A stretch of DNA of 64,000 bases from Anaerolineaceae bacterium (GTDB taxonomy: Bacteria > Chloroflexota > Anaerolineae > Anaerolineales > Anaerolineaceae): the NCBI GenBank assembly GCA_011620555.1, contig WOYY01000025.1, forward strand, positions 1 through 64,000, given 5' to 3'. Positions 1 to 64,000 of this stretch are shown piece after piece; the stretch's first letter is position 1, and every line of letters starts with the position of its first letter. The position numbers and the translations under genes were made by a program. The notes under the pieces are model-generated. The model was given only the letters and a program-made list of their open reading frames with translations. It did not search any database and had not been told where the DNA came from.

Positions 1-7
1 AATCCAA

Positions 8-1525
8 TCAAATCCGCCGCCACTGACGGCCGTCTTTGCGGATGAAATCCTCGGCCGATTGCGGCCCCTGGGTTCCGGCCTCATAGACCGGCAGGTTGCC
101 CAGCCCCTGGGTCGCCCAGGCGGAGATGATCCCATCGGTCAACCGCCAGGCCTCTTCCACCTCATCACTCCGGGTGAAAAGCGTGGCATCTCCCAACAGA
201 CTGTCCAGCAGCAGGCGTTCATAAGCCTCGGGCGGATCTCCCGAGAAGGCTTCCGCATAGGAAAACCGCATCTTCACCGGTTCGATCTGCATCACGCTGC
301 CCGGGGACTTGGCGCCCAAATAGAGCGTGATCCCCTCATCCGGCTGGATCCGCAGCACCATAACGTTTGGCGCATCGCCAGCCAGGTTGCGCTGGCCGAA
401 AAGGGCCAGGGGAACCTGCGTATATTGGATGGCGATCTCCGTCACCCGGTGCGGCAGGCGCTTGCCGGACCGCAAATAGAAAGGCACCCCCGCCCAGCGC
501 CAGTTATTGATGAACAACCTCGCCGCCAGATAGGTCTCTGTGATTGAATCCGGCGCAACATTGGGTTCATCCCGATAACTAGGGACGCGCTTGCCATCAA
601 TGGTCCCGGAAACATATTGCGCCCGGATGGTGTTCTCCAGCGCACTCTGTCCGCGGAAATCCGCAATGGACTTCAGGACTTTCACCTTTTCATCCCGGAC
701 CGCTTTGGCGCTGAAAACCGCCGGCGCTTCCATCGCTGTGAGCGCCATCAGCTGCAACAGATGGTTCTGGAAGACATCCCGAATCACGCCGGCCTGGTCA
801 TAGTAACCCGCCCGCGTGCCCACGCCCTCATTCTCGGCCATGGTGATCTGGATGTGGTCGATATATTTCCGGTTCCAGAGCGGCTCAAAAATGCCGTTTC
901 CAAAGCGGAAGGCAAGGATGTTCTGAACCGTTTCCTTGCCGAGGTAGTGGTCCATCCGGTAAATCTGATCTTCGTTGAAAACCGAATGCAGCTGTTTGTC
1001 CAGGGTCCGCGCCGATTCAAGGTCGCGCCCAAAGGGTTTTTCAACCACGATCCGCCGCCAGCCCTCCTGACAGGATTCGAGCTGGGATTTGCCGATATTT
1101 TCCACGATGGTCGAATACAAACCGGGGGGTGTGGATAGGTAAAAAAGCGTGTTCTGGACCCCCAATTGGTGCAGGGCCTGGTCCAAACGGTGATAGCCAT
1201 CCTCATCCTCGAAGGTCGATTCGATGTAATAGGCGTTATCGAGCAGCAACTCCAGGATTTCCGAATCGATTTCCTTATCCCCTGAATAGTCCAACACCCC
1301 CTGGCGCAGGACATCGCGCATCTTCTCATGGCTCCAGGGGCGCCGGGCAAAGCCAAGAATATAAAACGGGGATGGCAGGCGGCTGTTCTTCGCATTTTCA
1401 TACAGCGCCGGCATCAACTTCCGGAGGGCTAAGTCACCCGTCACCCCGAAGATAACAATTGCAACACCTTCCGAACAGGGTTCATTGATGATATCGATCT
1501 CAGGCATGGATTCTCCATCTGACAA
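8..1525 (-). CDS. zwf: glucose-6-phosphate 1-dehydrogenase
   Basis: 505 aa; GVTGDLALRKLMPALY Rossmann motif, RMDHYLGKETVQN active-site signature. Confidence 0.97.
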   Translation of the reverse strand: MSDGESMPEIDIINEPCSEGVAIVIFGVTGDLALRKLMPALYENAKNSRLPSPFYILGFARRPWSHEKMRDVLRQGVLDYSGDKEIDSEILELLLDNAYYIESTFEDEDGYHRLDQALHQLGVQNTLFYLSTPPGLYSTIVENIGKSQLESCQEGWRRIVVEKPFGRDLESARTLDKQLHSVFNEDQIYRMDHYLGKETVQNILAFRFGNGIFEPLWNRKYIDHIQITMAENEGVGTRAGYYDQAGVIRDVFQNHLLQLMALTAMEAPAVFSAKAVRDEKVKVLKSIADFRGQSALENTIRAQYVSGTIDGKRVPSYRDEPNVAPDSITETYLAARLFINNWRWAGVPFYLRSGKRLPHRVTEIAIQYTQVPLALFGQRNLAGDAPNVMVLRIQPDEGITLYLGAKSPGSVMQIEPVKMRFSYAEAFSGDPPEAYERLLLDSLLGDATLFTRSDEVEEAWRLTDGIISAWATQGLGNLPVYEAGTQGPQSAEDFIRKDGRQWRRI

Positions 1526-1605
1526 TTAATTTGATTGCCTCTCAATTCTACCTGATGTTTTATCATTATAATAATGATAGATTTTCACCAAAAAGAGGAA
1601 GCCCA

Positions 1606-2556
1606 ATGACAGAGATCACCCAATTGCGAGACAAGATCGAAACCAACATTGCCAAAGTGATTGTCGGCAAACGAAATACCGTGGAACTCCTGCTGGTCGC
1701 GCTGCTCTGCGACGGGCATGTCCTGATCGAGGATGTCCCCGGGGTCGGCAAGACCATGCTGGCGCGTTCGCTGGCGGTCAGCCTCGGCGGGCAATTCAAA
1801 CGACTCCAGTGCACGCCGGACCTGCTCCCCAATGACATCACGGGGGTCTCCATTTTCAATCAAGCCGAACAGGATTTTGAATTCCGTCCCGGCCCGCTTT
1901 TTGTGAATGTCCTCCTCGTTGACGAGATCAACCGCGCCACGCCCCGCACCCAGGCCGCCCTGCTGGAAGCCATGCAGGAACGCCAGGTCACCATGGATGG
2001 CACAACCTACCCCCTGCCCAAACCCTTTATAGTTTTAGCCACCCAAAACCCCGTTGAATTTGAGGGGACCTTTCCCCTCCCCGAGGCTCAGCTGGACCGC
2101 TTCATGCTGAAGATTGACATGGGCTACCCCGATCATGAAGAGGAAGCTGAAATCCTGGAGCGGCTGGCCCGGCAGCACCCGATCGAAACCCTGCAAACCG
2201 TGGCCGCGCCGGAGGAAATTCAGGTCCTCAAGCCGCTGGTCTGGGACGTCCATGTGGATGAAACCGTGGTGGACTATCTGATCCGGCTGGTTGAAGCCAC
2301 CCGGGAACATCACGATCTCCTGCTGGGCGCCAGCCCGCGGGCTTCCCTGGCGCTCTACAAAGCCGGCCAGGCGCTGGCAGCCCTGAACGGCCGGGATCAC
2401 GTCCTGCCGGACGACATCAAAGCGCTGGCACGCCCCGTGCTGGCTCACCGCATCATGCTGAAACCACAGGCTGCCCTGCGGGGGATTAACGCGGTCAACC
2501 TGGTGGAGCGCATCCTCGCAGAAACCCCCTTAAAATTAGACAGCCGGGAAGAATAA
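1606..2556 (+). CDS. MoxR family AAA+ ATPase
   Basis: Walker A GVGKT, LLVDEINRATPRTQAALLEAMQE, ATQNPVEFEGTFPLPEAQLDRF; start chosen at MTEITQ with upstream AGAGGAAG rather than the ORF-track start at 1531. Confidence 0.95.
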   Translation: MTEITQLRDKIETNIAKVIVGKRNTVELLLVALLCDGHVLIEDVPGVGKTMLARSLAVSLGGQFKRLQCTPDLLPNDITGVSIFNQAEQDFEFRPGPLFVNVLLVDEINRATPRTQAALLEAMQERQVTMDGTTYPLPKPFIVLATQNPVEFEGTFPLPEAQLDRFMLKIDMGYPDHEEEAEILERLARQHPIETLQTVAAPEEIQVLKPLVWDVHVDETVVDYLIRLVEATREHHDLLLGASPRASLALYKAGQALAALNGRDHVLPDDIKALARPVLAHRIMLKPQAALRGINAVNLVERILAETPLKLDSREE

Positions 2557-2559
2557 ACC

Positions 2560-3750
2560 ATGGCGGATTTTCTGCCCTTCCTGATCTTCCTGATGATCCT
2601 GGCCGTCTTCCTGCAAGCCGGTCCGGCCCTCACGGTGTTCTATATGATCATCGGGACCTTCCTGCTGGGGTTTTGGTGGCAGAAACGCGCCCTGAAACAC
2701 CTCAAAGTGTCCCGCCAATTCATTGACCATGCCTACCTCGGCGAAACCATCCAGATCGAACTGACCATTGAAAACGCCAGCCTGCTCCCCATCCTGTGGC
2801 TCGAGGCCCATGAGAGCCTGCCGGTCAACCTGCGGGCCGGCCGGGAGATCAAGGAAGTGTTCAGCCTGGGGATGCGCGGCAAAAAGACCATCCAATACGA
2901 GATCAACGCCTTCAAAAGGGGCTACTATCCGATCGGACCGCTGACCCTTGAAACCGGCGACCCGCTGGGCCTGACCAAACCCTCCCAGATCAGCATTCCC
3001 GAATCGCCGCTGACCATCTACCCCCGGATCGTCGATCTGGCGGCCCTGGGCTTCCCCTCCCGCTCGCCCTTCGGCACGATTCGAAATGAGAATCCCATTT
3101 ACGAAGACCCGACCCGTCTGATGGGCAAACGCAATTTCCAAAATGGGGATTCGGTCCGCAGGATCGATTGGAAATCCAGCGCGGCCAGCGGCGAGCTGTT
3201 GGTAAAACTATACGAAGCATCGATCGCTTTGGAGCTGGCGCTCCTGCTGGACCTCGATAAACGCAGCTATCCGATCGAAAACTTTTATGACGCCACGGAA
3301 CTGGCCGTGACCGCGGCCGCTTCGCTGGCCGCCTGGGCCAAGCAGCGCCAGCAGTCCGTGGGCCTCTTCACCAACGGCCTGGACCCCCTCGCCGAAGAAG
3401 CCCTTTCTCCCGCCCTGCCCCCGCGCAAAGGGGCGGGCCACCTGGTCAGCCTGCTGGAACTGCTGGCGCGGGTCCAGCCTGGCGAACAGCAGGCGGTGGA
3501 TCCCTGGCTGCAAAATACCCGCGGCGCGCTGAGCTGGGGCACAACTCTGGTCTTCATCTCCGGGCAGGTGGCGCCGGAAACCTTTGACCAGCTCTTCCAG
3601 ACCCGAAAAGCCGGTCTCAACCCCATCATCCTGCTGACCGGGAAGCTTTTCCATCTCCAGGAAATCCGCAGGGCGGCGGCCGGCTATCACCTCCCGCTCT
3701 ATACCGCCGCCTCAACAGCGGATATCAGCACAATCGGCGGGGCAAAATGA
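2560..3750 (+). CDS. DUF58 domain-containing protein
   Basis: two N-terminal TM segments and the RRIDWKSSAASGELLVKLYE motif; directly downstream of moxR. Confidence 0.9.
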   Translation: MADFLPFLIFLMILAVFLQAGPALTVFYMIIGTFLLGFWWQKRALKHLKVSRQFIDHAYLGETIQIELTIENASLLPILWLEAHESLPVNLRAGREIKEVFSLGMRGKKTIQYEINAFKRGYYPIGPLTLETGDPLGLTKPSQISIPESPLTIYPRIVDLAALGFPSRSPFGTIRNENPIYEDPTRLMGKRNFQNGDSVRRIDWKSSAASGELLVKLYEASIALELALLLDLDKRSYPIENFYDATELAVTAAASLAAWAKQRQQSVGLFTNGLDPLAEEALSPALPPRKGAGHLVSLLELLARVQPGEQQAVDPWLQNTRGALSWGTTLVFISGQVAPETFDQLFQTRKAGLNPIILLTGKLFHLQEIRRAAAGYHLPLYTAASTADISTIGGAK

Positions 3751-5366
3751 CCCCCCAACCCGCCTCGTCCGGCACTTCCCAGGACTCACAAAGGTTCATC
3801 ACCCTTGTCAATTTCATCCTGGTCAGCGGAATGCTGGCCTGTTTGGCCTATATTTCCAATAAATTCATCGGGATTTTCTATGACGAATGGGACATCAGCG
3901 GTCTGCCCATCCTCACCTTCCTGATCGCCTTCGAATCTCTGCTGGCGCCCTATATCCAATCCCGGATCACCCGGAACAGGGGCAACCCCCTCCTCTCCGC
4001 AGCGGCCGAGTGGATTCTGATCCTCCTCATCAGCCAGGTCTTCCTCCTGCTTCAACCCGGCGCTGAGGGGCTTTGGCAGGCGGTCCGCTCCTGGCAGGAT
4101 AATTTCTTCCAGAGCTTTTTCGATGTCGATTACGACCTGCTGATCTTCTTCCTCTTCATCGTTTGGGGGCTGACCCGGTTCTTCAGCCCGCCGCTCTACC
4201 AGTTGGAGGAAGACCAGGATTTGATGGAACAGGAGAAACTCGGCGTGACCTTCAATGACCGCCAGGAGGCCCGCCGCAGCCTGATGGGCCTGGTGTTTTT
4301 CCTCGGCTTCGTCATGGTCGGAATGACGGTGCTGCTCAAAGGGAACATCAAGTTCATCCCCTTTATCAAAACCCCCACCCGCGCCTTCATGGTCGTCCTG
4401 ATGATCTATTTTTCCCTGGCATTCGTCTTTTTGGCGCTCAACCAATATGCCATTCTGAAAGCCCGCTGGTATTTCAACAACATTCGGGTCAATTCCGACC
4501 TGGGCAAGCGCTGGCTGCTCTTTTCTCTGGCATTCATCCTAATCGTCGTCCTGCTGACAGTCTTCCTTCCCACCGATTTTGCTTTAGGGTTCCTGCCGGT
4601 CGCCCAGGCTCTCTTCAATGTCGTCCTGTATATCTTCGGGCTGGTCCAATTCCTCTTTCTGTTCCCAATCTCCTTCATTGTCTCGATCTTCACCGGCCTC
4701 CTGGGGACCCAGGAAACCGACCCAACGCTCCAGCCCGCGCTGCCCGAATTCGGCTCCGAGATAGCGCAGACCACCGGCCCGCTCCCCTGGTGGAACCTGG
4801 TGAAATCCATCCTGTTTTGGCTGGTTTTTTTGGGATTGATCGTTTTCGCCATCCGCTATTGCGTCAACAGCCACGAGGGCCTGAAGGCCTTCTTCGACCG
4901 GATCAGGATCCGGGCCTGGCTGGCTGATTTCTGGCAATCGCTCAAGAGCGGATTTAAGCAAATAAGCCGGGTGACCGCTGAAACCATGCAGCGGGGTCTG
5001 CAACAGGCCCGGCAGTTCTTCGCCGAGCGCGAAGTCAGGCTCCCCAGCCTGAAAGACCTCATCAAACACCTCCCGCCCCGCCAGGCGCTGATCCTCACCT
5101 ATCTGGACTGGGTGCGCTGGAACAAGTCCCACGGCCTCCCCCGCCAGAGTTCCCAGACCCCGCTGGAATACGCAGGAACGCTCAGTCAAAAATGGCCTGA
5201 TCTTGAGCCTTATCTCACGCCTTTCACGGCTGACTTCATCGCCGCCCGCTATTCCCCTCAGGAGATTGATCCGGCCCAACTGGAAGAGGCCCAAAGCCTG
5301 CTGAAGCGCATGAAAGACCTGATCCTCGCCCAGCAGAACCCACAAACCACCCAAGAAACCGCCTAA
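3747..5366 (+). CDS. multi-pass membrane protein with C-terminal DUF4129-like region
   Basis: about 9 hydrophobic segments; C-terminus TPLEYAGTLSQKWPDLEPYLTPFTADFIAARYSP resembles DUF4129; 4-nt overlap with the DUF58 gene. Confidence 0.75.
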   Translation: MTPQPASSGTSQDSQRFITLVNFILVSGMLACLAYISNKFIGIFYDEWDISGLPILTFLIAFESLLAPYIQSRITRNRGNPLLSAAAEWILILLISQVFLLLQPGAEGLWQAVRSWQDNFFQSFFDVDYDLLIFFLFIVWGLTRFFSPPLYQLEEDQDLMEQEKLGVTFNDRQEARRSLMGLVFFLGFVMVGMTVLLKGNIKFIPFIKTPTRAFMVVLMIYFSLAFVFLALNQYAILKARWYFNNIRVNSDLGKRWLLFSLAFILIVVLLTVFLPTDFALGFLPVAQALFNVVLYIFGLVQFLFLFPISFIVSIFTGLLGTQETDPTLQPALPEFGSEIAQTTGPLPWWNLVKSILFWLVFLGLIVFAIRYCVNSHEGLKAFFDRIRIRAWLADFWQSLKSGFKQISRVTAETMQRGLQQARQFFAEREVRLPSLKDLIKHLPPRQALILTYLDWVRWNKSHGLPRQSSQTPLEYAGTLSQKWPDLEPYLTPFTADFIAARYSPQEIDPAQLEEAQSLLKRMKDLILAQQNPQTTQETA

Positions 5367-5518
5367 ACTGTGTCAATTGGATGATGCTCATCCTCAGTGC
5401 CAATGCCCCTGTTCCTTCGGCTGCCGATAAGCCCAGGTCTCTGCCTGCCGCGTAATGGTTTTTCAATTCCGATTATAATAAACAAATTCATCTCTTTAAT
5501 TAACCAGGAGAATACATT

Positions 5519-6370
5519 ATGACAAAAATCATTGCTGACACCACCTGTGGCCTGCCCCTGGAGGAAATGGCGGCGATGGGTGTGGATGTCATCCCCCAAA
5601 TCATCATTTTCGGTGACCACCCCTACCGGGACGACAATGAAATCGACACACCCACCTTCCTCGCCAAACTGCAGGAATCCAAAGAACTGCCAAAAACGGC
5701 TGCGCCGCCCCCCGCCCTCTACGAGCCGATCTATAGGGCCTGCGTTGAGGCCGGTGAATCGATTGTCATTCCGACCCCTTCGACTGAACTGAGCGGAACC
5801 TTCCGTTCAGCGGAAGTGGCCCAGGAAAACGTCCCTGAAGCTGATGTCCATCTTCTCGACACGCGCACCATTGCGGGCGGCCTGGGAGTCCTCGTCAAAA
5901 AAGCGAAAGAGTGGGCGGACGCCGGTCTTCCGGCGGATGAGATCATTGCCAATCTGGACGCCCTGCGCCAACGGGAAGTCGTCTATTTCCTGGTGGACAC
6001 CCTCGATTACCTCCACAAAGGCGGCCGGATCGGCAATGCCTCCTTCCTAATCGGCAGCGTCCTCCAGATGAAACCCATCCTGGCCCTGGTGGATGGCAAG
6101 GTGACCGCTATTGAAAAACAGCGGACTTCCGCCAAAGCTTTGGCCCGCTTGAAGGAATTGGTCCTGGAAGAATGCCCCCAGGGAGCCGAGTCCTACATCA
6201 CGGTCAGTCACTGCGGCGGGCAGGAACGCGCAGAGCAGTTGGCAGCTGACTTAACGGCTGAACTCGGCCGCGACTCCATCCCCGTCTATGTCGTCCCGCC
6301 GGCCATCGTCGTTCACGCCGGCCCGGGCGTGATCAGCGTCAGTTTCTTCAAGGCGGAATCACGAATATAA
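5519..6370 (+). CDS. DegV family fatty-acid binding protein
   Basis: KIIADTTCGLP, VDTLDYLHKGGRIGNASFLIGSVLQMKPIL, HAGPGVISVSFF. Confidence 0.95.
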   Translation: MTKIIADTTCGLPLEEMAAMGVDVIPQIIIFGDHPYRDDNEIDTPTFLAKLQESKELPKTAAPPPALYEPIYRACVEAGESIVIPTPSTELSGTFRSAEVAQENVPEADVHLLDTRTIAGGLGVLVKKAKEWADAGLPADEIIANLDALRQREVVYFLVDTLDYLHKGGRIGNASFLIGSVLQMKPILALVDGKVTAIEKQRTSAKALARLKELVLEECPQGAESYITVSHCGGQERAEQLAADLTAELGRDSIPVYVVPPAIVVHAGPGVISVSFFKAESRI

Positions 6371-6375
6371 GAGCT

Positions 6376-6412
6376 AAAGGGGCTGTCCAAACTTGGGCAG
6401 CTTTTTCCTTTT
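6376..6412 (+). terminator. Rho-independent terminator after the degV-family gene
   Basis: GGCTGTCC-AAACTT-GGGCAGC stem followed by TTTTTCCTTTT. Confidence 0.7.
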
Positions 6413-6566
6413 CAGCAGGCTTCATCCAGAGTCTCCATTTTCGCAAGGTTTTTACCGCAAAAAAGCCACCCGTGAGCCGCCCCGCGGGCTATGGCAAGGT
6501 CCCCAGGAGAGCGGTAAACTTCTACCGGCAAGGATTTATGCGCCCACGAAAAGAATTTTGACGGAT

Positions 6567-7268
6567 ATGCTGGCTCCCGCGTCGACCCCGGACATTCTTT
6601 ATAAAGGCAAGGACCTGCTGGTCATCCATAAACCCGCCGGCGTCCTCTCCATCCCGGATGGCTACAGCTCGGACCTCCCCCATCTCAAAAACCTGCTGGA
6701 GCCTGAGCATGGGCCGCTATGGATAGTCCACCGGCTGGACAAGGGCACCAGCGGCGTGATGGTCCTCGCCCGCAACCCTGAAGCCCACCGCAACCTCAAC
6801 CAGGCTTTTCGCGACCGCCAGATCCAAAAAGTCTATCACGGCATCATCACACCCACACCGCCATGGGCCGCGCAGGTCATTGATCTGCCCTTGCGGGTCA
6901 ACGCCGACCGCCGTCACCGGACCCGCGTCGACGAGGAGAATGGCTCTCCGGCCTGGTCAGCTTTCAAAGTTCTGGATAAATTCGCCCTTGGCGCCAGATT
7001 GGAGATCAGGATCAAAACCGGTCTGACCCATCAAATCCGGGCCCACCTCCGCCAGCTTGAGCTTGCTCTACTTGGAGAAGACCTCTATCAGGCAGGCTTG
7101 CCTGAGCCGCCCCTCACCGCGCCTAGGCCCCTGCTCCATGCCCGGGAACTGAGCTTTGCGCATCCCTCCAGCGGGGAAATCGTATCCTTCTCAGCCCCCT
7201 ATCCCAACGATTTTAGGGCAGCGCTAGCCCTCATCCGCCAGACCAGAGGTCCGGACGGTGCGTTTTGA
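6567..7268 (+). CDS. RluA-family pseudouridine synthase
   Basis: IVHRLDKGTSGVMVLARN catalytic motif, GLTHQIRAHL; start set at MLAPASTPDILYKG (ORF track begins at 6393). Confidence 0.9.
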   Translation: MLAPASTPDILYKGKDLLVIHKPAGVLSIPDGYSSDLPHLKNLLEPEHGPLWIVHRLDKGTSGVMVLARNPEAHRNLNQAFRDRQIQKVYHGIITPTPPWAAQVIDLPLRVNADRRHRTRVDEENGSPAWSAFKVLDKFALGARLEIRIKTGLTHQIRAHLRQLELALLGEDLYQAGLPEPPLTAPRPLLHARELSFAHPSSGEIVSFSAPYPNDFRAALALIRQTRGPDGAF

Positions 7269-7941
7269 TGGAGGCCACCCGGCCGGCGCCCACAACGATA
7301 TGATCCAGCAGTGGGCATTCCAGTAATTTCCCAGCCGCCAGCAGGACGCGGGTCAGGTTGACGTCCTCAGGGCTGGGGGAAGGGTCGCCGCTGGGATGGT
7401 TGTGGACGATGATCAGGCTGGCCGCGTTGTGCCGAATCCCCAGCTTAAAGACTTCCACCGGCCGCACCGCTGAGGCGTTGAGCGACCCCCGATAGAGGCG
7501 ATCTTTGCCCAACAGGCGGTTGCGGGTATCCAGCAGGAGCACCCAAAGTTCCTCCTGCTCCAATGCCATCATTTCATACATCACCAGGTCAGCCACGTCC
7601 TGCGGCGAACTGATCTGCCGCCGGTTCTCAATGGAAAGGGAGCTGATCCGCCGTCCCAGCTCAATTGCCGCTTTGATCTGGGCGGCTTTGGCCTTGCCAA
7701 TCCCATTCACCTGGCAAAGTTCTTTAAAGGTGGTGCGGTGCAGCCCCTGCAGCCCGTTGAATTGGTCCAGGGCTTGCTGGCCGATCTGAACCGCATTGGC
7801 GCCCTTCTTCCCCACCCGGAGCAGAATTGCCAGCAGCTCCGCGTTCGAAAGCGCTTCCGCCCCCAGGGCTTCCAGGCGCTCCCTGGGCCTCTGAGATTCT
7901 TCAAAATCAGTGATCCTGTAATTTCCTGCGGCTTCTCCCAT
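7231..7941 (-). CDS. radC: RadC family protein (JAB domain)
   Basis: RPRERLEALGAEALSNAELLAILLRVG, HNHPSGDPSPSPEDVNLT, DHIVVG. Confidence 0.95.
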   Translation of the reverse strand: MGEAAGNYRITDFEESQRPRERLEALGAEALSNAELLAILLRVGKKGANAVQIGQQALDQFNGLQGLHRTTFKELCQVNGIGKAKAAQIKAAIELGRRISSLSIENRRQISSPQDVADLVMYEMMALEQEELWVLLLDTRNRLLGKDRLYRGSLNASAVRPVEVFKLGIRHNAASLIIVHNHPSGDPSPSPEDVNLTRVLLAAGKLLECPLLDHIVVGAGRVASIKTHRPDLWSGG

Positions 7942-7999
7942 CGCATTCCTCCCTGACTGTCCTTTTAACTTGCTGTTGACATGACCTCACAACCCACCA

Positions 8000-8008
8000 T
8001 GTTATAAT
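8000..8008 (+). promoter_or_regulatory. extended -10 promoter element for the STAS-RsbW-SpoIIE operon
   Basis: TGTTATAAT about 32 bp upstream of the start; TTGACA at 7976-7981 gives an over-long 21-bp spacer, so recognition would rely on the extended -10. Confidence 0.5.
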
Positions 8009-8039
8009 ATCACCATCTCAAAACAGATTTGGAAATAAA

Positions 8040-8387
8040 ATGGAATTTATCATCACGGAATTAAAAAATTGTGACCTGATGGAAATTTCCGGTCGGGTGG
8101 ATAGCTATACCTCGCCTCAGATCAAGGAAGCGCTGGGGGCAATCATGGCGGAGGGACGCTGCAAGATCATTCTGGATCTGAAATCCGTCACCTATCTCTC
8201 CAGTTCGGGGATGCTGACCTTCATCAACGCCTTAAAACAGTGCCAGCTATCGGAACAGGGGAAGATCATTCTGGCGCAAGTCCCCCCTCGAATTCTGACC
8301 AGCCTGGAACTGGCAGGTTTCAACCAGTTATTCGACATTTACGATGATGCGGCTATGGCAGTGAAGGGTTTTGAGGTGGACCCATGA
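8040..8387 (+). CDS. STAS-domain anti-sigma factor antagonist
   Basis: IILDLKSVTYLSSSGMLTFINALK. Confidence 0.92.
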   Translation: MEFIITELKNCDLMEISGRVDSYTSPQIKEALGAIMAEGRCKIILDLKSVTYLSSSGMLTFINALKQCQLSEQGKIILAQVPPRILTSLELAGFNQLFDIYDDAAMAVKGFEVDP

Positions 8388-8797
8388 CGGCCAAAACCTT
8401 TCCGGCCAATTTCAAAAGCCTTGCCGCCATCAGTGATTTCATCGTCAGGGCTTCCGAGAAGGCCGGCTTTTCACCCAATGAAGTCTATGCCATCCAAACG
8501 GCCGTGGACGAAGCCGTCTCCAATATCATTGACCACGCCTATGGCGGTGAAGACCTGGGGGATATCGAAATTCAGGTCACGAATATCAAAAACGGCATTC
8601 AGATCATCCTCCGGGACGATGGAGATCCCTTTGACCCGGATATTGTCCCAAATCCCGACATCTCCTCCCCCCTGGAGGTCCGCAGAGAACGCGGCCTGGG
8701 TGTCTTCTTCATGCGGAAGCTGATGGACCAAGTCATCTTCGATTTTTCGAATAAAAAAGGCAACACCCTCACGCTGATCAAATTCAAGGGGGCCTGA
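8384..8797 (+). CDS. RsbW-like anti-sigma factor kinase (HATPase)
   Basis: IQTAVDEAVSNIIDHAYG N-box, RDDGDPFDP, RGLGVFFMRKLMD. Confidence 0.93.
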   Translation: MTAKTFPANFKSLAAISDFIVRASEKAGFSPNEVYAIQTAVDEAVSNIIDHAYGGEDLGDIEIQVTNIKNGIQIILRDDGDPFDPDIVPNPDISSPLEVRRERGLGVFFMRKLMDQVIFDFSNKKGNTLTLIKFKGA

Positions 8798-8799
8798 CC

Positions 8800-11700
8800 G
8801 TGCTCCCCACCAGGGCCCGGCCGCCTGCCGGCATGTCTCCAAGTGGAATCCTCAAACTGGGTCAGAACCTGGCAGACCACCCCGTTCTCGAAAAACAAAA
8901 AACAGTGATTGTTAACTACCTGAAATCCAATTTCGGCGGTCAGGCCTATCTGCGGATCGATAAAGCCTTCCTGCCCCTGGATGACTCCCGCTCGTCCCTG
9001 AAAACGCCCTTTGACCTGACCGCCCTGAGCCAGGTCGCAGAAGCCAAAGAGGGCAAGTCCTTTTGGCTGGCCGGCCCAATGACCCACGGACAAACGCTGC
9101 TCGGCAGCCTGCTCGTGAAACGCAGCACACCCTTCACAGCGTTCGAAAAACAAAAAATGGGCGCAATCGGCGCCCTGGTGGGCACATCGCTCTATGCTAC
9201 CCTGCAATCCATGCAGCGGGAATGGCAGCAAAAACAGCTCGCCTTGGTCCAGTCGGTCAGTGCGCAGATCTCCCAGATCAACGACCTGGATTCACTGACC
9301 GCGGCCATCACCCGTTTGGTGCAGGAAACTTTTGAATACTATTATGTGGCCGTCTTCCTGATCGAGGAAGAAACCCAGCAACTCAAGTTCCAGGCCAGCG
9401 CCTGCTCCGTTGAATGTGATCGTCCTGATTTTGAATCGCCGGACCATCCCGGGTTCGCGCTTGGCGAGCACATGATCGGGTATGTGGCTGAAACCGGCCA
9501 GGAACTGGTCGCGCCGGATGTGACCCAGGAACCGCGCTACAAGGAAGTGGACTCGCTGGATGACACCCGTTCTGAGGTCGTCCTGCCGCTCTCGGTCACT
9601 GGGACGATCTTCGGCGTTTTTGATATCCAATCCGACCGGATCTACGGTTTCAATGAAAATGACCTGATCGTGCTGCGGGCTCTGGCAGCCAATATTTCCA
9701 TTGCCATTGAAAGCACCAGGCTTTATCAAGACCTTCAGCGCCGCGCAGACCAGATAGCCACGGTGGCGGAGGCCAGCCGGGCCCTGACCCAGATCCTGGA
9801 TACCGACCAGCTCCTGCAGCGGATCGTGGACCTGATCCACAGCCGTTTCAGGTTCCCCTTCGTCCACCTCTACCTGGTTGATCCGCTCCAGTCGCAGATC
9901 ATTTTTAAAGCAGGCAGCGGTGAACGGAGTGAGCGGTTCAATGAAGCTCATGTGGCCTTTGACCTCGATGCGGTCAAAGGCGTGATCCCCTGGGTTGTGC
10001 AGCACAACAAGAGCAAACGGGTCAACGACGTGGAGAAGGAACCGCTCTATCGCAACACCCCCTTTGCAGAAGACCGCTCCGGTTCCGAATTGACCATCCC
10101 GCTGCAATTTGGTGATGAGGTCCTTGGCGTTCTGGATATCCAGAGCGGAGAACGAAACGCCTTCACCGCCGAGGACCAGCAGCTGGTGGAAACCTTTGCC
10201 GATAACATCGCCATCGCGATCCGCAATGCCCAGCTCTACCGCTCGGAAAAGTGGCGCCGCCAGGTCGCTGAGAGCCTGCGGGATGTTGCCAGCCTGCTCT
10301 CGAATAACGCTGCCCTGGATAATGTGCTTCAGGCCATCCTGGAACAACTCCACAAAAACCTGCCCTGCGACGCGGCCGGCATCTGGCTCTTCGATCCTCA
10401 GTCTACGAGAGAGACCCCCGTAGAGGAACGCCAGCTTTACCTGGCGGCCGCCCTCGCCGCGGAGGGGATGGAATCGGAGGACCTGGGACAATTGACCTTC
10501 CTGCCGGATGCCTGGGTGAAGAAAGCTCTGATGCAGGAGCAGCCCACCATCCGCCACCCGGAAGAGACCATCGGGCCCATCGCCGCCCACTATCAATTCG
10601 GCAGCGATTACTCCTCAATCTCCGCGCCGCTCCATATCGGCGATGAGATCCTTGGTATGCTCACGCTGATCCACCACCAGCCAGGCCGCTACGGTTTGGA
10701 ATCGCAGAAGATCACCTCCACCTTTGCCAGTTACGCCGCGATCGCGATCGAGAACACGAGGCTCTATGAGATCTCACAGGAGCAAGCCTGGGTTGCCACC
10801 ATCCTGCTGCAGGTCGCTCAGGCCACCCAATCCCAAACCAACCTGGAGGAACTAGGCCACACTATCGTCCGGCTGACGCCGATGGTCGTTGGGATCAAGG
10901 GCTGCGCGCTTTTCCTGCGCAACCCCGCCAACGATATCTACAGCCTGTGGGCGATCTACGGCATCGGCCCCTCCAGCGAACCGCCGGAATTCACTTTCCC
11001 GCTGCCCCTGCCCAATGCCGTCCTGCTGGCAGAACTGACCCTGACCGGGGAGCCCCTGCTGGTCATTGACCCCGAGGAGGACCTCGGCCTGCCGGAAGCG
11101 CTCGGGGAGGACCTGCTCGGGGACACCCTGATCCTGCTGCCGATCATTGCCCATGATGAAGTGCTGGGCGCCTTCATGCTGGCAAACGACCCGGCCCTGC
11201 CCGCTGTGGCGGGAAATCAACCATTGATCAGTGAAGAGCGGATGAGCATCATCCGCGGGATCATCCAGCAGACGGCTGTAGCGGTCGAGAACATCCAATT
11301 GCTGGAAGCCCGGCAGGAAGAGGCCTATATTTCCACCGTCCTCCAGCAAACGGCCCAGACCGTGGTCAGCAGCGCAGACCTGGTGGACACGCTTGATTCC
11401 GTTGTCCACCTGATGCTCATCCTGGTGGGAATTGAATCCAGCGCAATCTATATGTGGGACGGGGTGGACAAGGTTTTCATCCTCAGTGAAACAACGGATA
11501 AACCCCTCGAGGAGGACGAAACCCTGATCGGAACAACTTACGCCCCTGGCGATTTCCCGATGCTGGACACGGTGTTCAATAACGATCAACCTTTCGCCTT
11601 CCCATTTATCGAAAATGTCCTGCCGATCGAAGACTGGGACCTGGTCCTGCCGGATGACCGGCAGATGGATCCCACCCCCATTCTGGAAAGCCAGTATCCG

Positions 11701-12672
11701 CTCCTGCTGGGTTTCCCCCTTTCAGCCAAAGACGAACGCTATGGCGTCCTGATGGCGCTGGACCGCAACCTTTCCGCCAAGCGGGACCGCCGCTTTGAAC
11801 TGATCCACGGGATCGCGCAGCAGGTCTCGCTCGCCATTCAAAATGACATTTTAAACAAGGAAATGCTGGACCGCCAGCGGCTGGAACGGGAATTCCAGCT
11901 GGCCCGCGAGATCCAGCAGACCTTCCTCCCCACCCAAATTCCCCCCATACCCGGCTGGGAAATGGATGTCCGCTGGAATACCGCCCAACAGGTCGGCGGC
12001 GATTTCTATGACTATTTCCTGCTGCCGGATGGCCGCCTGGCCGTCATCATTGCGGATGTGTCCAACAAGGGTCTGGCCGCGTCGCTCTACATGACCGTGA
12101 CCCGGACCCTGATCCGGGCGGCCGCGCTCGAATCCACCTCCCCCGCCCGGGCGCTGGAAAGGGTGAACGAACTCCTCTTGATGAATTCCCAAAATGGTTT
12201 GTTCGTGACCACTTTCTACGGCCTTTTGGATATGGCCAGCGGCGTCCTGACCTACACCATAGCCGGGCACAACCCCCCACTGGTGATCCGCAACCGCGAA
12301 GGAAAAATTGAAGCGCTGAATCGGGGGGGGATTGCTCTCGGCGCCTTGCCCGATATCCACCTCGAAGACCGGACGCTCGAACTTGCACAGGGCGACTGTC
12401 TGCTGCTGTATACCGATGGGGTGACGGAGGCATTCAACAACGGCGACCAGATGTATGGCACCCCGCGCCTGATGGCGCTGTTGAGCCAGACCTTCGGGCT
12501 GTCCGCCCACCAGATATTAACCAATCTGGAAAAGGACCTTCTGGATTTCAGGGATGCCGCGCCCCTCAGCGACGATACGACCATTTTGGCGATCTGCCGA
12601 GAAAACTCACTGGCAGACCAGGACAGGGACAATGGTCTTCCTGAGAACCCCATCAACGGTGCTGCCAAATAA
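8800..12672 (+). CDS. multi-GAF domain SpoIIE-type PP2C phosphatase
   Basis: repeated GAF-like segments (for example GVFDIQSDRIYGFNENDLIVLRALAANISIAIES); C-terminal VGGDFYDYFLLPDGRLAVIIADVSNKGLAASLYM and LLLYTDGVTEAFN. Confidence 0.95.
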   Translation: MLPTRARPPAGMSPSGILKLGQNLADHPVLEKQKTVIVNYLKSNFGGQAYLRIDKAFLPLDDSRSSLKTPFDLTALSQVAEAKEGKSFWLAGPMTHGQTLLGSLLVKRSTPFTAFEKQKMGAIGALVGTSLYATLQSMQREWQQKQLALVQSVSAQISQINDLDSLTAAITRLVQETFEYYYVAVFLIEEETQQLKFQASACSVECDRPDFESPDHPGFALGEHMIGYVAETGQELVAPDVTQEPRYKEVDSLDDTRSEVVLPLSVTGTIFGVFDIQSDRIYGFNENDLIVLRALAANISIAIESTRLYQDLQRRADQIATVAEASRALTQILDTDQLLQRIVDLIHSRFRFPFVHLYLVDPLQSQIIFKAGSGERSERFNEAHVAFDLDAVKGVIPWVVQHNKSKRVNDVEKEPLYRNTPFAEDRSGSELTIPLQFGDEVLGVLDIQSGERNAFTAEDQQLVETFADNIAIAIRNAQLYRSEKWRRQVAESLRDVASLLSNNAALDNVLQAILEQLHKNLPCDAAGIWLFDPQSTRETPVEERQLYLAAALAAEGMESEDLGQLTFLPDAWVKKALMQEQPTIRHPEETIGPIAAHYQFGSDYSSISAPLHIGDEILGMLTLIHHQPGRYGLESQKITSTFASYAAIAIENTRLYEISQEQAWVATILLQVAQATQSQTNLEELGHTIVRLTPMVVGIKGCALFLRNPANDIYSLWAIYGIGPSSEPPEFTFPLPLPNAVLLAELTLTGEPLLVIDPEEDLGLPEALGEDLLGDTLILLPIIAHDEVLGAFMLANDPALPAVAGNQPLISEERMSIIRGIIQQTAVAVENIQLLEARQEEAYISTVLQQTAQTVVSSADLVDTLDSVVHLMLILVGIESSAIYMWDGVDKVFILSETTDKPLEEDETLIGTTYAPGDFPMLDTVFNNDQPFAFPFIENVLPIEDWDLVLPDDRQMDPTPILESQYPLLLGFPLSAKDERYGVLMALDRNLSAKRDRRFELIHGIAQQVSLAIQNDILNKEMLDRQRLEREFQLAREIQQTFLPTQIPPIPGWEMDVRWNTAQQVGGDFYDYFLLPDGRLAVIIADVSNKGLAASLYMTVTRTLIRAAALESTSPARALERVNELLLMNSQNGLFVTTFYGLLDMASGVLTYTIAGHNPPLVIRNREGKIEALNRGGIALGALPDIHLEDRTLELAQGDCLLLYTDGVTEAFNNGDQMYGTPRLMALLSQTFGLSAHQILTNLEKDLLDFRDAAPLSDDTTILAICRENSLADQDRDNGLPENPINGAAK

Positions 12673-14346
12673 GGCCTCCCAAAAAGGCGCCAGGCCATAT
12701 CCCCCCATCACAATACAATCCGTATTTTGTTCCCGAGCCGTCTTCAGGATCACATCGCTGGTCAGACCAATTTTCCGGCGGAGGGTGACATGCTTGCACA
12801 TCTCGCCCAAATAAGCCTTGGCCTCCTTGAGCAACGCCTGCCCCTTCGCCTTGTTGTCATTCACCACCAGCACGGAAACCCCCTTGCCATATTTTCCGGC
12901 CAGATAGGTGGCAATGTAGAGAGCTTCCTTGCCCTTCGCGCTGCCATCATAAGCCAGCAGCATCCGATTGAAGGAAGTCACCTCATTCCTGACCATCAGG
13001 ATCGGCTTGGGGCATCTGCGAACCAGCGTGCGGATTCCCGAACCCAAACGCGGAAAAATCTTGGACACAGGGGGATGACTCAGCTGGATCACCACCAGGT
13101 CATTGAACCGGGAGCGCTGGATGATCATCTCGGCCACGGTCCCTTCGGCGTGCACGAGGTTGCCGCTGATGCCGGCCTGACTCACTTGCTCAGAAAACTG
13201 CCTCTCCAGGCTCTCCCGATCTGCTCCGCCATCCTCTGCATCCGGCACCACAACCAGCCCCCGCACGTCGGATTTTTCCATCTCGGCCAGCCTGATCGCC
13301 TGCTCCAGCGCCAGCCAGCTTTTCGGCTCGCCGCTGATGGCCACCAGGATGTCCATGAATAAGGTCGTCCCGCGGTTGTCCCACAGGTCATGGGGGTTGA
13401 GCCGGATGGACCGCTCCGCTTTTGAAGGCTTTAAACGTTTGCCGGTCTTGCCCCAAATCCCCCGCAGGAAGCAGCCGACCTGGCTGCCCTGCTCCGCAAC
13501 AAAATCGGAGGCGGCTTTCTCCGCTCGAATCGACCAGCCGACCTCCTGCTGCATGTAGGTTTGGTGATCCAGGATCCAGAGGTAAAGGTCCGTCTCAGTC
13601 CGTTCCGGAAATTCCTGCAGGATCCCCTGCTCACGGATGATCCTGACGACCGGCAGGTACACCTTCTCGTACCAATCCCGGACTGCCTCCTCCCAGGGGA
13701 TCTCCCGGGATTGCTCTATGCCCATATAATAGCGGTGGACCCGGATGTGCTCCAACAAGGTGGCAGAGAGGCCCGGAAATGTCAGCTGCAGGTTCACATC
13801 CGGCAGAATCCGGTCCACCCCGCTCTCCACCAGGAAATCCGCATATTCTTCCTTCAAGATGATATCTTCCGGCGAATCATCCGGGGAGAGAGGGACTTTG
13901 GGCCGGATCTCGGTGACATAAGCCTCGACCGTGGACATGCCCATTTCCTTGGCAATTGAAACCCGGTGGTTGCCATCCAGAACGAAATAGGCATCCCCCA
14001 GTTTATAAACCCGGATCGGCGGGAGGCCCGCACTGCCCGGCGAAGTCATCATCGCTTTGACCGAAGCCCAGCGTTGCCGGTCCGCATCATGCAGCGGGAG
14101 GAAATTGTGGTTAAAATCCTGATAACGGTTCACACTCCCGACAATCGCATCGACAGGAATTTCCATCAGGCCCTTGGAGGAAAAACCGGTGGCATGCAGC
14201 CGCTTTGTCATCTCATCATAGGGCAGCAGTCCAACTGTCCGCCCGGTGATTAAAGCCCAAAGCCGCTGCAACTCCGCTTTGGAGCGCGCTTTTCGGAAAT
14301 CTTCCAGCGCTCGGCCGTATTCAACAGGGCTTTTCGAATCTGTCAT
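12607..14346 (-). CDS. ParB/Srx-like N-terminal domain fused to tandem universal stress protein domains
   Basis: IRVYKLGDAYFVLDGNHRVSIAKEMGMSTVEAYV (ParB-like) then two Usp-like domains (ILVAISGEPKSWLALEQAIRLAE; MLLAYDGSAKGKEAL...DCIVMGGYGLAPFWEALFGSTVDGVLRKTIVPVLV). Confidence 0.85.
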   Translation of the reverse strand: MTDSKSPVEYGRALEDFRKARSKAELQRLWALITGRTVGLLPYDEMTKRLHATGFSSKGLMEIPVDAIVGSVNRYQDFNHNFLPLHDADRQRWASVKAMMTSPGSAGLPPIRVYKLGDAYFVLDGNHRVSIAKEMGMSTVEAYVTEIRPKVPLSPDDSPEDIILKEEYADFLVESGVDRILPDVNLQLTFPGLSATLLEHIRVHRYYMGIEQSREIPWEEAVRDWYEKVYLPVVRIIREQGILQEFPERTETDLYLWILDHQTYMQQEVGWSIRAEKAASDFVAEQGSQVGCFLRGIWGKTGKRLKPSKAERSIRLNPHDLWDNRGTTLFMDILVAISGEPKSWLALEQAIRLAEMEKSDVRGLVVVPDAEDGGADRESLERQFSEQVSQAGISGNLVHAEGTVAEMIIQRSRFNDLVVIQLSHPPVSKIFPRLGSGIRTLVRRCPKPILMVRNEVTSFNRMLLAYDGSAKGKEALYIATYLAGKYGKGVSVLVVNDNKAKGQALLKEAKAYLGEMCKHVTLRRKIGLTSDVILKTAREQNTDCIVMGGYGLAPFWEALFGSTVDGVLRKTIVPVLVCQ

Positions 14347-14496
14347 TAAGTTCTCCTGGAACTTTTTGTCTTATAATTAGTTGCTTGTCCCAATCTTACC
14401 GATTAACCGGGATAAGCTCAAGGCGTGACGCTCTTTTTAATTATATAAGATTATCTTCATTTTTGATATATTGTATTATTACGGATCGTTAACCAC

Positions 14497-16187
14497 ATGT
14501 TTATCAAATTTGCAACGAATCTCAAACAACATCCCTTCCACCGGCATTTATATTTTCTGGCAATCGGCTTCCTGGCCGTCGTGGTCAACGGCTACCATTT
14601 TGGGACCTTCGATCAGGTTTTTCATATCCCCTTCCTGCTGAAGTTCATCCGGCCCGAACTCTATCCCAACGACCCCTTCCTAAACCTGCGCTGGTACCAT
14701 TTTTCCTTTTTTTGGTTTCCCTTCATCCCCCTCTATCGAGCCGGCTTGCTGCAGATCAGCATGTTCCTCGTCCATCTCCTGACGGTTTACGGCACGGTGT
14801 GGATGTTTTGGGCGCTCACAGACCACCTGTTCAAAAATGACCTGGCCGGTCTGCTGGTCACCCTGGCGCTGGTCATCCCCCACCTGGGATTCCCCGGTTT
14901 CCAGATCATCGAATTTTCACTGCTAAACCGGACCTTCGTCCTGCCCTTCCTCTTAGGCAGCATCCTCCTGTATCTGAAGGACAAAAAGTTCCTGGCCTTC
15001 GCCCTGCTGGGCTTGATGTTCAACCTGCACGTGATCTATGCCCTGTTTGTGCTGGCGATGTTCCTTTTGAACGAACTCCTGACCTTCAAATGGCGCAATG
15101 CGTGGAAGCCCATCAGCCAACTGCTGCTGTTCACGCTGGCCGGCTTGCCCGTCCTGCTTTGGCGGATGAACACCGGCAGCGGCATTGACTTCACCCTGCG
15201 CCCTGAGATGCTGGATTTTGTCACCAGTGGCTTGCTCCTCACGGCTTATCTCCCGATCTCCAAAGCGCCCTATATGATCGGCAACCTGCTGGCCGGGATT
15301 GGCACGCTCTGGGCTTTCCTCCTGGGCTACCGGCAGGCGCCGAATAACCAAAACCACAGCACCCTGCGAAATTTCGTCTACGCCATCGGCGTCCTGCTCC
15401 TCGTTGGCACCCTGGCCGCCTACGCCCTGCCCGTGACCATCCTGCTCCAGATGCAGATCCTCCGGGCCGGCGTCTTTATGCTGTATTTTGGGATGATCTA
15501 TTTTGCAGCCTTTCTCAGCACTCAATTTGAGCAGGGGCGGCTCTCCCGCCAAAGCTTTTTGATCCTCAGCCTGGCCTATATTCTGATCCCCGTCCTGACC
15601 GTCCCCGTCCTGCTGTTCTATATCATCCGCTGGCTGAAGGTTAAGGATAAGGCGACGGGCTGGCTGCTCCCCGTGGTCATTGCGATCCCGGTGGTGTCCC
15701 TGACGGTCTCTTATCTCCAGAACCTTTGGGCGCCCGGCCTGCATATCTATGGGCCGCGCTCAGATTGGCGGGAGGTTCAGGAATGGGCTAAGGAGAACAC
15801 CCCCGAAGATACGCTCTTCATCACGCCGCCGCAGATCTTCTGGCACTACACACCGGATTGGCGGGTCTTTTCAGAGCGCAGCGCCGTCGTGACCATTCCC
15901 GAGTTGATGGAAATCCCCTTTGACCCGGATTTTGAACCGGCTTCAGGGCGCGCCTCGATGCAGTTGCCCCCGGTGCAATGGAGCAATTCGACGGGAATTA
16001 TATCCGCACCCTTGAAACCACTGGCGAAGCCTTCTACACCAACACCACCGAAGACTTCATCCGTCTGGGCTGCCGGTTTCAAGCGGATTACCTCGTGGTT
16101 GAACGGGAATACAGCTATGACCTGGAACTGATCTACCAAAATCCGGGATATGCCGTTTACGCCCTGCCGGAATGCACCCAACCCTGA
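14497..16187 (+). pseudogene. multi-pass membrane protein with an apparent frameshift near 15936-15948
   Basis: frame 1 ORF 14497-16131 is plausible through ...PFDPDFEP; the C-terminus continues in frame 3 from 15936 (FRARLDAVAPGAMEQFDGNYIRTLETTGEAFYTNTTEDFIRLGCRFQADYLVVE...) to 16187. May be a sequencing or assembly indel. Confidence 0.65.
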
Positions 16188-16298
16188 GAAAAACCTCACG
16201 CCGCCTGGCGTTCCCAATTCCAAACATGCTATAATTTTCAGGACTGAGCGCATGCTCGAAAGGGAAATCTCATTGATTCACGACCCGCAAAGAGGCCC

Positions 16299-17171
16299 AT
16301 GGCTGAACCAAATCCATCAATGAACCTGGTACCCACTGAAAAATTGGATTACCTGGTGATCGGGCATATCACTTCCGACCTGACCGACTCAGGCCCCGCC
16401 CTGGGTGGGACGGTCACTTTTTCAGGGCTGACCGCACAGGCCATGGGTCTGAAAGCCGGGATGGTCACAGCCTTCGAGCCGGAACTTGACACCTCCTCCC
16501 TCTCCTCACTGTGGATCAGGAACAAGGGGAGCCTGGAGACAACGACCTTCAAAAATATCTCGGACGGCGTCCACCGCACGCAGTTCCTCTATGAAAAAGC
16601 GGCGCCGATTGGACTGGAAGACATCCCGGACTTACCCGCGCCGCCAGAGATCGTCCATCTGGGGCCGGTTGCCAACGAAGTGGACCCGGAAATCCTCGTG
16701 AAATTTCCCGACAGCCTGAAATGTCTGACGCCGCAGGGCTGGTTCCGGGATACCGATGCGGACAATCATGTGGTGCCCAAGGTTTGGGAGCAGTGTGAAT
16801 ATGCGCTGGGCCTGGCAGATGTGGCGGTGATCAGCGTGGAAGATGTACAATATGATGAGGAAACCATCTCCAGGATGGCGGCTGAGATCCCGATCTTCGT
16901 CGTCACGGAAAACTATCGGGGCGCGCGGGTTTATTGGCATAACGACGCCCGATTCATCAAAGCGCCCAAGGTCGAATTGGTGGATGACACCGGCGCAGGC
17001 GATATCTTCGCGACAGCCTTCTTTTACCGGTTCTGGTCCATTCGTGACCCCTGGGAAGCGGGCAGGTTTGCGGTCCAAATTGCCTCAGACTCGGTCTCCC
17101 GCTCCCGCCTGGAGAGCATCCCAACCAGGGCAGAGATTGAACGGGTAAAGGCTGAGATCATCGATTTCTAA
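16299..17171 (+). CDS. PfkB family carbohydrate kinase
   Basis: DYLVIGHITSDLT; VELVDDTGAGDIFATAFFYRF PfkB signature. Confidence 0.9.
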   Translation: MAEPNPSMNLVPTEKLDYLVIGHITSDLTDSGPALGGTVTFSGLTAQAMGLKAGMVTAFEPELDTSSLSSLWIRNKGSLETTTFKNISDGVHRTQFLYEKAAPIGLEDIPDLPAPPEIVHLGPVANEVDPEILVKFPDSLKCLTPQGWFRDTDADNHVVPKVWEQCEYALGLADVAVISVEDVQYDEETISRMAAEIPIFVVTENYRGARVYWHNDARFIKAPKVELVDDTGAGDIFATAFFYRFWSIRDPWEAGRFAVQIASDSVSRSRLESIPTRAEIERVKAEIIDF

Positions 17172-17181
17172 AGGAAAATTT

Positions 17182-17985
17182 ATGGGTTTGGGCAAAATTT
17201 ACACCATTGTCAATCAAAAAGGCGGCGTTGGCAAAACCACCACCGCCATCAACCTGGGCGCCTACCTGGGTTACTTTGGTCAGCGCGTTTTAATCGTGGA
17301 TATTGATCCCCAGGCGAACGCAACGGCCTGCCTTGGGGTCGAAAAGAACACCGTCGAAGGGGGAACCTATGAGGTGCTGATCGGCGCGCAGCCGATCCTT
17401 TCGCAAATCCTGCACAACCCGCGCTTCAAGCTCTCCCTCCTGCCTTCCTCCCCCGCTCTGGCTGGCTCAGAGATCGAAATGATCGAGATGTCCCAGCGGG
17501 AATTCCGCCTGCAGCAGGTGCTCGAGCCCATCCGGCAACGCTACGATTACATCCTGATCGATTGCCCGCCCTCGCTGGGTTTGCTCACCCTCAACGGCCT
17601 GGTGGCCGCCCAGGATGGCGTCCTGATCCCTGTCCAATGTGAATATCTGGCCCTGGAAGGTCTGGGGCAGCTCACCCAGACCATTGACCGCGTCAAGAAT
17701 GCGCTCGCTGAGGACCTGAAGATCCGCGGCGTGATCCTCACGATGTATGATGCCCGCACCAACCTGGCTGCGGATGTGATCCATGAAGTCAAACGGTTTT
17801 TCGGCAAGCAGGTCTTCGAATCCGTTATTCCCCGTTCAATCCGCTTGGCAGAGGCCCCGTCTTATGGCATGCCAATTACGGTCTATGCGCCTGATTCGAG
17901 CGGCGCCCGGGCGTATGCCGCCCTGGCCAAGGAACTGCTTGTTGGTGATGATGTCAAAGTCCCGATTGTGCAGGAGGCAAGCTGA
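17182..17985 (+). CDS. parA: ParA/Soj chromosome partitioning ATPase
   Basis: NQKGGVGKTTTAINLGAYLG, VDIDPQANATACLG, YILIDCPPSLGLLTLN. Confidence 0.96.
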   Translation: MGLGKIYTIVNQKGGVGKTTTAINLGAYLGYFGQRVLIVDIDPQANATACLGVEKNTVEGGTYEVLIGAQPILSQILHNPRFKLSLLPSSPALAGSEIEMIEMSQREFRLQQVLEPIRQRYDYILIDCPPSLGLLTLNGLVAAQDGVLIPVQCEYLALEGLGQLTQTIDRVKNALAEDLKIRGVILTMYDARTNLAADVIHEVKRFFGKQVFESVIPRSIRLAEAPSYGMPITVYAPDSSGARAYAALAKELLVGDDVKVPIVQEAS

Positions 17986-18860
17986 TGGCCCGACGTCCCG
18001 GTCTTGGTAGAGGTTTGGATGCTCTGATCCCTGGGGATGATTCGAAAGAATCTTCACCCGCCGGTTCGCGGAGCGCGCAGGGCGTCCTTCAAATCCCGAT
18101 AGAGAAAATCCGATCAAACCCCCAGCAGCCTCGGACGGCCATGGACGAGGAAAAACTGCTGGAACTGGCCTCCTCCATCCGTGAACACGGCATCATTCAG
18201 CCTCTGGTTGTTTCTCCGGCACCGGATTCAGATGACTATATCCTGGTTGCAGGTGAACGCCGCCTGTTGGCAGCCGGCCTGGCCGGCCTCAAGCTCGTCC
18301 CAGCGATCACCCGCCATGTCAACCAGCAAGACCAGCTGGAACTCGCTCTGATCGAAAACGTCCAGCGCTCCGACCTCTCCCCCCTTGAGACTGCGGAAGC
18401 CTATCACCAGCTGGCCGAACGCTTTGCCCTGACCCATGAACAGATCGCCGAACGGGTGGGCAAGAGCCGGGTGAGCGTGACCAACACCCTCCGGCTGCTC
18501 AACCTGCCGGAGAAGGTCCGTCAGGCCCTGGCCGAAGGCCAGATCAGCGAAAGCCACGCCCGGGCGCTCCTGGGCCTCCCCAATGCCCAGGCGCAGCGGG
18601 CCGCCCTCAACACCGTCCTGAACCTCGGCCTGAACGTCCGCCAGACGGAAGCCCTCGTCAAGAAGATGAGCGGTGAACGGCCGCCATCCCAGGCCAAAAC
18701 GGAACCCGCCCCCGAAATCCGGGAACTGGAAACCCGTTTGCGGTCCTTCTTTGGGACGAAAGTGAACCTGAACAATGGGAAAAAAGGCGGCAGCCTGGTG
18801 ATCTATTATTATTCCGATGAGGAATTGAACACGATCCTGGATAAGATCCTGCCTGAATAA
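17985..18860 (+). CDS. parB: ParB/Spo0J chromosome partitioning protein
   Basis: RPGLGRGLDALIPG, VAGERRLLAAGLAGL, ALIENVQRSDLSPLETAEAYHQL, VGKSRVSVTNTLRLLNLP. Confidence 0.96.
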   Translation: MARRPGLGRGLDALIPGDDSKESSPAGSRSAQGVLQIPIEKIRSNPQQPRTAMDEEKLLELASSIREHGIIQPLVVSPAPDSDDYILVAGERRLLAAGLAGLKLVPAITRHVNQQDQLELALIENVQRSDLSPLETAEAYHQLAERFALTHEQIAERVGKSRVSVTNTLRLLNLPEKVRQALAEGQISESHARALLGLPNAQAQRAALNTVLNLGLNVRQTEALVKKMSGERPPSQAKTEPAPEIRELETRLRSFFGTKVNLNNGKKGGSLVIYYYSDEELNTILDKILPE

Positions 18861-18880
18861 AGGCCGGATAAGCGCCCCCG

Positions 18881-20479
18881 ATGAAAATCTTCCATAACGC
18901 CCACATCTATGCGCCCGGATTCCCCGGTGCGACGGCCCTGGCGCTCTCACAGGGACAGATCGTCTCGGTTGGGACAGACTCAGAAATTCTGGATGCCTTC
19001 CCCCTGGCAGAGGAAAAGGTCGATCTCAGGGGCTATACACTCTGGCCCGGGTTGACGGACGCCCACGTCCACCTGCGGCACCTGGCAGCAAGCCGCGCCA
19101 TCGTGGACTGCGAAACCGCGACCCGCGCGGAATGCCTGGAGCGGATTGATGCGGCCGCAGGGGAGCTGCCCCCAGGGGCTTGGATCCGCGGCCACGGCTG
19201 GAACCACAACGCATGGCCGGAGGGCCTTGGCACGGCGGAACTCCTGGACGGGGTCAGCCACGGCCATCCCGCCTACCTTTCCGCCAAATCCCTCCATATC
19301 GGCTGGGCCAACAGCCAGGCGCTCGCCCTGGCGGGGCTGACGGATTCCACACCCGACCCCGAAAGCGGCATCCTCCAACGGGATGCCCAGGGGCATCTGA
19401 CCGGGATCTTATACGAGGCCGAGGCCGTCAACCTGATCCTGGACGCAATCCCGGAGCTGACCCCTGAGGTTCTAAAACAGCAAATCCAATCATTAATCCT
19501 GGAACTCTGGTCGCTCGGGCTGGTCGGTGTGCACGACTTTGACGGCATCGATTGCTGGCTGGCCCTGCAAAGCCTGCACCAGCAGGGTGAACTCAAATTC
19601 CGCATCCGCAAGAGCGTGCCCTATGACCACCTGGATGACTTCATCCAGGCCGGGCTGCGCACCAACTCTGGGGATGATTTCCTCCAAATCGGCAGCGTGA
19701 AACTCTTCTCTGATGGCGCTCTGGGGTCGCAGACGGCCGCCATGCTCGCCCCCTTTGAAGCCAGCCAGAGCACGGGCGCCCTGCTGCTGACCGAAGATGA
19801 GATCCTCGAAATCGGCAGGAAGACCGGAAGCAACGGGCTTTCGCTGGCCATCCACGCCATCGGCGACCGGGCGAATCGGGTCGTCCTCAATGCCTATGCG
19901 AAGTTAAGAGCTTTTGAAGAGGAAAAACGCCTGCCCCGCTTCAAGCACCGGATCGAACATGTCCAGATCATCTCCAGTGAGGACCTCCCCCGCCTGGCAG
20001 AGCTGGGCATCGTCGCATCCGTCCAGCCCGTCCATGCGCCTTCGGATAGGGACATGGCGGATCAATTCCTCGGCCTGCGGGCCGAATGGGCTTACGCCTA
20101 TCAGTCCCTCAAACGCACGGGAGCCGAGATGGTCTTCGGCTCCGATGCGCCGGTCGAACCGGTCAATCCCTTCCACGGCCTGCACGCCGCGGTCACGCGC
20201 CGGCGGCTGGATGGCACGCCAGGGCCGGATGGCTGGCACCCGCAGGAGCGGCTGGCGCTAGCGGAAGCCCTGGAGGGCTTTTCCTGGGCGCCCGCCCGGA
20301 TCTCGGGCCGCGGTGACCATCTCGGCCGGATCGCCCCCGGCGCGGCGGCGGACCTCATCCTGCTCAAAACCGACCCTTTCACTCTTGACCCGCAGGACAT
20401 TGGGGCGATCAACCCCCTTGCAACGATGGTCGCTGGGGAATGGGTCTTCCAGCGCCCCGATATAGGTATCGGGATTTGA
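18881..20479 (+). CDS. YtcJ-like amidohydrolase
   Basis: LWPGLTDAHVHLRHL, LAIHAIGDRANRVVLNAY, FGSDAPVEPVNPFHGLHAAVTR. Confidence 0.92.
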   Translation: MKIFHNAHIYAPGFPGATALALSQGQIVSVGTDSEILDAFPLAEEKVDLRGYTLWPGLTDAHVHLRHLAASRAIVDCETATRAECLERIDAAAGELPPGAWIRGHGWNHNAWPEGLGTAELLDGVSHGHPAYLSAKSLHIGWANSQALALAGLTDSTPDPESGILQRDAQGHLTGILYEAEAVNLILDAIPELTPEVLKQQIQSLILELWSLGLVGVHDFDGIDCWLALQSLHQQGELKFRIRKSVPYDHLDDFIQAGLRTNSGDDFLQIGSVKLFSDGALGSQTAAMLAPFEASQSTGALLLTEDEILEIGRKTGSNGLSLAIHAIGDRANRVVLNAYAKLRAFEEEKRLPRFKHRIEHVQIISSEDLPRLAELGIVASVQPVHAPSDRDMADQFLGLRAEWAYAYQSLKRTGAEMVFGSDAPVEPVNPFHGLHAAVTRRRLDGTPGPDGWHPQERLALAEALEGFSWAPARISGRGDHLGRIAPGAAADLILLKTDPFTLDPQDIGAINPLATMVAGEWVFQRPDIGIGI

Positions 20480-20521
20480 TACCCGAAAGCAATATAATGA
20501 TTAAGAATTTTGGGAATCAGC

Positions 20522-20560
20522 TATAATTAGCGTTACCGGTTCTCCAAACCTTCTACCGGT
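20522..20560 (+). promoter_or_regulatory. -10 element plus twin ACCGGT palindromes, candidate operator
   Basis: TATAAT at 20522-20527; ACCGGT at 20535-20540 and 20555-20560, exactly 20 bp apart. Confidence 0.45.
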
Positions 20561-20591
20561 CAAAATTATTGTAGGTGAGTCAAAATAATCC

Positions 20592-21254
20592 ATGGGCCAG
20601 ATTCCAGAAGAACTCCACGAAAAGATCAAAACCATCCGGATGTCGCTTCATTTCAGCATCCATGACTGCGCCAAACTGATCGGCATTTCCCAGGGGAGTT
20701 ACCTCGCATTTGAAAATGGCGAACAGTACCTCTCGTTGCCCGATTTGGAAATCCTGGCTCTCTATTTCGGCCTGCCCCTTGAGGCTTTCTTCAAAGATCA
20801 CTCTCATAGGCTTTATCAATTAACCCTGCTCCAGGACAACATCCGCCCCCAATACCAACAGCTCCGCCAGAAAGTGATCCGGACCCAGCTCGCTCTGGAG
20901 CGCCAGGCCGCCGGCTTTTCACTTGAAGAACTGGAAGAAGCGACCGGCATCTCCCTGGAAGACCTCCGGATTTATGAGGAAGGAGCCGCACCGGTCCCGA
21001 TCGACCACCTTCAAAAGATCTGCCAGCAATTGGGTAAACACCTGGACACCTTCTTCCCGGATGACCGGCAGCTTTCCGAATCGGTTCAAATCCAGCCATT
21101 TTCATTCGCCCAGGACGGCGGAGCAGATCCGCTGGAGGCCGACGGCGAATTGGAGGAGTCCTTTGTGCAGATCCTTTCCAGGCTCAAGGAAATTCCCAAA
21201 TCGGAGCAGGCTGAGATCGCCAGGGACATCCTCAACAAATTGAAACAAGAATGA
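20592..21254 (+). CDS. XRE-like regulator with two HTH domains
   Basis: two HTH-like segments: IHDCAKLIGISQGSYLAFENGEQYLSLPDLEILALYFGL and LEELEEATGISLEDLRIYEEGAAPVPIDHLQKICQQLG. Confidence 0.88.
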   Translation: MGQIPEELHEKIKTIRMSLHFSIHDCAKLIGISQGSYLAFENGEQYLSLPDLEILALYFGLPLEAFFKDHSHRLYQLTLLQDNIRPQYQQLRQKVIRTQLALERQAAGFSLEELEEATGISLEDLRIYEEGAAPVPIDHLQKICQQLGKHLDTFFPDDRQLSESVQIQPFSFAQDGGADPLEADGELEESFVQILSRLKEIPKSEQAEIARDILNKLKQE

Positions 21255-21280
21255 ACGGGTAACCAGCCCGTTCTTTTTAT
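21252..21280 (+). terminator. Rho-independent terminator after the XRE gene
   Basis: AACGGG-TAACCAG-CCCGTT then CTTTTTAT, overlapping the stop codon. Confidence 0.75.
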
Positions 21281-21318
21281 CTCCCGCATTTTTCGGGTAT
21301 AACTGAGATGGTAAAGAG

Positions 21319-22194
21319 GTGACCATGCTTCGAGACAAACCTTCAGCTATGAATTCTCCTACAACCATTGAAGCGACGCCCGCCGAATCCACCCAGCTGG
21401 CGGACTTCCTCAGCCAAAACATCCTGACGCACCGCCATTTGGATTGGTTTTCCTCTCTGGATTGGATCGGCCATCCCCCTTATTTGATCGAATTGAACGG
21501 CGAAGAAATCCAGGCCGCCTTATGCGCTGCGCCCGAAAATGCAAAAGCCGCCTGGATTCGTCTCTTCGCCGTCTGCAAGACGGTGGACGCCGCCCTCCCT
21601 TGGAAAAGGATGCTGCCCCAGGCCGTCAGCCAGCTGCAGGAGATGGGGGTCAGCCAACTGGCAACCCTCGTCCTCCATCCCTGGTTCGAGGCCCTGGTGG
21701 AAAAATCGGGATTTCGGAACCGCCAAAACATCGTCGTGATGGAATGGCAGGGGGAGTTTCCCAAACGGAAGAACCTGAACAATGACATCATCCTCCGCCC
21801 GATGCACGAGGACGATCTGCCCGAGGTCATGCGGATTGACCATGCAGCTTTTCCCCCGCTTTGGCAAAATTCGCTGGAAGGCCTGACCAAGGCCTTCGGC
21901 CAGACGGGGATCAGCACGGTTGCTACCCTGGATGGGGAGATTGTAGGCTATCAGATCAGCACCACAATGACAATCTATGGCCATCTCGCCCGGCTGGCGG
22001 TTGCCCCCCTCCACCAGCGCAAGGGGATCGCCTTCACGCTCGTCCACGACCTGTTGAAACAACTTGAGCGGCTCGGCTTCTGGCGGATTACCGTAAACAC
22101 CCAATCGGACAATGCATCCTCCGCCAGGCTCTATCAGGGTTTGAAGTTTCGCCGGACAGGGGAAGAAATCAAAGTCTTCGAAATGGACCTCTGA
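21319..22194 (+). CDS. GNAT family N-acetyltransferase
   Basis: C-terminal GNAT pattern ARLAVAPLHQRKGIAFTLVHDLLKQLERLGFWRITVNTQSDNASSARLYQGLKFRRTGEE. Confidence 0.9.
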   Translation: MTMLRDKPSAMNSPTTIEATPAESTQLADFLSQNILTHRHLDWFSSLDWIGHPPYLIELNGEEIQAALCAAPENAKAAWIRLFAVCKTVDAALPWKRMLPQAVSQLQEMGVSQLATLVLHPWFEALVEKSGFRNRQNIVVMEWQGEFPKRKNLNNDIILRPMHEDDLPEVMRIDHAAFPPLWQNSLEGLTKAFGQTGISTVATLDGEIVGYQISTTMTIYGHLARLAVAPLHQRKGIAFTLVHDLLKQLERLGFWRITVNTQSDNASSARLYQGLKFRRTGEEIKVFEMDL

Positions 22195-22301
22195 CCCCCC
22201 TTTTATATTCCAAAACAAGAAAACCAATGCGGCCTCTTTGCTAGACAAACCATCCCACTTATGGCAAAATCAATACCGTCAGATCGCTTAAGGAGGCAAA
22301 G

Positions 22302-22970
22302 TTGAGCACGAATTTGAACAAACGGGAATTGCTGCGCCAAAAACGCATCCAGCAAAAGAAACGCAATATCACCACAGCCGTGCTCATCGCAGCCGCGGCC
22401 CTCATCCTGGTCCTGGCGCTTGTCATCCTCCCCAATATCCTCCTGAACCTCTCGCACGGTCTGGGAAGTCCGGGCTTCCCCATTGGCGACCCCGACGCCC
22501 CGGTCACGGTCTATGAATTCTCCAGCTACACCTGCAGCCATTGCTATGATTTCAACGAAAACGCCGCCAAAGCCTTCATCGCGAATTACGTTGACACCGG
22601 CAAGGTCTACTTCAAGTACGTGAACCTGCCGTCCGACAGCGAGGACTCCCTCCTGGCAGCCAAAGCCTCCTACTGTGCGGCCGCGCAGGAGAAATTCTAC
22701 GACTACAAAGACCAGCTCTTCACCTATGCCAGCGTCACGGACGGCTTCAGCGAAACCAACCTGATCCAGTACGCCAGCCTGGCGGGTCTGGATAGGGAGG
22801 CCTTTGAAACCTGCCTGGCGAGTGACAAATATACAACCGCCTATAGGCAGGATATCCAATTTGCGTCCCAGAACGGCGTCAACGCAACGCCGACTTTCCT
22901 GGTTAACGGCCAGGAGCTGGTCGGCGCCAGCGAACTGGAAGCAGCCGTCGAGAAATATCTCAACAATTAA
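22302..22970 (+). CDS. DsbA-family thioredoxin-domain protein, membrane anchored
   Basis: TTG start after AAGGAGG; single TM; GDPDAPVTVYEFSSYTCSHCYDFNENAAKAF (CxxC) and GVNATPTFLVNGQELVGA. Confidence 0.93.
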   Translation: MSTNLNKRELLRQKRIQQKKRNITTAVLIAAAALILVLALVILPNILLNLSHGLGSPGFPIGDPDAPVTVYEFSSYTCSHCYDFNENAAKAFIANYVDTGKVYFKYVNLPSDSEDSLLAAKASYCAAAQEKFYDYKDQLFTYASVTDGFSETNLIQYASLAGLDREAFETCLASDKYTTAYRQDIQFASQNGVNATPTFLVNGQELVGASELEAAVEKYLNN

Positions 22971-22995
22971 ATTGAAATCCCATTAAGTTGGAAGA

Positions 22996-23032
22996 ACAAC
23001 AGGCCCTCTCCGTTGGGAGGTCCTGTTTTTAT
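22996..23032 (+). terminator. terminator after the dsbA-like gene
   Basis: AACAGGCCCTC-TCCGTTGG-GAGGTCCTGTTTTT stem (one mismatch) plus T-tract. Confidence 0.7.
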
Positions 23033-23075
23033 AATCCCCCGAAGTTGGGAGGTCCTGTTTTTATAATCCCCCGAA
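23012..23075. repeat. 32-bp perfect tandem duplication
   Basis: GTTGGGAGGTCCTGTTTTTATAATCCCCCGAA at 23012-23043 and 23044-23075. Confidence 0.95.
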
Positions 23076-23777
23076 GAAGCGTTCGAGCACCCAAACGATC
23101 AGAGGCGTGATCAACAAGGCCGGCAGGAAACTGCCCGTGCGGATCTTTTTAATCTCCAGCAAACTCGATAGCGCGATTGCCATCAGGATCAATCCCCCCA
23201 CCGCCGTCATCTCGCTCATCATGGCGGTCGAAAAGAACTGGCTGAAGAAACCCGCCAGGAGCGTGATCGCGCCCTGATAAACCAGAATGGAAAGGGCAGA
23301 GAAAACCACGCCGATCCCCAGAGAAGAGGCAAAAGCGATGGAGGCAAACCCATCCAGCACCGCCTTGATCGCCAACATCTCGAAATTGCCGGTCAGCCCG
23401 TCCTGGATGGAGCCAAGGATGGCAATCGGGCCGATCACGAAAACCAGCGAAGCCGTGACAAAGCCCTCCACAAACAGCAAATCATGCCCATCCTCCCTGT
23501 CCCTAGGCATCAATTTTTGCCGCAGGAGGATTCCCAGCTTTTCCAGGCCCTCTTCAATCTTCCACCATTCCCCAAGGAGCGCACCGATCAGCAAGCCGCC
23601 GAGGGGCACCATCGGGTTGGCGGTGTCGATAAAAGTCATCAGACCATACCCAAAAGTGAAAAGGCCGAGGCCGGCAACGATCGTGCTGCGCAGCTTTTCG
23701 GATAAACGGGAGCCGATCCCCACCCCAATGACCGAACCCAGGACAATCGTGCCAACATTAATCAACGTACCGATCAA
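23061..23777 (-). CDS. DUF554 family membrane protein
   Basis: GTLINVGTIVLGSVIGVGIGSRLSEK, GDGFASIAFASSLGIGV-like core, multi-TM. Confidence 0.88.
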   Translation of the reverse strand: MIGTLINVGTIVLGSVIGVGIGSRLSEKLRSTIVAGLGLFTFGYGLMTFIDTANPMVPLGGLLIGALLGEWWKIEEGLEKLGILLRQKLMPRDREDGHDLLFVEGFVTASLVFVIGPIAILGSIQDGLTGNFEMLAIKAVLDGFASIAFASSLGIGVVFSALSILVYQGAITLLAGFFSQFFSTAMMSEMTAVGGLILMAIALSSLLEIKKIRTGSFLPALLITPLIVWVLERFFGGL

Positions 23778-23780
23778 GGA

Positions 23781-24329
23781 TTATGCCTCTTTCACCAGCT
23801 GAACGCCATTGCCGGAAGAGCCGGATTCAACCACTTCCATCACGAAAAGCAGAGAAGATAAACGGTTAAGATAAGTCCCCAATTCCGGTTTGGCGATGCC
23901 GCCAGCTTCAAAAAGCTCGACCACCCGGCGTTCCGCCCGGCGGACGACCGTCCGCGCCAGGGAGAGCGCCGCACTGGCCGGGGAAGCGCCAGGAACGATG
24001 AACCCCCTTGGCATCTCGGCCGATGGCTCAAGTTCTTCGATGGCTTTTTCCAAGCCCAGGACCTGGTCCGAAGTGATCAAATCGAACAGGGCGGCATTTT
24101 CAGGTTCCGCCGCCAATTCGCTCATGAGTTGATAAAGTTGTTTTTGGATAGCGAGCAGCTGTTCACCGATCAGGGCAACGGAAGTCAGCGAGCGAGCCAG
24201 GCCAATGGCGGCCGTGGCCTCATCCACAGACCCAACGGCTTCGATCCGCAGGGAAGCTTTGGAAATCCGCCCCTTCCCCAGATAGCCGGTATCGCCAGAA
24301 TCGCCCTGCCCCGTGTAGAATGGCGCCAC
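23781..24329 (-). CDS. PduO-type cob(I)yrinic acid a,c-diamide adenosyltransferase
   Basis: FYTGQGDSGDTGYLGKGRISK, GSVDEATAAIGLARS, FIVPGASPASAALSLARTVVRRAER; GTG start at 24329 with upstream purine-rich RBS preferred over the 24416 start inside the neighbouring gene. Confidence 0.88.
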   Translation of the reverse strand: MAPFYTGQGDSGDTGYLGKGRISKASLRIEAVGSVDEATAAIGLARSLTSVALIGEQLLAIQKQLYQLMSELAAEPENAALFDLITSDQVLGLEKAIEELEPSAEMPRGFIVPGASPASAALSLARTVVRRAERRVVELFEAGGIAKPELGTYLNRLSSLLFVMEVVESGSSGNGVQLVKEA

Positions 24330-24340
24330 TTTTTCCCCCC

Positions 24341-26050
24341 CTATTCCGCCGGTGTCGGCTCTTCTGCTGTTCCCTCCACCGCAGCCCCATCCGTGCGGCC
24401 GGAGAGAATATACCATTCCTGAACGTTATTGAACCGGTCCGCCGATTCAAAAATCGGCCCAAAGTTGATTCCCTTGATATCCGACGTGATCGCGTAGGTG
24501 TAGACGGGGTAGAACAAAGGCAGCGAGGGCAGATCGCGCATGAACAGGACCTGGAAGTTTTTGTAGAGCCGCTCGCGCTCGGCCAGATCCACGGAAATCC
24601 GGGCCTGCTCCAGGAACTCACTCGCCGAGCGGTTGTCCCAATCGGCATAATTTTGCCCGTTGCCGATCTGCGCCTGTCCCCAGAAGGGATATGGGTCGGG
24701 GTCGGGCGAACGGGTGAGATTGATATCCACCAGGGCAGCCTGGTAATTTCGAGCCGTCAGGTCGGCCAAAACCTCGTCATAAGGTTTGGCTTCCAGGGTC
24801 ACTTTGACGCCCAGCGCTTCCCAGCCCTGCTGGATATATCCGGCAATTGCGGCATGTTCCGGTGTATCCGGATAAAGCAAATTCAGAGCAATCTCCAGGC
24901 CTTCCTTGGTTGTATAGGATAAAGTTTCCTCATTCCAGATCGCGCCGGTGGCCGCAAAGAGTTCCTTGGCCTGAGCCAGATTATAGGGGATCTTTTCGAG
25001 GTCCGTGTAATAGGCCCAGGTGCTGGGCATGATCGGTCCATTGGCCTGGATCGCCTGCCCGCCATAGACTTTCTCGATGATCAGGTCGCGGTCGATGGCA
25101 GCCAGTAAAGCCCTGCGGAGATCCGCATTTTGGAGGAACCCCACCTCGTTATTATCCAGATTGAGATAGGTGATAGTCAGAATGGGTTCCCGAGCCGTAT
25201 AAATCGAGAGGTTCGGGTCCGCCAGGACAGCGGACAGGATCGAGGGATCAACTTCGCCCAGGCCCTCCACAATGCCGTCCTGATAGGCCGCATAAGCCGC
25301 CTCAGAAGAAGGATAATAGCGGAAGATGACCTCGTCCAGATAGGGCCGGCCTATATAGTAAGCGTCAAAGGCTTCCATCACCACGCCGACAATTTCATCA
25401 TTCTCAACCAGCAGCCTTTGGAACTTGAACGGTCCGGTCCCCACCGGGGCTAGGTTGAAGGGATCATCAATCAGTTCTTCCAGGCCCTTGCCGGCCAGAA
25501 GGTGTTCCGGCAGGATGCCAAAGGTTAGGTAATCGAGGAAGGGCGCAAAGGCTTCCGGCAGCAGAAACTGGAGCTGATATTCGGAAAGCTGAACCACCTG
25601 CACCTCAGCCCAGAAGTTCTGCAGGTCCTGCGGGACCAAGCCGTGGCCGCTCTGCAGTAGCCCGATGGTGTACATCACATCGTTGGAGGAGAAGGGTTCA
25701 CCATCATGCCAGTAAACGTCCGTCCGCAGGCTGAAGTTGTAAGTCGTGCCGTCCTGAGAAACGCCCCAGGATTCCGCCAGGTCAGCCTGGGGGATGCCTT
25801 GCGAGTCAAACTTGACCAGACCATCAAAAAGCAGCTTATCCACAGCATGATCCGGAGGATTGTAAATATCCAGGAAAGGATTAAGGCGCAGGAAATCGCC
25901 AACCAAGGCTTCAGTGTACACGCCGCCTGTGATCGGCGCCGGTGTGGATTCCACTTCCTGACCGGGGCTAACCTGCTGGAGGATCAGGAGGACCCCCACA
26001 ACCAGACCAGTGATCAATATGATGAGTAACTGCCATCTGAATTTTTTCAT
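24341..26050 (-). CDS. ABC transporter substrate-binding protein, family 5 (peptide/nickel type)
   Basis: N-terminal membrane anchor; GGVYTEALVGDFLRLNPFL, LAESWGVSQDGTTYNFSLRTDVYWHDGEPFSSNDV. Confidence 0.94.
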   Translation of the reverse strand: MKKFRWQLLIILITGLVVGVLLILQQVSPGQEVESTPAPITGGVYTEALVGDFLRLNPFLDIYNPPDHAVDKLLFDGLVKFDSQGIPQADLAESWGVSQDGTTYNFSLRTDVYWHDGEPFSSNDVMYTIGLLQSGHGLVPQDLQNFWAEVQVVQLSEYQLQFLLPEAFAPFLDYLTFGILPEHLLAGKGLEELIDDPFNLAPVGTGPFKFQRLLVENDEIVGVVMEAFDAYYIGRPYLDEVIFRYYPSSEAAYAAYQDGIVEGLGEVDPSILSAVLADPNLSIYTAREPILTITYLNLDNNEVGFLQNADLRRALLAAIDRDLIIEKVYGGQAIQANGPIMPSTWAYYTDLEKIPYNLAQAKELFAATGAIWNEETLSYTTKEGLEIALNLLYPDTPEHAAIAGYIQQGWEALGVKVTLEAKPYDEVLADLTARNYQAALVDINLTRSPDPDPYPFWGQAQIGNGQNYADWDNRSASEFLEQARISVDLAERERLYKNFQVLFMRDLPSLPLFYPVYTYAITSDIKGINFGPIFESADRFNNVQEWYILSGRTDGAAVEGTAEEPTPAE

Positions 26051-26060
26051 AGTCTTAAGA

Positions 26061-26091
26061 TAAAAGGGGCAACCCTCTTGGCGAGTTGCCC
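26061..26091 (-). terminator. terminator downstream of secG
   Basis: minus strand GGGCAAC-TCGCCAAGAGG-GTTGCCC followed by CTTTTATCTT. Confidence 0.7.
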
Positions 26092-26145
26092 GATATGTTC
26101 AAGTGAGATTAGAAATTTCGCCAGGTGAATCCAAAACAGCCCGGA

Positions 26146-26379
26146 TTAACCGCCTATTGACATGACGGTAAGCAAGGTCAGGATGAAGAAAACGATGCTT
26201 AAGCCAATCGTGATCCAGAACAAGACCTTCTCGATGCCGCGCCGTTGGGTATAGACGCCGCCGGCATCAAGACCGCCACCCGTCAACCCCCCTAAGCCAA
26301 CACCCTTGCTTTGCAGGATGATGCTCGCGATCAGGGCAATTGACGTTATAATCAGTGCGATACTAAAATAATTTGCCAC
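26146..26379 (-). CDS. secG: preprotein translocase subunit SecG
   Basis: 77 aa; SIILQSKGVGLGGLTGGGLDAGGVYTQRRGIEKVLFWITIGLSIVFFIL. Confidence 0.93.
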   Translation of the reverse strand: MANYFSIALIITSIALIASIILQSKGVGLGGLTGGGLDAGGVYTQRRGIEKVLFWITIGLSIVFFILTLLTVMSIGG

Positions 26380-26436
26380 AGAACCTCCTTTTAACTGGAT
26401 TGATTATACCCATAACCTGAAAAAACCGTCAACCCA

Positions 26437-27504
26437 ATGAATGAAATCAAAATCGCTCTCCACATGCACACCCGCTACTCTGATGGCAACGCCAGCCATT
26501 CAGAGCTGACGGCCATTGCCGCCAAGGCCGGTTTGGATGGCATCATCACCACCGATCACAATATCTGGGTCAAGGGCATTGAGGGATATTATGGCGAGGG
26601 CAAAAGCCGGGTGATGCTGCTGGTCGGCGAAGAGGTCCACGACCGGACCTTGGAGCCGCCGGGCAACCACCTGCTGGCCTTCGGCGCCCAAAAGGAACTC
26701 TCGCCTTTTGGCCGGGAGCCGCAGCGCTTGATTGACCAGATCAAAAGGAATGACGGGCTTTCCTTCATCGCCCACCCCATTGAAGACCCGTTGGAGCGCT
26801 TTGGCGAGAAAGCTTTCAGTTGGCGCAATTGGGACGTTCAGCAATTCACCGGCATCGAACTTTGGAACCAGATGAGCGAATTCAAGAGCGTTTCCCCCAC
26901 CCTGCTTTCAGCCGCCATCAACGCGCTCTTCCCAGCCCGGATGACCCTGGGACCGCTGGAACGCACGCTGATCCTATGGGATGAATTAATCGCCAGCCAA
27001 AAGCGGAAGATTGTCGCCGTGGGCGGGGTGGACGCTCACGAATTGGTCAAGAAATTCGGACCTTTCAGGGTCAAGCTCTATCCCTATCTGCACCAGTTCA
27101 AAAGCATCACCACCCACCTGCTGATCCCCAAACCTCTGACCGGGTCCTTCCCGGAGGATCGCCGGATGGTGCTGGACGCCCTCCGCGCAGGTCACTGCTG
27201 GGTTGCCTATGACCTGCCGGCCCGCACCGACGGGTTCCGTTTCCAAGCCGATAACGATGAGGGCACTTTCATGATGGGCGACCGGGTCTTCATCAAACGC
27301 GGCCTGACCCTCCAGATCCGCCTGCCCCAAAAAGCCAACTGCCGCCTGATTAAGGATGGCAAAGTCATCAAACAATGGGAAAACCGCGAAGTCGCCACCC
27401 ACATCACCACCGAACCCGGCGTCTATCGGGCTGAGGCGCTGATCCCCTTCAAGGGCAAAATGCGGGGCTGGATCTTCTCAAACCCCATCTATGCCTGGGC
27501 TTAA
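26437..27504 (+). CDS. PHP domain-containing protein
   Basis: ALHMHTRYSDGNASHSELTAIAAKAGLDGIITTDHN and GGVDAHEL. Confidence 0.92.
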   Translation: MNEIKIALHMHTRYSDGNASHSELTAIAAKAGLDGIITTDHNIWVKGIEGYYGEGKSRVMLLVGEEVHDRTLEPPGNHLLAFGAQKELSPFGREPQRLIDQIKRNDGLSFIAHPIEDPLERFGEKAFSWRNWDVQQFTGIELWNQMSEFKSVSPTLLSAAINALFPARMTLGPLERTLILWDELIASQKRKIVAVGGVDAHELVKKFGPFRVKLYPYLHQFKSITTHLLIPKPLTGSFPEDRRMVLDALRAGHCWVAYDLPARTDGFRFQADNDEGTFMMGDRVFIKRGLTLQIRLPQKANCRLIKDGKVIKQWENREVATHITTEPGVYRAEALIPFKGKMRGWIFSNPIYAWA

Positions 27505-27634
27505 CGCCCACACCTTATATTCACCTGCTTGAATTATTATTAAATAATGACTGATCAAAAAATTCCAAAGGCCATCCTGGCAGTGAGAAAGCCACGCGGG
27601 AGGCCAGAATGAGTATAATTACGCTGGATAGATA

Positions 27635-28429
27635 ATGATGAAACTGATTTTAGATTTGATTGAAGAGCATCTGCGCGCGTTGTTCGAAGACGCCCTTTAC
27701 AAGCTCACCCCTAACTCTGACGGCCCGTTCAATTTGATCGAGCAGTTGTCCACGACCATCCTGATCAACACCGTGGAAAATAACAAGGGCATTGTTTATG
27801 CCCCTGACCGCTACCGATTCCTGATCCCGGAAGACCAGATGCCCGGCTGGCGGGCGCAACAGGACCTGCTCAACCAGCTCACCTATGAACTGCAATCCCT
27901 GGGGAAAATGTACGATTTTAATTTCCTGACCACCCCGGAGATCACACTGACCAGCCACCCGGACCGGTCAAACTCAAAGGTCATCATCCAGGCGGAGCAT
28001 TCGGCGCCTGTGCCCGACCTGCCCGACACGGCCGCCATGGAACAGCCCCAGCCCACAATCCCCTTGCCGGCCATTCCCGCCAATGCCTTTCTGGTGGTGG
28101 GCGGCCGGACCAATTACCCGCTGGATAAACCGGTGGTCAATATCGGTCGCCACTCCGATAACGATCTCATTCTGGATGACCCCCATGTCTCCCGCCATCA
28201 CGCCCAGCTCCGCGCGATCAACCGCCGTTATGTGGCTTTTGATGTCGGCTCCACCAGCGGCATCCTGCTCAACGGCAGGAAAGTCACCCAGGCGACGCTC
28301 CGGCCCGGGGATGTCTTGCGCGTTGGGATGGTCAATCTGATCTACATCCAGGATACGACAGCTGAGCAGCCGACCTCGGCCTTCTACGTCGATTCGGAAG
28401 ATCCGCCTTTCGGAGATAAACACCCATGA
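27635..28429 (+). CDS. FhaA-like protein (DUF3662 N-terminus plus FHA domain)
   Basis: FEDALYKLTPNSDGPFNLIEQLSTTI N-terminus; FHA core VNIGRHSDNDLILDDPHVSRHHAQLRAINRRYVAFDVGSTSGILLNGRKV. Confidence 0.9.
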   Translation: MMKLILDLIEEHLRALFEDALYKLTPNSDGPFNLIEQLSTTILINTVENNKGIVYAPDRYRFLIPEDQMPGWRAQQDLLNQLTYELQSLGKMYDFNFLTTPEITLTSHPDRSNSKVIIQAEHSAPVPDLPDTAAMEQPQPTIPLPAIPANAFLVVGGRTNYPLDKPVVNIGRHSDNDLILDDPHVSRHHAQLRAINRRYVAFDVGSTSGILLNGRKVTQATLRPGDVLRVGMVNLIYIQDTTAEQPTSAFYVDSEDPPFGDKHP

Positions 28430-28848
28430 ACGCCTTGTTATTATTCATCATCCGTCTGATCACGCTCCTTCTGCTCTACCTCTTTATCGGTTGGATCGCC
28501 TACACCATCTTCATGGACCTGCGGAAGACCAATCAACCCGAAAGCAAGGTCAGCGTCACCCCCATCACCCTGATCCAGGCGAATGATGATCTGGGCGAGT
28601 CCCGCCAGTTCGTGGCGCAGGAGGTCCTCATCGGCCGCGATCCGGCCAACCCCTTCTATCTTGAGGACGGCACCGTTTCTGTGCGCCATTTGAAATTGAC
28701 CTTTCGCAATCAGCATTGGTGGGCCGAAGATCTCGAATCCACCAATGGGTCCTATCTGAATGGCGATCAAATCCTATCCCCCGTAATCCTGACCGATGGC
28801 GACGAGCTGCGGCTTGGGCAGGTCGTGCTCACCGTCAGGATCAATTAA
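28426..28848 (+). CDS. membrane-anchored FHA domain protein (FhaB-like)
   Basis: N-terminal TM; VLIGRDPANPFYLEDGTVSVRHLKLTFRNQHWWAEDLESTNGSYLNGDQI. Confidence 0.92.
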   Translation: MNALLLFIIRLITLLLLYLFIGWIAYTIFMDLRKTNQPESKVSVTPITLIQANDDLGESRQFVAQEVLIGRDPANPFYLEDGTVSVRHLKLTFRNQHWWAEDLESTNGSYLNGDQILSPVILTDGDELRLGQVVLTVRIN

Positions 28849-28868
28849 TCGAAACTATGGAGTAACTC

Positions 28869-29735
28869 ATGAATGACATCCCCGTATTGGCTGTGATCGG
28901 TGGCTCTGGATTATATGAATTTGAAGACATCACCGATGTTGAAACCCTTGAAGTTGCGACCCCCTATGGCAACCCCAGCTCCCCCATCACCATCGGGCGG
29001 ATCAAGGGTAAAAAGGTCGCCTTTTTGGCGCGGCATGGCATAGGCCACACCTTTTCTCCCAGCGATGTCCCCTACCGGGCAAACATCTATGCCCTGAAAT
29101 CCCTGGGAATCAAACGGGTCGTCAGCGTCAGCGCCTGCGGCTCCCTGCGGGAAGCCTATGTCCCCGGCTACATCGTCATCCCGGACCAGATCTTCGATTT
29201 CACCCACAAACGAGAGCGGAGCTTCTTCGGCAAAGGCTTGGTCGCCCATGTCAGCGTGGCAGAACCCTTCTGCCAATCGCTCTCGGATACGCTGGAAGAA
29301 GCCGTCAAGGCCAATGACGCCCTCTATCACCGCGGCGGCACTTATATCACCATTGAAGGCCCGCGCTTCTCCACCAAGGGCGAATCCCGTCTCTACCGTC
29401 AGTGGGGGCTGGACATCATCGGCATGACCGCCGCCCCGGAGGTCTTTCTCGCCCGTGAAGCGGAGATGTGCTACACCACGATGGCCCATGTCACGGACTA
29501 TGACGTTTGGCATGTGAACGAAGCGGCGGTGACCGTGGAAATGGTGATCGAAACCCTGCAGAAAAATATCAAACTGGCCCAGAACACCATCCGCACCATG
29601 GTCGATCTGATCGACCCGGATGCCGACTGCGCCTGTGAGGACGCCCTGAGCACCGCGGTCATCACCCATCCCAGCGCCATTGAACCCGAAAAACGCCAAG
29701 AAGTGGATTTGCTGGTCAGGAAGTATCTGGATTAA
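28869..29735 (+). CDS. mtnP: S-methyl-5'-thioadenosine phosphorylase (MTAP/PNP family)
   Basis: VIGGSGLYEFEDI, RHGIGHTFSPSDVPYRANIYALKSLGIKRVVSVSACGSL, IIGMTAAPEVFLAREAEMCYTTMAHVTDYD. Confidence 0.95.
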   Translation: MNDIPVLAVIGGSGLYEFEDITDVETLEVATPYGNPSSPITIGRIKGKKVAFLARHGIGHTFSPSDVPYRANIYALKSLGIKRVVSVSACGSLREAYVPGYIVIPDQIFDFTHKRERSFFGKGLVAHVSVAEPFCQSLSDTLEEAVKANDALYHRGGTYITIEGPRFSTKGESRLYRQWGLDIIGMTAAPEVFLAREAEMCYTTMAHVTDYDVWHVNEAAVTVEMVIETLQKNIKLAQNTIRTMVDLIDPDADCACEDALSTAVITHPSAIEPEKRQEVDLLVRKYLD

Positions 29736-29737
29736 CC

Positions 29738-32377
29738 GTGGATCGTTTATTTCCCATCCGCGAAGAGGATTCCCAGGTCAATAAGCTCCAGAGCCGCCTG
29801 CTGGTCATCGCTGCGCTGCTGGTGCTCGCCCTGGCGATCACCCTGACGATCAGCCCTGCCGTGCGCTATCACACCGGCGGTGAGGATTACCGCTGGTCGC
29901 ACTGGCTCGGTGTTCTGGGCTGGTTCGCGGTTTTCACCGTGCTGAACAGGCAGTCCAGGCGGAAACTCCCTCACCGGGACCCTTACCTGCTGCCCATTGT
30001 GGCCGCCCTGACCGGGATCGGCCTGATGATGATCTGGCGGCTCTATCCAGACCTGGGCCAACGCCAAACGATCTGGCTGGTCCTTTCGGGCGGGGTGGTT
30101 TTCCTGGGTTTGGCCTATCCCCAGGTCCTGACCTATCTGAAAAAGTACAAATACATTTGGCTGGTCCTTGGCCTGATCCTGGTCGGCCTGACGATCATCT
30201 TCGGGCAAAACCCAAGCGGGTCAGGCCCGGCTCTGTGGCTGAAAATCTTTGATTTCTATTTCCAGCCCTCCGAACCGCTCAAACTCCTGATGGTCGTCTA
30301 CCTGGCGGGTTTTTTCACCGACCGCTTCATCCTCAAGAAAAACAGGCTTGCGCCCATCTTCCCCACCCTCGTTGTGGTTGTCATGGCGCTGGCATTGCTC
30401 ATCTCCCAAAAAGACCTCGGGACCGCGATTATCTTCCTGGCGCTTTACCTCCTGATGCTCTATTCGATCAACGGTAACCGCTGGGTGATCTGGGCAACAC
30501 CTTTGGTCCTGCTCATTGCCGGCACAATCGGCTATCTTTTCATTGATATCGTCCACATCCGCCTATCGACCTGGTTGCACCCCTTCGCCGATCCAAGCGG
30601 TAGTTCCTACCAGATCATCCAGTCCATGATCGGGATCGCATCCGGCGGCACTCTGGGCACCGGACTGGGCATGGGCAGCCCTGGACTGATCCCGGTGGCC
30701 GTTTCCGATTTCATTTATGCCGCCATCGGTGAAGAGCTGGGCCTGGTCGGGCTGCTGGTGGTTGTCGGTCTGATTGCGCTGCTCGTCTACCGGGCCGTCA
30801 AAATCGCGAATCAGTCCACCGATATTTTCAACCGCTATCTGGCCAGCGGGATCGCCTATTATTTTGGCTTTCAGAGCATCCTGATCATCGGCGGCAACAT
30901 TGGCCTGCTCCCCCTGACGGGCGTCACCCTGCCCTTCATCTCCTACGGCGGCTCATCCCTGCTGGTTTCCTTCATTGCCCTGGCGATCTTGCTGACGATC
31001 AACGAAGCGCCGCAGGAAGGATCCAACACCCAGCCCGCCCCCCGCAATCCAAAAACCAACTGGTCTGCGATCATCCTGGTCGGCTTTCAGGTCCTCGAAT
31101 TCCTGGTCAGCAGCCTTTACGGCTTTTGGTTTAAAGACGCTCTCATCGCCCGCCCGGAAAACCCCCGCTGGGCCATCGCGGACCGCTTTGTCCCTCTCGG
31201 CGATATCGTGGACCGGAATGGACAGGTCATCGTCAACAGCACAGGTGAGATTGGCGAAATCACCCGCGCGGCGGTCTACCCCGCCCTTTCACCCATTGTG
31301 GGCTATACCAACTCCATCTACGGCCAGACCGGGATCGAAGCCTCGATGTACCCCTATTTGCGCGGCCTGGTCGCGGAACGCGATCTGAAAGCCGCCACTC
31401 TTGAATGGGTCAATAACCAGCCCCCCGAAGGATTAGACGTCCGGCTGACCCTGGACCTGGGCATCCAGCAGACCGCGGACGAGCTACTGGGCGATAGCCG
31501 CGGGGCTGTGGTCCTGATGAATGCTGAGACGGGTGAAATCCTGACCATGGCATCCCACCCCTATTTCAACCTGGAGACGCTGGAGGAAGATTGGGCGTCT
31601 TTCAGCGATGAAGAGAACGGCCCCTTGGTCAACCGGGCGACCCAGGGAACCTACCCCATCGGGAGCGCACTTTTCCCCTTCCTCTTGGCCGATCAGATCG
31701 ATATCACTTCCAGTTTCGCCCGCCCGGAAAGCATCCTCCCCAGTCTCTCCATCGGGCCGCAATGCGCCACCCTGCCCCAAACTCTGGACTGGATGTCCAT
31801 TGTGACCCACGGCTGCGTGAACGCCCAGGCGGACCTGGCCGCCTATACAGGCTTGAATCCAGTCCAGAACCTCATCCAGCGCCTGGGCTTCTATTCCAGC
31901 CCGAACCTGCGGCTAACCGTGGCGCAATCCGCCCAAACCGGTGTGACCGATGAACGGGCGTTCTTCCGGGGCGAGGACCTGCTGGTCAGCCCGCTGCAGC
32001 TCGCCATCGCAGCCAGTTCGCTCTCCAATGACGGCACACTGCCCGCCCCCCGGATCGTGATCGGCTATGAAAATCAGGATAATCGCTGGGTGACCCTGCC
32101 CAAATTGGACAGCAGCAGTGCAGCTTTCACCGCGGACCGGGCGGGTCGCCTGACAACGCTCTTGGAAAACGACGCTGCCCTTCAATGGCAGGTCACTTCA
32201 ACCACGGAGACCGAAGAAGGCGAACCGGTCACCTGGTTCATGGCCGGCTCCTCCGCCAACTGGCAGGGGCAGCCTTTTGTCGTCGTGGTCGCTCTGGAGG
32301 CAGAGGCACCGGAGCAGGCCGCCGATCTTGGGTTGACCCTGCTCAACAGGGCCATGAACCTGACCTCAAACCATTAA
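29738..32377 (+). CDS. FtsW/RodA/SpoVE-type SEDS protein fused to a degenerate penicillin-binding-protein-like domain
   Basis: N-terminal SEDS region (LKIFDFYFQPSEPLKLLMVVYLAGFFTDR, LISQKDLGTAIIFLALYLLMLY, TGVTLPFISYGGSSLLVSF); C-terminal PBP-like region (DIVDRNGQVIVNSTG, LTLDLGIQQTADELL, GAVVLMNAETGEILTMASHPYFN). Confidence 0.92.
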   Translation: MDRLFPIREEDSQVNKLQSRLLVIAALLVLALAITLTISPAVRYHTGGEDYRWSHWLGVLGWFAVFTVLNRQSRRKLPHRDPYLLPIVAALTGIGLMMIWRLYPDLGQRQTIWLVLSGGVVFLGLAYPQVLTYLKKYKYIWLVLGLILVGLTIIFGQNPSGSGPALWLKIFDFYFQPSEPLKLLMVVYLAGFFTDRFILKKNRLAPIFPTLVVVVMALALLISQKDLGTAIIFLALYLLMLYSINGNRWVIWATPLVLLIAGTIGYLFIDIVHIRLSTWLHPFADPSGSSYQIIQSMIGIASGGTLGTGLGMGSPGLIPVAVSDFIYAAIGEELGLVGLLVVVGLIALLVYRAVKIANQSTDIFNRYLASGIAYYFGFQSILIIGGNIGLLPLTGVTLPFISYGGSSLLVSFIALAILLTINEAPQEGSNTQPAPRNPKTNWSAIILVGFQVLEFLVSSLYGFWFKDALIARPENPRWAIADRFVPLGDIVDRNGQVIVNSTGEIGEITRAAVYPALSPIVGYTNSIYGQTGIEASMYPYLRGLVAERDLKAATLEWVNNQPPEGLDVRLTLDLGIQQTADELLGDSRGAVVLMNAETGEILTMASHPYFNLETLEEDWASFSDEENGPLVNRATQGTYPIGSALFPFLLADQIDITSSFARPESILPSLSIGPQCATLPQTLDWMSIVTHGCVNAQADLAAYTGLNPVQNLIQRLGFYSSPNLRLTVAQSAQTGVTDERAFFRGEDLLVSPLQLAIAASSLSNDGTLPAPRIVIGYENQDNRWVTLPKLDSSSAAFTADRAGRLTTLLENDAALQWQVTSTTETEEGEPVTWFMAGSSANWQGQPFVVVVALEAEAPEQAADLGLTLLNRAMNLTSNH

Positions 32378-32385
32378 TTAAAAAG

Positions 32386-32417
32386 AAACGGACTGCTCAC
32401 TCAGAACAGTCCGTTTT
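32386..32417. terminator. bidirectional terminator between the SEDS-PBP gene and tyrS
   Basis: AAACGGACTG-CTCACTCAGAA-CAGTCCGTTTTT with flanking A/T tracts. Confidence 0.8.
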
Positions 32418-32425
32418 TGGATCTC

Positions 32426-33637
32426 TCAGATCACTTTGACAAACCGTCGTTTCCCGACCTGGATCACAGCTTCCTGCGGGATCGCCATATAGGGGTCGGC
32501 TGCTGCCTCGCCGTCAATCTTGATGCCCTTCTGGTCGATCAGCCGCCGGGCCTGGCTCTTGCTCTTCACCAAACCGCTGTCCACCAAAATATCCAGCAAG
32601 ACCGACTCCTCCGCGGGGTGAAATTCCGGGATCTCATCGGGCAGATCCCCTTTTTGAAACAGATTGATGAACTCTTTTTGCGCGTGTTCGGCGGCGTCTT
32701 CACCAAAAAAGGCGGAAGTGATCTCTTTTGCCAGCTCCATCTTGGCATCCCGCGGGTGCAGCGCGCCGGATGCCATCGTCCGCTCGAAGGCTTCGATCTC
32801 GTCGTTGGTCCAGCGGGTCACCAGCCGGCTGTAGCTGCCCATCGCCTTATCGGGGATGCTCATCACTTTGCCAAACATATCCTCGGGCGTGGTTTCGAGG
32901 GGGATGTCGTTCCCCAGCGATTTGCTCATCTTCAGCTCGCCATCCGTCCCGGGCAGGATCGGCAGGATGATGCCGATATTCGGCTTCACCCCAAAATAGG
33001 CCATGATCTTCCGGCTGGCGGTCATGATGTTGAACATCTGGTCCGTCCCGCCCACCTGAACGTCCGTTTCCAGTTTGTAGGCGTCGTAGCCCTGCATGAT
33101 GGCATAGAACAGCTCGTGGAAGTACACCGGCTCTTCATTGTCCCAGCGCTTGCGGAAGTTTTCGCGGGTCAGGAACTGCTGAATGGTGAAGTTGGAAGCC
33201 AGGTAGATCATGTCCTTGAGCATCAATTCGGAAAGCCATTCGGCATTGTAGCGCAGCTCAGTCTTTTCCCGGTCCAGGACCTTGAAAGCCTGCGCGGCAT
33301 AGGTCTCGGCGTTGGCCTGGACCTGCTCCTGTGAGAGCTGGGGGCGCAGTTGATCCTTGTCAGAGGGATCGCCGATCAGGGAGGTGTAAGTGCCGATGAG
33401 GAAGACCACATGGTGGCCCAATTCCTGAAACTGGCGCAATTTGCGCATGGTGACGGTGTGCCCAATGTGCAGATCGGGCTTGGTCGGGTCATACCCGCAG
33501 TAGACCCGCAGCGGCCGGCCTTCTTTTTCGGCCAGGATTAAGCGCTCCCGTAGTTCAGCCTCCATCATTTTGCGGGTGGTGTCATCACCATAATCCGTCC
33601 CGCGCATCAGATACGCTACTTGTTGGTCAATGTTCAT
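32426..33637 (-). CDS. tyrS: tyrosyl-tRNA synthetase
   Basis: RVYCGYDPTKPDLHIGHTVTMRKL, GTDQMFNIM, KMSKSLGNDI; start at MNIDQQ after GAGGAGG (ORF track begins at 33703). Confidence 0.97.
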   Translation of the reverse strand: MNIDQQVAYLMRGTDYGDDTTRKMMEAELRERLILAEKEGRPLRVYCGYDPTKPDLHIGHTVTMRKLRQFQELGHHVVFLIGTYTSLIGDPSDKDQLRPQLSQEQVQANAETYAAQAFKVLDREKTELRYNAEWLSELMLKDMIYLASNFTIQQFLTRENFRKRWDNEEPVYFHELFYAIMQGYDAYKLETDVQVGGTDQMFNIMTASRKIMAYFGVKPNIGIILPILPGTDGELKMSKSLGNDIPLETTPEDMFGKVMSIPDKAMGSYSRLVTRWTNDEIEAFERTMASGALHPRDAKMELAKEITSAFFGEDAAEHAQKEFINLFQKGDLPDEIPEFHPAEESVLLDILVDSGLVKSKSQARRLIDQKGIKIDGEAAADPYMAIPQEAVIQVGKRRFVKVI

Positions 33638-33679
33638 CGTTACCTCCTCAAACGAACACTTGCACAAAAATGAATCCGG

Positions 33680-33714
33680 ACAAAAATAAAACGCGCCCGT
33701 CAATCAAGGCGCGC
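33680..33714 (-). terminator. terminator hairpin in the tyrS leader
   Basis: minus strand CGCGCC-TTGATTGACG-GGCGCG followed by TTTTATTTTTG, inside the tyrS 5' UTR. Confidence 0.75.
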
Positions 33715-33740
33715 TCTTTTGCCCTCGACGGGTGTTTCTC

Positions 33741-33779
33741 TTAGTTATTGGCGTAATAATAGAATTTTGGTGCTCCCAT
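33741..33779 (-). CDS. putative tyrosine-rich leader peptide MGAPKFYYYANN upstream of tyrS
   Basis: ATG GGA GCA CCA AAA TTC TAT TAT TAC GCC AAT AAC TAA read directly from the minus strand; followed by antiterminator/terminator alternatives. Confidence 0.7.
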   Translation of the reverse strand: MGAPKFYYYANN

Positions 33780-33785
33780 ATCCCT

Positions 33786-33791
33786 ATTATA
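33786..33791 (-). promoter_or_regulatory. -10 element of the tyrS leader promoter
   Basis: perfect TATAAT on the minus strand, 6 nt before the leader ATG; no strong -35. Confidence 0.55.
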
Positions 33792-33905
33792 ACGAAAAAT
33801 TCGAGAAAATAAAGGCCTTTCACCCGCCAGGCCGCTTTAATCAAACCATAACCCGGCTGAAAACGCCAAATTTAACAAAGCTGATATAATTCAACCTGGT
33901 GTGCC

Positions 33906-34409
33906 ATGAACGAACCGGTATTAGTCCTTAATGCAAACTTTCAACCCATCAATATCACCTCGACGTACCGAGCAATTAACCTGGTCCTGGCCGAGAAAGC
34001 CACCCTGGTGATGAATGGTAGAGGATATATCCACTCGGTTTCACAGGCCTTCCCCCTGCCATCCGTCATTCGTCTCAACCGGATGGTCAAACGCCCCCGC
34101 TCCATCGTCAAACTGACCCGCAGGGAGATCTTCCGCCGAGATAATTTCACCTGCCAATACTGCGGGCGCAAGGTCAGCAATCTGACCATTGACCATGTGA
34201 TCCCCAGACACCTGGGAGGGGCCACCACCTGGCAAAACGTGGTGACCGCCTGCTCCCGCTGCAACCACCTCAAGGGCGGAATGACCCCCGCACAATCCGG
34301 CATGTACCCGCTCAGTACCCCCCAGGTGCCGCCGAGCACCGCCGCTTATCTTTTTGGCAGGCATTTGAACCAAAATCAGGAATGGCAGGAATTCCTGATC
34401 GGTTGGTAA
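33906..34409 (+). CDS. HNH endonuclease
   Basis: RREIFRRDNFTCQYCGRKVSNLTIDHVIPRHLGGATTWQNVVTACSRCNHLKGG. Confidence 0.94.
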   Translation: MNEPVLVLNANFQPINITSTYRAINLVLAEKATLVMNGRGYIHSVSQAFPLPSVIRLNRMVKRPRSIVKLTRREIFRRDNFTCQYCGRKVSNLTIDHVIPRHLGGATTWQNVVTACSRCNHLKGGMTPAQSGMYPLSTPQVPPSTAAYLFGRHLNQNQEWQEFLIGW

Positions 34410-34730
34410 ACAATATGAGCGGTAGGGCCAGTTAGTTTATTCCCAAAGCCATCAAATCTTCAATAAATTACATTCTTTTCAATGAAAAAGTCTTTCCTGA
34501 AAAATCAGGCTTTTATGTCCCAATCTGTTGTTTGTATTTAAGTAAGACCGAGAAAAATCATTTTCAACATCCGATTTTATGAAATAGATCGTTAAAAAAG
34601 CCATACATACAATGGAGAAAACCATGGTAAACTAGAGTGTATATAGCCGCAGCCATCACCCTTCTGGGGGGAAAAGTTGGCAAAAAAATCAAACATAGAA
34701 TTTCGGGAATATTCATTCAGGAGGGTTGTA

Positions 34731-35417
34731 ATGATTGGTTCAGAAAAAAAACGTAAAGTAAAATCTATCAGTTTGATCATCTTGGCTGTGACAGGTTTTG
34801 CCACCTTAGGCTGTAATTTATCCAATGCGGAAATTTGGGGTGCGAGTCGAATATTGGAAGATGATGAACGTGAAATGGTTGTCAATACTGCAGCTGCAAT
34901 AAATCAGGAGGCAACCAACAGGGCTGAACCTCCCGTGAGTGAAGAAGCTCTTGAACCAAATAATGCATTAGAATACTCATGGCAAATGGGAGTGCGCTGC
35001 ATCGAATCGCCAGGAAATGATCCATGTCCACTGGAAGCCTGTATCCCGGCTAGTGATCAATACAATGCAGTTTTAGAGAAAACTGTGGAATTATTTGGCA
35101 AAGCCAATCCGGATAATTATGAATGTGGCGCAGATTTCCGTTTTACGAACAATTCTGGTATGAATTTACTTATCTGGGCTAATTCTGTTAGCAATGAAGA
35201 TGACCTAATTACTATATTTCCGTGGAAAGTGGCAAAGGACGATATTATTGAAGAACATAACTACACTTTTTTTAGTCGCCATGAGGGTGTCGTAACATAC
35301 CGGAATATCACTGATTTTTATGTCTTGTACGATAATCCACACTGTGAGTGGATTCAATATGGTGATCCAGAATTAGGAAAGTTTGCCGTTGAGTTGATGA
35401 ACCCGTGTGGGGATTGA
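34731..35417 (+). CDS. hypothetical lipoprotein
   Basis: start after AGGAGG; signal peptide with lipobox-like FATLGCNLS; low-GC; family not recognised. Confidence 0.65.
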   Translation: MIGSEKKRKVKSISLIILAVTGFATLGCNLSNAEIWGASRILEDDEREMVVNTAAAINQEATNRAEPPVSEEALEPNNALEYSWQMGVRCIESPGNDPCPLEACIPASDQYNAVLEKTVELFGKANPDNYECGADFRFTNNSGMNLLIWANSVSNEDDLITIFPWKVAKDDIIEEHNYTFFSRHEGVVTYRNITDFYVLYDNPHCEWIQYGDPELGKFAVELMNPCGD

Positions 35418-36024
35418 TTTCAGGACTTGAATTAAATATATACCGGAAATCCGAAAATTTATGCTTGGATATTCCTTTATATTTATTTTTGTGATTCATT
35501 ACAAATCGATATCAGCGGTTTTACCACTGCTATACCTGGAGCAAGCTCACGGAGGATTTCGCAAAGGCAAATGGGTTCACATCTTCTTTAACCAATGGAC
35601 CTGCACTACAAAAAATGCGTTATTCTACTTTGTAAATAAATGACCCATCGGTGGTTCCAAGAATCAACTTAATAACATGAAAAAATAAATCATCTAGTGG
35701 TATTGAGATTCCTTTTAATAGAGCAAACTCACACGGTATTACGTGTACATATTACGGAATGGCTTGGTCATTAGTCGGCTAAGAACATCAAACCGATACA
35801 GGAAGCTGTACGGTATTCAATTTTGCTAACAAGTAAAAATTCTGACCTGAGGTAATTCCAATGTCCCCCTGGGATAAGCCCTTTTCGCTTGCTATACTCA
35901 AAATAATCTGACAACTTAATTATTCTTTCAATCCTTAGTCGGACTCTACCAGCTGGATGCGCACGTCAAGAGCGCGTAAGCACGAGTGTCTGGCTTTTGT
36001 TTTTAACACTTACCCGGAGGATCT

Positions 36025-36141
36025 ATGACGATATTAATCCCGGATATAGAAACTTTATCGGTTGGTGCAGTAAAAAAGAGTTTAATTCAAACAGGTTACC
36101 TTGAACCATTTATATCTGAAAATGATAAACAGCATTCTTGA
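36025..36141 (+). CDS. 38-aa small ORF, possible truncated gene remnant
   Basis: CGGAGGATCTATG start context; MTILIPDIETLSVGAVKKSLIQTGYLEPFISENDKQHS. Confidence 0.4.
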   Translation: MTILIPDIETLSVGAVKKSLIQTGYLEPFISENDKQHS

Positions 36142-36420
36142 GACGGCTGTGGAAACATCCAAGTTCACAAAAAGAAAGAAAAAAAGAAAATATTTTAGGA
36201 CGGGTAGCGGTTCAAGTTGAAGGGGGTTGAGAAAAGATACATTTAAAACCCTATCCAATATTTAAATATTGGAAAGAGGCGGGTGGGTTCCGCTTGTAAC
36301 CCACCCGGGATTTATCCTTTTGCTGCTTATCCTAAGCATAAAAAAACCCGCTTCATAAGTTGTAGTTTTCTAACTCACCCCACCTTTGACCCATCCCCCA
36401 TACACAAATCCCCATTCACC

Positions 36421-36456
36421 AACCCAAAAACCGCCTTGCTCAGGCGGTTTTGGGTT
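36421..36456 (-). terminator. terminator downstream of tmRNA
   Basis: minus strand AAAACCGCCT-GAGC-AAGGCGGTTTTTGGGTT hairpin plus T-tract. Confidence 0.75.
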
Positions 36457-36460
36457 CTAG

Positions 36461-36857
36461 TGGAGATGGCGGGAATCGAACCCGCGTCCGAAAGATTCGA
36501 CCCTCGAATATCTACGAGTGTAGTTGGCCTATTGAATCTCGCTCCAGGTTAGCCAGCCAACGAGGCCGACCCTTTCGCCAGCCGTTAGGACCCGAAAGCC
36601 CTTCTTTCATGCATTTAACGGCATCCTGCATGGCATCCTGACTTTGTGTCGCCACACTCATGCCCGGCCAGGAAAACGGACGATGAGGGACGTGACCTCT
36701 TAGGAGATCAGAGCTCTTAGCTCACAGCTTAGGCTGCGAGGGGGAGAGCCGCGTATTCAGTGCGATTGGCACTTAATGGGTGTACTGAGTTAACGAGGTC
36801 GGTACCTCTCGACTCGCAATCCGGGACCAGCCTCTCCCGTCGAAGCCAGTCATCCCC
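36461..36857 (-). ncRNA. ssrA: transfer-messenger RNA (tmRNA)
   Basis: 5' GGGGATGACTGGCTTCGACGGGAG, 3' GGACGCGGGTTCGATTCCCGCCATCTCCA with encoded CCA; internal tag reading frame GCC AAT CGC ACT GAA TAC GCG GCT CTC CCC CTC GCA GCC TAA (ANRTEYAALPLAA) at 36729-36770. Confidence 0.96.
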
Positions 36858-36869
36858 GAATGGACTCGT

Positions 36870-36875
36870 ATTATA
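36870..36875 (-). promoter_or_regulatory. -10 element of ssrA
   Basis: TATAAT on the minus strand, about 12 nt upstream of the mature 5' end. Confidence 0.55.
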
Positions 36876-36900
36876 CACGAAAGCTGTTAACGCTGCATAA

Positions 36901-36930
36901 GAAAAAAGGCCGCTCCGGATGGGGCGGCCT
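36901..36930 (-). terminator. terminator of the sugar ABC transporter operon
   Basis: minus strand GGCCGC-CCCATCCGGA-GCGGCC followed by TTTTTTC. Confidence 0.75.
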
Positions 36931-36960
36931 CTGTCTTACTTGGGAACGCTACTGGTGAAA

Positions 36961-38319
36961 TTACTCAGCAGCAGGTTCGATCTGGGCCAACTGGTCGGCC
37001 AGAATGCCATTAGCGACCTCATTGAAGTCGGTCAAGGTGGTGGCAACGTCCAGGGTGGGATTATCAACAATGGCAGCCATCACGGCTTCGATTTCATCGC
37101 GGACGAAGTCATAGCCAGGAACGTTGGGTTCGGCAATACCATATTCGAGCATGTCGAATGCGGTGGCATAGGCCGGATTGGTAGCGAAGAAGTCGGTCAT
37201 CTGATCAGCAACACTCGCCCGAGTCGGGAAGTACATGCTGGCCTTCGCCCAAGCAGCCTGCGGATCGGGACTGGTGTAGTATTTCAACCAAATCCAGGCA
37301 GCCAACTGGCGTTCGGGGGTGGACTTCGGAATGCTGACGCTGGCGCCGTAGATGTTCTGAACGGGATCGCCGGTATGCGGCAGGGCAGCCACAGACCAAT
37401 TGAAGTTCGCGCCTTCAGCAACAGCGGTGTCATAGTAGGGCAGACCGGAGGATGAACCAACGGTGAAGAGCAGCTTGCCGGCGCCGAAATCGGTCTGGTC
37501 GCCGTAGGATTCGGTCACGAGTGTGGCACAACCATCGGCGAAGAGGCTCTGAACGAACTGCCAGGCTTCAATCGCAGCAGGATCATCGTAGGTGAACTGA
37601 TTGTCATCAACACTGAAGACATTGCCACCGAAAGCGAAGGTCCAGGAAGCGAAGCGGGAAGCATCAATTGAAAGTTCATAACCAATGCTGCCTTCAGCAG
37701 TTGCGCCGCTGTAGGGGGTGGTAGCTGCTGCGCAGGCCATTTCCTTGAATTCTTCAGGAGTGGCGGGAGGAGCATCATAACCCAACTCGTTCAGCCAGTC
37801 CATGTTGTAGTAAAGAACTTCCATGGAGCGGTTTGGCGGCAGACCCAAGCGGGCATTGCCAAAGGTCGGGTAAACGTCCTGAGCAAAGAAACCAGGGAAG
37901 AAATCATCCTGGTCTGCCTGGGGCATACCCCAGGTGGGGTCGTCAATAATCTCGTTCATGTCCCAAAGGGCATCAGCGAGTTGGTAGGTCGCGGCCTGGT
38001 TCTGATAGGCCACCACGACGTCCGGAACCTCAGGCGTATTGAGGATGGGGAGCATCTTGGTGAAGATATCACCATAACCGCCGGCGTATTCAGCCGTCAG
38101 CGTGATGCCGTATTCGTTGGTGGCGTTGAATTCATCAACAACCTTCAACAATTCGGTCTCACGGTCGCCACTATGCTGATGCCAGAAGGTGATTTCAGTT
38201 GCAGGAACGACTTTTGACCAATCTACGGTGTCCGTTCCGCCACCAGTCTGCTGGCAAGCAGCTAGAATCATTGCAGAGATGATGACCACTGCAAAGATCC
38301 AATAACTGTGCTTCTTCAT
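36961..38319 (-). CDS. sugar ABC transporter substrate-binding protein
   Basis: lipobox ILAACQQTGG; ATEITFWHQHSGDRETELLKVVDEFNA; adjacent MalFG-type permeases. Confidence 0.93.
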   Translation of the reverse strand: MKKHSYWIFAVVIISAMILAACQQTGGGTDTVDWSKVVPATEITFWHQHSGDRETELLKVVDEFNATNEYGITLTAEYAGGYGDIFTKMLPILNTPEVPDVVVAYQNQAATYQLADALWDMNEIIDDPTWGMPQADQDDFFPGFFAQDVYPTFGNARLGLPPNRSMEVLYYNMDWLNELGYDAPPATPEEFKEMACAAATTPYSGATAEGSIGYELSIDASRFASWTFAFGGNVFSVDDNQFTYDDPAAIEAWQFVQSLFADGCATLVTESYGDQTDFGAGKLLFTVGSSSGLPYYDTAVAEGANFNWSVAALPHTGDPVQNIYGASVSIPKSTPERQLAAWIWLKYYTSPDPQAAWAKASMYFPTRASVADQMTDFFATNPAYATAFDMLEYGIAEPNVPGYDFVRDEIEAVMAAIVDNPTLDVATTLTDFNEVANGILADQLAQIEPAAE

Positions 38320-38423
38320 ATCTTATGCCTCCGTTAATAGGATTGAATAGAGAGAAATTTGATAAACGCGGCCAAAATCAGCCCCGTGATATCTATGTGA
38401 GTAAATAGGCATCAGGACAGAAA

Positions 38424-39314
38424 TTATCCTTTCAAACCTGTTGTTGCAATTCCTTCGGTGAATTGCTTCTGAGTGATGAAATAAATGACCAAAATCGGGA
38501 GCAGCGAAATCACCGCGCCCGCCATCAACAAGTGAGTCTGCGGGCCTGCTTCCTGAACAAAGGTCCACAGGCCGACCATCATCGGGCGCCAGGTGTCATT
38601 TGTGGTGACCAGCAGCGGCCAGGTAAAAGCGTTCCAGGAAGCCGTAAACCCAAAGAGGAGCACAGTCATAATGGGCGCCTTGCTGATCGGCAGAACAATC
38701 TGAACCAGAAAGCGGGTGTGATCACAGCCATCAATCCTGGCCGCATCCCAAAGGTCCTTGGGCACCTGAGAAAAAAACTGTTTGAGGAGGAAGATGCTGA
38801 AAGCATTGGCGATGAAAGGGACGGTCAAAGCCCAATAGGTGTTCAGCCAGGTGCCTCCCGGAAGCGGAACGATTGCGCCGCGGATCATCAGGAAGTTTGG
38901 GATCCAGGTGACCGATTCGGGCATCATCATCGTCGCCAGGAACAAACCGAAAATCAGGTCACGCCCTTTGAATTCTATCCGGCCAAAAGCGTAACCGGCT
39001 AAAATTGAGGTCACCAGCAAACCCGCCAGGGTGCCGACTGTAACGAGGACGCTGTTGATGAAATACTCCCCAAATTTTGCCGTGCTCCAGGCTTGCACAA
39101 AATTTTGAAATTGGGGAACCCTGGGAACAAGCTGGCGGTTGATCGTTTCACCCAGAGACATCAGGGAGGTTGAAATCATCCAAAAGAAGGGGAAAATAGC
39201 GACCAAAGCGCCAAAGATCAAGACGATATAAATCAGTATTCGACCAATAATCCTTCCGGCCTGACCTTTATGGCTGACGGAACGAGTCGAGACTGAACCA
39301 GAAAGGTTAGCCAT
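38424..39314 (-). CDS. carbohydrate ABC transporter permease (MalG type)
   Basis: 6 TM; DAARIDGCDHTRFLVQIVLPISKAPIMTVLLF EAA loop. Confidence 0.93.
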   Translation of the reverse strand: MANLSGSVSTRSVSHKGQAGRIIGRILIYIVLIFGALVAIFPFFWMISTSLMSLGETINRQLVPRVPQFQNFVQAWSTAKFGEYFINSVLVTVGTLAGLLVTSILAGYAFGRIEFKGRDLIFGLFLATMMMPESVTWIPNFLMIRGAIVPLPGGTWLNTYWALTVPFIANAFSIFLLKQFFSQVPKDLWDAARIDGCDHTRFLVQIVLPISKAPIMTVLLFGFTASWNAFTWPLLVTTNDTWRPMMVGLWTFVQEAGPQTHLLMAGAVISLLPILVIYFITQKQFTEGIATTGLKG

Positions 39315-40476
39315 AGAAAACCCTCTCTCCCATGATCTTGTTCTGCACGAGGGTCAATCCCAGGATCACGAGGAACAGGACAATCGCCTGAGACGTTGCA
39401 ACGCCATACATATTTGCTTTATAGAATGAATCAAAGATCCGGATGCTTGCAGTAATCACCGAATCCTGAGCAGAGGGCACCCGAAGCACATAGATATGAT
39501 TGAAAGCCTTGAAGGTGCCGATGAATGCCACTAGGGAAAGGTAAAAAGTGACAGGTGAAAGCAGGGGCATGGTGATATAACGGAACATGTGGAACCGGTT
39601 TGCCCCGTCAATCTCAGCCGCTTCATACACTTCCTGCGGAATGTTGCCGAGGCCCGCCAGGAAAATGACCGCATTGTAACCCACATAGGTCCAAATGCCA
39701 AAAAGTATGATCGTAACCAGCGCCAGACTGGGGCCTGCCAGGAAGCCCTGCAGGTTCAAACCGAGCAATTCGGATACCGGGTTGGGTTCAAACCGCCACT
39801 TCAAGGGGTCCATACCGAAAAAACCCACCACCATATTGGCGATGGATGTCTCTCTTGAACTGAAAATGATCTGGAAAACCACAGCGGTGGAAACAGTGGG
39901 CGTGATGTAGGGTAAAAAGTAGATCATTCGGAAGATCTCTTTGCCCTTGATATTCTGGAAGAGAATATAGGCCAGGACCATCCCCAGGATGATCTCGAGG
40001 GGGACAGTCCCCAGAGCATAGTAAAGCGTGATAATCAAAGAATTGAGAAAGTTCGAGTTTCCTGCGGCGATCATCCGTCCCCAGCCCGAAGTCAGCACGA
40101 ATCCGCCAGCGATCAGGATCACAGACGCAAGCAGCCGGGCCGGAAAGCCGCCGGCCTTGACCGACCGAAAGGCTTTATTCCAAACATTGTAAGCTAGGAC
40201 AAACAGCCCGATCCCGGCCAAGAACATCAGAAAACCGGTGAGATCTCCAAAGATGTCAAAATAATGTCCCAGTCCCACAAAGCTGCCGCGTCGAACGCGC
40301 CAGTTGAACATGCTCATGTAGAAAGAATATACGATGGGAAAAAGACCAAACAGGAAAATAATGATAAATGCCGGCAGGATGTATAGGAATCCAGTTCTTT
40401 GCTCCCGCTGCTTCAGCCACTTAATGCCTCGCTGCGGTTTCGTGGACTCCCCCAGCGGTGACGTTGTTCTTGCCAA
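39307..40476 (-). CDS. carbohydrate ABC transporter permease (MalF type)
   Basis: EVYEAAEIDGANRFHMFRYITMPLLSPVTFYLSL EAA loop; multi-TM. Confidence 0.93.
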   Translation of the reverse strand: MARTTSPLGESTKPQRGIKWLKQREQRTGFLYILPAFIIIFLFGLFPIVYSFYMSMFNWRVRRGSFVGLGHYFDIFGDLTGFLMFLAGIGLFVLAYNVWNKAFRSVKAGGFPARLLASVILIAGGFVLTSGWGRMIAAGNSNFLNSLIITLYYALGTVPLEIILGMVLAYILFQNIKGKEIFRMIYFLPYITPTVSTAVVFQIIFSSRETSIANMVVGFFGMDPLKWRFEPNPVSELLGLNLQGFLAGPSLALVTIILFGIWTYVGYNAVIFLAGLGNIPQEVYEAAEIDGANRFHMFRYITMPLLSPVTFYLSLVAFIGTFKAFNHIYVLRVPSAQDSVITASIRIFDSFYKANMYGVATSQAIVLFLVILGLTLVQNKIMGERVFYG

Positions 40477-40590
40477 GTTCTTCTCCTAGGAAAACCATTA
40501 AGATGTTTCAGGGACTTCGCAACTACCCCTTTATTATAAACAAGGAATCATTCAATGGCAAAGGTTTCCGAAACATTTAAGATATATTAA

Positions 40591-41634
40591 TCACTCTTTA
40601 ACCCCGGACACATACCCGAGAATGGTCGTCGGATATTCGTCCGTTACCATCAGAAAGCCCTCTCCCATCCGCACCAAACCCTCCCAATTGAACGATTCTT
40701 CGCTATCCAATTGAAGGTAAATGGGCGCAACGTCTAATAAAACGATGCCGCTTGCTGTGACCTGCATCTCAACAATTCGCTCAACCTGCTCCGCGGTCTG
40801 GTGGGTTTGGCCGATGCCATAGCTCAGAGCAATCTGGTCATCACCAGACTTGAGCTTGGTGTCGCCCGGGTAAAAATAATTGAACGCCCAAAAAGAGCCA
40901 TCTTCAGCCGCTGCCGCCGCGTCCGTCACCCGGTATTCAATGCTCGGGAATTCAACCGTGCCCAGGGGAGTCAGGTCCAGATCGAAGACATGGGCAAGCG
41001 GCTCGGGGTTCACATGGATGCCGTTAGCTTCATAAAAAGTATAAACTTTTTCCCCGAAGATCACGATCGTCTCGTCCGTCAGATTGCTCAGGTCCGCTTG
41101 AGGCGGGATTTCCTGCCGCGATTCGGGATCCAGCACGATTTTAGAGCAGTCCTCCGAGACTGCGCCCCTTAAGATGTAGCCCAGCATGCCGCCGGACTGC
41201 CGGGTTTCCACCGTGACGTAAACCACATCCTGATCGAAAGCGATCGCCTCAAAACCTTCGAAGCCGCTCAAGGCCTTCGGCAGACCGGCCGTGTCAAACA
41301 CAATCTGTTCAGGGTTGATGGGCGCCGCTGACACGCCGTCCAAATAAGCGCTGAGGGTGGCCTTGTCAATCGAAAACACCCTGCCCACCCCATCCACCTG
41401 GAACTGGTCGGGGAATTGGGGCAGCAGGATCAGCTGATCCCCGCACCAGGCCATCCCTGAGACCTCCGCCTGCGAGAATGCCACCGGGCCTGAGAGTGCA
41501 ATCTGGGTGACGGGCTGTTCGGCAATCGTGGCAAGACTAACAGCTTCCGGCGTCTGACCGACCTGGCAGCCGGAAAGTAACATCAGTCCAATGGCGCCAA
41601 TCAACAAGATAGAAAAGTTTTTGTTTTTCATCAT
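40591..41634 (-). CDS. hypothetical lipoprotein
   Basis: MMKNKNFSILLIGAIGLMLLSGCQVG lipobox; beta-propeller-like composition; family not assigned with certainty. Confidence 0.7.
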   Translation of the reverse strand: MMKNKNFSILLIGAIGLMLLSGCQVGQTPEAVSLATIAEQPVTQIALSGPVAFSQAEVSGMAWCGDQLILLPQFPDQFQVDGVGRVFSIDKATLSAYLDGVSAAPINPEQIVFDTAGLPKALSGFEGFEAIAFDQDVVYVTVETRQSGGMLGYILRGAVSEDCSKIVLDPESRQEIPPQADLSNLTDETIVIFGEKVYTFYEANGIHVNPEPLAHVFDLDLTPLGTVEFPSIEYRVTDAAAAAEDGSFWAFNYFYPGDTKLKSGDDQIALSYGIGQTHQTAEQVERIVEMQVTASGIVLLDVAPIYLQLDSEESFNWEGLVRMGEGFLMVTDEYPTTILGYVSGVKE

Positions 41635-41680
41635 GACCCTGACTCTCATTCTCGGCTTTTAGCCAAATGACTCACAGGCC

Positions 41681-43513
41681 TCAATTCAAGTCAAATACGG
41701 CTGTGACCGGGTCATGGTCGCTGAAGCGGCTTTGATAGTCAAATTCGCTGTTGATATGCAGGACATCGTATTCAACCAGCTTCTCCAGCATCTGCGCGCT
41801 GACCAGGATCTGGTCCAGGGTTTGGCTGTTGCCGTCATAGATGTAGGAATACTGCTCCTCAACGGGCAGCATATTGACCAGGTCGGTCAGAATATCACCC
41901 TGCAGCAGCTCAAGCGGGGCAGAAAACTGGAAATCGTTCAGGTCGCCCATCACGACGATGTTCGCCTCGGGGTCCACAGCCAGCATCTCTGCCACGAAGT
42001 CATGCACAACCTGGGCCTGGAGCAGGCGCTGGGTTTCTGAAGTCAGCACCGGCGGCTGTTCATCGCCAAACAAAGCCGAATCGCCGCCCTTGGAATTGAA
42101 GTGATTATTGATCACATAGAGCGTCTGGCCATTGACCTCCAAGGTCACCACCAGGGGCTTGCGGCTGTCGCCAAAGGCTGCATTGGTCGGATCAATCCGG
42201 CCGGGGTTGAGCGAAAGAGCCAGTTCCCCATCCACATCCAAAACCTCGGTAGCCGTCCGCGCGTCGCCTTCCACACCCTCTGCCAGAATGATCCCCCGGT
42301 CCAGGCGGTAGATAAAGCCCACCCGGATATTCCCGCCCGGCACGCCGCCATCCCGATTGAGTTCGGGGTCAATATCCACAAAGCCATATTCGGGGCCGCC
42401 CACGGCCAGAATGGCGTCAATAATGGCTTGATAGGTGCCGTCCGCTGAAAGCGACTGGGTGCTGGTACTGCCATCCTCATCCTGAATTTCCTGAAAGCCA
42501 ATGATGTCGGGTGAAGCCATCCGATTGACGATCTGGTCGGCCAGGACCTCCGCCCGGCCCGGGTCCTTGCCGGACATATTCAGGATGTTGTAATCCGCGA
42601 TCCGGATCTGCCCCGCGCCGACCGGAGCCAGCGGGCCTTCCGGTGCCAGTCCGGCCGAAGTGAAGCTCACCTTTTGGGTCGCCTGCAGTTTGTAATTGCC
42701 ATAGGTGTAATCCAGCACGCCGACAATCGGGCCGTCCGCCCTGTCGCCCGTGGTCACAAAGGGGATCTGCCGCATGCCATCATCGAGGATGATGCGCTCG
42801 GGGTTGAAATCATCCGCCTGGATGACCAGGCCGCCCCGCGGCGTCATCACGCCGGCATGGGCGCCGTTATCGCCCACTACCGCGATCTCCTTATATTGGC
42901 TGGTCCCTGAAACCGCGACCGCGTCGTCCACCTGGACGCGCATCCCTTCGAGACTCTCATAAAAGTCAATCCCGTCATTCTCAGGGTCAAAGACATTCGA
43001 TTGGCTGATCGAGCCATCAGCGTCATCTTCAATGACCTCCGAAGGCGGCATCCGCCCGCCCTCGCCGATGATAACCGGCTCAGGGAGTTCGTTCTCACTT
43101 GAGAGCACTTCGATGTAGGGATTTTCCAGTTGGGTGATGGTCAGTGAGGTGGACCCCACACCGCCCGGGTTCATTTCTTCCACCACAGCGTTGATCAGCA
43201 CTTCATCCCCGGCCTTCACGCCGGGAACAAGCGATTTATAAACAAATATGCCTTCCGAGGTCGCCGGGTCATCATCCGGATTAGGATCTTGCATATAGAA
43301 ACCATCCGCCCGAATGGCGGTCACGATCCCGTGGACGTTATAGACCGGGTGGTTCTTCAAAGGGGAGAAATGCCCGGCCCCCTGAATTTCGCTGATCTTC
43401 TCCCCTTCCGGCAGCGGCGTGGCTGGGGTCAGCCCAGCGCAACCGGCAAGGATCAAAACCGGAAGGATAAGAACGCTGAGGATTCTGGGCAATTTGGTCA
43501 TGAATTCCATTCC
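41681..43513 (-). CDS. secreted endonuclease/exonuclease/phosphatase family protein
   Basis: lipoprotein-type signal; IRIADYNILNM, PDIIGFQEIQDEDGS, VVMGDLNDFQFS, DHDPVTAVFDL; ORF track start 43579, start position uncertain. Confidence 0.88.
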   Translation of the reverse strand, partial: GMEFMTKLPRILSVLILPVLILAGCAGLTPATPLPEGEKISEIQGAGHFSPLKNHPVYNVHGIVTAIRADGFYMQDPNPDDDPATSEGIFVYKSLVPGVKAGDEVLINAVVEEMNPGGVGSTSLTITQLENPYIEVLSSENELPEPVIIGEGGRMPPSEVIEDDADGSISQSNVFDPENDGIDFYESLEGMRVQVDDAVAVSGTSQYKEIAVVGDNGAHAGVMTPRGGLVIQADDFNPERIILDDGMRQIPFVTTGDRADGPIVGVLDYTYGNYKLQATQKVSFTSAGLAPEGPLAPVGAGQIRIADYNILNMSGKDPGRAEVLADQIVNRMASPDIIGFQEIQDEDGSTSTQSLSADGTYQAIIDAILAVGGPEYGFVDIDPELNRDGGVPGGNIRVGFIYRLDRGIILAEGVEGDARTATEVLDVDGELALSLNPGRIDPTNAAFGDSRKPLVVTLEVNGQTLYVINNHFNSKGGDSALFGDEQPPVLTSETQRLLQAQVVHDFVAEMLAVDPEANIVVMGDLNDFQFSAPLELLQGDILTDLVNMLPVEEQYSYIYDGNSQTLDQILVSAQMLEKLVEYDVLHINSEFDYQSRFSDHDPVTAVFDLN

Positions 43514-43650
43514 TTCTGCTGCAATTGACTCATTTTCTGTGGTGGTGGTTTTTAGTTCAATGCGTCCATTATATCCCATCCAAAACCAGGGAGCTTGCCC
43601 GCCCCTGAATTTCAGGCCCAGGCCCCGGAGATTTGCAGTAAAATGGAGAT

Positions 43651-44352
43651 ATGGAGCTACGGATTGCAGTTGCGAAGATCAATAACGCTTTTTCGGCCAA
43701 AAGCGGTGATACCGTCGAGATCATCGAGCGGCCCAATGGCGGGCTTTCGGCCGTCCTGGCCGATGGCCAGATCAACGGCCAAAGCAACAAGGGCATCTCC
43801 ACCATGGTCGGTCACCGCGTGATTGGCAACATCAGCGAAGGCGTGCGGGATGGCTCCGCTATCCGGGCCGTTTCCAGCCGGATCTACGCCGAACACAACG
43901 GGCATGTCCAGGCGGACCTGATCGTGATCAGTGCCGACATGCAATCCAACACGATCCTGGTTTCCAAGAATTCGCCCGTCCCGGTCTTCGTCGTCAGCGA
44001 AGATAAGGTGGACTGCCTCACAACGGAAAGCGAACCGATCGGCCTGCGCGCGGATAGTACGCCCGCCATCGTGGAACTGCCGATCCATCCCGGCCTGGTC
44101 GTGGTCGCCTTTTCCGATGGCATCTACCACGCCGGCCAGCAGTCCCAGCTCAGCTTTGAAATCTCAACCGCCCTCGAATCCTTCCTGGAGGAACAGGAAC
44201 CCACAGCTCAGGAAATCGCCGATTTTCTGCTCAATCAGGCCATCCGCATGGATAACAACCGGCCGCAGGATGATATGAGCGTGGTCGTGATGGCCGTTTC
44301 CTACCAATCCCCGGACCAGATCCGGCGGATGAATGTGACCATGACGCTTTAA
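43651..44352 (+). CDS. PP2C/SpoIIE-like serine phosphatase
   Basis: GGLSAVLADGQINGQSNKGISTMVGHRV, LVVVAFSDGIYHAG, DDMSVVVMAV. Confidence 0.8.
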   Translation: MELRIAVAKINNAFSAKSGDTVEIIERPNGGLSAVLADGQINGQSNKGISTMVGHRVIGNISEGVRDGSAIRAVSSRIYAEHNGHVQADLIVISADMQSNTILVSKNSPVPVFVVSEDKVDCLTTESEPIGLRADSTPAIVELPIHPGLVVVAFSDGIYHAGQQSQLSFEISTALESFLEEQEPTAQEIADFLLNQAIRMDNNRPQDDMSVVVMAVSYQSPDQIRRMNVTMTL

Positions 44353-44450
44353 CATTTTTCCTGTCCCAATTTCCCAATTTCAAATCAAGTTACGATAAAA
44401 TAATCTCAGCGTCAAATGACGCGCTCTCACCATCACCTTAGGAGGAACCT

Positions 44451-45485
44451 ATGCGTCAGAAGGTCGTGCTTGTCACCGGTGCGAACGGTGAAATTGGGCA
44501 TGGACTGATCCGTTATCTCGCGGAAAACACCGAAGCCAATATCGTCGCGCTGGATGTCGTCCCTTTGGACAAATCCCTGCGTGACCTTTGCAGCAGTTAT
44601 ATTGTTGGGGATATCCTCGACCAGATGCTGCTTGGCCGGCTGGTCGTCGAACATGAAATCGCCACCATCTTCCATCTGGCCTCCATCCTTTCCACCAAAG
44701 CCGAATACAACCCTGAAACAGCTCACCGGATCAATGTGGAAGGGACTTTGAACCTTCTGCGGCTGGCCGTGGAACAATCCCAATGGCAGGGAACGCCGGT
44801 CAAATTCATCTATCCCAGCTCCATCGCGGCCTTCGGCATCCCCACACTCGCTGAAAAGATGAAAGCCGGGCCGGCGAAAGAAGACGAGTGGCACCACCCC
44901 ACAACGATGTACGGCTGCAACAAGCTCTACTGTGAGAACCTGGGGCACTACTACGGGGCTTTTTACCGCCAACTGGCCGCGGACTGCGGCACGGCGGAGA
45001 CCATCGATTTCCGCTCGATCCGCTTCCCCGGACTGATCAGCGCGGAAACGATCCCCACCGGCGGCACCAGCGACTACGGGCCGGAGATGCTGCACGCCGC
45101 GGCCCAAGGCGAACCCTATGCCTGCTTCGTCCGGCCGGACACCAAAATCCCCTTCATGGTCATGCCGGATGCTATCAAGGCCCTGGTGAGGCTGGCGGAC
45201 GCCCCCCGCGAACGCATCTCGCAGATCGTCTATAATGTGACCTCTTTCTCGCTCTCCGCTCAGGATATTCACGACATCGTGATGAAAGCCTTCCCGGAGG
45301 CTCAGATTGACTTTGAAGTTGATGCCTGCCGGCAGAAGATCGTGGACACCTGGCCGGAAGAGATCGATGATTCCGCCGCCCGGCGGGATTGGGACTGGCA
45401 GCCGGACTATGACTGCGACCGGGCCTTCAACGAATACCTGATCCCGGCGATCAGAAGCCGCTATCAGAAAGTGGAAATGAAATAA
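44451..45485 (+). CDS. NAD-dependent epimerase/dehydratase (extended SDR)
   Basis: VLVTGANGEIGHGLIRYL; YGCNKLYCENLG; GTSDYGPEMLHAAAQG; similar to UDP-sugar epimerase-like threonine dehydrogenases. Confidence 0.9.
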   Translation: MRQKVVLVTGANGEIGHGLIRYLAENTEANIVALDVVPLDKSLRDLCSSYIVGDILDQMLLGRLVVEHEIATIFHLASILSTKAEYNPETAHRINVEGTLNLLRLAVEQSQWQGTPVKFIYPSSIAAFGIPTLAEKMKAGPAKEDEWHHPTTMYGCNKLYCENLGHYYGAFYRQLAADCGTAETIDFRSIRFPGLISAETIPTGGTSDYGPEMLHAAAQGEPYACFVRPDTKIPFMVMPDAIKALVRLADAPRERISQIVYNVTSFSLSAQDIHDIVMKAFPEAQIDFEVDACRQKIVDTWPEEIDDSAARRDWDWQPDYDCDRAFNEYLIPAIRSRYQKVEMK

Positions 45486-45495
45486 GCCCAGGAAC

Positions 45496-45525
45496 TAAAA
45501 ACCGGTGGTCACACTCCGGTTTTTA
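45496..45525 (+). terminator. terminator after the epimerase gene
   Basis: AAAAACCGG-TGGTCACACT-CCGGTTTTT. Confidence 0.75.
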
Positions 45526-45602
45526 ATTGCTCAAATTGACCAGCCCCAACGGTTGCGATAAAATGGAACAATTAGTCCCATTTTAGCAAGGTATGGGTTT
45601 GC

Positions 45603-45827
45603 ATGCCGATCTACGAATACCGCTGTCTGGATTGCCAAGGCGCCTTTGAACTGATCCGCCCCATCAAAGAAGCTGATGCCCATCCCACCTGCCCATTCTG
45701 CCAGGGGACGAACGTCAAACGCCAACTGTCGCTGTTCAACGCCTCCAGTGGTGGCCAATCCATCACTTCCGGCGGCGGATGCAGCGGCTGCTCTGGCGGC
45801 TCATGCAAGGCCTGTGGAGGTCAATAA
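45603..45827 (+). CDS. FmdB family zinc ribbon protein
   Basis: MPIYEYRCLDCQGAFE, CPFCQG, Cys/Gly-rich tail. Confidence 0.92.
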   Translation: MPIYEYRCLDCQGAFELIRPIKEADAHPTCPFCQGTNVKRQLSLFNASSGGQSITSGGGCSGCSGGSCKACGGQ

Positions 45828-46660
45828 TGGCAAAACAATATCACCTTGGACTGATCACAGGGGGGTCCAGCGGGATCGGCCTGGCTCTGGCTAAGAAACT
45901 GGTCCAATCCGGCACGGATATCTGCATCCTCGCCCGGGATGCAGCCAAACTGGAAAACGCGAAATCGGAATTATCCAAACTCAAGAGCGTTCAAAGCCAG
46001 CAAATTTACACCCTGCAGGCTGACGTCACGGACTACGCCCAGTTGGAAAAGGTCCTGACCGATTTCGTCAGTGTGCGGGGCTGGCCGGATTTGGTGATCA
46101 ACTCCGCCGGTGTGACCTACCCCGGTTATTTTCAGGAGCTGGATGTTGATATCTTCCATTGGCTGATGGAGATCAATTATTACGGCACAGTCCATGTCTT
46201 GAAAATCCTGACACCCGGGATGATCGAACAGGGATCTGGAACGATCCTGAACATCTCCTCGCAGGCCGGTTTTGTCGGCGTCTTCGGCTATTCCGGCTAC
46301 AGCGCGTCCAAATATGCCGTGCGCGGTTTCAGCGATGTGATCCGCTCCGAACTCAAACCGCTGGGCATCCAGGTCTCTGTAGCCTTCCCGCCGGATACCG
46401 AAACGCCCCAGCTGGCCTTTGAAGAGCCGCTAAAGCCTTATGAGACCCGCTTCATCGCAGGGACGACCAAAGTCCAAACAGCCGATGCCGTGGCGGATGT
46501 AATCCTAAAAGCGATGGGAAAAGGAAAATACATCATCATCCCCGGTTTTGATGGAAAACTGGTCTACCGGGCGGTGAACCTGATTGGCAATCTGGTCTAT
46601 CCTCTGATGGACACTATGGTCCGTACCGCCCAGAAGAAAAAAGCGAAACAGGAAGAATAA
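45827..46660 (+). CDS. short-chain dehydrogenase/reductase
   Basis: GLITGGSSGIGLALAKKL, NSAGVTYPG, YSGYSASKYAVRGFSD; start MAKQYH overlaps the fmdB stop. Confidence 0.93.
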   Translation: MAKQYHLGLITGGSSGIGLALAKKLVQSGTDICILARDAAKLENAKSELSKLKSVQSQQIYTLQADVTDYAQLEKVLTDFVSVRGWPDLVINSAGVTYPGYFQELDVDIFHWLMEINYYGTVHVLKILTPGMIEQGSGTILNISSQAGFVGVFGYSGYSASKYAVRGFSDVIRSELKPLGIQVSVAFPPDTETPQLAFEEPLKPYETRFIAGTTKVQTADAVADVILKAMGKGKYIIIPGFDGKLVYRAVNLIGNLVYPLMDTMVRTAQKKKAKQEE

Positions 46661-46854
46661 ATCCTGAAGGAATTAATTATCATTTTGTTGATACGGTTTG
46701 TTCAAGCCGTATGAACAACTGCTATACCTAATACTTCCAGACTTCAACGCCCTGGACGATAATCAGCCTTCCCCCTTGGGGGGGCAAACAGTGCCGGATG
46801 AGGGGAGAAGCAAATCTTCTGCACTCAAAACTGGTGGGTTGCTGACTCACTATC

Positions 46855-47390
46855 TGAGGCGGGCACAGAGGCCCGCCTCTACAGTTTTTTTCGTCACTAG
46901 AGTAATACTTCATCTCACTTTCCATTAAGTCGTAGGGGTGCCCCTCCGCGGGCACCCACTTTTTTATTTCGTTACAGGGGATGACAAACTTTCTGCGAGT
47001 ATACCTGGTGGGGCAGTTATTCCATCGGTCAGGCAGGGTGAGACCGCATGGCCAATGTGGGCAGCCACTATGTGAGGCAGGCCCAGAGGCCCGCCTATTA
47101 CAGTTTTTGTCGTCATTAGAGTAATACTTCATTTTCCATTAAGTCGTAGGGGTGCCCCTCCGTGGGCACCCGGTGGTTATTTCGTGACAGGGGAGAACAA
47201 ACTTTCTGCGAGTAAACCTGGTGGGGCAGTTATTCCATCGGTCAGGCAGAGTGAGACCGCAAGACCAATGTGAGCAGCCACTATGTGAGGCGGGCACAGA
47301 GGCCCGCTCTACAGTTTTTGTCGTCATTAGAGTAATACTTCATCTCACTTTCCATTAAGTCGTAGGGGTGCCCCTCCGTGGGCACCCGGT
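46855..47390. repeat. about 2.5 tandem copies of a ~215-bp unit carrying MITE/BIME-like elements with hairpin ends
   Basis: TGAGGCgGGCacAGAGGCCCGCC...GTAGGGGTGCCCCTCCGtGGGCACCC recurs starting at 46855, 47073 and 47286. Confidence 0.9.
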
Positions 47391-47504
47391 GATTATTTCT
47401 TGGCGGCCACTGCGGCCGCCCCACAGGGTTAAAGCCAAGCGCTTATGTTGCAATCATTCTGAATTCAGATTATCATTAGTGAAACAAATATTCGAAGAAT
47501 TCCG

Positions 47505-50027
47505 ATGACAGACAAGATCAAAACCCTCCTCAGCCGCTGGCGAACCCAGCCCACCATCGCAGAAAACGTGGTGGAATGGCGCATCCTCGCGCAAAAACCG
47601 GCTGACCTGAGGGATTACCCGCCCCAGCTCTCCCTGGAACTCAGGGCCTACCTCACTGACCGGGGAATCCCTTCCTTATACATCCATCAGGTCCTGGCCT
47701 ACGAAAAGGTCCAAAACGGCGAGAATATCGCCGTGATCTCCGGCACGGCCAGCGGTAAAACCTACTGTTACAACCTGCCGGTAGTAGACAGCCTGCTGAA
47801 GCACCCCGAGGGCAAAGCGCTGTACCTCTTTCCCACCAAAGCCCTGGCGCAGGACCAGCTCGCCGGCCTGCGGGAGATGCTGCACAGCCTCAACCGCCCG
47901 GACATCAACCGGGCCAATATCTACGACGGCGATACGCCGCAACATCTCCGCTCGCTTTACCGCCAGCAATCATCCATCATCCTCACCAACCCCGACATGC
48001 TCCACACCGGCATCCTGCCGCATCACACCAGCTGGAAGGACTTCTTCACCGCCCTGCGTTTTATCGTGATCGACGAGATGCACGCCTATCGCGGCGTCTT
48101 CGGCTCGCATGTCACCAATGTGATCCGCCGGCTCAAGCGGATCAGCCGCTTCTATGGTAGCCAGCCCCAGTTCATCCTGACCTCTGCCACAATCAGCAAC
48201 CCCCAGCAGCTCGCCGAAGGCCTGATCGAAAAACCCGTCAGCGTGATCGAACAGGACGGCTCGCCCCACGGCGAGCGCCATTTCCTGATCTACAACCCGC
48301 CCATCCTCGACAAAAAAACCGGCATCCGCCAAAGCTCGCTGCTGGAAGGGTCCATGCTGGCCGGTGAACTCCTGGCCGAGGATATCCAGACCATCGTCTT
48401 CGGCAAAACTCGGCGGAGCATCGAACTGATTCTGACCTATCTCCGCCAGCGGGACCCGAACGGCAATCCCAATGAGATTCGCGGCTACCGCAGCGGCTAC
48501 CTCCCCCGCGAAAGGCGCGCCATCGAAGAAGGCCTGCGTCGGGGCGAAGTGAAGGGCGTGGTAGCCACCTCGGCCCTCGAACTGGGGATCGACATCGGCG
48601 GGATGGATGCCGCGGTGCTGATTGGCTATCCCGGCAGCATCGCCGCCACCCGCCAGCAGGCCGGCCGGGCCGGGCGCAAGCTCGCGCCTTCCCTCTCCGT
48701 GCTGGTCGCTTCCCCCAACGCGATGGATCAATACCTGGCGCGGCATCCCGATTACTTCTTTGGCCGTTCACCCGAACGCGCCCTGATCGCGCCCAACAAT
48801 CTCCTGATCCTGCTCCAGCATATCCGCTGCGCGGCTTTTGAACTCCCCTTCCAGGTGACCGAAGGGTTCGGCGCAATCCCCGTGGAGGAGCTCCAGGCTT
48901 TCCTGGAGTTGCTGAGCAAGGGCGGCGAACTCCACCACCAGGCGGGCCGCTATTTCTGGATGGCCGACCAATACCCGGCAGCGGATATCTCCCTCCGCAA
49001 TGCCACGCCCGATCAGGTCAGCCTGATCCTCAAAGGCGAACACCGCCAGGAGACCATCGGTCAGGTGGACCTGGCCAGCGCCTACTGGATGGTGCACCCG
49101 GATGCGATCTACCTGCACGAAGGGACTTCCTACCTGGTGGAAAACCTGGACCTGGAAACCGGCGTGGCTTATTTGAAGCCCGCCTATGTGGACTATTACA
49201 CGCGGGCCAGCAAAGAGACCAAGGTCGAAGAGCAATCCCTGATCAAAACCGAACCCGTCACCGGCGCGCAGAAAAGCCTGGGCGAGATCCTCGTGACGAA
49301 CAAGGTCGTGGGCTACAAGCGGGTCCGCTGGTTCACCCACGAGAACCTGGGCAGCGGCAAGGTGGACCTCCCCCCCAGTTTTCTAAACACGGTCGGCTAT
49401 TGGATTTCAATTAATGAAGCGACCGTTGACCAGTTGAAGGATCAAATGGTATGGAACGCCGACCCGAACGATTACGGCCCGGATTGGGAGGATATCCGCC
49501 AAAAAGTGATGAACCGCGATGGCAATACCTGCCAGGTCTGCGGCGCATCGGGCAGTCAGCAGCCCCTGCATGTCCACCATATCCAGCCCTTCCGCAGTTT
49601 TGCCAGCCGGGAGACGGCCAACCAGCTGCAAAACCTGATCACCCTCTGCCCCACCTGCCACCACCTGGCGGAGACCCGCGTCCGGGTGCGCAGCGGCATG
49701 GCGGGGTTCAGCTATGTGCTCGCCAGCCTCGCTCCGCTTTTGATCATGTGCGATGGCGAGGATATTGACGTCCATTACGACCCCAACGCCACCCTGGGCG
49801 GCGGCCAGCCCACGGTGGTGCTGTTCGATAACATCCCCGGCGGCCTGGGGCTGAGCGAGACCCTCTATGACCTCCACCAGGACCTGCTGACCCAGGCCTA
49901 CGAAACCGTCGCCTATTGCGAATGCGAGGATGGCTGTCCCTCCTGCGTCGGCCCGGTGGGTGAAGAAAGCTCGGGCGGCAAGCCGGAAACACTGGCATTA
50001 TTGAAAGCGTTGATCGGTCATGCCTGA
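47505..50027 (+). CDS. MrfA/YprA-like DEAD/DEAH helicase with an internal HNH domain and DUF1998-type C-terminus
   Basis: ISGTASGKTYCYNLP, VIDEMHAYRGVFGSHV, QQAGRAGRK; HNH-like RDGNTCQVCGASGSQQPLHVHHIQPF...ANQLQNLITLCPTCHHLAE; CECEDGCPSCVGP. Confidence 0.92.
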   Translation: MTDKIKTLLSRWRTQPTIAENVVEWRILAQKPADLRDYPPQLSLELRAYLTDRGIPSLYIHQVLAYEKVQNGENIAVISGTASGKTYCYNLPVVDSLLKHPEGKALYLFPTKALAQDQLAGLREMLHSLNRPDINRANIYDGDTPQHLRSLYRQQSSIILTNPDMLHTGILPHHTSWKDFFTALRFIVIDEMHAYRGVFGSHVTNVIRRLKRISRFYGSQPQFILTSATISNPQQLAEGLIEKPVSVIEQDGSPHGERHFLIYNPPILDKKTGIRQSSLLEGSMLAGELLAEDIQTIVFGKTRRSIELILTYLRQRDPNGNPNEIRGYRSGYLPRERRAIEEGLRRGEVKGVVATSALELGIDIGGMDAAVLIGYPGSIAATRQQAGRAGRKLAPSLSVLVASPNAMDQYLARHPDYFFGRSPERALIAPNNLLILLQHIRCAAFELPFQVTEGFGAIPVEELQAFLELLSKGGELHHQAGRYFWMADQYPAADISLRNATPDQVSLILKGEHRQETIGQVDLASAYWMVHPDAIYLHEGTSYLVENLDLETGVAYLKPAYVDYYTRASKETKVEEQSLIKTEPVTGAQKSLGEILVTNKVVGYKRVRWFTHENLGSGKVDLPPSFLNTVGYWISINEATVDQLKDQMVWNADPNDYGPDWEDIRQKVMNRDGNTCQVCGASGSQQPLHVHHIQPFRSFASRETANQLQNLITLCPTCHHLAETRVRVRSGMAGFSYVLASLAPLLIMCDGEDIDVHYDPNATLGGGQPTVVLFDNIPGGLGLSETLYDLHQDLLTQAYETVAYCECEDGCPSCVGPVGEESSGGKPETLALLKALIGHA

Positions 50028-51264
50028 ATGGAAATCGCTGGAAGACCAACTGAGAGCGCTGGGCGTTCAAGTGGGGAAGGACAAGCCCCTCAAGGGCAAG
50101 CGCGCCCAAAAACACCCGATTGAAAAGGTGATTTCCGGCGGATATTGGGAAATGATCTATGGGGAAGTCTTCTGCCATGAAGAGGTCTACCCCTCCGACT
50201 ATATCCACGGCGCCAAGCCGCTCATGCCCAGCGACCCCATCGAAGTCCTCTGTCAATGGGCCGGAGCGCAGCAGCTCTCCCTCACAGACCTGCAAAGTTT
50301 CGTCTTTTTGGATACCGAGACCAGCGGACTGGCCGGCGGCACCGGCACCTATGCCTTTGAGGTCGGCGTAGGCCGCTTCACCGATCAGGGCTTCCGCCTG
50401 GCCCAGTTCTTCATGCGCCACCCCGGCGAAGAGCCAGCGTTGTTGGCCGGGCTGACGGCCTTCATGGACGGCATGCAAGCGGTGGTGACTTATAACGGCA
50501 AATCCTTCGATATCCCCCTGCTCAACACCCGCTACACCCTGATGGGCATGGATACCCCCTTCAAGTCCGTGGATCACTTTGACCTGCTGCCCCTGGCCCG
50601 CAGGCTCTGGAAGATCCGGTTGGAGAGCCGCACGCTGGGGAACGTGGAAAACCAGATCCTCGGCGTCGTGCGCGGCGGAGAAGAAGTGCCGGGTTATCTG
50701 ATCCCGCAGATGTATTTCGATTATTTGCGCACCCAGGATGCCCGCCCGCTGGCCGGGATCTTCTACCACAATGCCATTGACATCCTCAGCCTGGCGGGGT
50801 TATTCGGCCACATGGCCTTCCTGCTGGATGATCCCCACTCTGAGCGCATCCAGCACGGCGAGGACGTTGTGGCGCTGGCCCGGTTCTTTGAATTAATGGG
50901 GGAAATTCCCGAAGCGGAAGCGCTCTATCAAAAAGCGCTCTCCACAGACCTGCCGGAAGAGGTCTATTGGGATACCGTCCAGCGTTTCTCCTTCCTGCTC
51001 AAGAGGAAAGGAGAATGGCCCGCAGCGATCGCCCTTTGGGAGCCGGCCGCCGAAAACGGCGCTCTCTACGCCTTCGAGGAAATTGCCAAATATTACGAGC
51101 ACCAAATGGGGGACCTTGAAGAAGCTCATCGCTGGACCGTTGGGGCATTGACCGTCCTCAACGGACAGCATTTCCCCGCCTATGAATACCATTCCTGGCA
51201 GGAGAAACTGACCCACCGTCTGGAACGTCTGGAACGGCGTTTGGGCCGGGAAGATGGCGAATAA
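50020..51264 (+). CDS. ribonuclease H-like exonuclease, MrfB/YprB-like
   Basis: FVFLDTETSGLAGGTGTYAFEVGVG, VTYNGKSFDIPLLNTRY, YHNAIDILSLAGLFGH; 8-nt overlap with the helicase. Confidence 0.88.
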   Translation: MPEWKSLEDQLRALGVQVGKDKPLKGKRAQKHPIEKVISGGYWEMIYGEVFCHEEVYPSDYIHGAKPLMPSDPIEVLCQWAGAQQLSLTDLQSFVFLDTETSGLAGGTGTYAFEVGVGRFTDQGFRLAQFFMRHPGEEPALLAGLTAFMDGMQAVVTYNGKSFDIPLLNTRYTLMGMDTPFKSVDHFDLLPLARRLWKIRLESRTLGNVENQILGVVRGGEEVPGYLIPQMYFDYLRTQDARPLAGIFYHNAIDILSLAGLFGHMAFLLDDPHSERIQHGEDVVALARFFELMGEIPEAEALYQKALSTDLPEEVYWDTVQRFSFLLKRKGEWPAAIALWEPAAENGALYAFEEIAKYYEHQMGDLEEAHRWTVGALTVLNGQHFPAYEYHSWQEKLTHRLERLERRLGREDGE

Positions 51265-51379
51265 CCTTGCCATCCGACCGGTTTTCCTATATTATTAAGC
51301 GCTCTTGTAAAATGGTATAATCGTGCTATGAACCAGGTAGAAAACTAATAATTCCTGGTTGATGAAGGAGAATTTTTTT

Positions 51380-52135
51380 ATGTCAGGACATTCGCATTGG
51401 GCGACTATTAAACGTAAGAAAGGTGCAGCCGATGCTAAGAAGGGCAAGGTTTTTACCCGGCTGGCTCGTGAAATCGTGATCGCTGCCCGCGAGGGCGGCG
51501 GCGACCCCAGCATGAACGTTCGGCTTGGCCTGGCCATGGATAAGGCCAAAGCAGCCAACATGCCGAAAGACAGCATTGAACGCGCCATCAAACGCGGCAC
51601 GGGTGACGACAAAGAAGGCGAAGCTTTTGAGGAAATCCTCTATGAAGGGTATGTCGCCAATGGCGTGGCGCTGATGATCGAATGCGTCACCGAAAACCGC
51701 AACCGGACGGTTGCTGAAATCCGTCACGTCCTTTCCCGTTCAGGCGGCGGCCTGGGCGACCCCGGCTCCGTGAGCTGGCAATTTGACCGGGTGACCTATT
51801 TCTCAATCCCCGTTGAAAGCGCTGATTTTGATACCATCTTTGAACTGGCTGTGGAAGCCGGCGCGGATGATGTCCGCGAAGATGAAGGGTTCATCGAAGT
51901 GATCGGCGCGCCTTCCAGCTTCCAGGCCATTGCCGACCAATTCAGCAAAGCCAACATCGTCCCGGACGAATCCGGCATTCGCTATATGCCCAAGCAGGAG
52001 ATCAGCCTGGACACCGAGCAGACCCTCAAGGTCATGAAAACCATTGACAACCTTGAAGAGCTGGATGACGTCCAGAATATCTATTCTAATCTTGAAATTT
52101 CCGACGAAGCCGTCCAGGCCATGGAGGGCGACTAA
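51380..52135 (+). CDS. YebC/PmpR family regulator
   Basis: MSGHSHWATIKRKKGAADAKKGKVFTRLAREI. Confidence 0.97.
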   Translation: MSGHSHWATIKRKKGAADAKKGKVFTRLAREIVIAAREGGGDPSMNVRLGLAMDKAKAANMPKDSIERAIKRGTGDDKEGEAFEEILYEGYVANGVALMIECVTENRNRTVAEIRHVLSRSGGGLGDPGSVSWQFDRVTYFSIPVESADFDTIFELAVEAGADDVREDEGFIEVIGAPSSFQAIADQFSKANIVPDESGIRYMPKQEISLDTEQTLKVMKTIDNLEELDDVQNIYSNLEISDEAVQAMEGD

Positions 52136-52142
52136 TCCGGAC

Positions 52143-52640
52143 ATGCTGGTCCTCGGTATTGACCCCGGCATTGCGATCACGGGATATGGTTTGGTGCGGA
52201 CCGACCCGCGCAAGGATTATGAATGCCTGACTTATGGGGTCATCACGACCGAAGCCGGCCTTTCAGATGCCGAACGGCTGAACATCCTGTTCAATGAATT
52301 AACGCAATTGATCTTTCTCCACCAGCCTGATACCAGCGCGGTGGAGAAGTTGTTTTTCCAGAAGAACGTCAAAACGGCCATCTCTGTCGGCCAGGCGCGG
52401 GGCGTGGCGATGCTCACGCTCGCCCAGGCTCACCTGCCCATCGCGGAATACACGCCGAACGAGGTGAAACAAACCGTCTGCGGCTATGGCAGCGCAGGGA
52501 AAAGCCAGGTGCAGCGCATGGTCCAGGCCCTGCTGGGGCTGCCTGAAATCCCCAAACCAGATGATGCCGCCGACGCCCTGGCCGTGGCGATCTGCCACAT
52601 CCATCACCCATCCTCCCCACCCGCCGGGATGGAGAATTGA
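52143..52640 (+). CDS. ruvC: Holliday junction resolvase RuvC
   Basis: MLVLGIDPGIAITGYG, AVEKLFFQKNVKTAISVGQARGVAML, DDAADALAVAICH. Confidence 0.96.
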   Translation: MLVLGIDPGIAITGYGLVRTDPRKDYECLTYGVITTEAGLSDAERLNILFNELTQLIFLHQPDTSAVEKLFFQKNVKTAISVGQARGVAMLTLAQAHLPIAEYTPNEVKQTVCGYGSAGKSQVQRMVQALLGLPEIPKPDDAADALAVAICHIHHPSSPPAGMEN

Positions 52641-52648
52641 TCCCAGCT

Positions 52649-53458
52649 ATGATCACCAGTTTTGCCAACGCCACGATAAAAGTCATCCGGAAGCTCGAAC
52701 AGAAGAAGTACCGCCAGCAGAGCGGCCTCTTCTTTATCGAGGGCCTGCGGACGGTGGGCGAAGCGGTCCAGACCGGCGCGCCGATCAAAGCGCTGGTGAC
52801 CGCGCCGGACCTGCTGGTCAGCGAATTTGGCCTGAGCCTGCTGGACGACCCCCATCTGAAGGACGTGGAGCGGATTGAGGTGAGCGCGGAGATCTATGAA
52901 AAGCTGGCCCATAAGGAAGGCCCCCAGGGAATCGGCGCGATCGTCAGGCAAAGCTGGCGGGACCTCGCCAGCCTTCAGGCCGCCCCCGATGATCTGTGGG
53001 TTGCGCTGGATTCCGTCGCCGACCCCGGCAACCTCGGGACGATCATGCGCACGGCGGATTCCGTCGGCGCCCGGGGGATCATCCTGCTGGGCAACGCTAC
53101 CGATCCCTATGACCCGACCGCAGTCAAGGCCAGTATGGGCGCGATTTTTTCCCTGCAACTGATCAGTACCGCCTGGAAAGACTTAAAAGCCTGGCAGCAA
53201 AACCAGCAGGCCACGCTGGTGGGCACCTCCGACCACGGCGCGACCGATTACCAGCAGATCCGCTATTCCCGACCGCTGGTCCTGCTGATGGGCAGCGAAC
53301 GTCATGGCCTATCCGAGGCGATGATCGCCGGATGCGACCATCTGGCCCGGATCCCGATGGCCGGACGGAGCGATTCGCTCAACCTGGCTGTGGCTACAGC
53401 CGTGATGCTCTATGAGATCTACAATCAATCCCGGAATCCGGTTAAAATAGAACCATGA
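52649..53458 (+). CDS. TrmH/SpoU family RNA 2'-O-methyltransferase
   Basis: GLFFIEGLRTVGEA, ALDSVADPGNLGTIMRTADSVGARGIIL, LVLLMGSERHGLS, RIPMAGRSDSLNLAVATAVMLYEI. Confidence 0.95.
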   Translation: MITSFANATIKVIRKLEQKKYRQQSGLFFIEGLRTVGEAVQTGAPIKALVTAPDLLVSEFGLSLLDDPHLKDVERIEVSAEIYEKLAHKEGPQGIGAIVRQSWRDLASLQAAPDDLWVALDSVADPGNLGTIMRTADSVGARGIILLGNATDPYDPTAVKASMGAIFSLQLISTAWKDLKAWQQNQQATLVGTSDHGATDYQQIRYSRPLVLLMGSERHGLSEAMIAGCDHLARIPMAGRSDSLNLAVATAVMLYEIYNQSRNPVKIEP

Positions 53459-54030
53459 TCGCTTCAATCCAGGGAGAAATCACGCAAATCCTAAATAACC
53501 AGGTTGTCGTCAACCTCGACGGACTGGGGCTGTTGGTCAACGTCACCGAAGCCGCCTGCCTGAACTGCCATCTTGGGATGCAGCAGTCCTTCCACACCTA
53601 TCTCGTCGTGCGGGAAGACCAACTGGCCCTTTACGGCTTTGCGACGGCGGAAGAGCGGGACCTTTTTGTCCACCTGATTGGGGTGGCCGGGATCGGGCCG
53701 AAGACCGGTCTGGCAGCGCTTTCCGCCCTTTCGCCGGAAACGGTACGCCGGGCGATCACCTCGGAACAGCCGGAAATCTTCGCCCGCGTGCCGGGCATCG
53801 GCAAGAAAACCGCCCAGAAGATCATCCTCGACCTGCAGGGCAAGATCCAGCCTTTGGAGCCATTTGAAGCCGCCAGCCGCCTGGACGATGTGGACACCGA
53901 AGTGCTGGAAGCCCTCACCGCCCTGGGTTATTCCGTGGTGGAAGCCCAGGCCGCACTCCAATCCATCGGGCGCGAAGAAAATCCGGATGTCGAAGAACGC
54001 CTGCGCAGGGCCTTGCAATACTTCAGCTAA
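53455..54030 (+). CDS. ruvA: Holliday junction helicase subunit RuvA
   Basis: MIASIQGEITQILNNQVVVNLDGLGLLVNV; GVAGIGPKTGLAALSALSPETVRRAI; VPGIGKKTAQKIILDL. Confidence 0.96.
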   Translation: MIASIQGEITQILNNQVVVNLDGLGLLVNVTEAACLNCHLGMQQSFHTYLVVREDQLALYGFATAEERDLFVHLIGVAGIGPKTGLAALSALSPETVRRAITSEQPEIFARVPGIGKKTAQKIILDLQGKIQPLEPFEAASRLDDVDTEVLEALTALGYSVVEAQAALQSIGREENPDVEERLRRALQYFS

Positions 54031-54119
54031 AATGGGGTAAAATTCTCAAATCTTTGGCATTATCCTTATTTCCTATTTATCCAAGAAGTCGAAACCCGAA
54101 AAGTGCCTGAAGCCTAAGA

Positions 54120-54176
54120 TGTAACGACCTGGGTCTGCGCCGGAGACAGGTTGGTCCGTTCTTTTGTGTTTTAATG
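54120..54176 (+). terminator. terminator after ruvA
   Basis: AACGACCTGGGTCTGCGCCGGAGACAGGTTGGTCCGTT nested stem then CTTTTGTGTTTT. Confidence 0.55.
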
Positions 54177-54283
54177 CTATGTCTAGGTATTAAGTTAAAA
54201 TTTGAGTGGATTTCTTGTTCAGATTATAATCCGGCCTGGGTAAAATAAGGCCGTTATCAACAACAAAGACTTTTGGAGCGATT

Positions 54284-57067
54284 TTGGCAAAAACAGTTCA
54301 GGGCAAGACCTATCAATGGCGCTTAGGCGATGCACCCATCGGCAGCGGCGATGCCGGTGAGGTCTATGCCGTCGCGTGTGTGGGCCAGCCTGAACTGTCG
54401 GGCGTCCTAAAACGGCCGGCCCATATCGCCACCGGCGGCACCATCCAGCGTCAGGCCGGTCAGATCGCCCAGGAGGGGCTGGCGCTCGCCCAGCTCGAAG
54501 GCCTGCCAGCCTGCAAAGCCCATCCCCCCCTGATCCTGGATGAGGCCCCGGCGTTCACCCAGGGCACTGCCAATTACTTCATCGTCAGCGAGACGGCCCC
54601 AGGCGAGGATATGGCAACCATGCTGGCGCGCACCCGCCTGGAAGGCATCCCCTTCCCCCGCCGGGTGATCCTGACGGTGCTGGACGCCCTCTTTGACCTC
54701 TTTGCCCGGGCGCACCGGATCGGGGTGCTCTGGAATGACGTCAAGCTCGAACACATCTATTGGGATAACGCCACCGGCGGCGTGGCTGTGATCGACTGGG
54801 GCAACGCCCAGTTCCTCGCAGAACCCAACGGTCAGCGTCGGGCGCTCCCCCGCTGGGAGGACTACCGCCAGATGGTTGATACGCTGGGCGGCTTCCTGCA
54901 GCAATCCGCGCCGGAACTTTATGAAGACCTGGGCTGGTCGGAGTTTCAGGGCGCGGAGCTGGACCTGCCGCAGATCTCCGTCCTGGCGCGCCGGATTGAT
55001 TACCAGCACGAGGTGATCGCCCTGCAGGTGATGGAATATCAAGCGCTCATCCGGGTCGTGCTGAACAGCGACCCCAGCCTTGAGGGTCTCCAAAAAATCC
55101 AGAGCTACCAAAAGACCCTGCTCCGGATCGGCGCGCCCTGGGAAGCCCCGGCCGTGCTCGACTATGGCCGGCGGCTTGTGGAACAGGCGCTGGACCAGGG
55201 CGATTCGCAGGACGCCATCCGGGCCACCACGATCATTTGGGACCTCTTCGGCGAGACGCTGGACCTCTCCTGGCATCTTTTGCGGGAAGTCTTCCGCAAC
55301 CCAGAGCTCCTCAGCCATGCCGAAATGGAGGCGGTGGTTCGGTCGATACTGCACGAAAATTGGGCCCAGACCCTCTGGCATCTGGCCATAATCGCCCAGG
55401 AAACCGGTCCATCCGGCTGGTGGGAGCAATTGGTCCCGGTCATCCGGCAGAAAGCCCTTGGCTCCACCACGCCCCTCCCCCTGCAAATGGCCTATTCTCT
55501 TCTGGATTGGACCCAGTCCGGCCCCTCGATCGACCCGGTGGCCAGCGCCGATCTGCACAGCACAATTGACCATTGGCGTTCAAAAGGCGCGGATTTTAAG
55601 GACAGCCCCTTTGAATATGCCCTGTTGGAAATGGCCCGCGGCCAAAACGACCTACCCCGGCGGCTTCGCACGGAGTTGAGATCCGGGTTCGCCGCAGGCG
55701 AAGATGCGATCCGGAACCTGCTGCAGGCCTGGGTGAACATGGATTGGGAAGAACTCCCCAAGGCTTTTCGCCAGGTCATCGCCTGGGACCCTGACCGCTG
55801 GGGTGTGCTCACTTCAGCCGAGGCCGTGCTTAAATTCCAGGCCTGGCTGGACCGCCTATATTCCGGTCCGGCAGATCCGCGCAACGCCGCCGATTTCCTC
55901 GCGGGCCTGATGGAAGAACGTCTGCCGCTGGAACGCCTGCTGGGCAATCCCCCCTGGCTCCAGGCCCTGCTGGAACTGCTGGCTCGAATCCGGGCCGGGG
56001 AGTACCTCGCCGATCTCCAGGCGGGGATCCAAACCTGGTGCCCCTGGCTCTCGGGTTACGAGACGATCTACGATACGCAGCCAAAGTTGGCCGCTCCCAA
56101 TGCGGAATCGATCGAAAAAGTGCTGGCCCATTTCAGCCAGCATCTCAAGAATTGGTCCGATCTGGATAACGGGCTGGAAAGCGTCAGGGCCATTGCCCCT
56201 GCTTTTTACCCAGCCTGCCGGCGGCTCGCCGATGGCTTCCAGACCGTTTTCCACCTCAACGCCGACCCGGATGAGATCAAAGGCGATTGTGCAGCAGCGG
56301 ACCACCCCGCCCTGGCGGAGGGCTGCGCCGTCCTCCAGGCCCTGATCGGCTGGCGGGAAGCGCTCAGGGGGCAGGATTACGACCTGGCCCTTGAGGCGCT
56401 CAGCAGCGAGTCCCACCCCGGCTGGCGGATTTTGGAACACGCCCAGACGGTGACCCGGGATTGGATCACAGCTGTTCAGCCCTGCCTGGATGCCATCTCC
56501 GCCCAGAAGGCCCAGGTCTGCCCTGGCAAGCAACCAGATTTGCAGGCCGTGCAGGATAGCTTGGCCGCAATGATCCACCAATGGGACCGGGTTTACACCA
56601 CCCGGCCGCACCAATCCCTGCTCGAATCCCTTGAGGCGGAAAGCGACACGCTGCAAAAAAGCTTCTACGCCTGGCGGAATGGACTGGACCACGACCCGGA
56701 CCCGATCACCCATTTGCTTTACCACAACAACCTGGAGCAGATCCGCGCCATCTCAGACACCTTCCTGAAATTGGCCCAGCGCACCCGCCAAGCCAGGTTG
56801 AGCCACAGCAATCTGGAAGGGGATGACACCCTGCCCTATGCCAAACAGGTCCAGGCGGGCGAAAGCCTGCTGGATCACCTCGCAGCCATCGAAGAACTTC
56901 TGGTTCCGGATGAAACAGCCCGCCGCTTCCCGACCTGGCAATCCACTTTTCACGCCATCACCAGCCTGCATGCCCTGGCGGAACAGCGGGAGGCCATCCT
57001 CGAAATGGATAATACGCACCCGCTCTATGCCTGGCTAATACAATCCACCCTTGCACGGGATATCTAA
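54284..57067 (+). CDS. large protein with divergent protein-kinase-like N-terminal domain
   Basis: Gly-rich IGSGDAGEVYAV, GVLKRP, catalytic-loop-like LWNDVKLEHIYWDNATGGVAVIDWGNAQ; TTG start. Confidence 0.75.
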   Translation: MAKTVQGKTYQWRLGDAPIGSGDAGEVYAVACVGQPELSGVLKRPAHIATGGTIQRQAGQIAQEGLALAQLEGLPACKAHPPLILDEAPAFTQGTANYFIVSETAPGEDMATMLARTRLEGIPFPRRVILTVLDALFDLFARAHRIGVLWNDVKLEHIYWDNATGGVAVIDWGNAQFLAEPNGQRRALPRWEDYRQMVDTLGGFLQQSAPELYEDLGWSEFQGAELDLPQISVLARRIDYQHEVIALQVMEYQALIRVVLNSDPSLEGLQKIQSYQKTLLRIGAPWEAPAVLDYGRRLVEQALDQGDSQDAIRATTIIWDLFGETLDLSWHLLREVFRNPELLSHAEMEAVVRSILHENWAQTLWHLAIIAQETGPSGWWEQLVPVIRQKALGSTTPLPLQMAYSLLDWTQSGPSIDPVASADLHSTIDHWRSKGADFKDSPFEYALLEMARGQNDLPRRLRTELRSGFAAGEDAIRNLLQAWVNMDWEELPKAFRQVIAWDPDRWGVLTSAEAVLKFQAWLDRLYSGPADPRNAADFLAGLMEERLPLERLLGNPPWLQALLELLARIRAGEYLADLQAGIQTWCPWLSGYETIYDTQPKLAAPNAESIEKVLAHFSQHLKNWSDLDNGLESVRAIAPAFYPACRRLADGFQTVFHLNADPDEIKGDCAAADHPALAEGCAVLQALIGWREALRGQDYDLALEALSSESHPGWRILEHAQTVTRDWITAVQPCLDAISAQKAQVCPGKQPDLQAVQDSLAAMIHQWDRVYTTRPHQSLLESLEAESDTLQKSFYAWRNGLDHDPDPITHLLYHNNLEQIRAISDTFLKLAQRTRQARLSHSNLEGDDTLPYAKQVQAGESLLDHLAAIEELLVPDETARRFPTWQSTFHAITSLHALAEQREAILEMDNTHPLYAWLIQSTLARDI

Positions 57068-57073
57068 AAACTA

Positions 57074-58108
57074 TTGAATTGGAAAATGACCATGGAAACC
57101 CTCTCCCTTGGACCCAATAAAGCAATGCAACTGACCGAACCGCTGGATACCTGGCTTTCGGCCGGCCTGCGGGACTTCGCCGTCCCGGAAGCAGTCGGCT
57201 CTTCTGCCCGGGTTTTCAGTCTGAACTACGCGCCTCTTGCGGGCGACTACGCGAATCGTCCTGCAATCAAGGTGATGCGACCCGATAAGACCCAGTATGC
57301 TCTGCCCCTCTTCCGAACCGAGATCCAAATTCTCGACCGGCTGAAGGATGTGCCGGGCATCACGCCCATGCTGGGGCTGGGCTATCTCAAACCGATCGAA
57401 TCCCATTGGCCGGACGAGATCGCGCCGATGACCACCTCCCTGCAGCAGGCAGCCTCAGCCGCCGAACTGGCCGGCACATTTGACCTCTTCCCAGCCGACG
57501 AGAGCGAAGCGATGCTGGCGGAACTCGATGAACGCACGGCAGAAGGTTGGCTGGCCGCCATCATCCTGCCCCGCCGCTGGGAGGATAACCTCTACATGCG
57601 GGCAGACGCCGGTTATACCCGCGGTGAATTCCACCGCAGCTACCCCGTAATCGAAGCGCTGCAGGCCAGCATTCAGATCTGCGGGATTCTTGAGGCCGCC
57701 CACGAAAACAACGTGATCTACCTCGACCACAAGGTCCTGCATTACTACTGGAACGAACCCCGTCAGCAGGTTTTTGCGCTGGATTGGAATATCGGCCGCC
57801 TGATCAACAACGGCAACTCGGAAGAAGTCTACGCCTTTGACGTGCTCCAGTTCAGCGCCCGCGCCCTGCATCACCTGCTGACCGGCCGCCAGGCGCCCGG
57901 CTCAGTCAAAGTCGGCCCCAACCGGCCGGAAGAAATCCAGAACGCACCGGAAAAATATGAGCCGATCTGGACCTATGACGACCAGAAACGTCTGAGCGAG
58001 GATGAACTGAACGTTCTGGGTGATGCCATCCAGGGTAAATACCAGACCCCGTCCGCGTTGGCGGAAGATCTGCAATCCCTGTATAATCAACGGCAATCAC
58101 AAAGTTAG
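57074..58108 (+). CDS. divergent protein-kinase-like protein
   Basis: PAIKVMRPDK, catalytic-loop-like IYLDHKVLHYYWNEPRQQVFALDWNIGRL aligning without gaps to the upstream protein. Confidence 0.75.
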   Translation: MNWKMTMETLSLGPNKAMQLTEPLDTWLSAGLRDFAVPEAVGSSARVFSLNYAPLAGDYANRPAIKVMRPDKTQYALPLFRTEIQILDRLKDVPGITPMLGLGYLKPIESHWPDEIAPMTTSLQQAASAAELAGTFDLFPADESEAMLAELDERTAEGWLAAIILPRRWEDNLYMRADAGYTRGEFHRSYPVIEALQASIQICGILEAAHENNVIYLDHKVLHYYWNEPRQQVFALDWNIGRLINNGNSEEVYAFDVLQFSARALHHLLTGRQAPGSVKVGPNRPEEIQNAPEKYEPIWTYDDQKRLSEDELNVLGDAIQGKYQTPSALAEDLQSLYNQRQSQS

Positions 58109-58129
58109 CTTTGCGGTGAAAGGAATCTT

Positions 58130-59947
58130 ATGCTGAAAGACCTCATCCAACGGGCAAGGACCGTTCTGGATCAACCCCATCCACCGGAGCAGGAACTGGT
58201 GGAAGTTGAAAACGCGTTAAGCGCTTTCCTGGAAGCTTTAGCCACCGAACGCATCGCCGAACCCGTCGACTTCACCGAACTCGAGCACGCCAACCGCCTG
58301 CTGCGGGAAATCCGGCGGGAGCGCTCCCGCCGCCTGGCCGAGCTGCAACATCAGGAACAAAAAGAGCAGCCCGCCCCGCCCAAAGGTGCGCCGACCAGCT
58401 CATCGCAGGCCGCGCTCAATATCTCGCCCCAGTTCGGCGATGATGACACTTACGATCCCCTCCGCAAATTCCTCAGCTCCAGCCACGACCCGGAAGCCGA
58501 AGCCGTCATGGACTCGGCCGAAGAGGCTTTTTACGCCGGCAATTACCAGAAGGCCATCCCACTCTACGAGAATGTGCTCCAGATCGAGCCGGGCTGGTCC
58601 CGCGCCAAGGAACACCGCGACGAAGCGGAAGAATTCCTGCGGACCGGGAACATCCCTTCCGTCGCCCTGCCGCCGGACGCCGGCAAGGCCTACGGCAAAG
58701 CGCAATCGGCGGCCCGTGTTTTCCGCTATCAGACCGCGCTCGACTACCTCGAAGAAGCCTTCACCAGCCTGCAGGAAGCTGGGATCAACCGCTGGCGGGA
58801 GGGGGAAGACCTGCGCCAGGACCTTGAGAACCAGATGCAGGCCCACGATGTCTATGAAGAGGGGCTGGCCCTGCTCCGCCAGGGTGATCTCCAAGGCGGC
58901 CTAGCCAAAGTGCAGACCGCAGCCAGCGCGGTTGCCCTGCCCGAATATGTGGACAAAGCCAGTGAGATCCGCAGTGATATTTCTGCGCTGGACGAGATCG
59001 CTGATGTGATGAACCTCAGCGGCAACATCCCGCCCGAAAAACTGGCGGAAGCCCGAACCAAACTGGACCGTCTTTCGATTAAATACGGCGAGATCCCCCA
59101 GATCTCCCGCCTGCGCAACCGGATGGACATCGTCCTGCCGGCCGTAACCGCCTCATTGCTGGATAAGATCAACCGGCTCAAGCGCCAGGGCGATGCGGCC
59201 ACAACGCTCAAAACGGCCAAAACAGCCTATGATGGCGCAGTTGAGGCCCTGGCAACCCTGCAGGTCCTCACGCCGGACACCCCCCAGGGCAAAGCTCTCC
59301 AGGCGGAAGCCCAGGAAGCCCAGCATGAGGTGGAAACACAGGAAGAAAGCCTCAGGCGCGCCGTGCAGGCTTTGAACACCGAAAGCCGCTTCTTTCCCCG
59401 CAATGCCTACCTGATCAGCAAAGCCGTGCGCTCCCGCTTCCCGGAAGATCCGGAAGTGCTGGACCTCAAACGCCGGCTGCGCTGGTATTACGTGACCCTC
59501 TATGGCGGCGGCGGGATTGCAGGCATCCTGCTGATCCTCGCCCTGTGGTTCGGCGGCCGCGGAATCACCACGGCCGTGCATAACCGGAATTTGGCGCTGA
59601 CCCCGTCCCCCACCGTGACGGCAACCATCACCCAGACGCCGACGATCACCCCCACGCCAACGATCACCCCCACGCCTACGCCGGATAGGACGGCCACCCC
59701 GCAGTACACGCCCACCTCCACCCCGGTGATCACCGGGACCATGAAGCGCACCGTCTGGGTGCGTGAGGGCTGCTATGAGGATGAAGTTGCCAAGAGCCGC
59801 ATCCCTGAAGGCGCTGTGGTCACGCTGATCTCGATCCCCGAGCGGGTCTTTGATAACCTGAACCGGGAATGCGTCCTGGTGGAATATCGCACGGAAGATG
59901 CTTCAGCCGTGGGCTACGTCCTGCTGATAGATATGACCATCCCCTGA
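58130..59947 (+). CDS. coiled-coil/TPR-like membrane protein with Thr/Pro-rich linker and C-terminal SH3-like region
   Basis: repeat-like EAFYAGNYQKAIPLYENVLQIEPGWSRA; TM YYVTLYGGGGIAGILLILALWFGG; TPTITPTPTITPTPTP linker; C-terminal TVWVREGCYED...VGYVLL. Confidence 0.75.
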   Translation: MLKDLIQRARTVLDQPHPPEQELVEVENALSAFLEALATERIAEPVDFTELEHANRLLREIRRERSRRLAELQHQEQKEQPAPPKGAPTSSSQAALNISPQFGDDDTYDPLRKFLSSSHDPEAEAVMDSAEEAFYAGNYQKAIPLYENVLQIEPGWSRAKEHRDEAEEFLRTGNIPSVALPPDAGKAYGKAQSAARVFRYQTALDYLEEAFTSLQEAGINRWREGEDLRQDLENQMQAHDVYEEGLALLRQGDLQGGLAKVQTAASAVALPEYVDKASEIRSDISALDEIADVMNLSGNIPPEKLAEARTKLDRLSIKYGEIPQISRLRNRMDIVLPAVTASLLDKINRLKRQGDAATTLKTAKTAYDGAVEALATLQVLTPDTPQGKALQAEAQEAQHEVETQEESLRRAVQALNTESRFFPRNAYLISKAVRSRFPEDPEVLDLKRRLRWYYVTLYGGGGIAGILLILALWFGGRGITTAVHNRNLALTPSPTVTATITQTPTITPTPTITPTPTPDRTATPQYTPTSTPVITGTMKRTVWVREGCYEDEVAKSRIPEGAVVTLISIPERVFDNLNRECVLVEYRTEDASAVGYVLLIDMTIP

Positions 59948-59965
59948 ACAATAAATTTTAAACTT

Positions 59966-59996
59966 AAAAGGGCTGGGATCTGATGTCCCAGCCCGT
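59966..59996 (-). terminator. terminator downstream of the GH53 gene
   Basis: minus strand GGGCTGGGA-CATCAGA-TCCCAGCCC followed by TTTTAAG. Confidence 0.7.
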
Positions 59997-60034
59997 GCAA
60001 GCAATCAAATTAACCCGGTGAAGGTCTTCTTCAA

Positions 60035-61819
60035 TCATTCCAACGGGATGTTGAAGAAGGCGTCCAGCACGATTTCCTCATGCCACTCTGTTGGCGATGG
60101 CGCCAGCCCCAGGATATCCCCCGCAGTATGCACCCGTCCCCGCCCAAGGCTCACAACGGCCAAATGGAGCATGTCCGGCAACCCCAGCAGGGATTCGGGG
60201 ATCTCAAGTTCAATAGTGGTCGGCTCGCCCAAAACTAGCGCTGCGCCGCCCGTATAGAACGCCAGTTCCCAGGCCTCGCCCTCCCAATAGTAAAAGTCAA
60301 AATGGCCAGAGACGGTTCCCTTGCGGTCATCTGGGGTGATGGCCAGCAGATACTCCGGTTTATAAGGATCCGCGACCGTGATCGGATGCTTATCCACGTC
60401 ACTATCTGCGCCCTGCCCGTCGCCTGTGGTATCGAAATAAAATGCATAGGTCCCCCAGGGGGTAGCCTCGGGGTTTCCCGCCACTGTCAGTCCCAGGTAG
60501 AGCGAACCATCCAGCCTTTTCACATAAAGGTCCAGCAAATCCAGATGGTCAAAATCCAGATTATCGCCAGCCTCATCGCGAACCAGTGGGCTGCCGTAAG
60601 CCGCATCAATCGCCCCATCCACGACCTCCGGGGAATAGGTGTAGTCATGCGAGAGGAAGTCAATCGCCGAGGTCACCTCGTTGTTATTCATGAAGTCAAA
60701 GAAGGTTGCATTCTCCCAATGCGAGCCCTGCCCCCAGCGGGTGGAACAGGGCGTTGAAACCCAGGCCGGCTCCCAATAAACCACGCCCAGCCCGCCGTTG
60801 CTGATCAGAGTCTGGGTCAGGTCAATCATGAACTGGCGCTGCCCCGCAATGCTGATCGGATAGGCGCCGATGCCCTGGTAGAGGATATTGTCGGCCGTCT
60901 CATCCACCGCCTCCAGCGTCCAGGGGTAAGCGGTCTCAACAATCATGACCTCTTTATCAAAAGTTTCCCGCAGGGTCGTGGTCATCCCGCCCACATCAGC
61001 CAGGGAGAACTCGCTCCATTGTGGGTAATACGAAAGCCCAATCACATCAAAATCCGTGATCCCGGCGGCCGTCGCCTCACGGAACCACCAACCGGCGTTT
61101 TCCGGTTGAGCCACGTGCAGGACGATCCTGATCGAAAGGCCGGTTTCGGCGGAAATATCCCGCACGGCCTGAATACCCGCGTTGAACAAACGGGCGTCCC
61201 GCGGCCAATCGAGGGTGGTGATGTCCTTGACCATCCCGGCATTGGTCTCATTGCCGACCTGAACGAACTCGGGCATCAGCCCCGCCTGATAAAGGATGTT
61301 CAAGGTGTCATAGGTATACTGGTAAAGCGTTTCGGGCAGGTCCGCCTCTGGGATATCCGCCCACAACTCCGGGACATCCTGATTGCCGGGGTCCGCCCAG
61401 TTATCGGAATAATGGAAGTCCAGCAGGGTCGCCATCCCGGCTTCCTTGGCCCGCGTGAAGGTCCGGATCACATCCGGGACGGTGCTGTAAGCCGTCCAAT
61501 CGGGGTCAATCCAGAGCCGTGCCCGGATCAGGTTCGCGCCGTGTTCGCTGAACAGCTCATAGGCATCCACCAACTCGCCGCCCTCGCGATACTCTGCTCC
61601 GCAGTCATCCACCTCGTTCACGTACGAGAGGTCCACACCAAAGTAAAAATCCGCATCCGGCGGCACGAACAAGGGTGCGGGCGTCCCCGTGGGTGCGGCG
61701 GTCGGCGTGGCGGCGCCTTGCGTTTCAAAGACTTGCCCGTCTACCGGACGGCACCCCGCCAAAACCAAGCCCGCCAGGATCGAGATGACCCTGGCGGCCT
61801 GAAACCAACGAATTTTCAT
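60035..61819 (-). CDS. GH53 arabinogalactan endo-beta-1,4-galactanase with C-terminal extra domain
   Basis: lipobox VLAGCRPV; FYFGVDLSYVNEVDDCGAEYREGG, LIRARLWIDP, GMATLLDFHYSDNWADPGNQ, VQVGNETNAGM. Confidence 0.93.
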   Translation of the reverse strand: MKIRWFQAARVISILAGLVLAGCRPVDGQVFETQGAATPTAAPTGTPAPLFVPPDADFYFGVDLSYVNEVDDCGAEYREGGELVDAYELFSEHGANLIRARLWIDPDWTAYSTVPDVIRTFTRAKEAGMATLLDFHYSDNWADPGNQDVPELWADIPEADLPETLYQYTYDTLNILYQAGLMPEFVQVGNETNAGMVKDITTLDWPRDARLFNAGIQAVRDISAETGLSIRIVLHVAQPENAGWWFREATAAGITDFDVIGLSYYPQWSEFSLADVGGMTTTLRETFDKEVMIVETAYPWTLEAVDETADNILYQGIGAYPISIAGQRQFMIDLTQTLISNGGLGVVYWEPAWVSTPCSTRWGQGSHWENATFFDFMNNNEVTSAIDFLSHDYTYSPEVVDGAIDAAYGSPLVRDEAGDNLDFDHLDLLDLYVKRLDGSLYLGLTVAGNPEATPWGTYAFYFDTTGDGQGADSDVDKHPITVADPYKPEYLLAITPDDRKGTVSGHFDFYYWEGEAWELAFYTGGAALVLGEPTTIELEIPESLLGLPDMLHLAVVSLGRGRVHTAGDILGLAPSPTEWHEEIVLDAFFNIPLE

Positions 61820-61822
61820 GGA

Positions 61823-62716
61823 CTATCCTTTGACAGCCCCCTGAGTCAGCCCGCCCACAATCTGATCCTGCAGGATCAGGTAGATGACCATGATCGGCAG
61901 CGCGCCGATCAACGCGCCGGCGGAGAAAACGCCCCACCGCTGATCGAACTGCGCCCCAGCGAAGATCTGCAAACCAACCATCAAAGTGTATTGCTCGCTG
62001 GTCTTCAATAAAACCCGGGCCAGGATGAATTCACCATAGGTGCTGATGTAATTGATGATCGCAATCACGATCAGGATCGGCCGCAGCAAAGGCAGGATCA
62101 GCTTGGTAAAGATCTGCCAGCTGGTTGCGCCCTCTACCATGGCCGATTCATCAATATCGCGGGGAACCGTGTCCATATACCCCTTCATCAGCCAAATGTT
62201 CAATCCCATTGCGCCGCCGAGATAAACCAGGATCAACCCGGCGTGGGTGTTGAGGCCGATGAACGGAATGACATCATCGATCTGAGAGATCATCAGGAAG
62301 GTCGCCACCAAAGCTAACAGAGTGGGAAAGACCTGGATCAACAAAATGGCTCTGAGCATTGTCTTGCGGCCCTTAAAGCGGAACCGAGAGAAAGCATAGG
62401 CTGCAACGGTTGTGATTGTCAGGGATAAAACGGACGTGATGCCTGCAATCTTGATGGAATTGAAAAACCAACGCCAGAAGGGGAAATCACCCGAGGCCGC
62501 CAGCTGCTGGTAATTGCCAAAGCCGAGATGGGCTGGGATCAGGGTCTGGGTTGCGAGCGATCCCGTGGGGTTAAAGGAGGCCGAAATCACCCAGAGGATG
62601 GGAAAGATTGAGAAAATGATCAGGACGAAGGCCACGATCAGGCGGACCCCGATGCTGATCTTGCGCCGAGCGCTTTGGGACTTGAAAGGTTTCTGTTTCT
62701 TATCCATCTCAGACAT
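61823..62716 (-). CDS. sugar ABC transporter permease (MalG type)
   Basis: DIDESAMVEGATSWQIFTKLILPLLRPILIVIAI EAA loop; start at MSEMDKK. Confidence 0.93.
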   Translation of the reverse strand: MSEMDKKQKPFKSQSARRKISIGVRLIVAFVLIIFSIFPILWVISASFNPTGSLATQTLIPAHLGFGNYQQLAASGDFPFWRWFFNSIKIAGITSVLSLTITTVAAYAFSRFRFKGRKTMLRAILLIQVFPTLLALVATFLMISQIDDVIPFIGLNTHAGLILVYLGGAMGLNIWLMKGYMDTVPRDIDESAMVEGATSWQIFTKLILPLLRPILIVIAIINYISTYGEFILARVLLKTSEQYTLMVGLQIFAGAQFDQRWGVFSAGALIGALPIMVIYLILQDQIVGGLTQGAVKG

Positions 62717-64000
62717 TTTCACTGACCTCCTCCCACATCTTGGTGTAATTGAACTGGATGAGGGTGATCGTACCAACGATAAAGAAGATCACGATTGTGA
62801 TCGCAGCTGCAAAGCCATAGTCCACACCCCGGCTGGCGGAGAATGCCAGGTTATAGACATAACTGATCAAAATATCCGTATGCCCGGCGGGCGTTGGCGT
62901 ATTGGCCATCGGCGGACCGCCGCCATTAAAGATGTAGATCAGGTTGAAGTTGTTGAAGTTGAACACAAACGACGATATCAGCAAGGGCCCCACGGCTACA
63001 AGCAAAAGCGGGAAAGTGATCTTCCAAAACTTCTGCCAGCCATTAGCGCCATCCACCTGAGCGGCGTCATAGTACTCATCGGGTATGGATTGCAAGGCGC
63101 CGCTGCTGATCAACATAAAGTAGGGGTAACTCAACCAGAGGTTGATGATGATCACGGCCACCTTGGCCCACCACTGATCCGTGAACCAGGGCGGCGCCCA
63201 GCCAATCAGGTTCTCCAGCACCCGAGAGATCACGCCCAGCTCCGGGTTGAGCATCCCGCGCCAGACCAAAATCGTGAGCAGGGCCGGCACGGTATAGGGA
63301 ACGATCAACAATGAGCGGATCAATTTCTTCAGGGGAAAACCAGGGTCATTGAACAGGACCGCAATCAGCAGGCCAAGGGCAAAGTTCAACACCAGACTGA
63401 TCCCGGCAAAGCTGAAGTTCCAGACAATGATTCGTACCAACGGCCCGCGCAAGGCAGGGCTGACGAAGAAGCGTTTGAAGTTCTCCAGGCCGATGTTGGC
63501 AATAAAGCCCGGTTTCAATACCTCGCCCGTGGGTGAGGAAAAAGTGCCGCGCAGGTTGGAATAGACCGTTCCATCCTCCTGGTCGATCATCACATCCCTC
63601 TCAGGATCATACACATACTTTTGGACCAGTTCAGCCGCCTCTTGCGGCGATCGGACCTGGATCGTTTTGTCTTCCTGACCAAAAAGGATATTTGAAAGGT
63701 TCGGGTCGGTCGCCGCGAGGATGGAGTTCAACCTTTGATAACCTTCAATTGTCACGGGAATGCCATCGGCATCCAGTTCGCCGATCCCGGCCTGCCCTGG
63801 CACGGGCTGGGCGATCAACTCACCTTCTGTCGCCAGGTAAGGTTGGCCTTCGGCGTCAATCAACCAGAGGGCATAGTCACCCGAATCGGATTTGAATGCC
63901 GTCCAGGAATAGGCTTTGCTATCTTCCGGCAGGTACTTGATCTCCAAAATATGTTGAATGGCCAGCTCTTCGGTGATCAGGTGGCCTTCACCATAGTTCG
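62709..64000 (-). CDS. sugar ABC transporter permease (MalF type), truncated at the window edge
   Basis: EYYDAAQVDGANGWQKFWKITFPLLLVAVGPLL EAA loop; MalF-type periplasmic insertion; frame remains open to 64000 upstream of the TTG at 63947. Confidence 0.9.
   Translation of the reverse strand, partial: NYGEGHLITEELAIQHILEIKYLPEDSKAYSWTAFKSDSGDYALWLIDAEGQPYLATEGELIAQPVPGQAGIGELDADGIPVTIEGYQRLNSILAATDPNLSNILFGQEDKTIQVRSPQEAAELVQKYVYDPERDVMIDQEDGTVYSNLRGTFSSPTGEVLKPGFIANIGLENFKRFFVSPALRGPLVRIIVWNFSFAGISLVLNFALGLLIAVLFNDPGFPLKKLIRSLLIVPYTVPALLTILVWRGMLNPELGVISRVLENLIGWAPPWFTDQWWAKVAVIIINLWLSYPYFMLISSGALQSIPDEYYDAAQVDGANGWQKFWKITFPLLLVAVGPLLISSFVFNFNNFNLIYIFNGGGPPMANTPTPAGHTDILISYVYNLAFSASRGVDYGFAAAITIVIFFIVGTITLIQFNYTKMWEEVSENV

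Follow-up and report, generated by a model that had tools for sequence, protein, structure and literature searches.

SEDS polymerases need a class B penicillin-binding protein (bPBP) as partner; in model organisms this partner is the cross-linker too, and the two jobs are separable only by mutation. The actinobacterial operon has the layout fhaA-fhaB-pstP-rodA-pbpA-pknA-pknB. In the RodA-PBP2 pairs of E. coli and T. thermophilus, the SEDS protein is activated by the stalk of a bPBP that is itself a separate, active transpeptidase, and bPBPs are described to activate SEDS proteins via interface I (PBP2 on RodA) and to restrain them via interface II (PMC10257715). Moreover, a bPBP without catalysis can still support its SEDS partner. 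The catalytically inactive SpoVD S311A of C. difficile functions through SpoVE and the catalysis of B. subtilis PBP2b is dispensable (PMC12713402), whilst S. aureus PBP1* without transpeptidase activity retains its regulatory function (PMC9426605). Natural SEDS-PBP fusions have also been mentioned (PMC10449877). SEDS-bPBP pairs, their fusions and the laboratory separability of bPBP catalysis from activation are thus already known. In the open literature that we searched, with most subscription papers outside its scope, we found no report of a natural, ancient and clade-wide pseudoenzyme bPBP, whether in fusion with an intact SEDS protein or as its separate partner, nor any paper on the SEDS proteins of Anaerolineae.

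Here we describe such a protein from a window of 64,000 nucleotides, the whole stretch of DNA analysed, of an Anaerolineaceae bacterium. Positions 29738-32377 of the + strand, on which all features given below lie, hold one uninterrupted frame of 879 aa with a GTG start and no internal stop, encoding a SEDS polymerase, a membrane helix and a PbpA-type pseudo-transpeptidase in a single chain. An earlier note, made from the sequence alone, had proposed one 879-aa ORF with a SEDS and a class B PBP domain, and Pfam searches bear this out at exactly these positions. The SEDS (FtsW/RodA-type) glycosyltransferase domain spans residues 1-430 (29738-31027), with a match to FTSW_RODA_SPOVE (PF01098) at residues 88-423 (E 4.6e-71, profile positions 7-352 of 356). 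It is followed by an extra transmembrane helix or linker at residues 438-466 (31049-31135), modelled by AlphaFold as a helix from 438 to 464, that stands in for the N-terminal membrane helix of a normal bPBP. The stalk or pedestal, corresponding to the PbpA dimerisation domain, occupies residues 467-585 (31136-31492); PBP_dimer_2 is matched only weakly in this protein (488-565, below the PF21922 cut-off) and PF21922 is found in 40 of 43 family members. The pseudo-transpeptidase domain comprises residues 586-879 (31493-32374), with a Pfam Transpeptidase match at 589-788 (E 2.3e-13); PF00905 is present in all 43 family members.

The AlphaFold model of the fusion, built with 44 aligned homologues, has a mean pLDDT of 89 and a pTM of 0.84. 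Its SEDS domain matches chains of P. aeruginosa FtsW, E. coli RodA and T. thermophilus RodA. The closest Foldseek matches to the extracellular part are M. tuberculosis PbpA and the PbpA-type PBPs of Eggerthella lenta and Atopobium, with TM scores of ~0.7-0.75. Since PbpA-type proteins top this list, PbpA is the nearest family rather than PBP2 or FtsI.

The gene neighbourhood points the same way as far as the upstream genes are concerned. An FhaA-like protein (FHA domain, weak FhaA_N; 27635-28429), an FhaB-like protein (hydrophobic N-terminus and FHA domain; 28426-28848) and S-methyl-5'-thioadenosine phosphorylase (MTAP; 28869-29735) are encoded upstream of the fusion, both here and in most relatives in which the transpeptidase is dead (dead-TP), MTAP being the immediate neighbour in these lineages. 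Most active actinomycetotal pairs are also preceded by FhaA/FhaB-like genes. As these genes are common to both, the dead-TP locus may be taken as orthologous to the actinobacterial rodA-pbpA locus, an assignment that the gene order supports. However, SEDS and PBP form one chain here and the transpeptidase motifs are lost, the MTAP gene sits in between in the window, and no PASTA domain was matched in this 96% complete genome, hence no PknB-type PASTA kinase was found; four Ser/Thr protein kinases are encoded elsewhere. Other genes of the window encode a protein of 1290 aa that combines several GAF domains with a SpoIIE phosphatase domain (8800-12672), a DEAD/DEAH helicase with an MrfA Zn-binding domain and an HNH motif just before it (47505-50027), and two long ORFs of 927 and 605 aa without Pfam match (54284-57067 and 58130-59947).

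Alignment with orthologues shows what has become of the transpeptidase site. The landmarks of a PBP can be located in the fusion, as had been reported before (DRNG, LTLDLGIQQTAD, GAVVLMNAETGEILTMASHPYFN, TYPIGSALF, HGCVN, LLVSPLQLA). The former SxxK reads Ser643-Ala-Leu-Phe646 (31664-31675), with its Lys lost, and the SxN column reads Gly692-Cys693-Val694 (31811-31819), both in agreement with the earlier reading of SALF and HGCVN. Loss of KTG was likewise correctly called, yet it had been placed at MAGSSAN, ~18 residues too far downstream: the KTG column is Val819-Thr820-Ser821 (32192-32200), whilst MAGSSAN (835-841) aligns with the W-F-x-G-F-A-P strand that lies downstream of KTG in active relatives, and W833, just before it, aligns with a tryptophan present in 97% of the active and dead sets alike. 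The conclusion is unchanged. Each of the Ser, Lys, SxN and KTG columns is intact in 39/39 of the active orthologues from Chloroflexota, and the motif loss is therefore not an accident of alignment. The note would have been refuted by intact Ser, Lys and KTG residues elsewhere in the chain; such displacement can be ruled out, as neither S..K nor K[TS]G occurs anywhere after residue 465, where only three lysines remain (466, 551 and 789). Since SxxK, SxN and KTG are all missing, the protein would, judged by its residues and with no penicillin-binding data at hand, be a homologue of a penicillin-binding transpeptidase and not a functional one.

We considered whether the domain has gained a different catalysis, for example with Cys693 replacing the Ser nucleophile. 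Cys676 and Cys693 (31763-31816) are the only two cysteines of the whole protein and are co-conserved in 57 of the 88 dead orthologues, with neither present in 29 and only one in 2. Some active orthologues, however, carry the pair as well, roughly one third of the dead ones lack it or have it deleted, and no equivalent of Lys or KTG is left, so that a new enzyme is very improbable. The strict co-occurrence fits a disulfide instead: as the two residues are retained or lost jointly, a structural Cys676-Cys693 bond is likely, an expectation from co-conservation without geometry data.

A survey of close relatives, the class and the phylum (Chloroflexota) yielded 88 orthologues in which both SxxK and KTG are gone, 66 of them fused to SEDS and 22 separate, against 39 with both motifs and one that has kept KTG and lost SxxK. 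A second, named orthologue set, obtained with an alignment as query after a single protein had returned no related loci, gave the same split. Nearly all of its Chloroflexota matches are dead and, judged by title, mostly from Anaerolineae, including Levilinea, Leptolinea, Longilinea and Bellilinea, whilst the intact members come from Actinomycetota, Bacillota and one Chloroflexota locus (L212). Sequencing error or a pseudogene, which the survey might have revealed, can be excluded, since relatives with 74% full-length identity or less share both the fused frame and the motif loss, and dN/dS is low. We also discarded the fusion itself as the novelty: besides the published mention, active fusions with the same domain order in one ORF are found in Lachnospiraceae and Eggerthellaceae. 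These, however, keep STFK, S-x-N and KTG; the unusual part is the clade-wide loss of catalysis, not the fusion. The most reduced members of the survey are L120-L125 (family f18), whose pseudo-transpeptidase domains are strongly shortened and lack the SxN segment.

To place the loss, the SEDS-domain tree was rooted with Actinomycetota and Bacillota orthologues; an earlier tree rooted on the genome's own RodA and FtsW had been misled by very long outgroup branches and was replaced. The 36 sampled dead-TP rows of Anaerolineae form one clade (support 96/86), sister to family f20, and the active L085, L088 and L089 branch just outside. Because the outgroup is not perfectly monophyletic, the order of the deepest branches is uncertain; that the dead clade nests inside active lineages is nonetheless supported. 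As far as can be read from these sequences, the tree shows one old inactivation inside the class Anaerolineae. Within the dead clade, the fusion arises at several separate places. In family f20, L064 (G127) is fully intact and its near relative L114 (G065), without SxxK but with KTG, is half-eroded; L114 is a possible intermediate of inactivation. Elsewhere in the phylum, L105 (G215) is a dead SEDS-PBP fusion in which SxxK and KTG are lost (YPTGPLAQIV; LLA); it falls outside the dead clade in the tree and is apparently a second, independent loss.

Could the whole protein then be a functionless, decaying relict? Some near-complete relatives gave no match to the gene: G031 (a single contig), G027 and G050 yielded just two SEDS genes each, which suggests complete loss of the dead-TP fusion and makes the system dispensable in some lineages. 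Nevertheless, dN/dS is well below 1 in both domains, being ~0.08-0.26 for the dead PBP part and of the same order for the SEDS part (dS is near saturation in more distant pairs), which places the dead PBP domains under purifying selection rather than drift. The polymerase residues are kept, the synteny is stable and the gene is found across many families, and we regard a relict as scarcely credible.

This selection is uneven along the PBP part. Relative to SEDS, conservation of the stalk (467-585) is 0.92 in the dead set vs 0.84 in the active set, and that of the first part of the transpeptidase fold (586-640) is 1.08 vs 1.03. In contrast, the active-site region (641-800) falls to 0.59 vs 0.86 and the C-terminal part to 0.58 vs 1.08. 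Single residues are even better conserved in the dead set, as for R542 (0.90 vs 0.26) and R472 (0.93 vs 0.46); N475 and E534 are conserved as well. These ratios show, at the level of sequence, that the stalk was selectively retained whilst the former active-site region decayed. Moreover, about half or more of residues 655-735 is deleted in 25/88 dead domains and in none of the active ones. Sequence, homologue survey, structure model and selection tests thus support the proposal that a class B PBP without catalysis is tethered to a SEDS glycosyltransferase.

The same data bear on whether the pseudo-transpeptidase serves chiefly in recruitment or sensing, as a module that would bind stem peptides, nascent strands, an L,D-transpeptidase or another PBP and hand strands over without activating the polymerase. 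Its globular part is retained under purifying selection, many family members have a W-x-x-[AG]-G-T strand, and dead-TP genomes encode more YkuD (L,D-transpeptidase) proteins, with a median of 5 in 37 genomes vs 1 in 39 active ones, 14 of which have none. This excess is not phylogenetically independent evidence, as very few evolutionary events underlie it. The pocket region, moreover, is among the least conserved parts, and the members missing about half of the helical region speak against one conserved ligand site. We therefore consider such a module unlikely as the main role, although recruitment and activation are not mutually exclusive.

On the polymerase side the picture is the reverse. 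The residues whose roles were shown in E. coli RodA (PMC10449877), namely R48, W102, Q111, E114, K117, D159, R210, P257 and D262, have their equivalents kept in the dead-TP set: those of W102, Q111, E114 and D159 in 83/83, those of R210, P257 and D262 in 82/82 with one gap, R48 as R in 80/83 and K117 as K or R. In the window protein R109, W167, Q176, D226, R275, P319 and the catalytic D324 (30707-30709; E. coli RodA Asp262) are present and conserved. The fusion therefore shares its polymerase residues with the E. coli and T. thermophilus RodA-PBP2 systems, in which, however, PBP2 is a separate protein with transpeptidase activity, a larger pedestal and MreC as a partner. This contrast between retained polymerase residues and lost transpeptidase residues argues more strongly than any other single observation for glycosyltransferase activity as the selected function, which remains an inference from conservation. 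The SEDS part might instead be a lipid II transporter or regulator with the pseudo-PBP as its partner. The genome encodes two other SEDS-PBP sets, RodA-PBP2-MreC on contig C2 and FtsI with FtsW on C43 (names that rest on gene pairing and length), so that the cell could in principle do without a third polymerase. A non-catalytic protein, however, would not need the tested residues, of which the catalytic Asp alone is retained in 82/82, and we hold this to be improbable.

We therefore favour, with a probability of about 0.68, a SEDS polymerase tethered to a former PbpA-type partner that was inactivated in an ancestor within the Anaerolineae and now acts as a non-catalytic activator or scaffold, with cross-links made in trans. 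The SEDS part would still polymerise lipid II. As in RodA-PBP2, the PBP membrane helix and stalk would complete the polymerase and turn it on, though no stalk-SEDS contacts have been measured, and the globular remnant may serve as structural or docking mass. Activation by the tethered pseudo-PBP is well supported by sequence: the allosteric activator suggested in the earlier note has gained specific support from the conserved stalk, the retained polymerase residues and the published bPBP work, but its role is still inferred. Cross-linking in trans is conjecture. Without a transpeptidase site in the fusion, cross-links in its strands must come from enzymes in trans, which could be the cell's other intact PBPs and possibly L,D-transpeptidases. 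Besides the two named sets, three more PBP-type proteins are encoded on C49 and C94; SxxK and KTG are intact in all five other PBPs. The genome also encodes six YkuD proteins. To our knowledge, biochemistry is known for no member of the dead-TP family. Unlike this naturally fixed pseudoenzyme, SpoVD S311A, PBP2b and PBP1* are laboratory mutants or redundancy cases, and loss of bPBP catalysis gives defects in C. difficile (PMC12713402) and S. aureus (PMC9426605). Something must therefore compensate in the dead-TP lineage, and the compensator is unproven.

The single-chain format is convenient for structural and biochemical work, and the conserved remnant is a naturally occurring guide to the PBP features that a SEDS polymerase requires. 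We tentatively suggest, at somewhat less than even odds, a third, beta-lactam-insensitive SEDS synthase with a dedicated pseudoenzyme activator, in which uncoupled glycan polymerisation has become fixed and cross-linking is left to L,D-transpeptidases or other PBPs. The state of a polymerase without its transpeptidase, when brought about by beta-lactams, is generally portrayed as futile or toxic, and how a cell runs a polymerase without a dedicated transpeptidase is a physiological question that the family raises. Across a whole clade of Chloroflexota, the activator and cross-linker jobs of a bPBP seem to have been separated by evolution.
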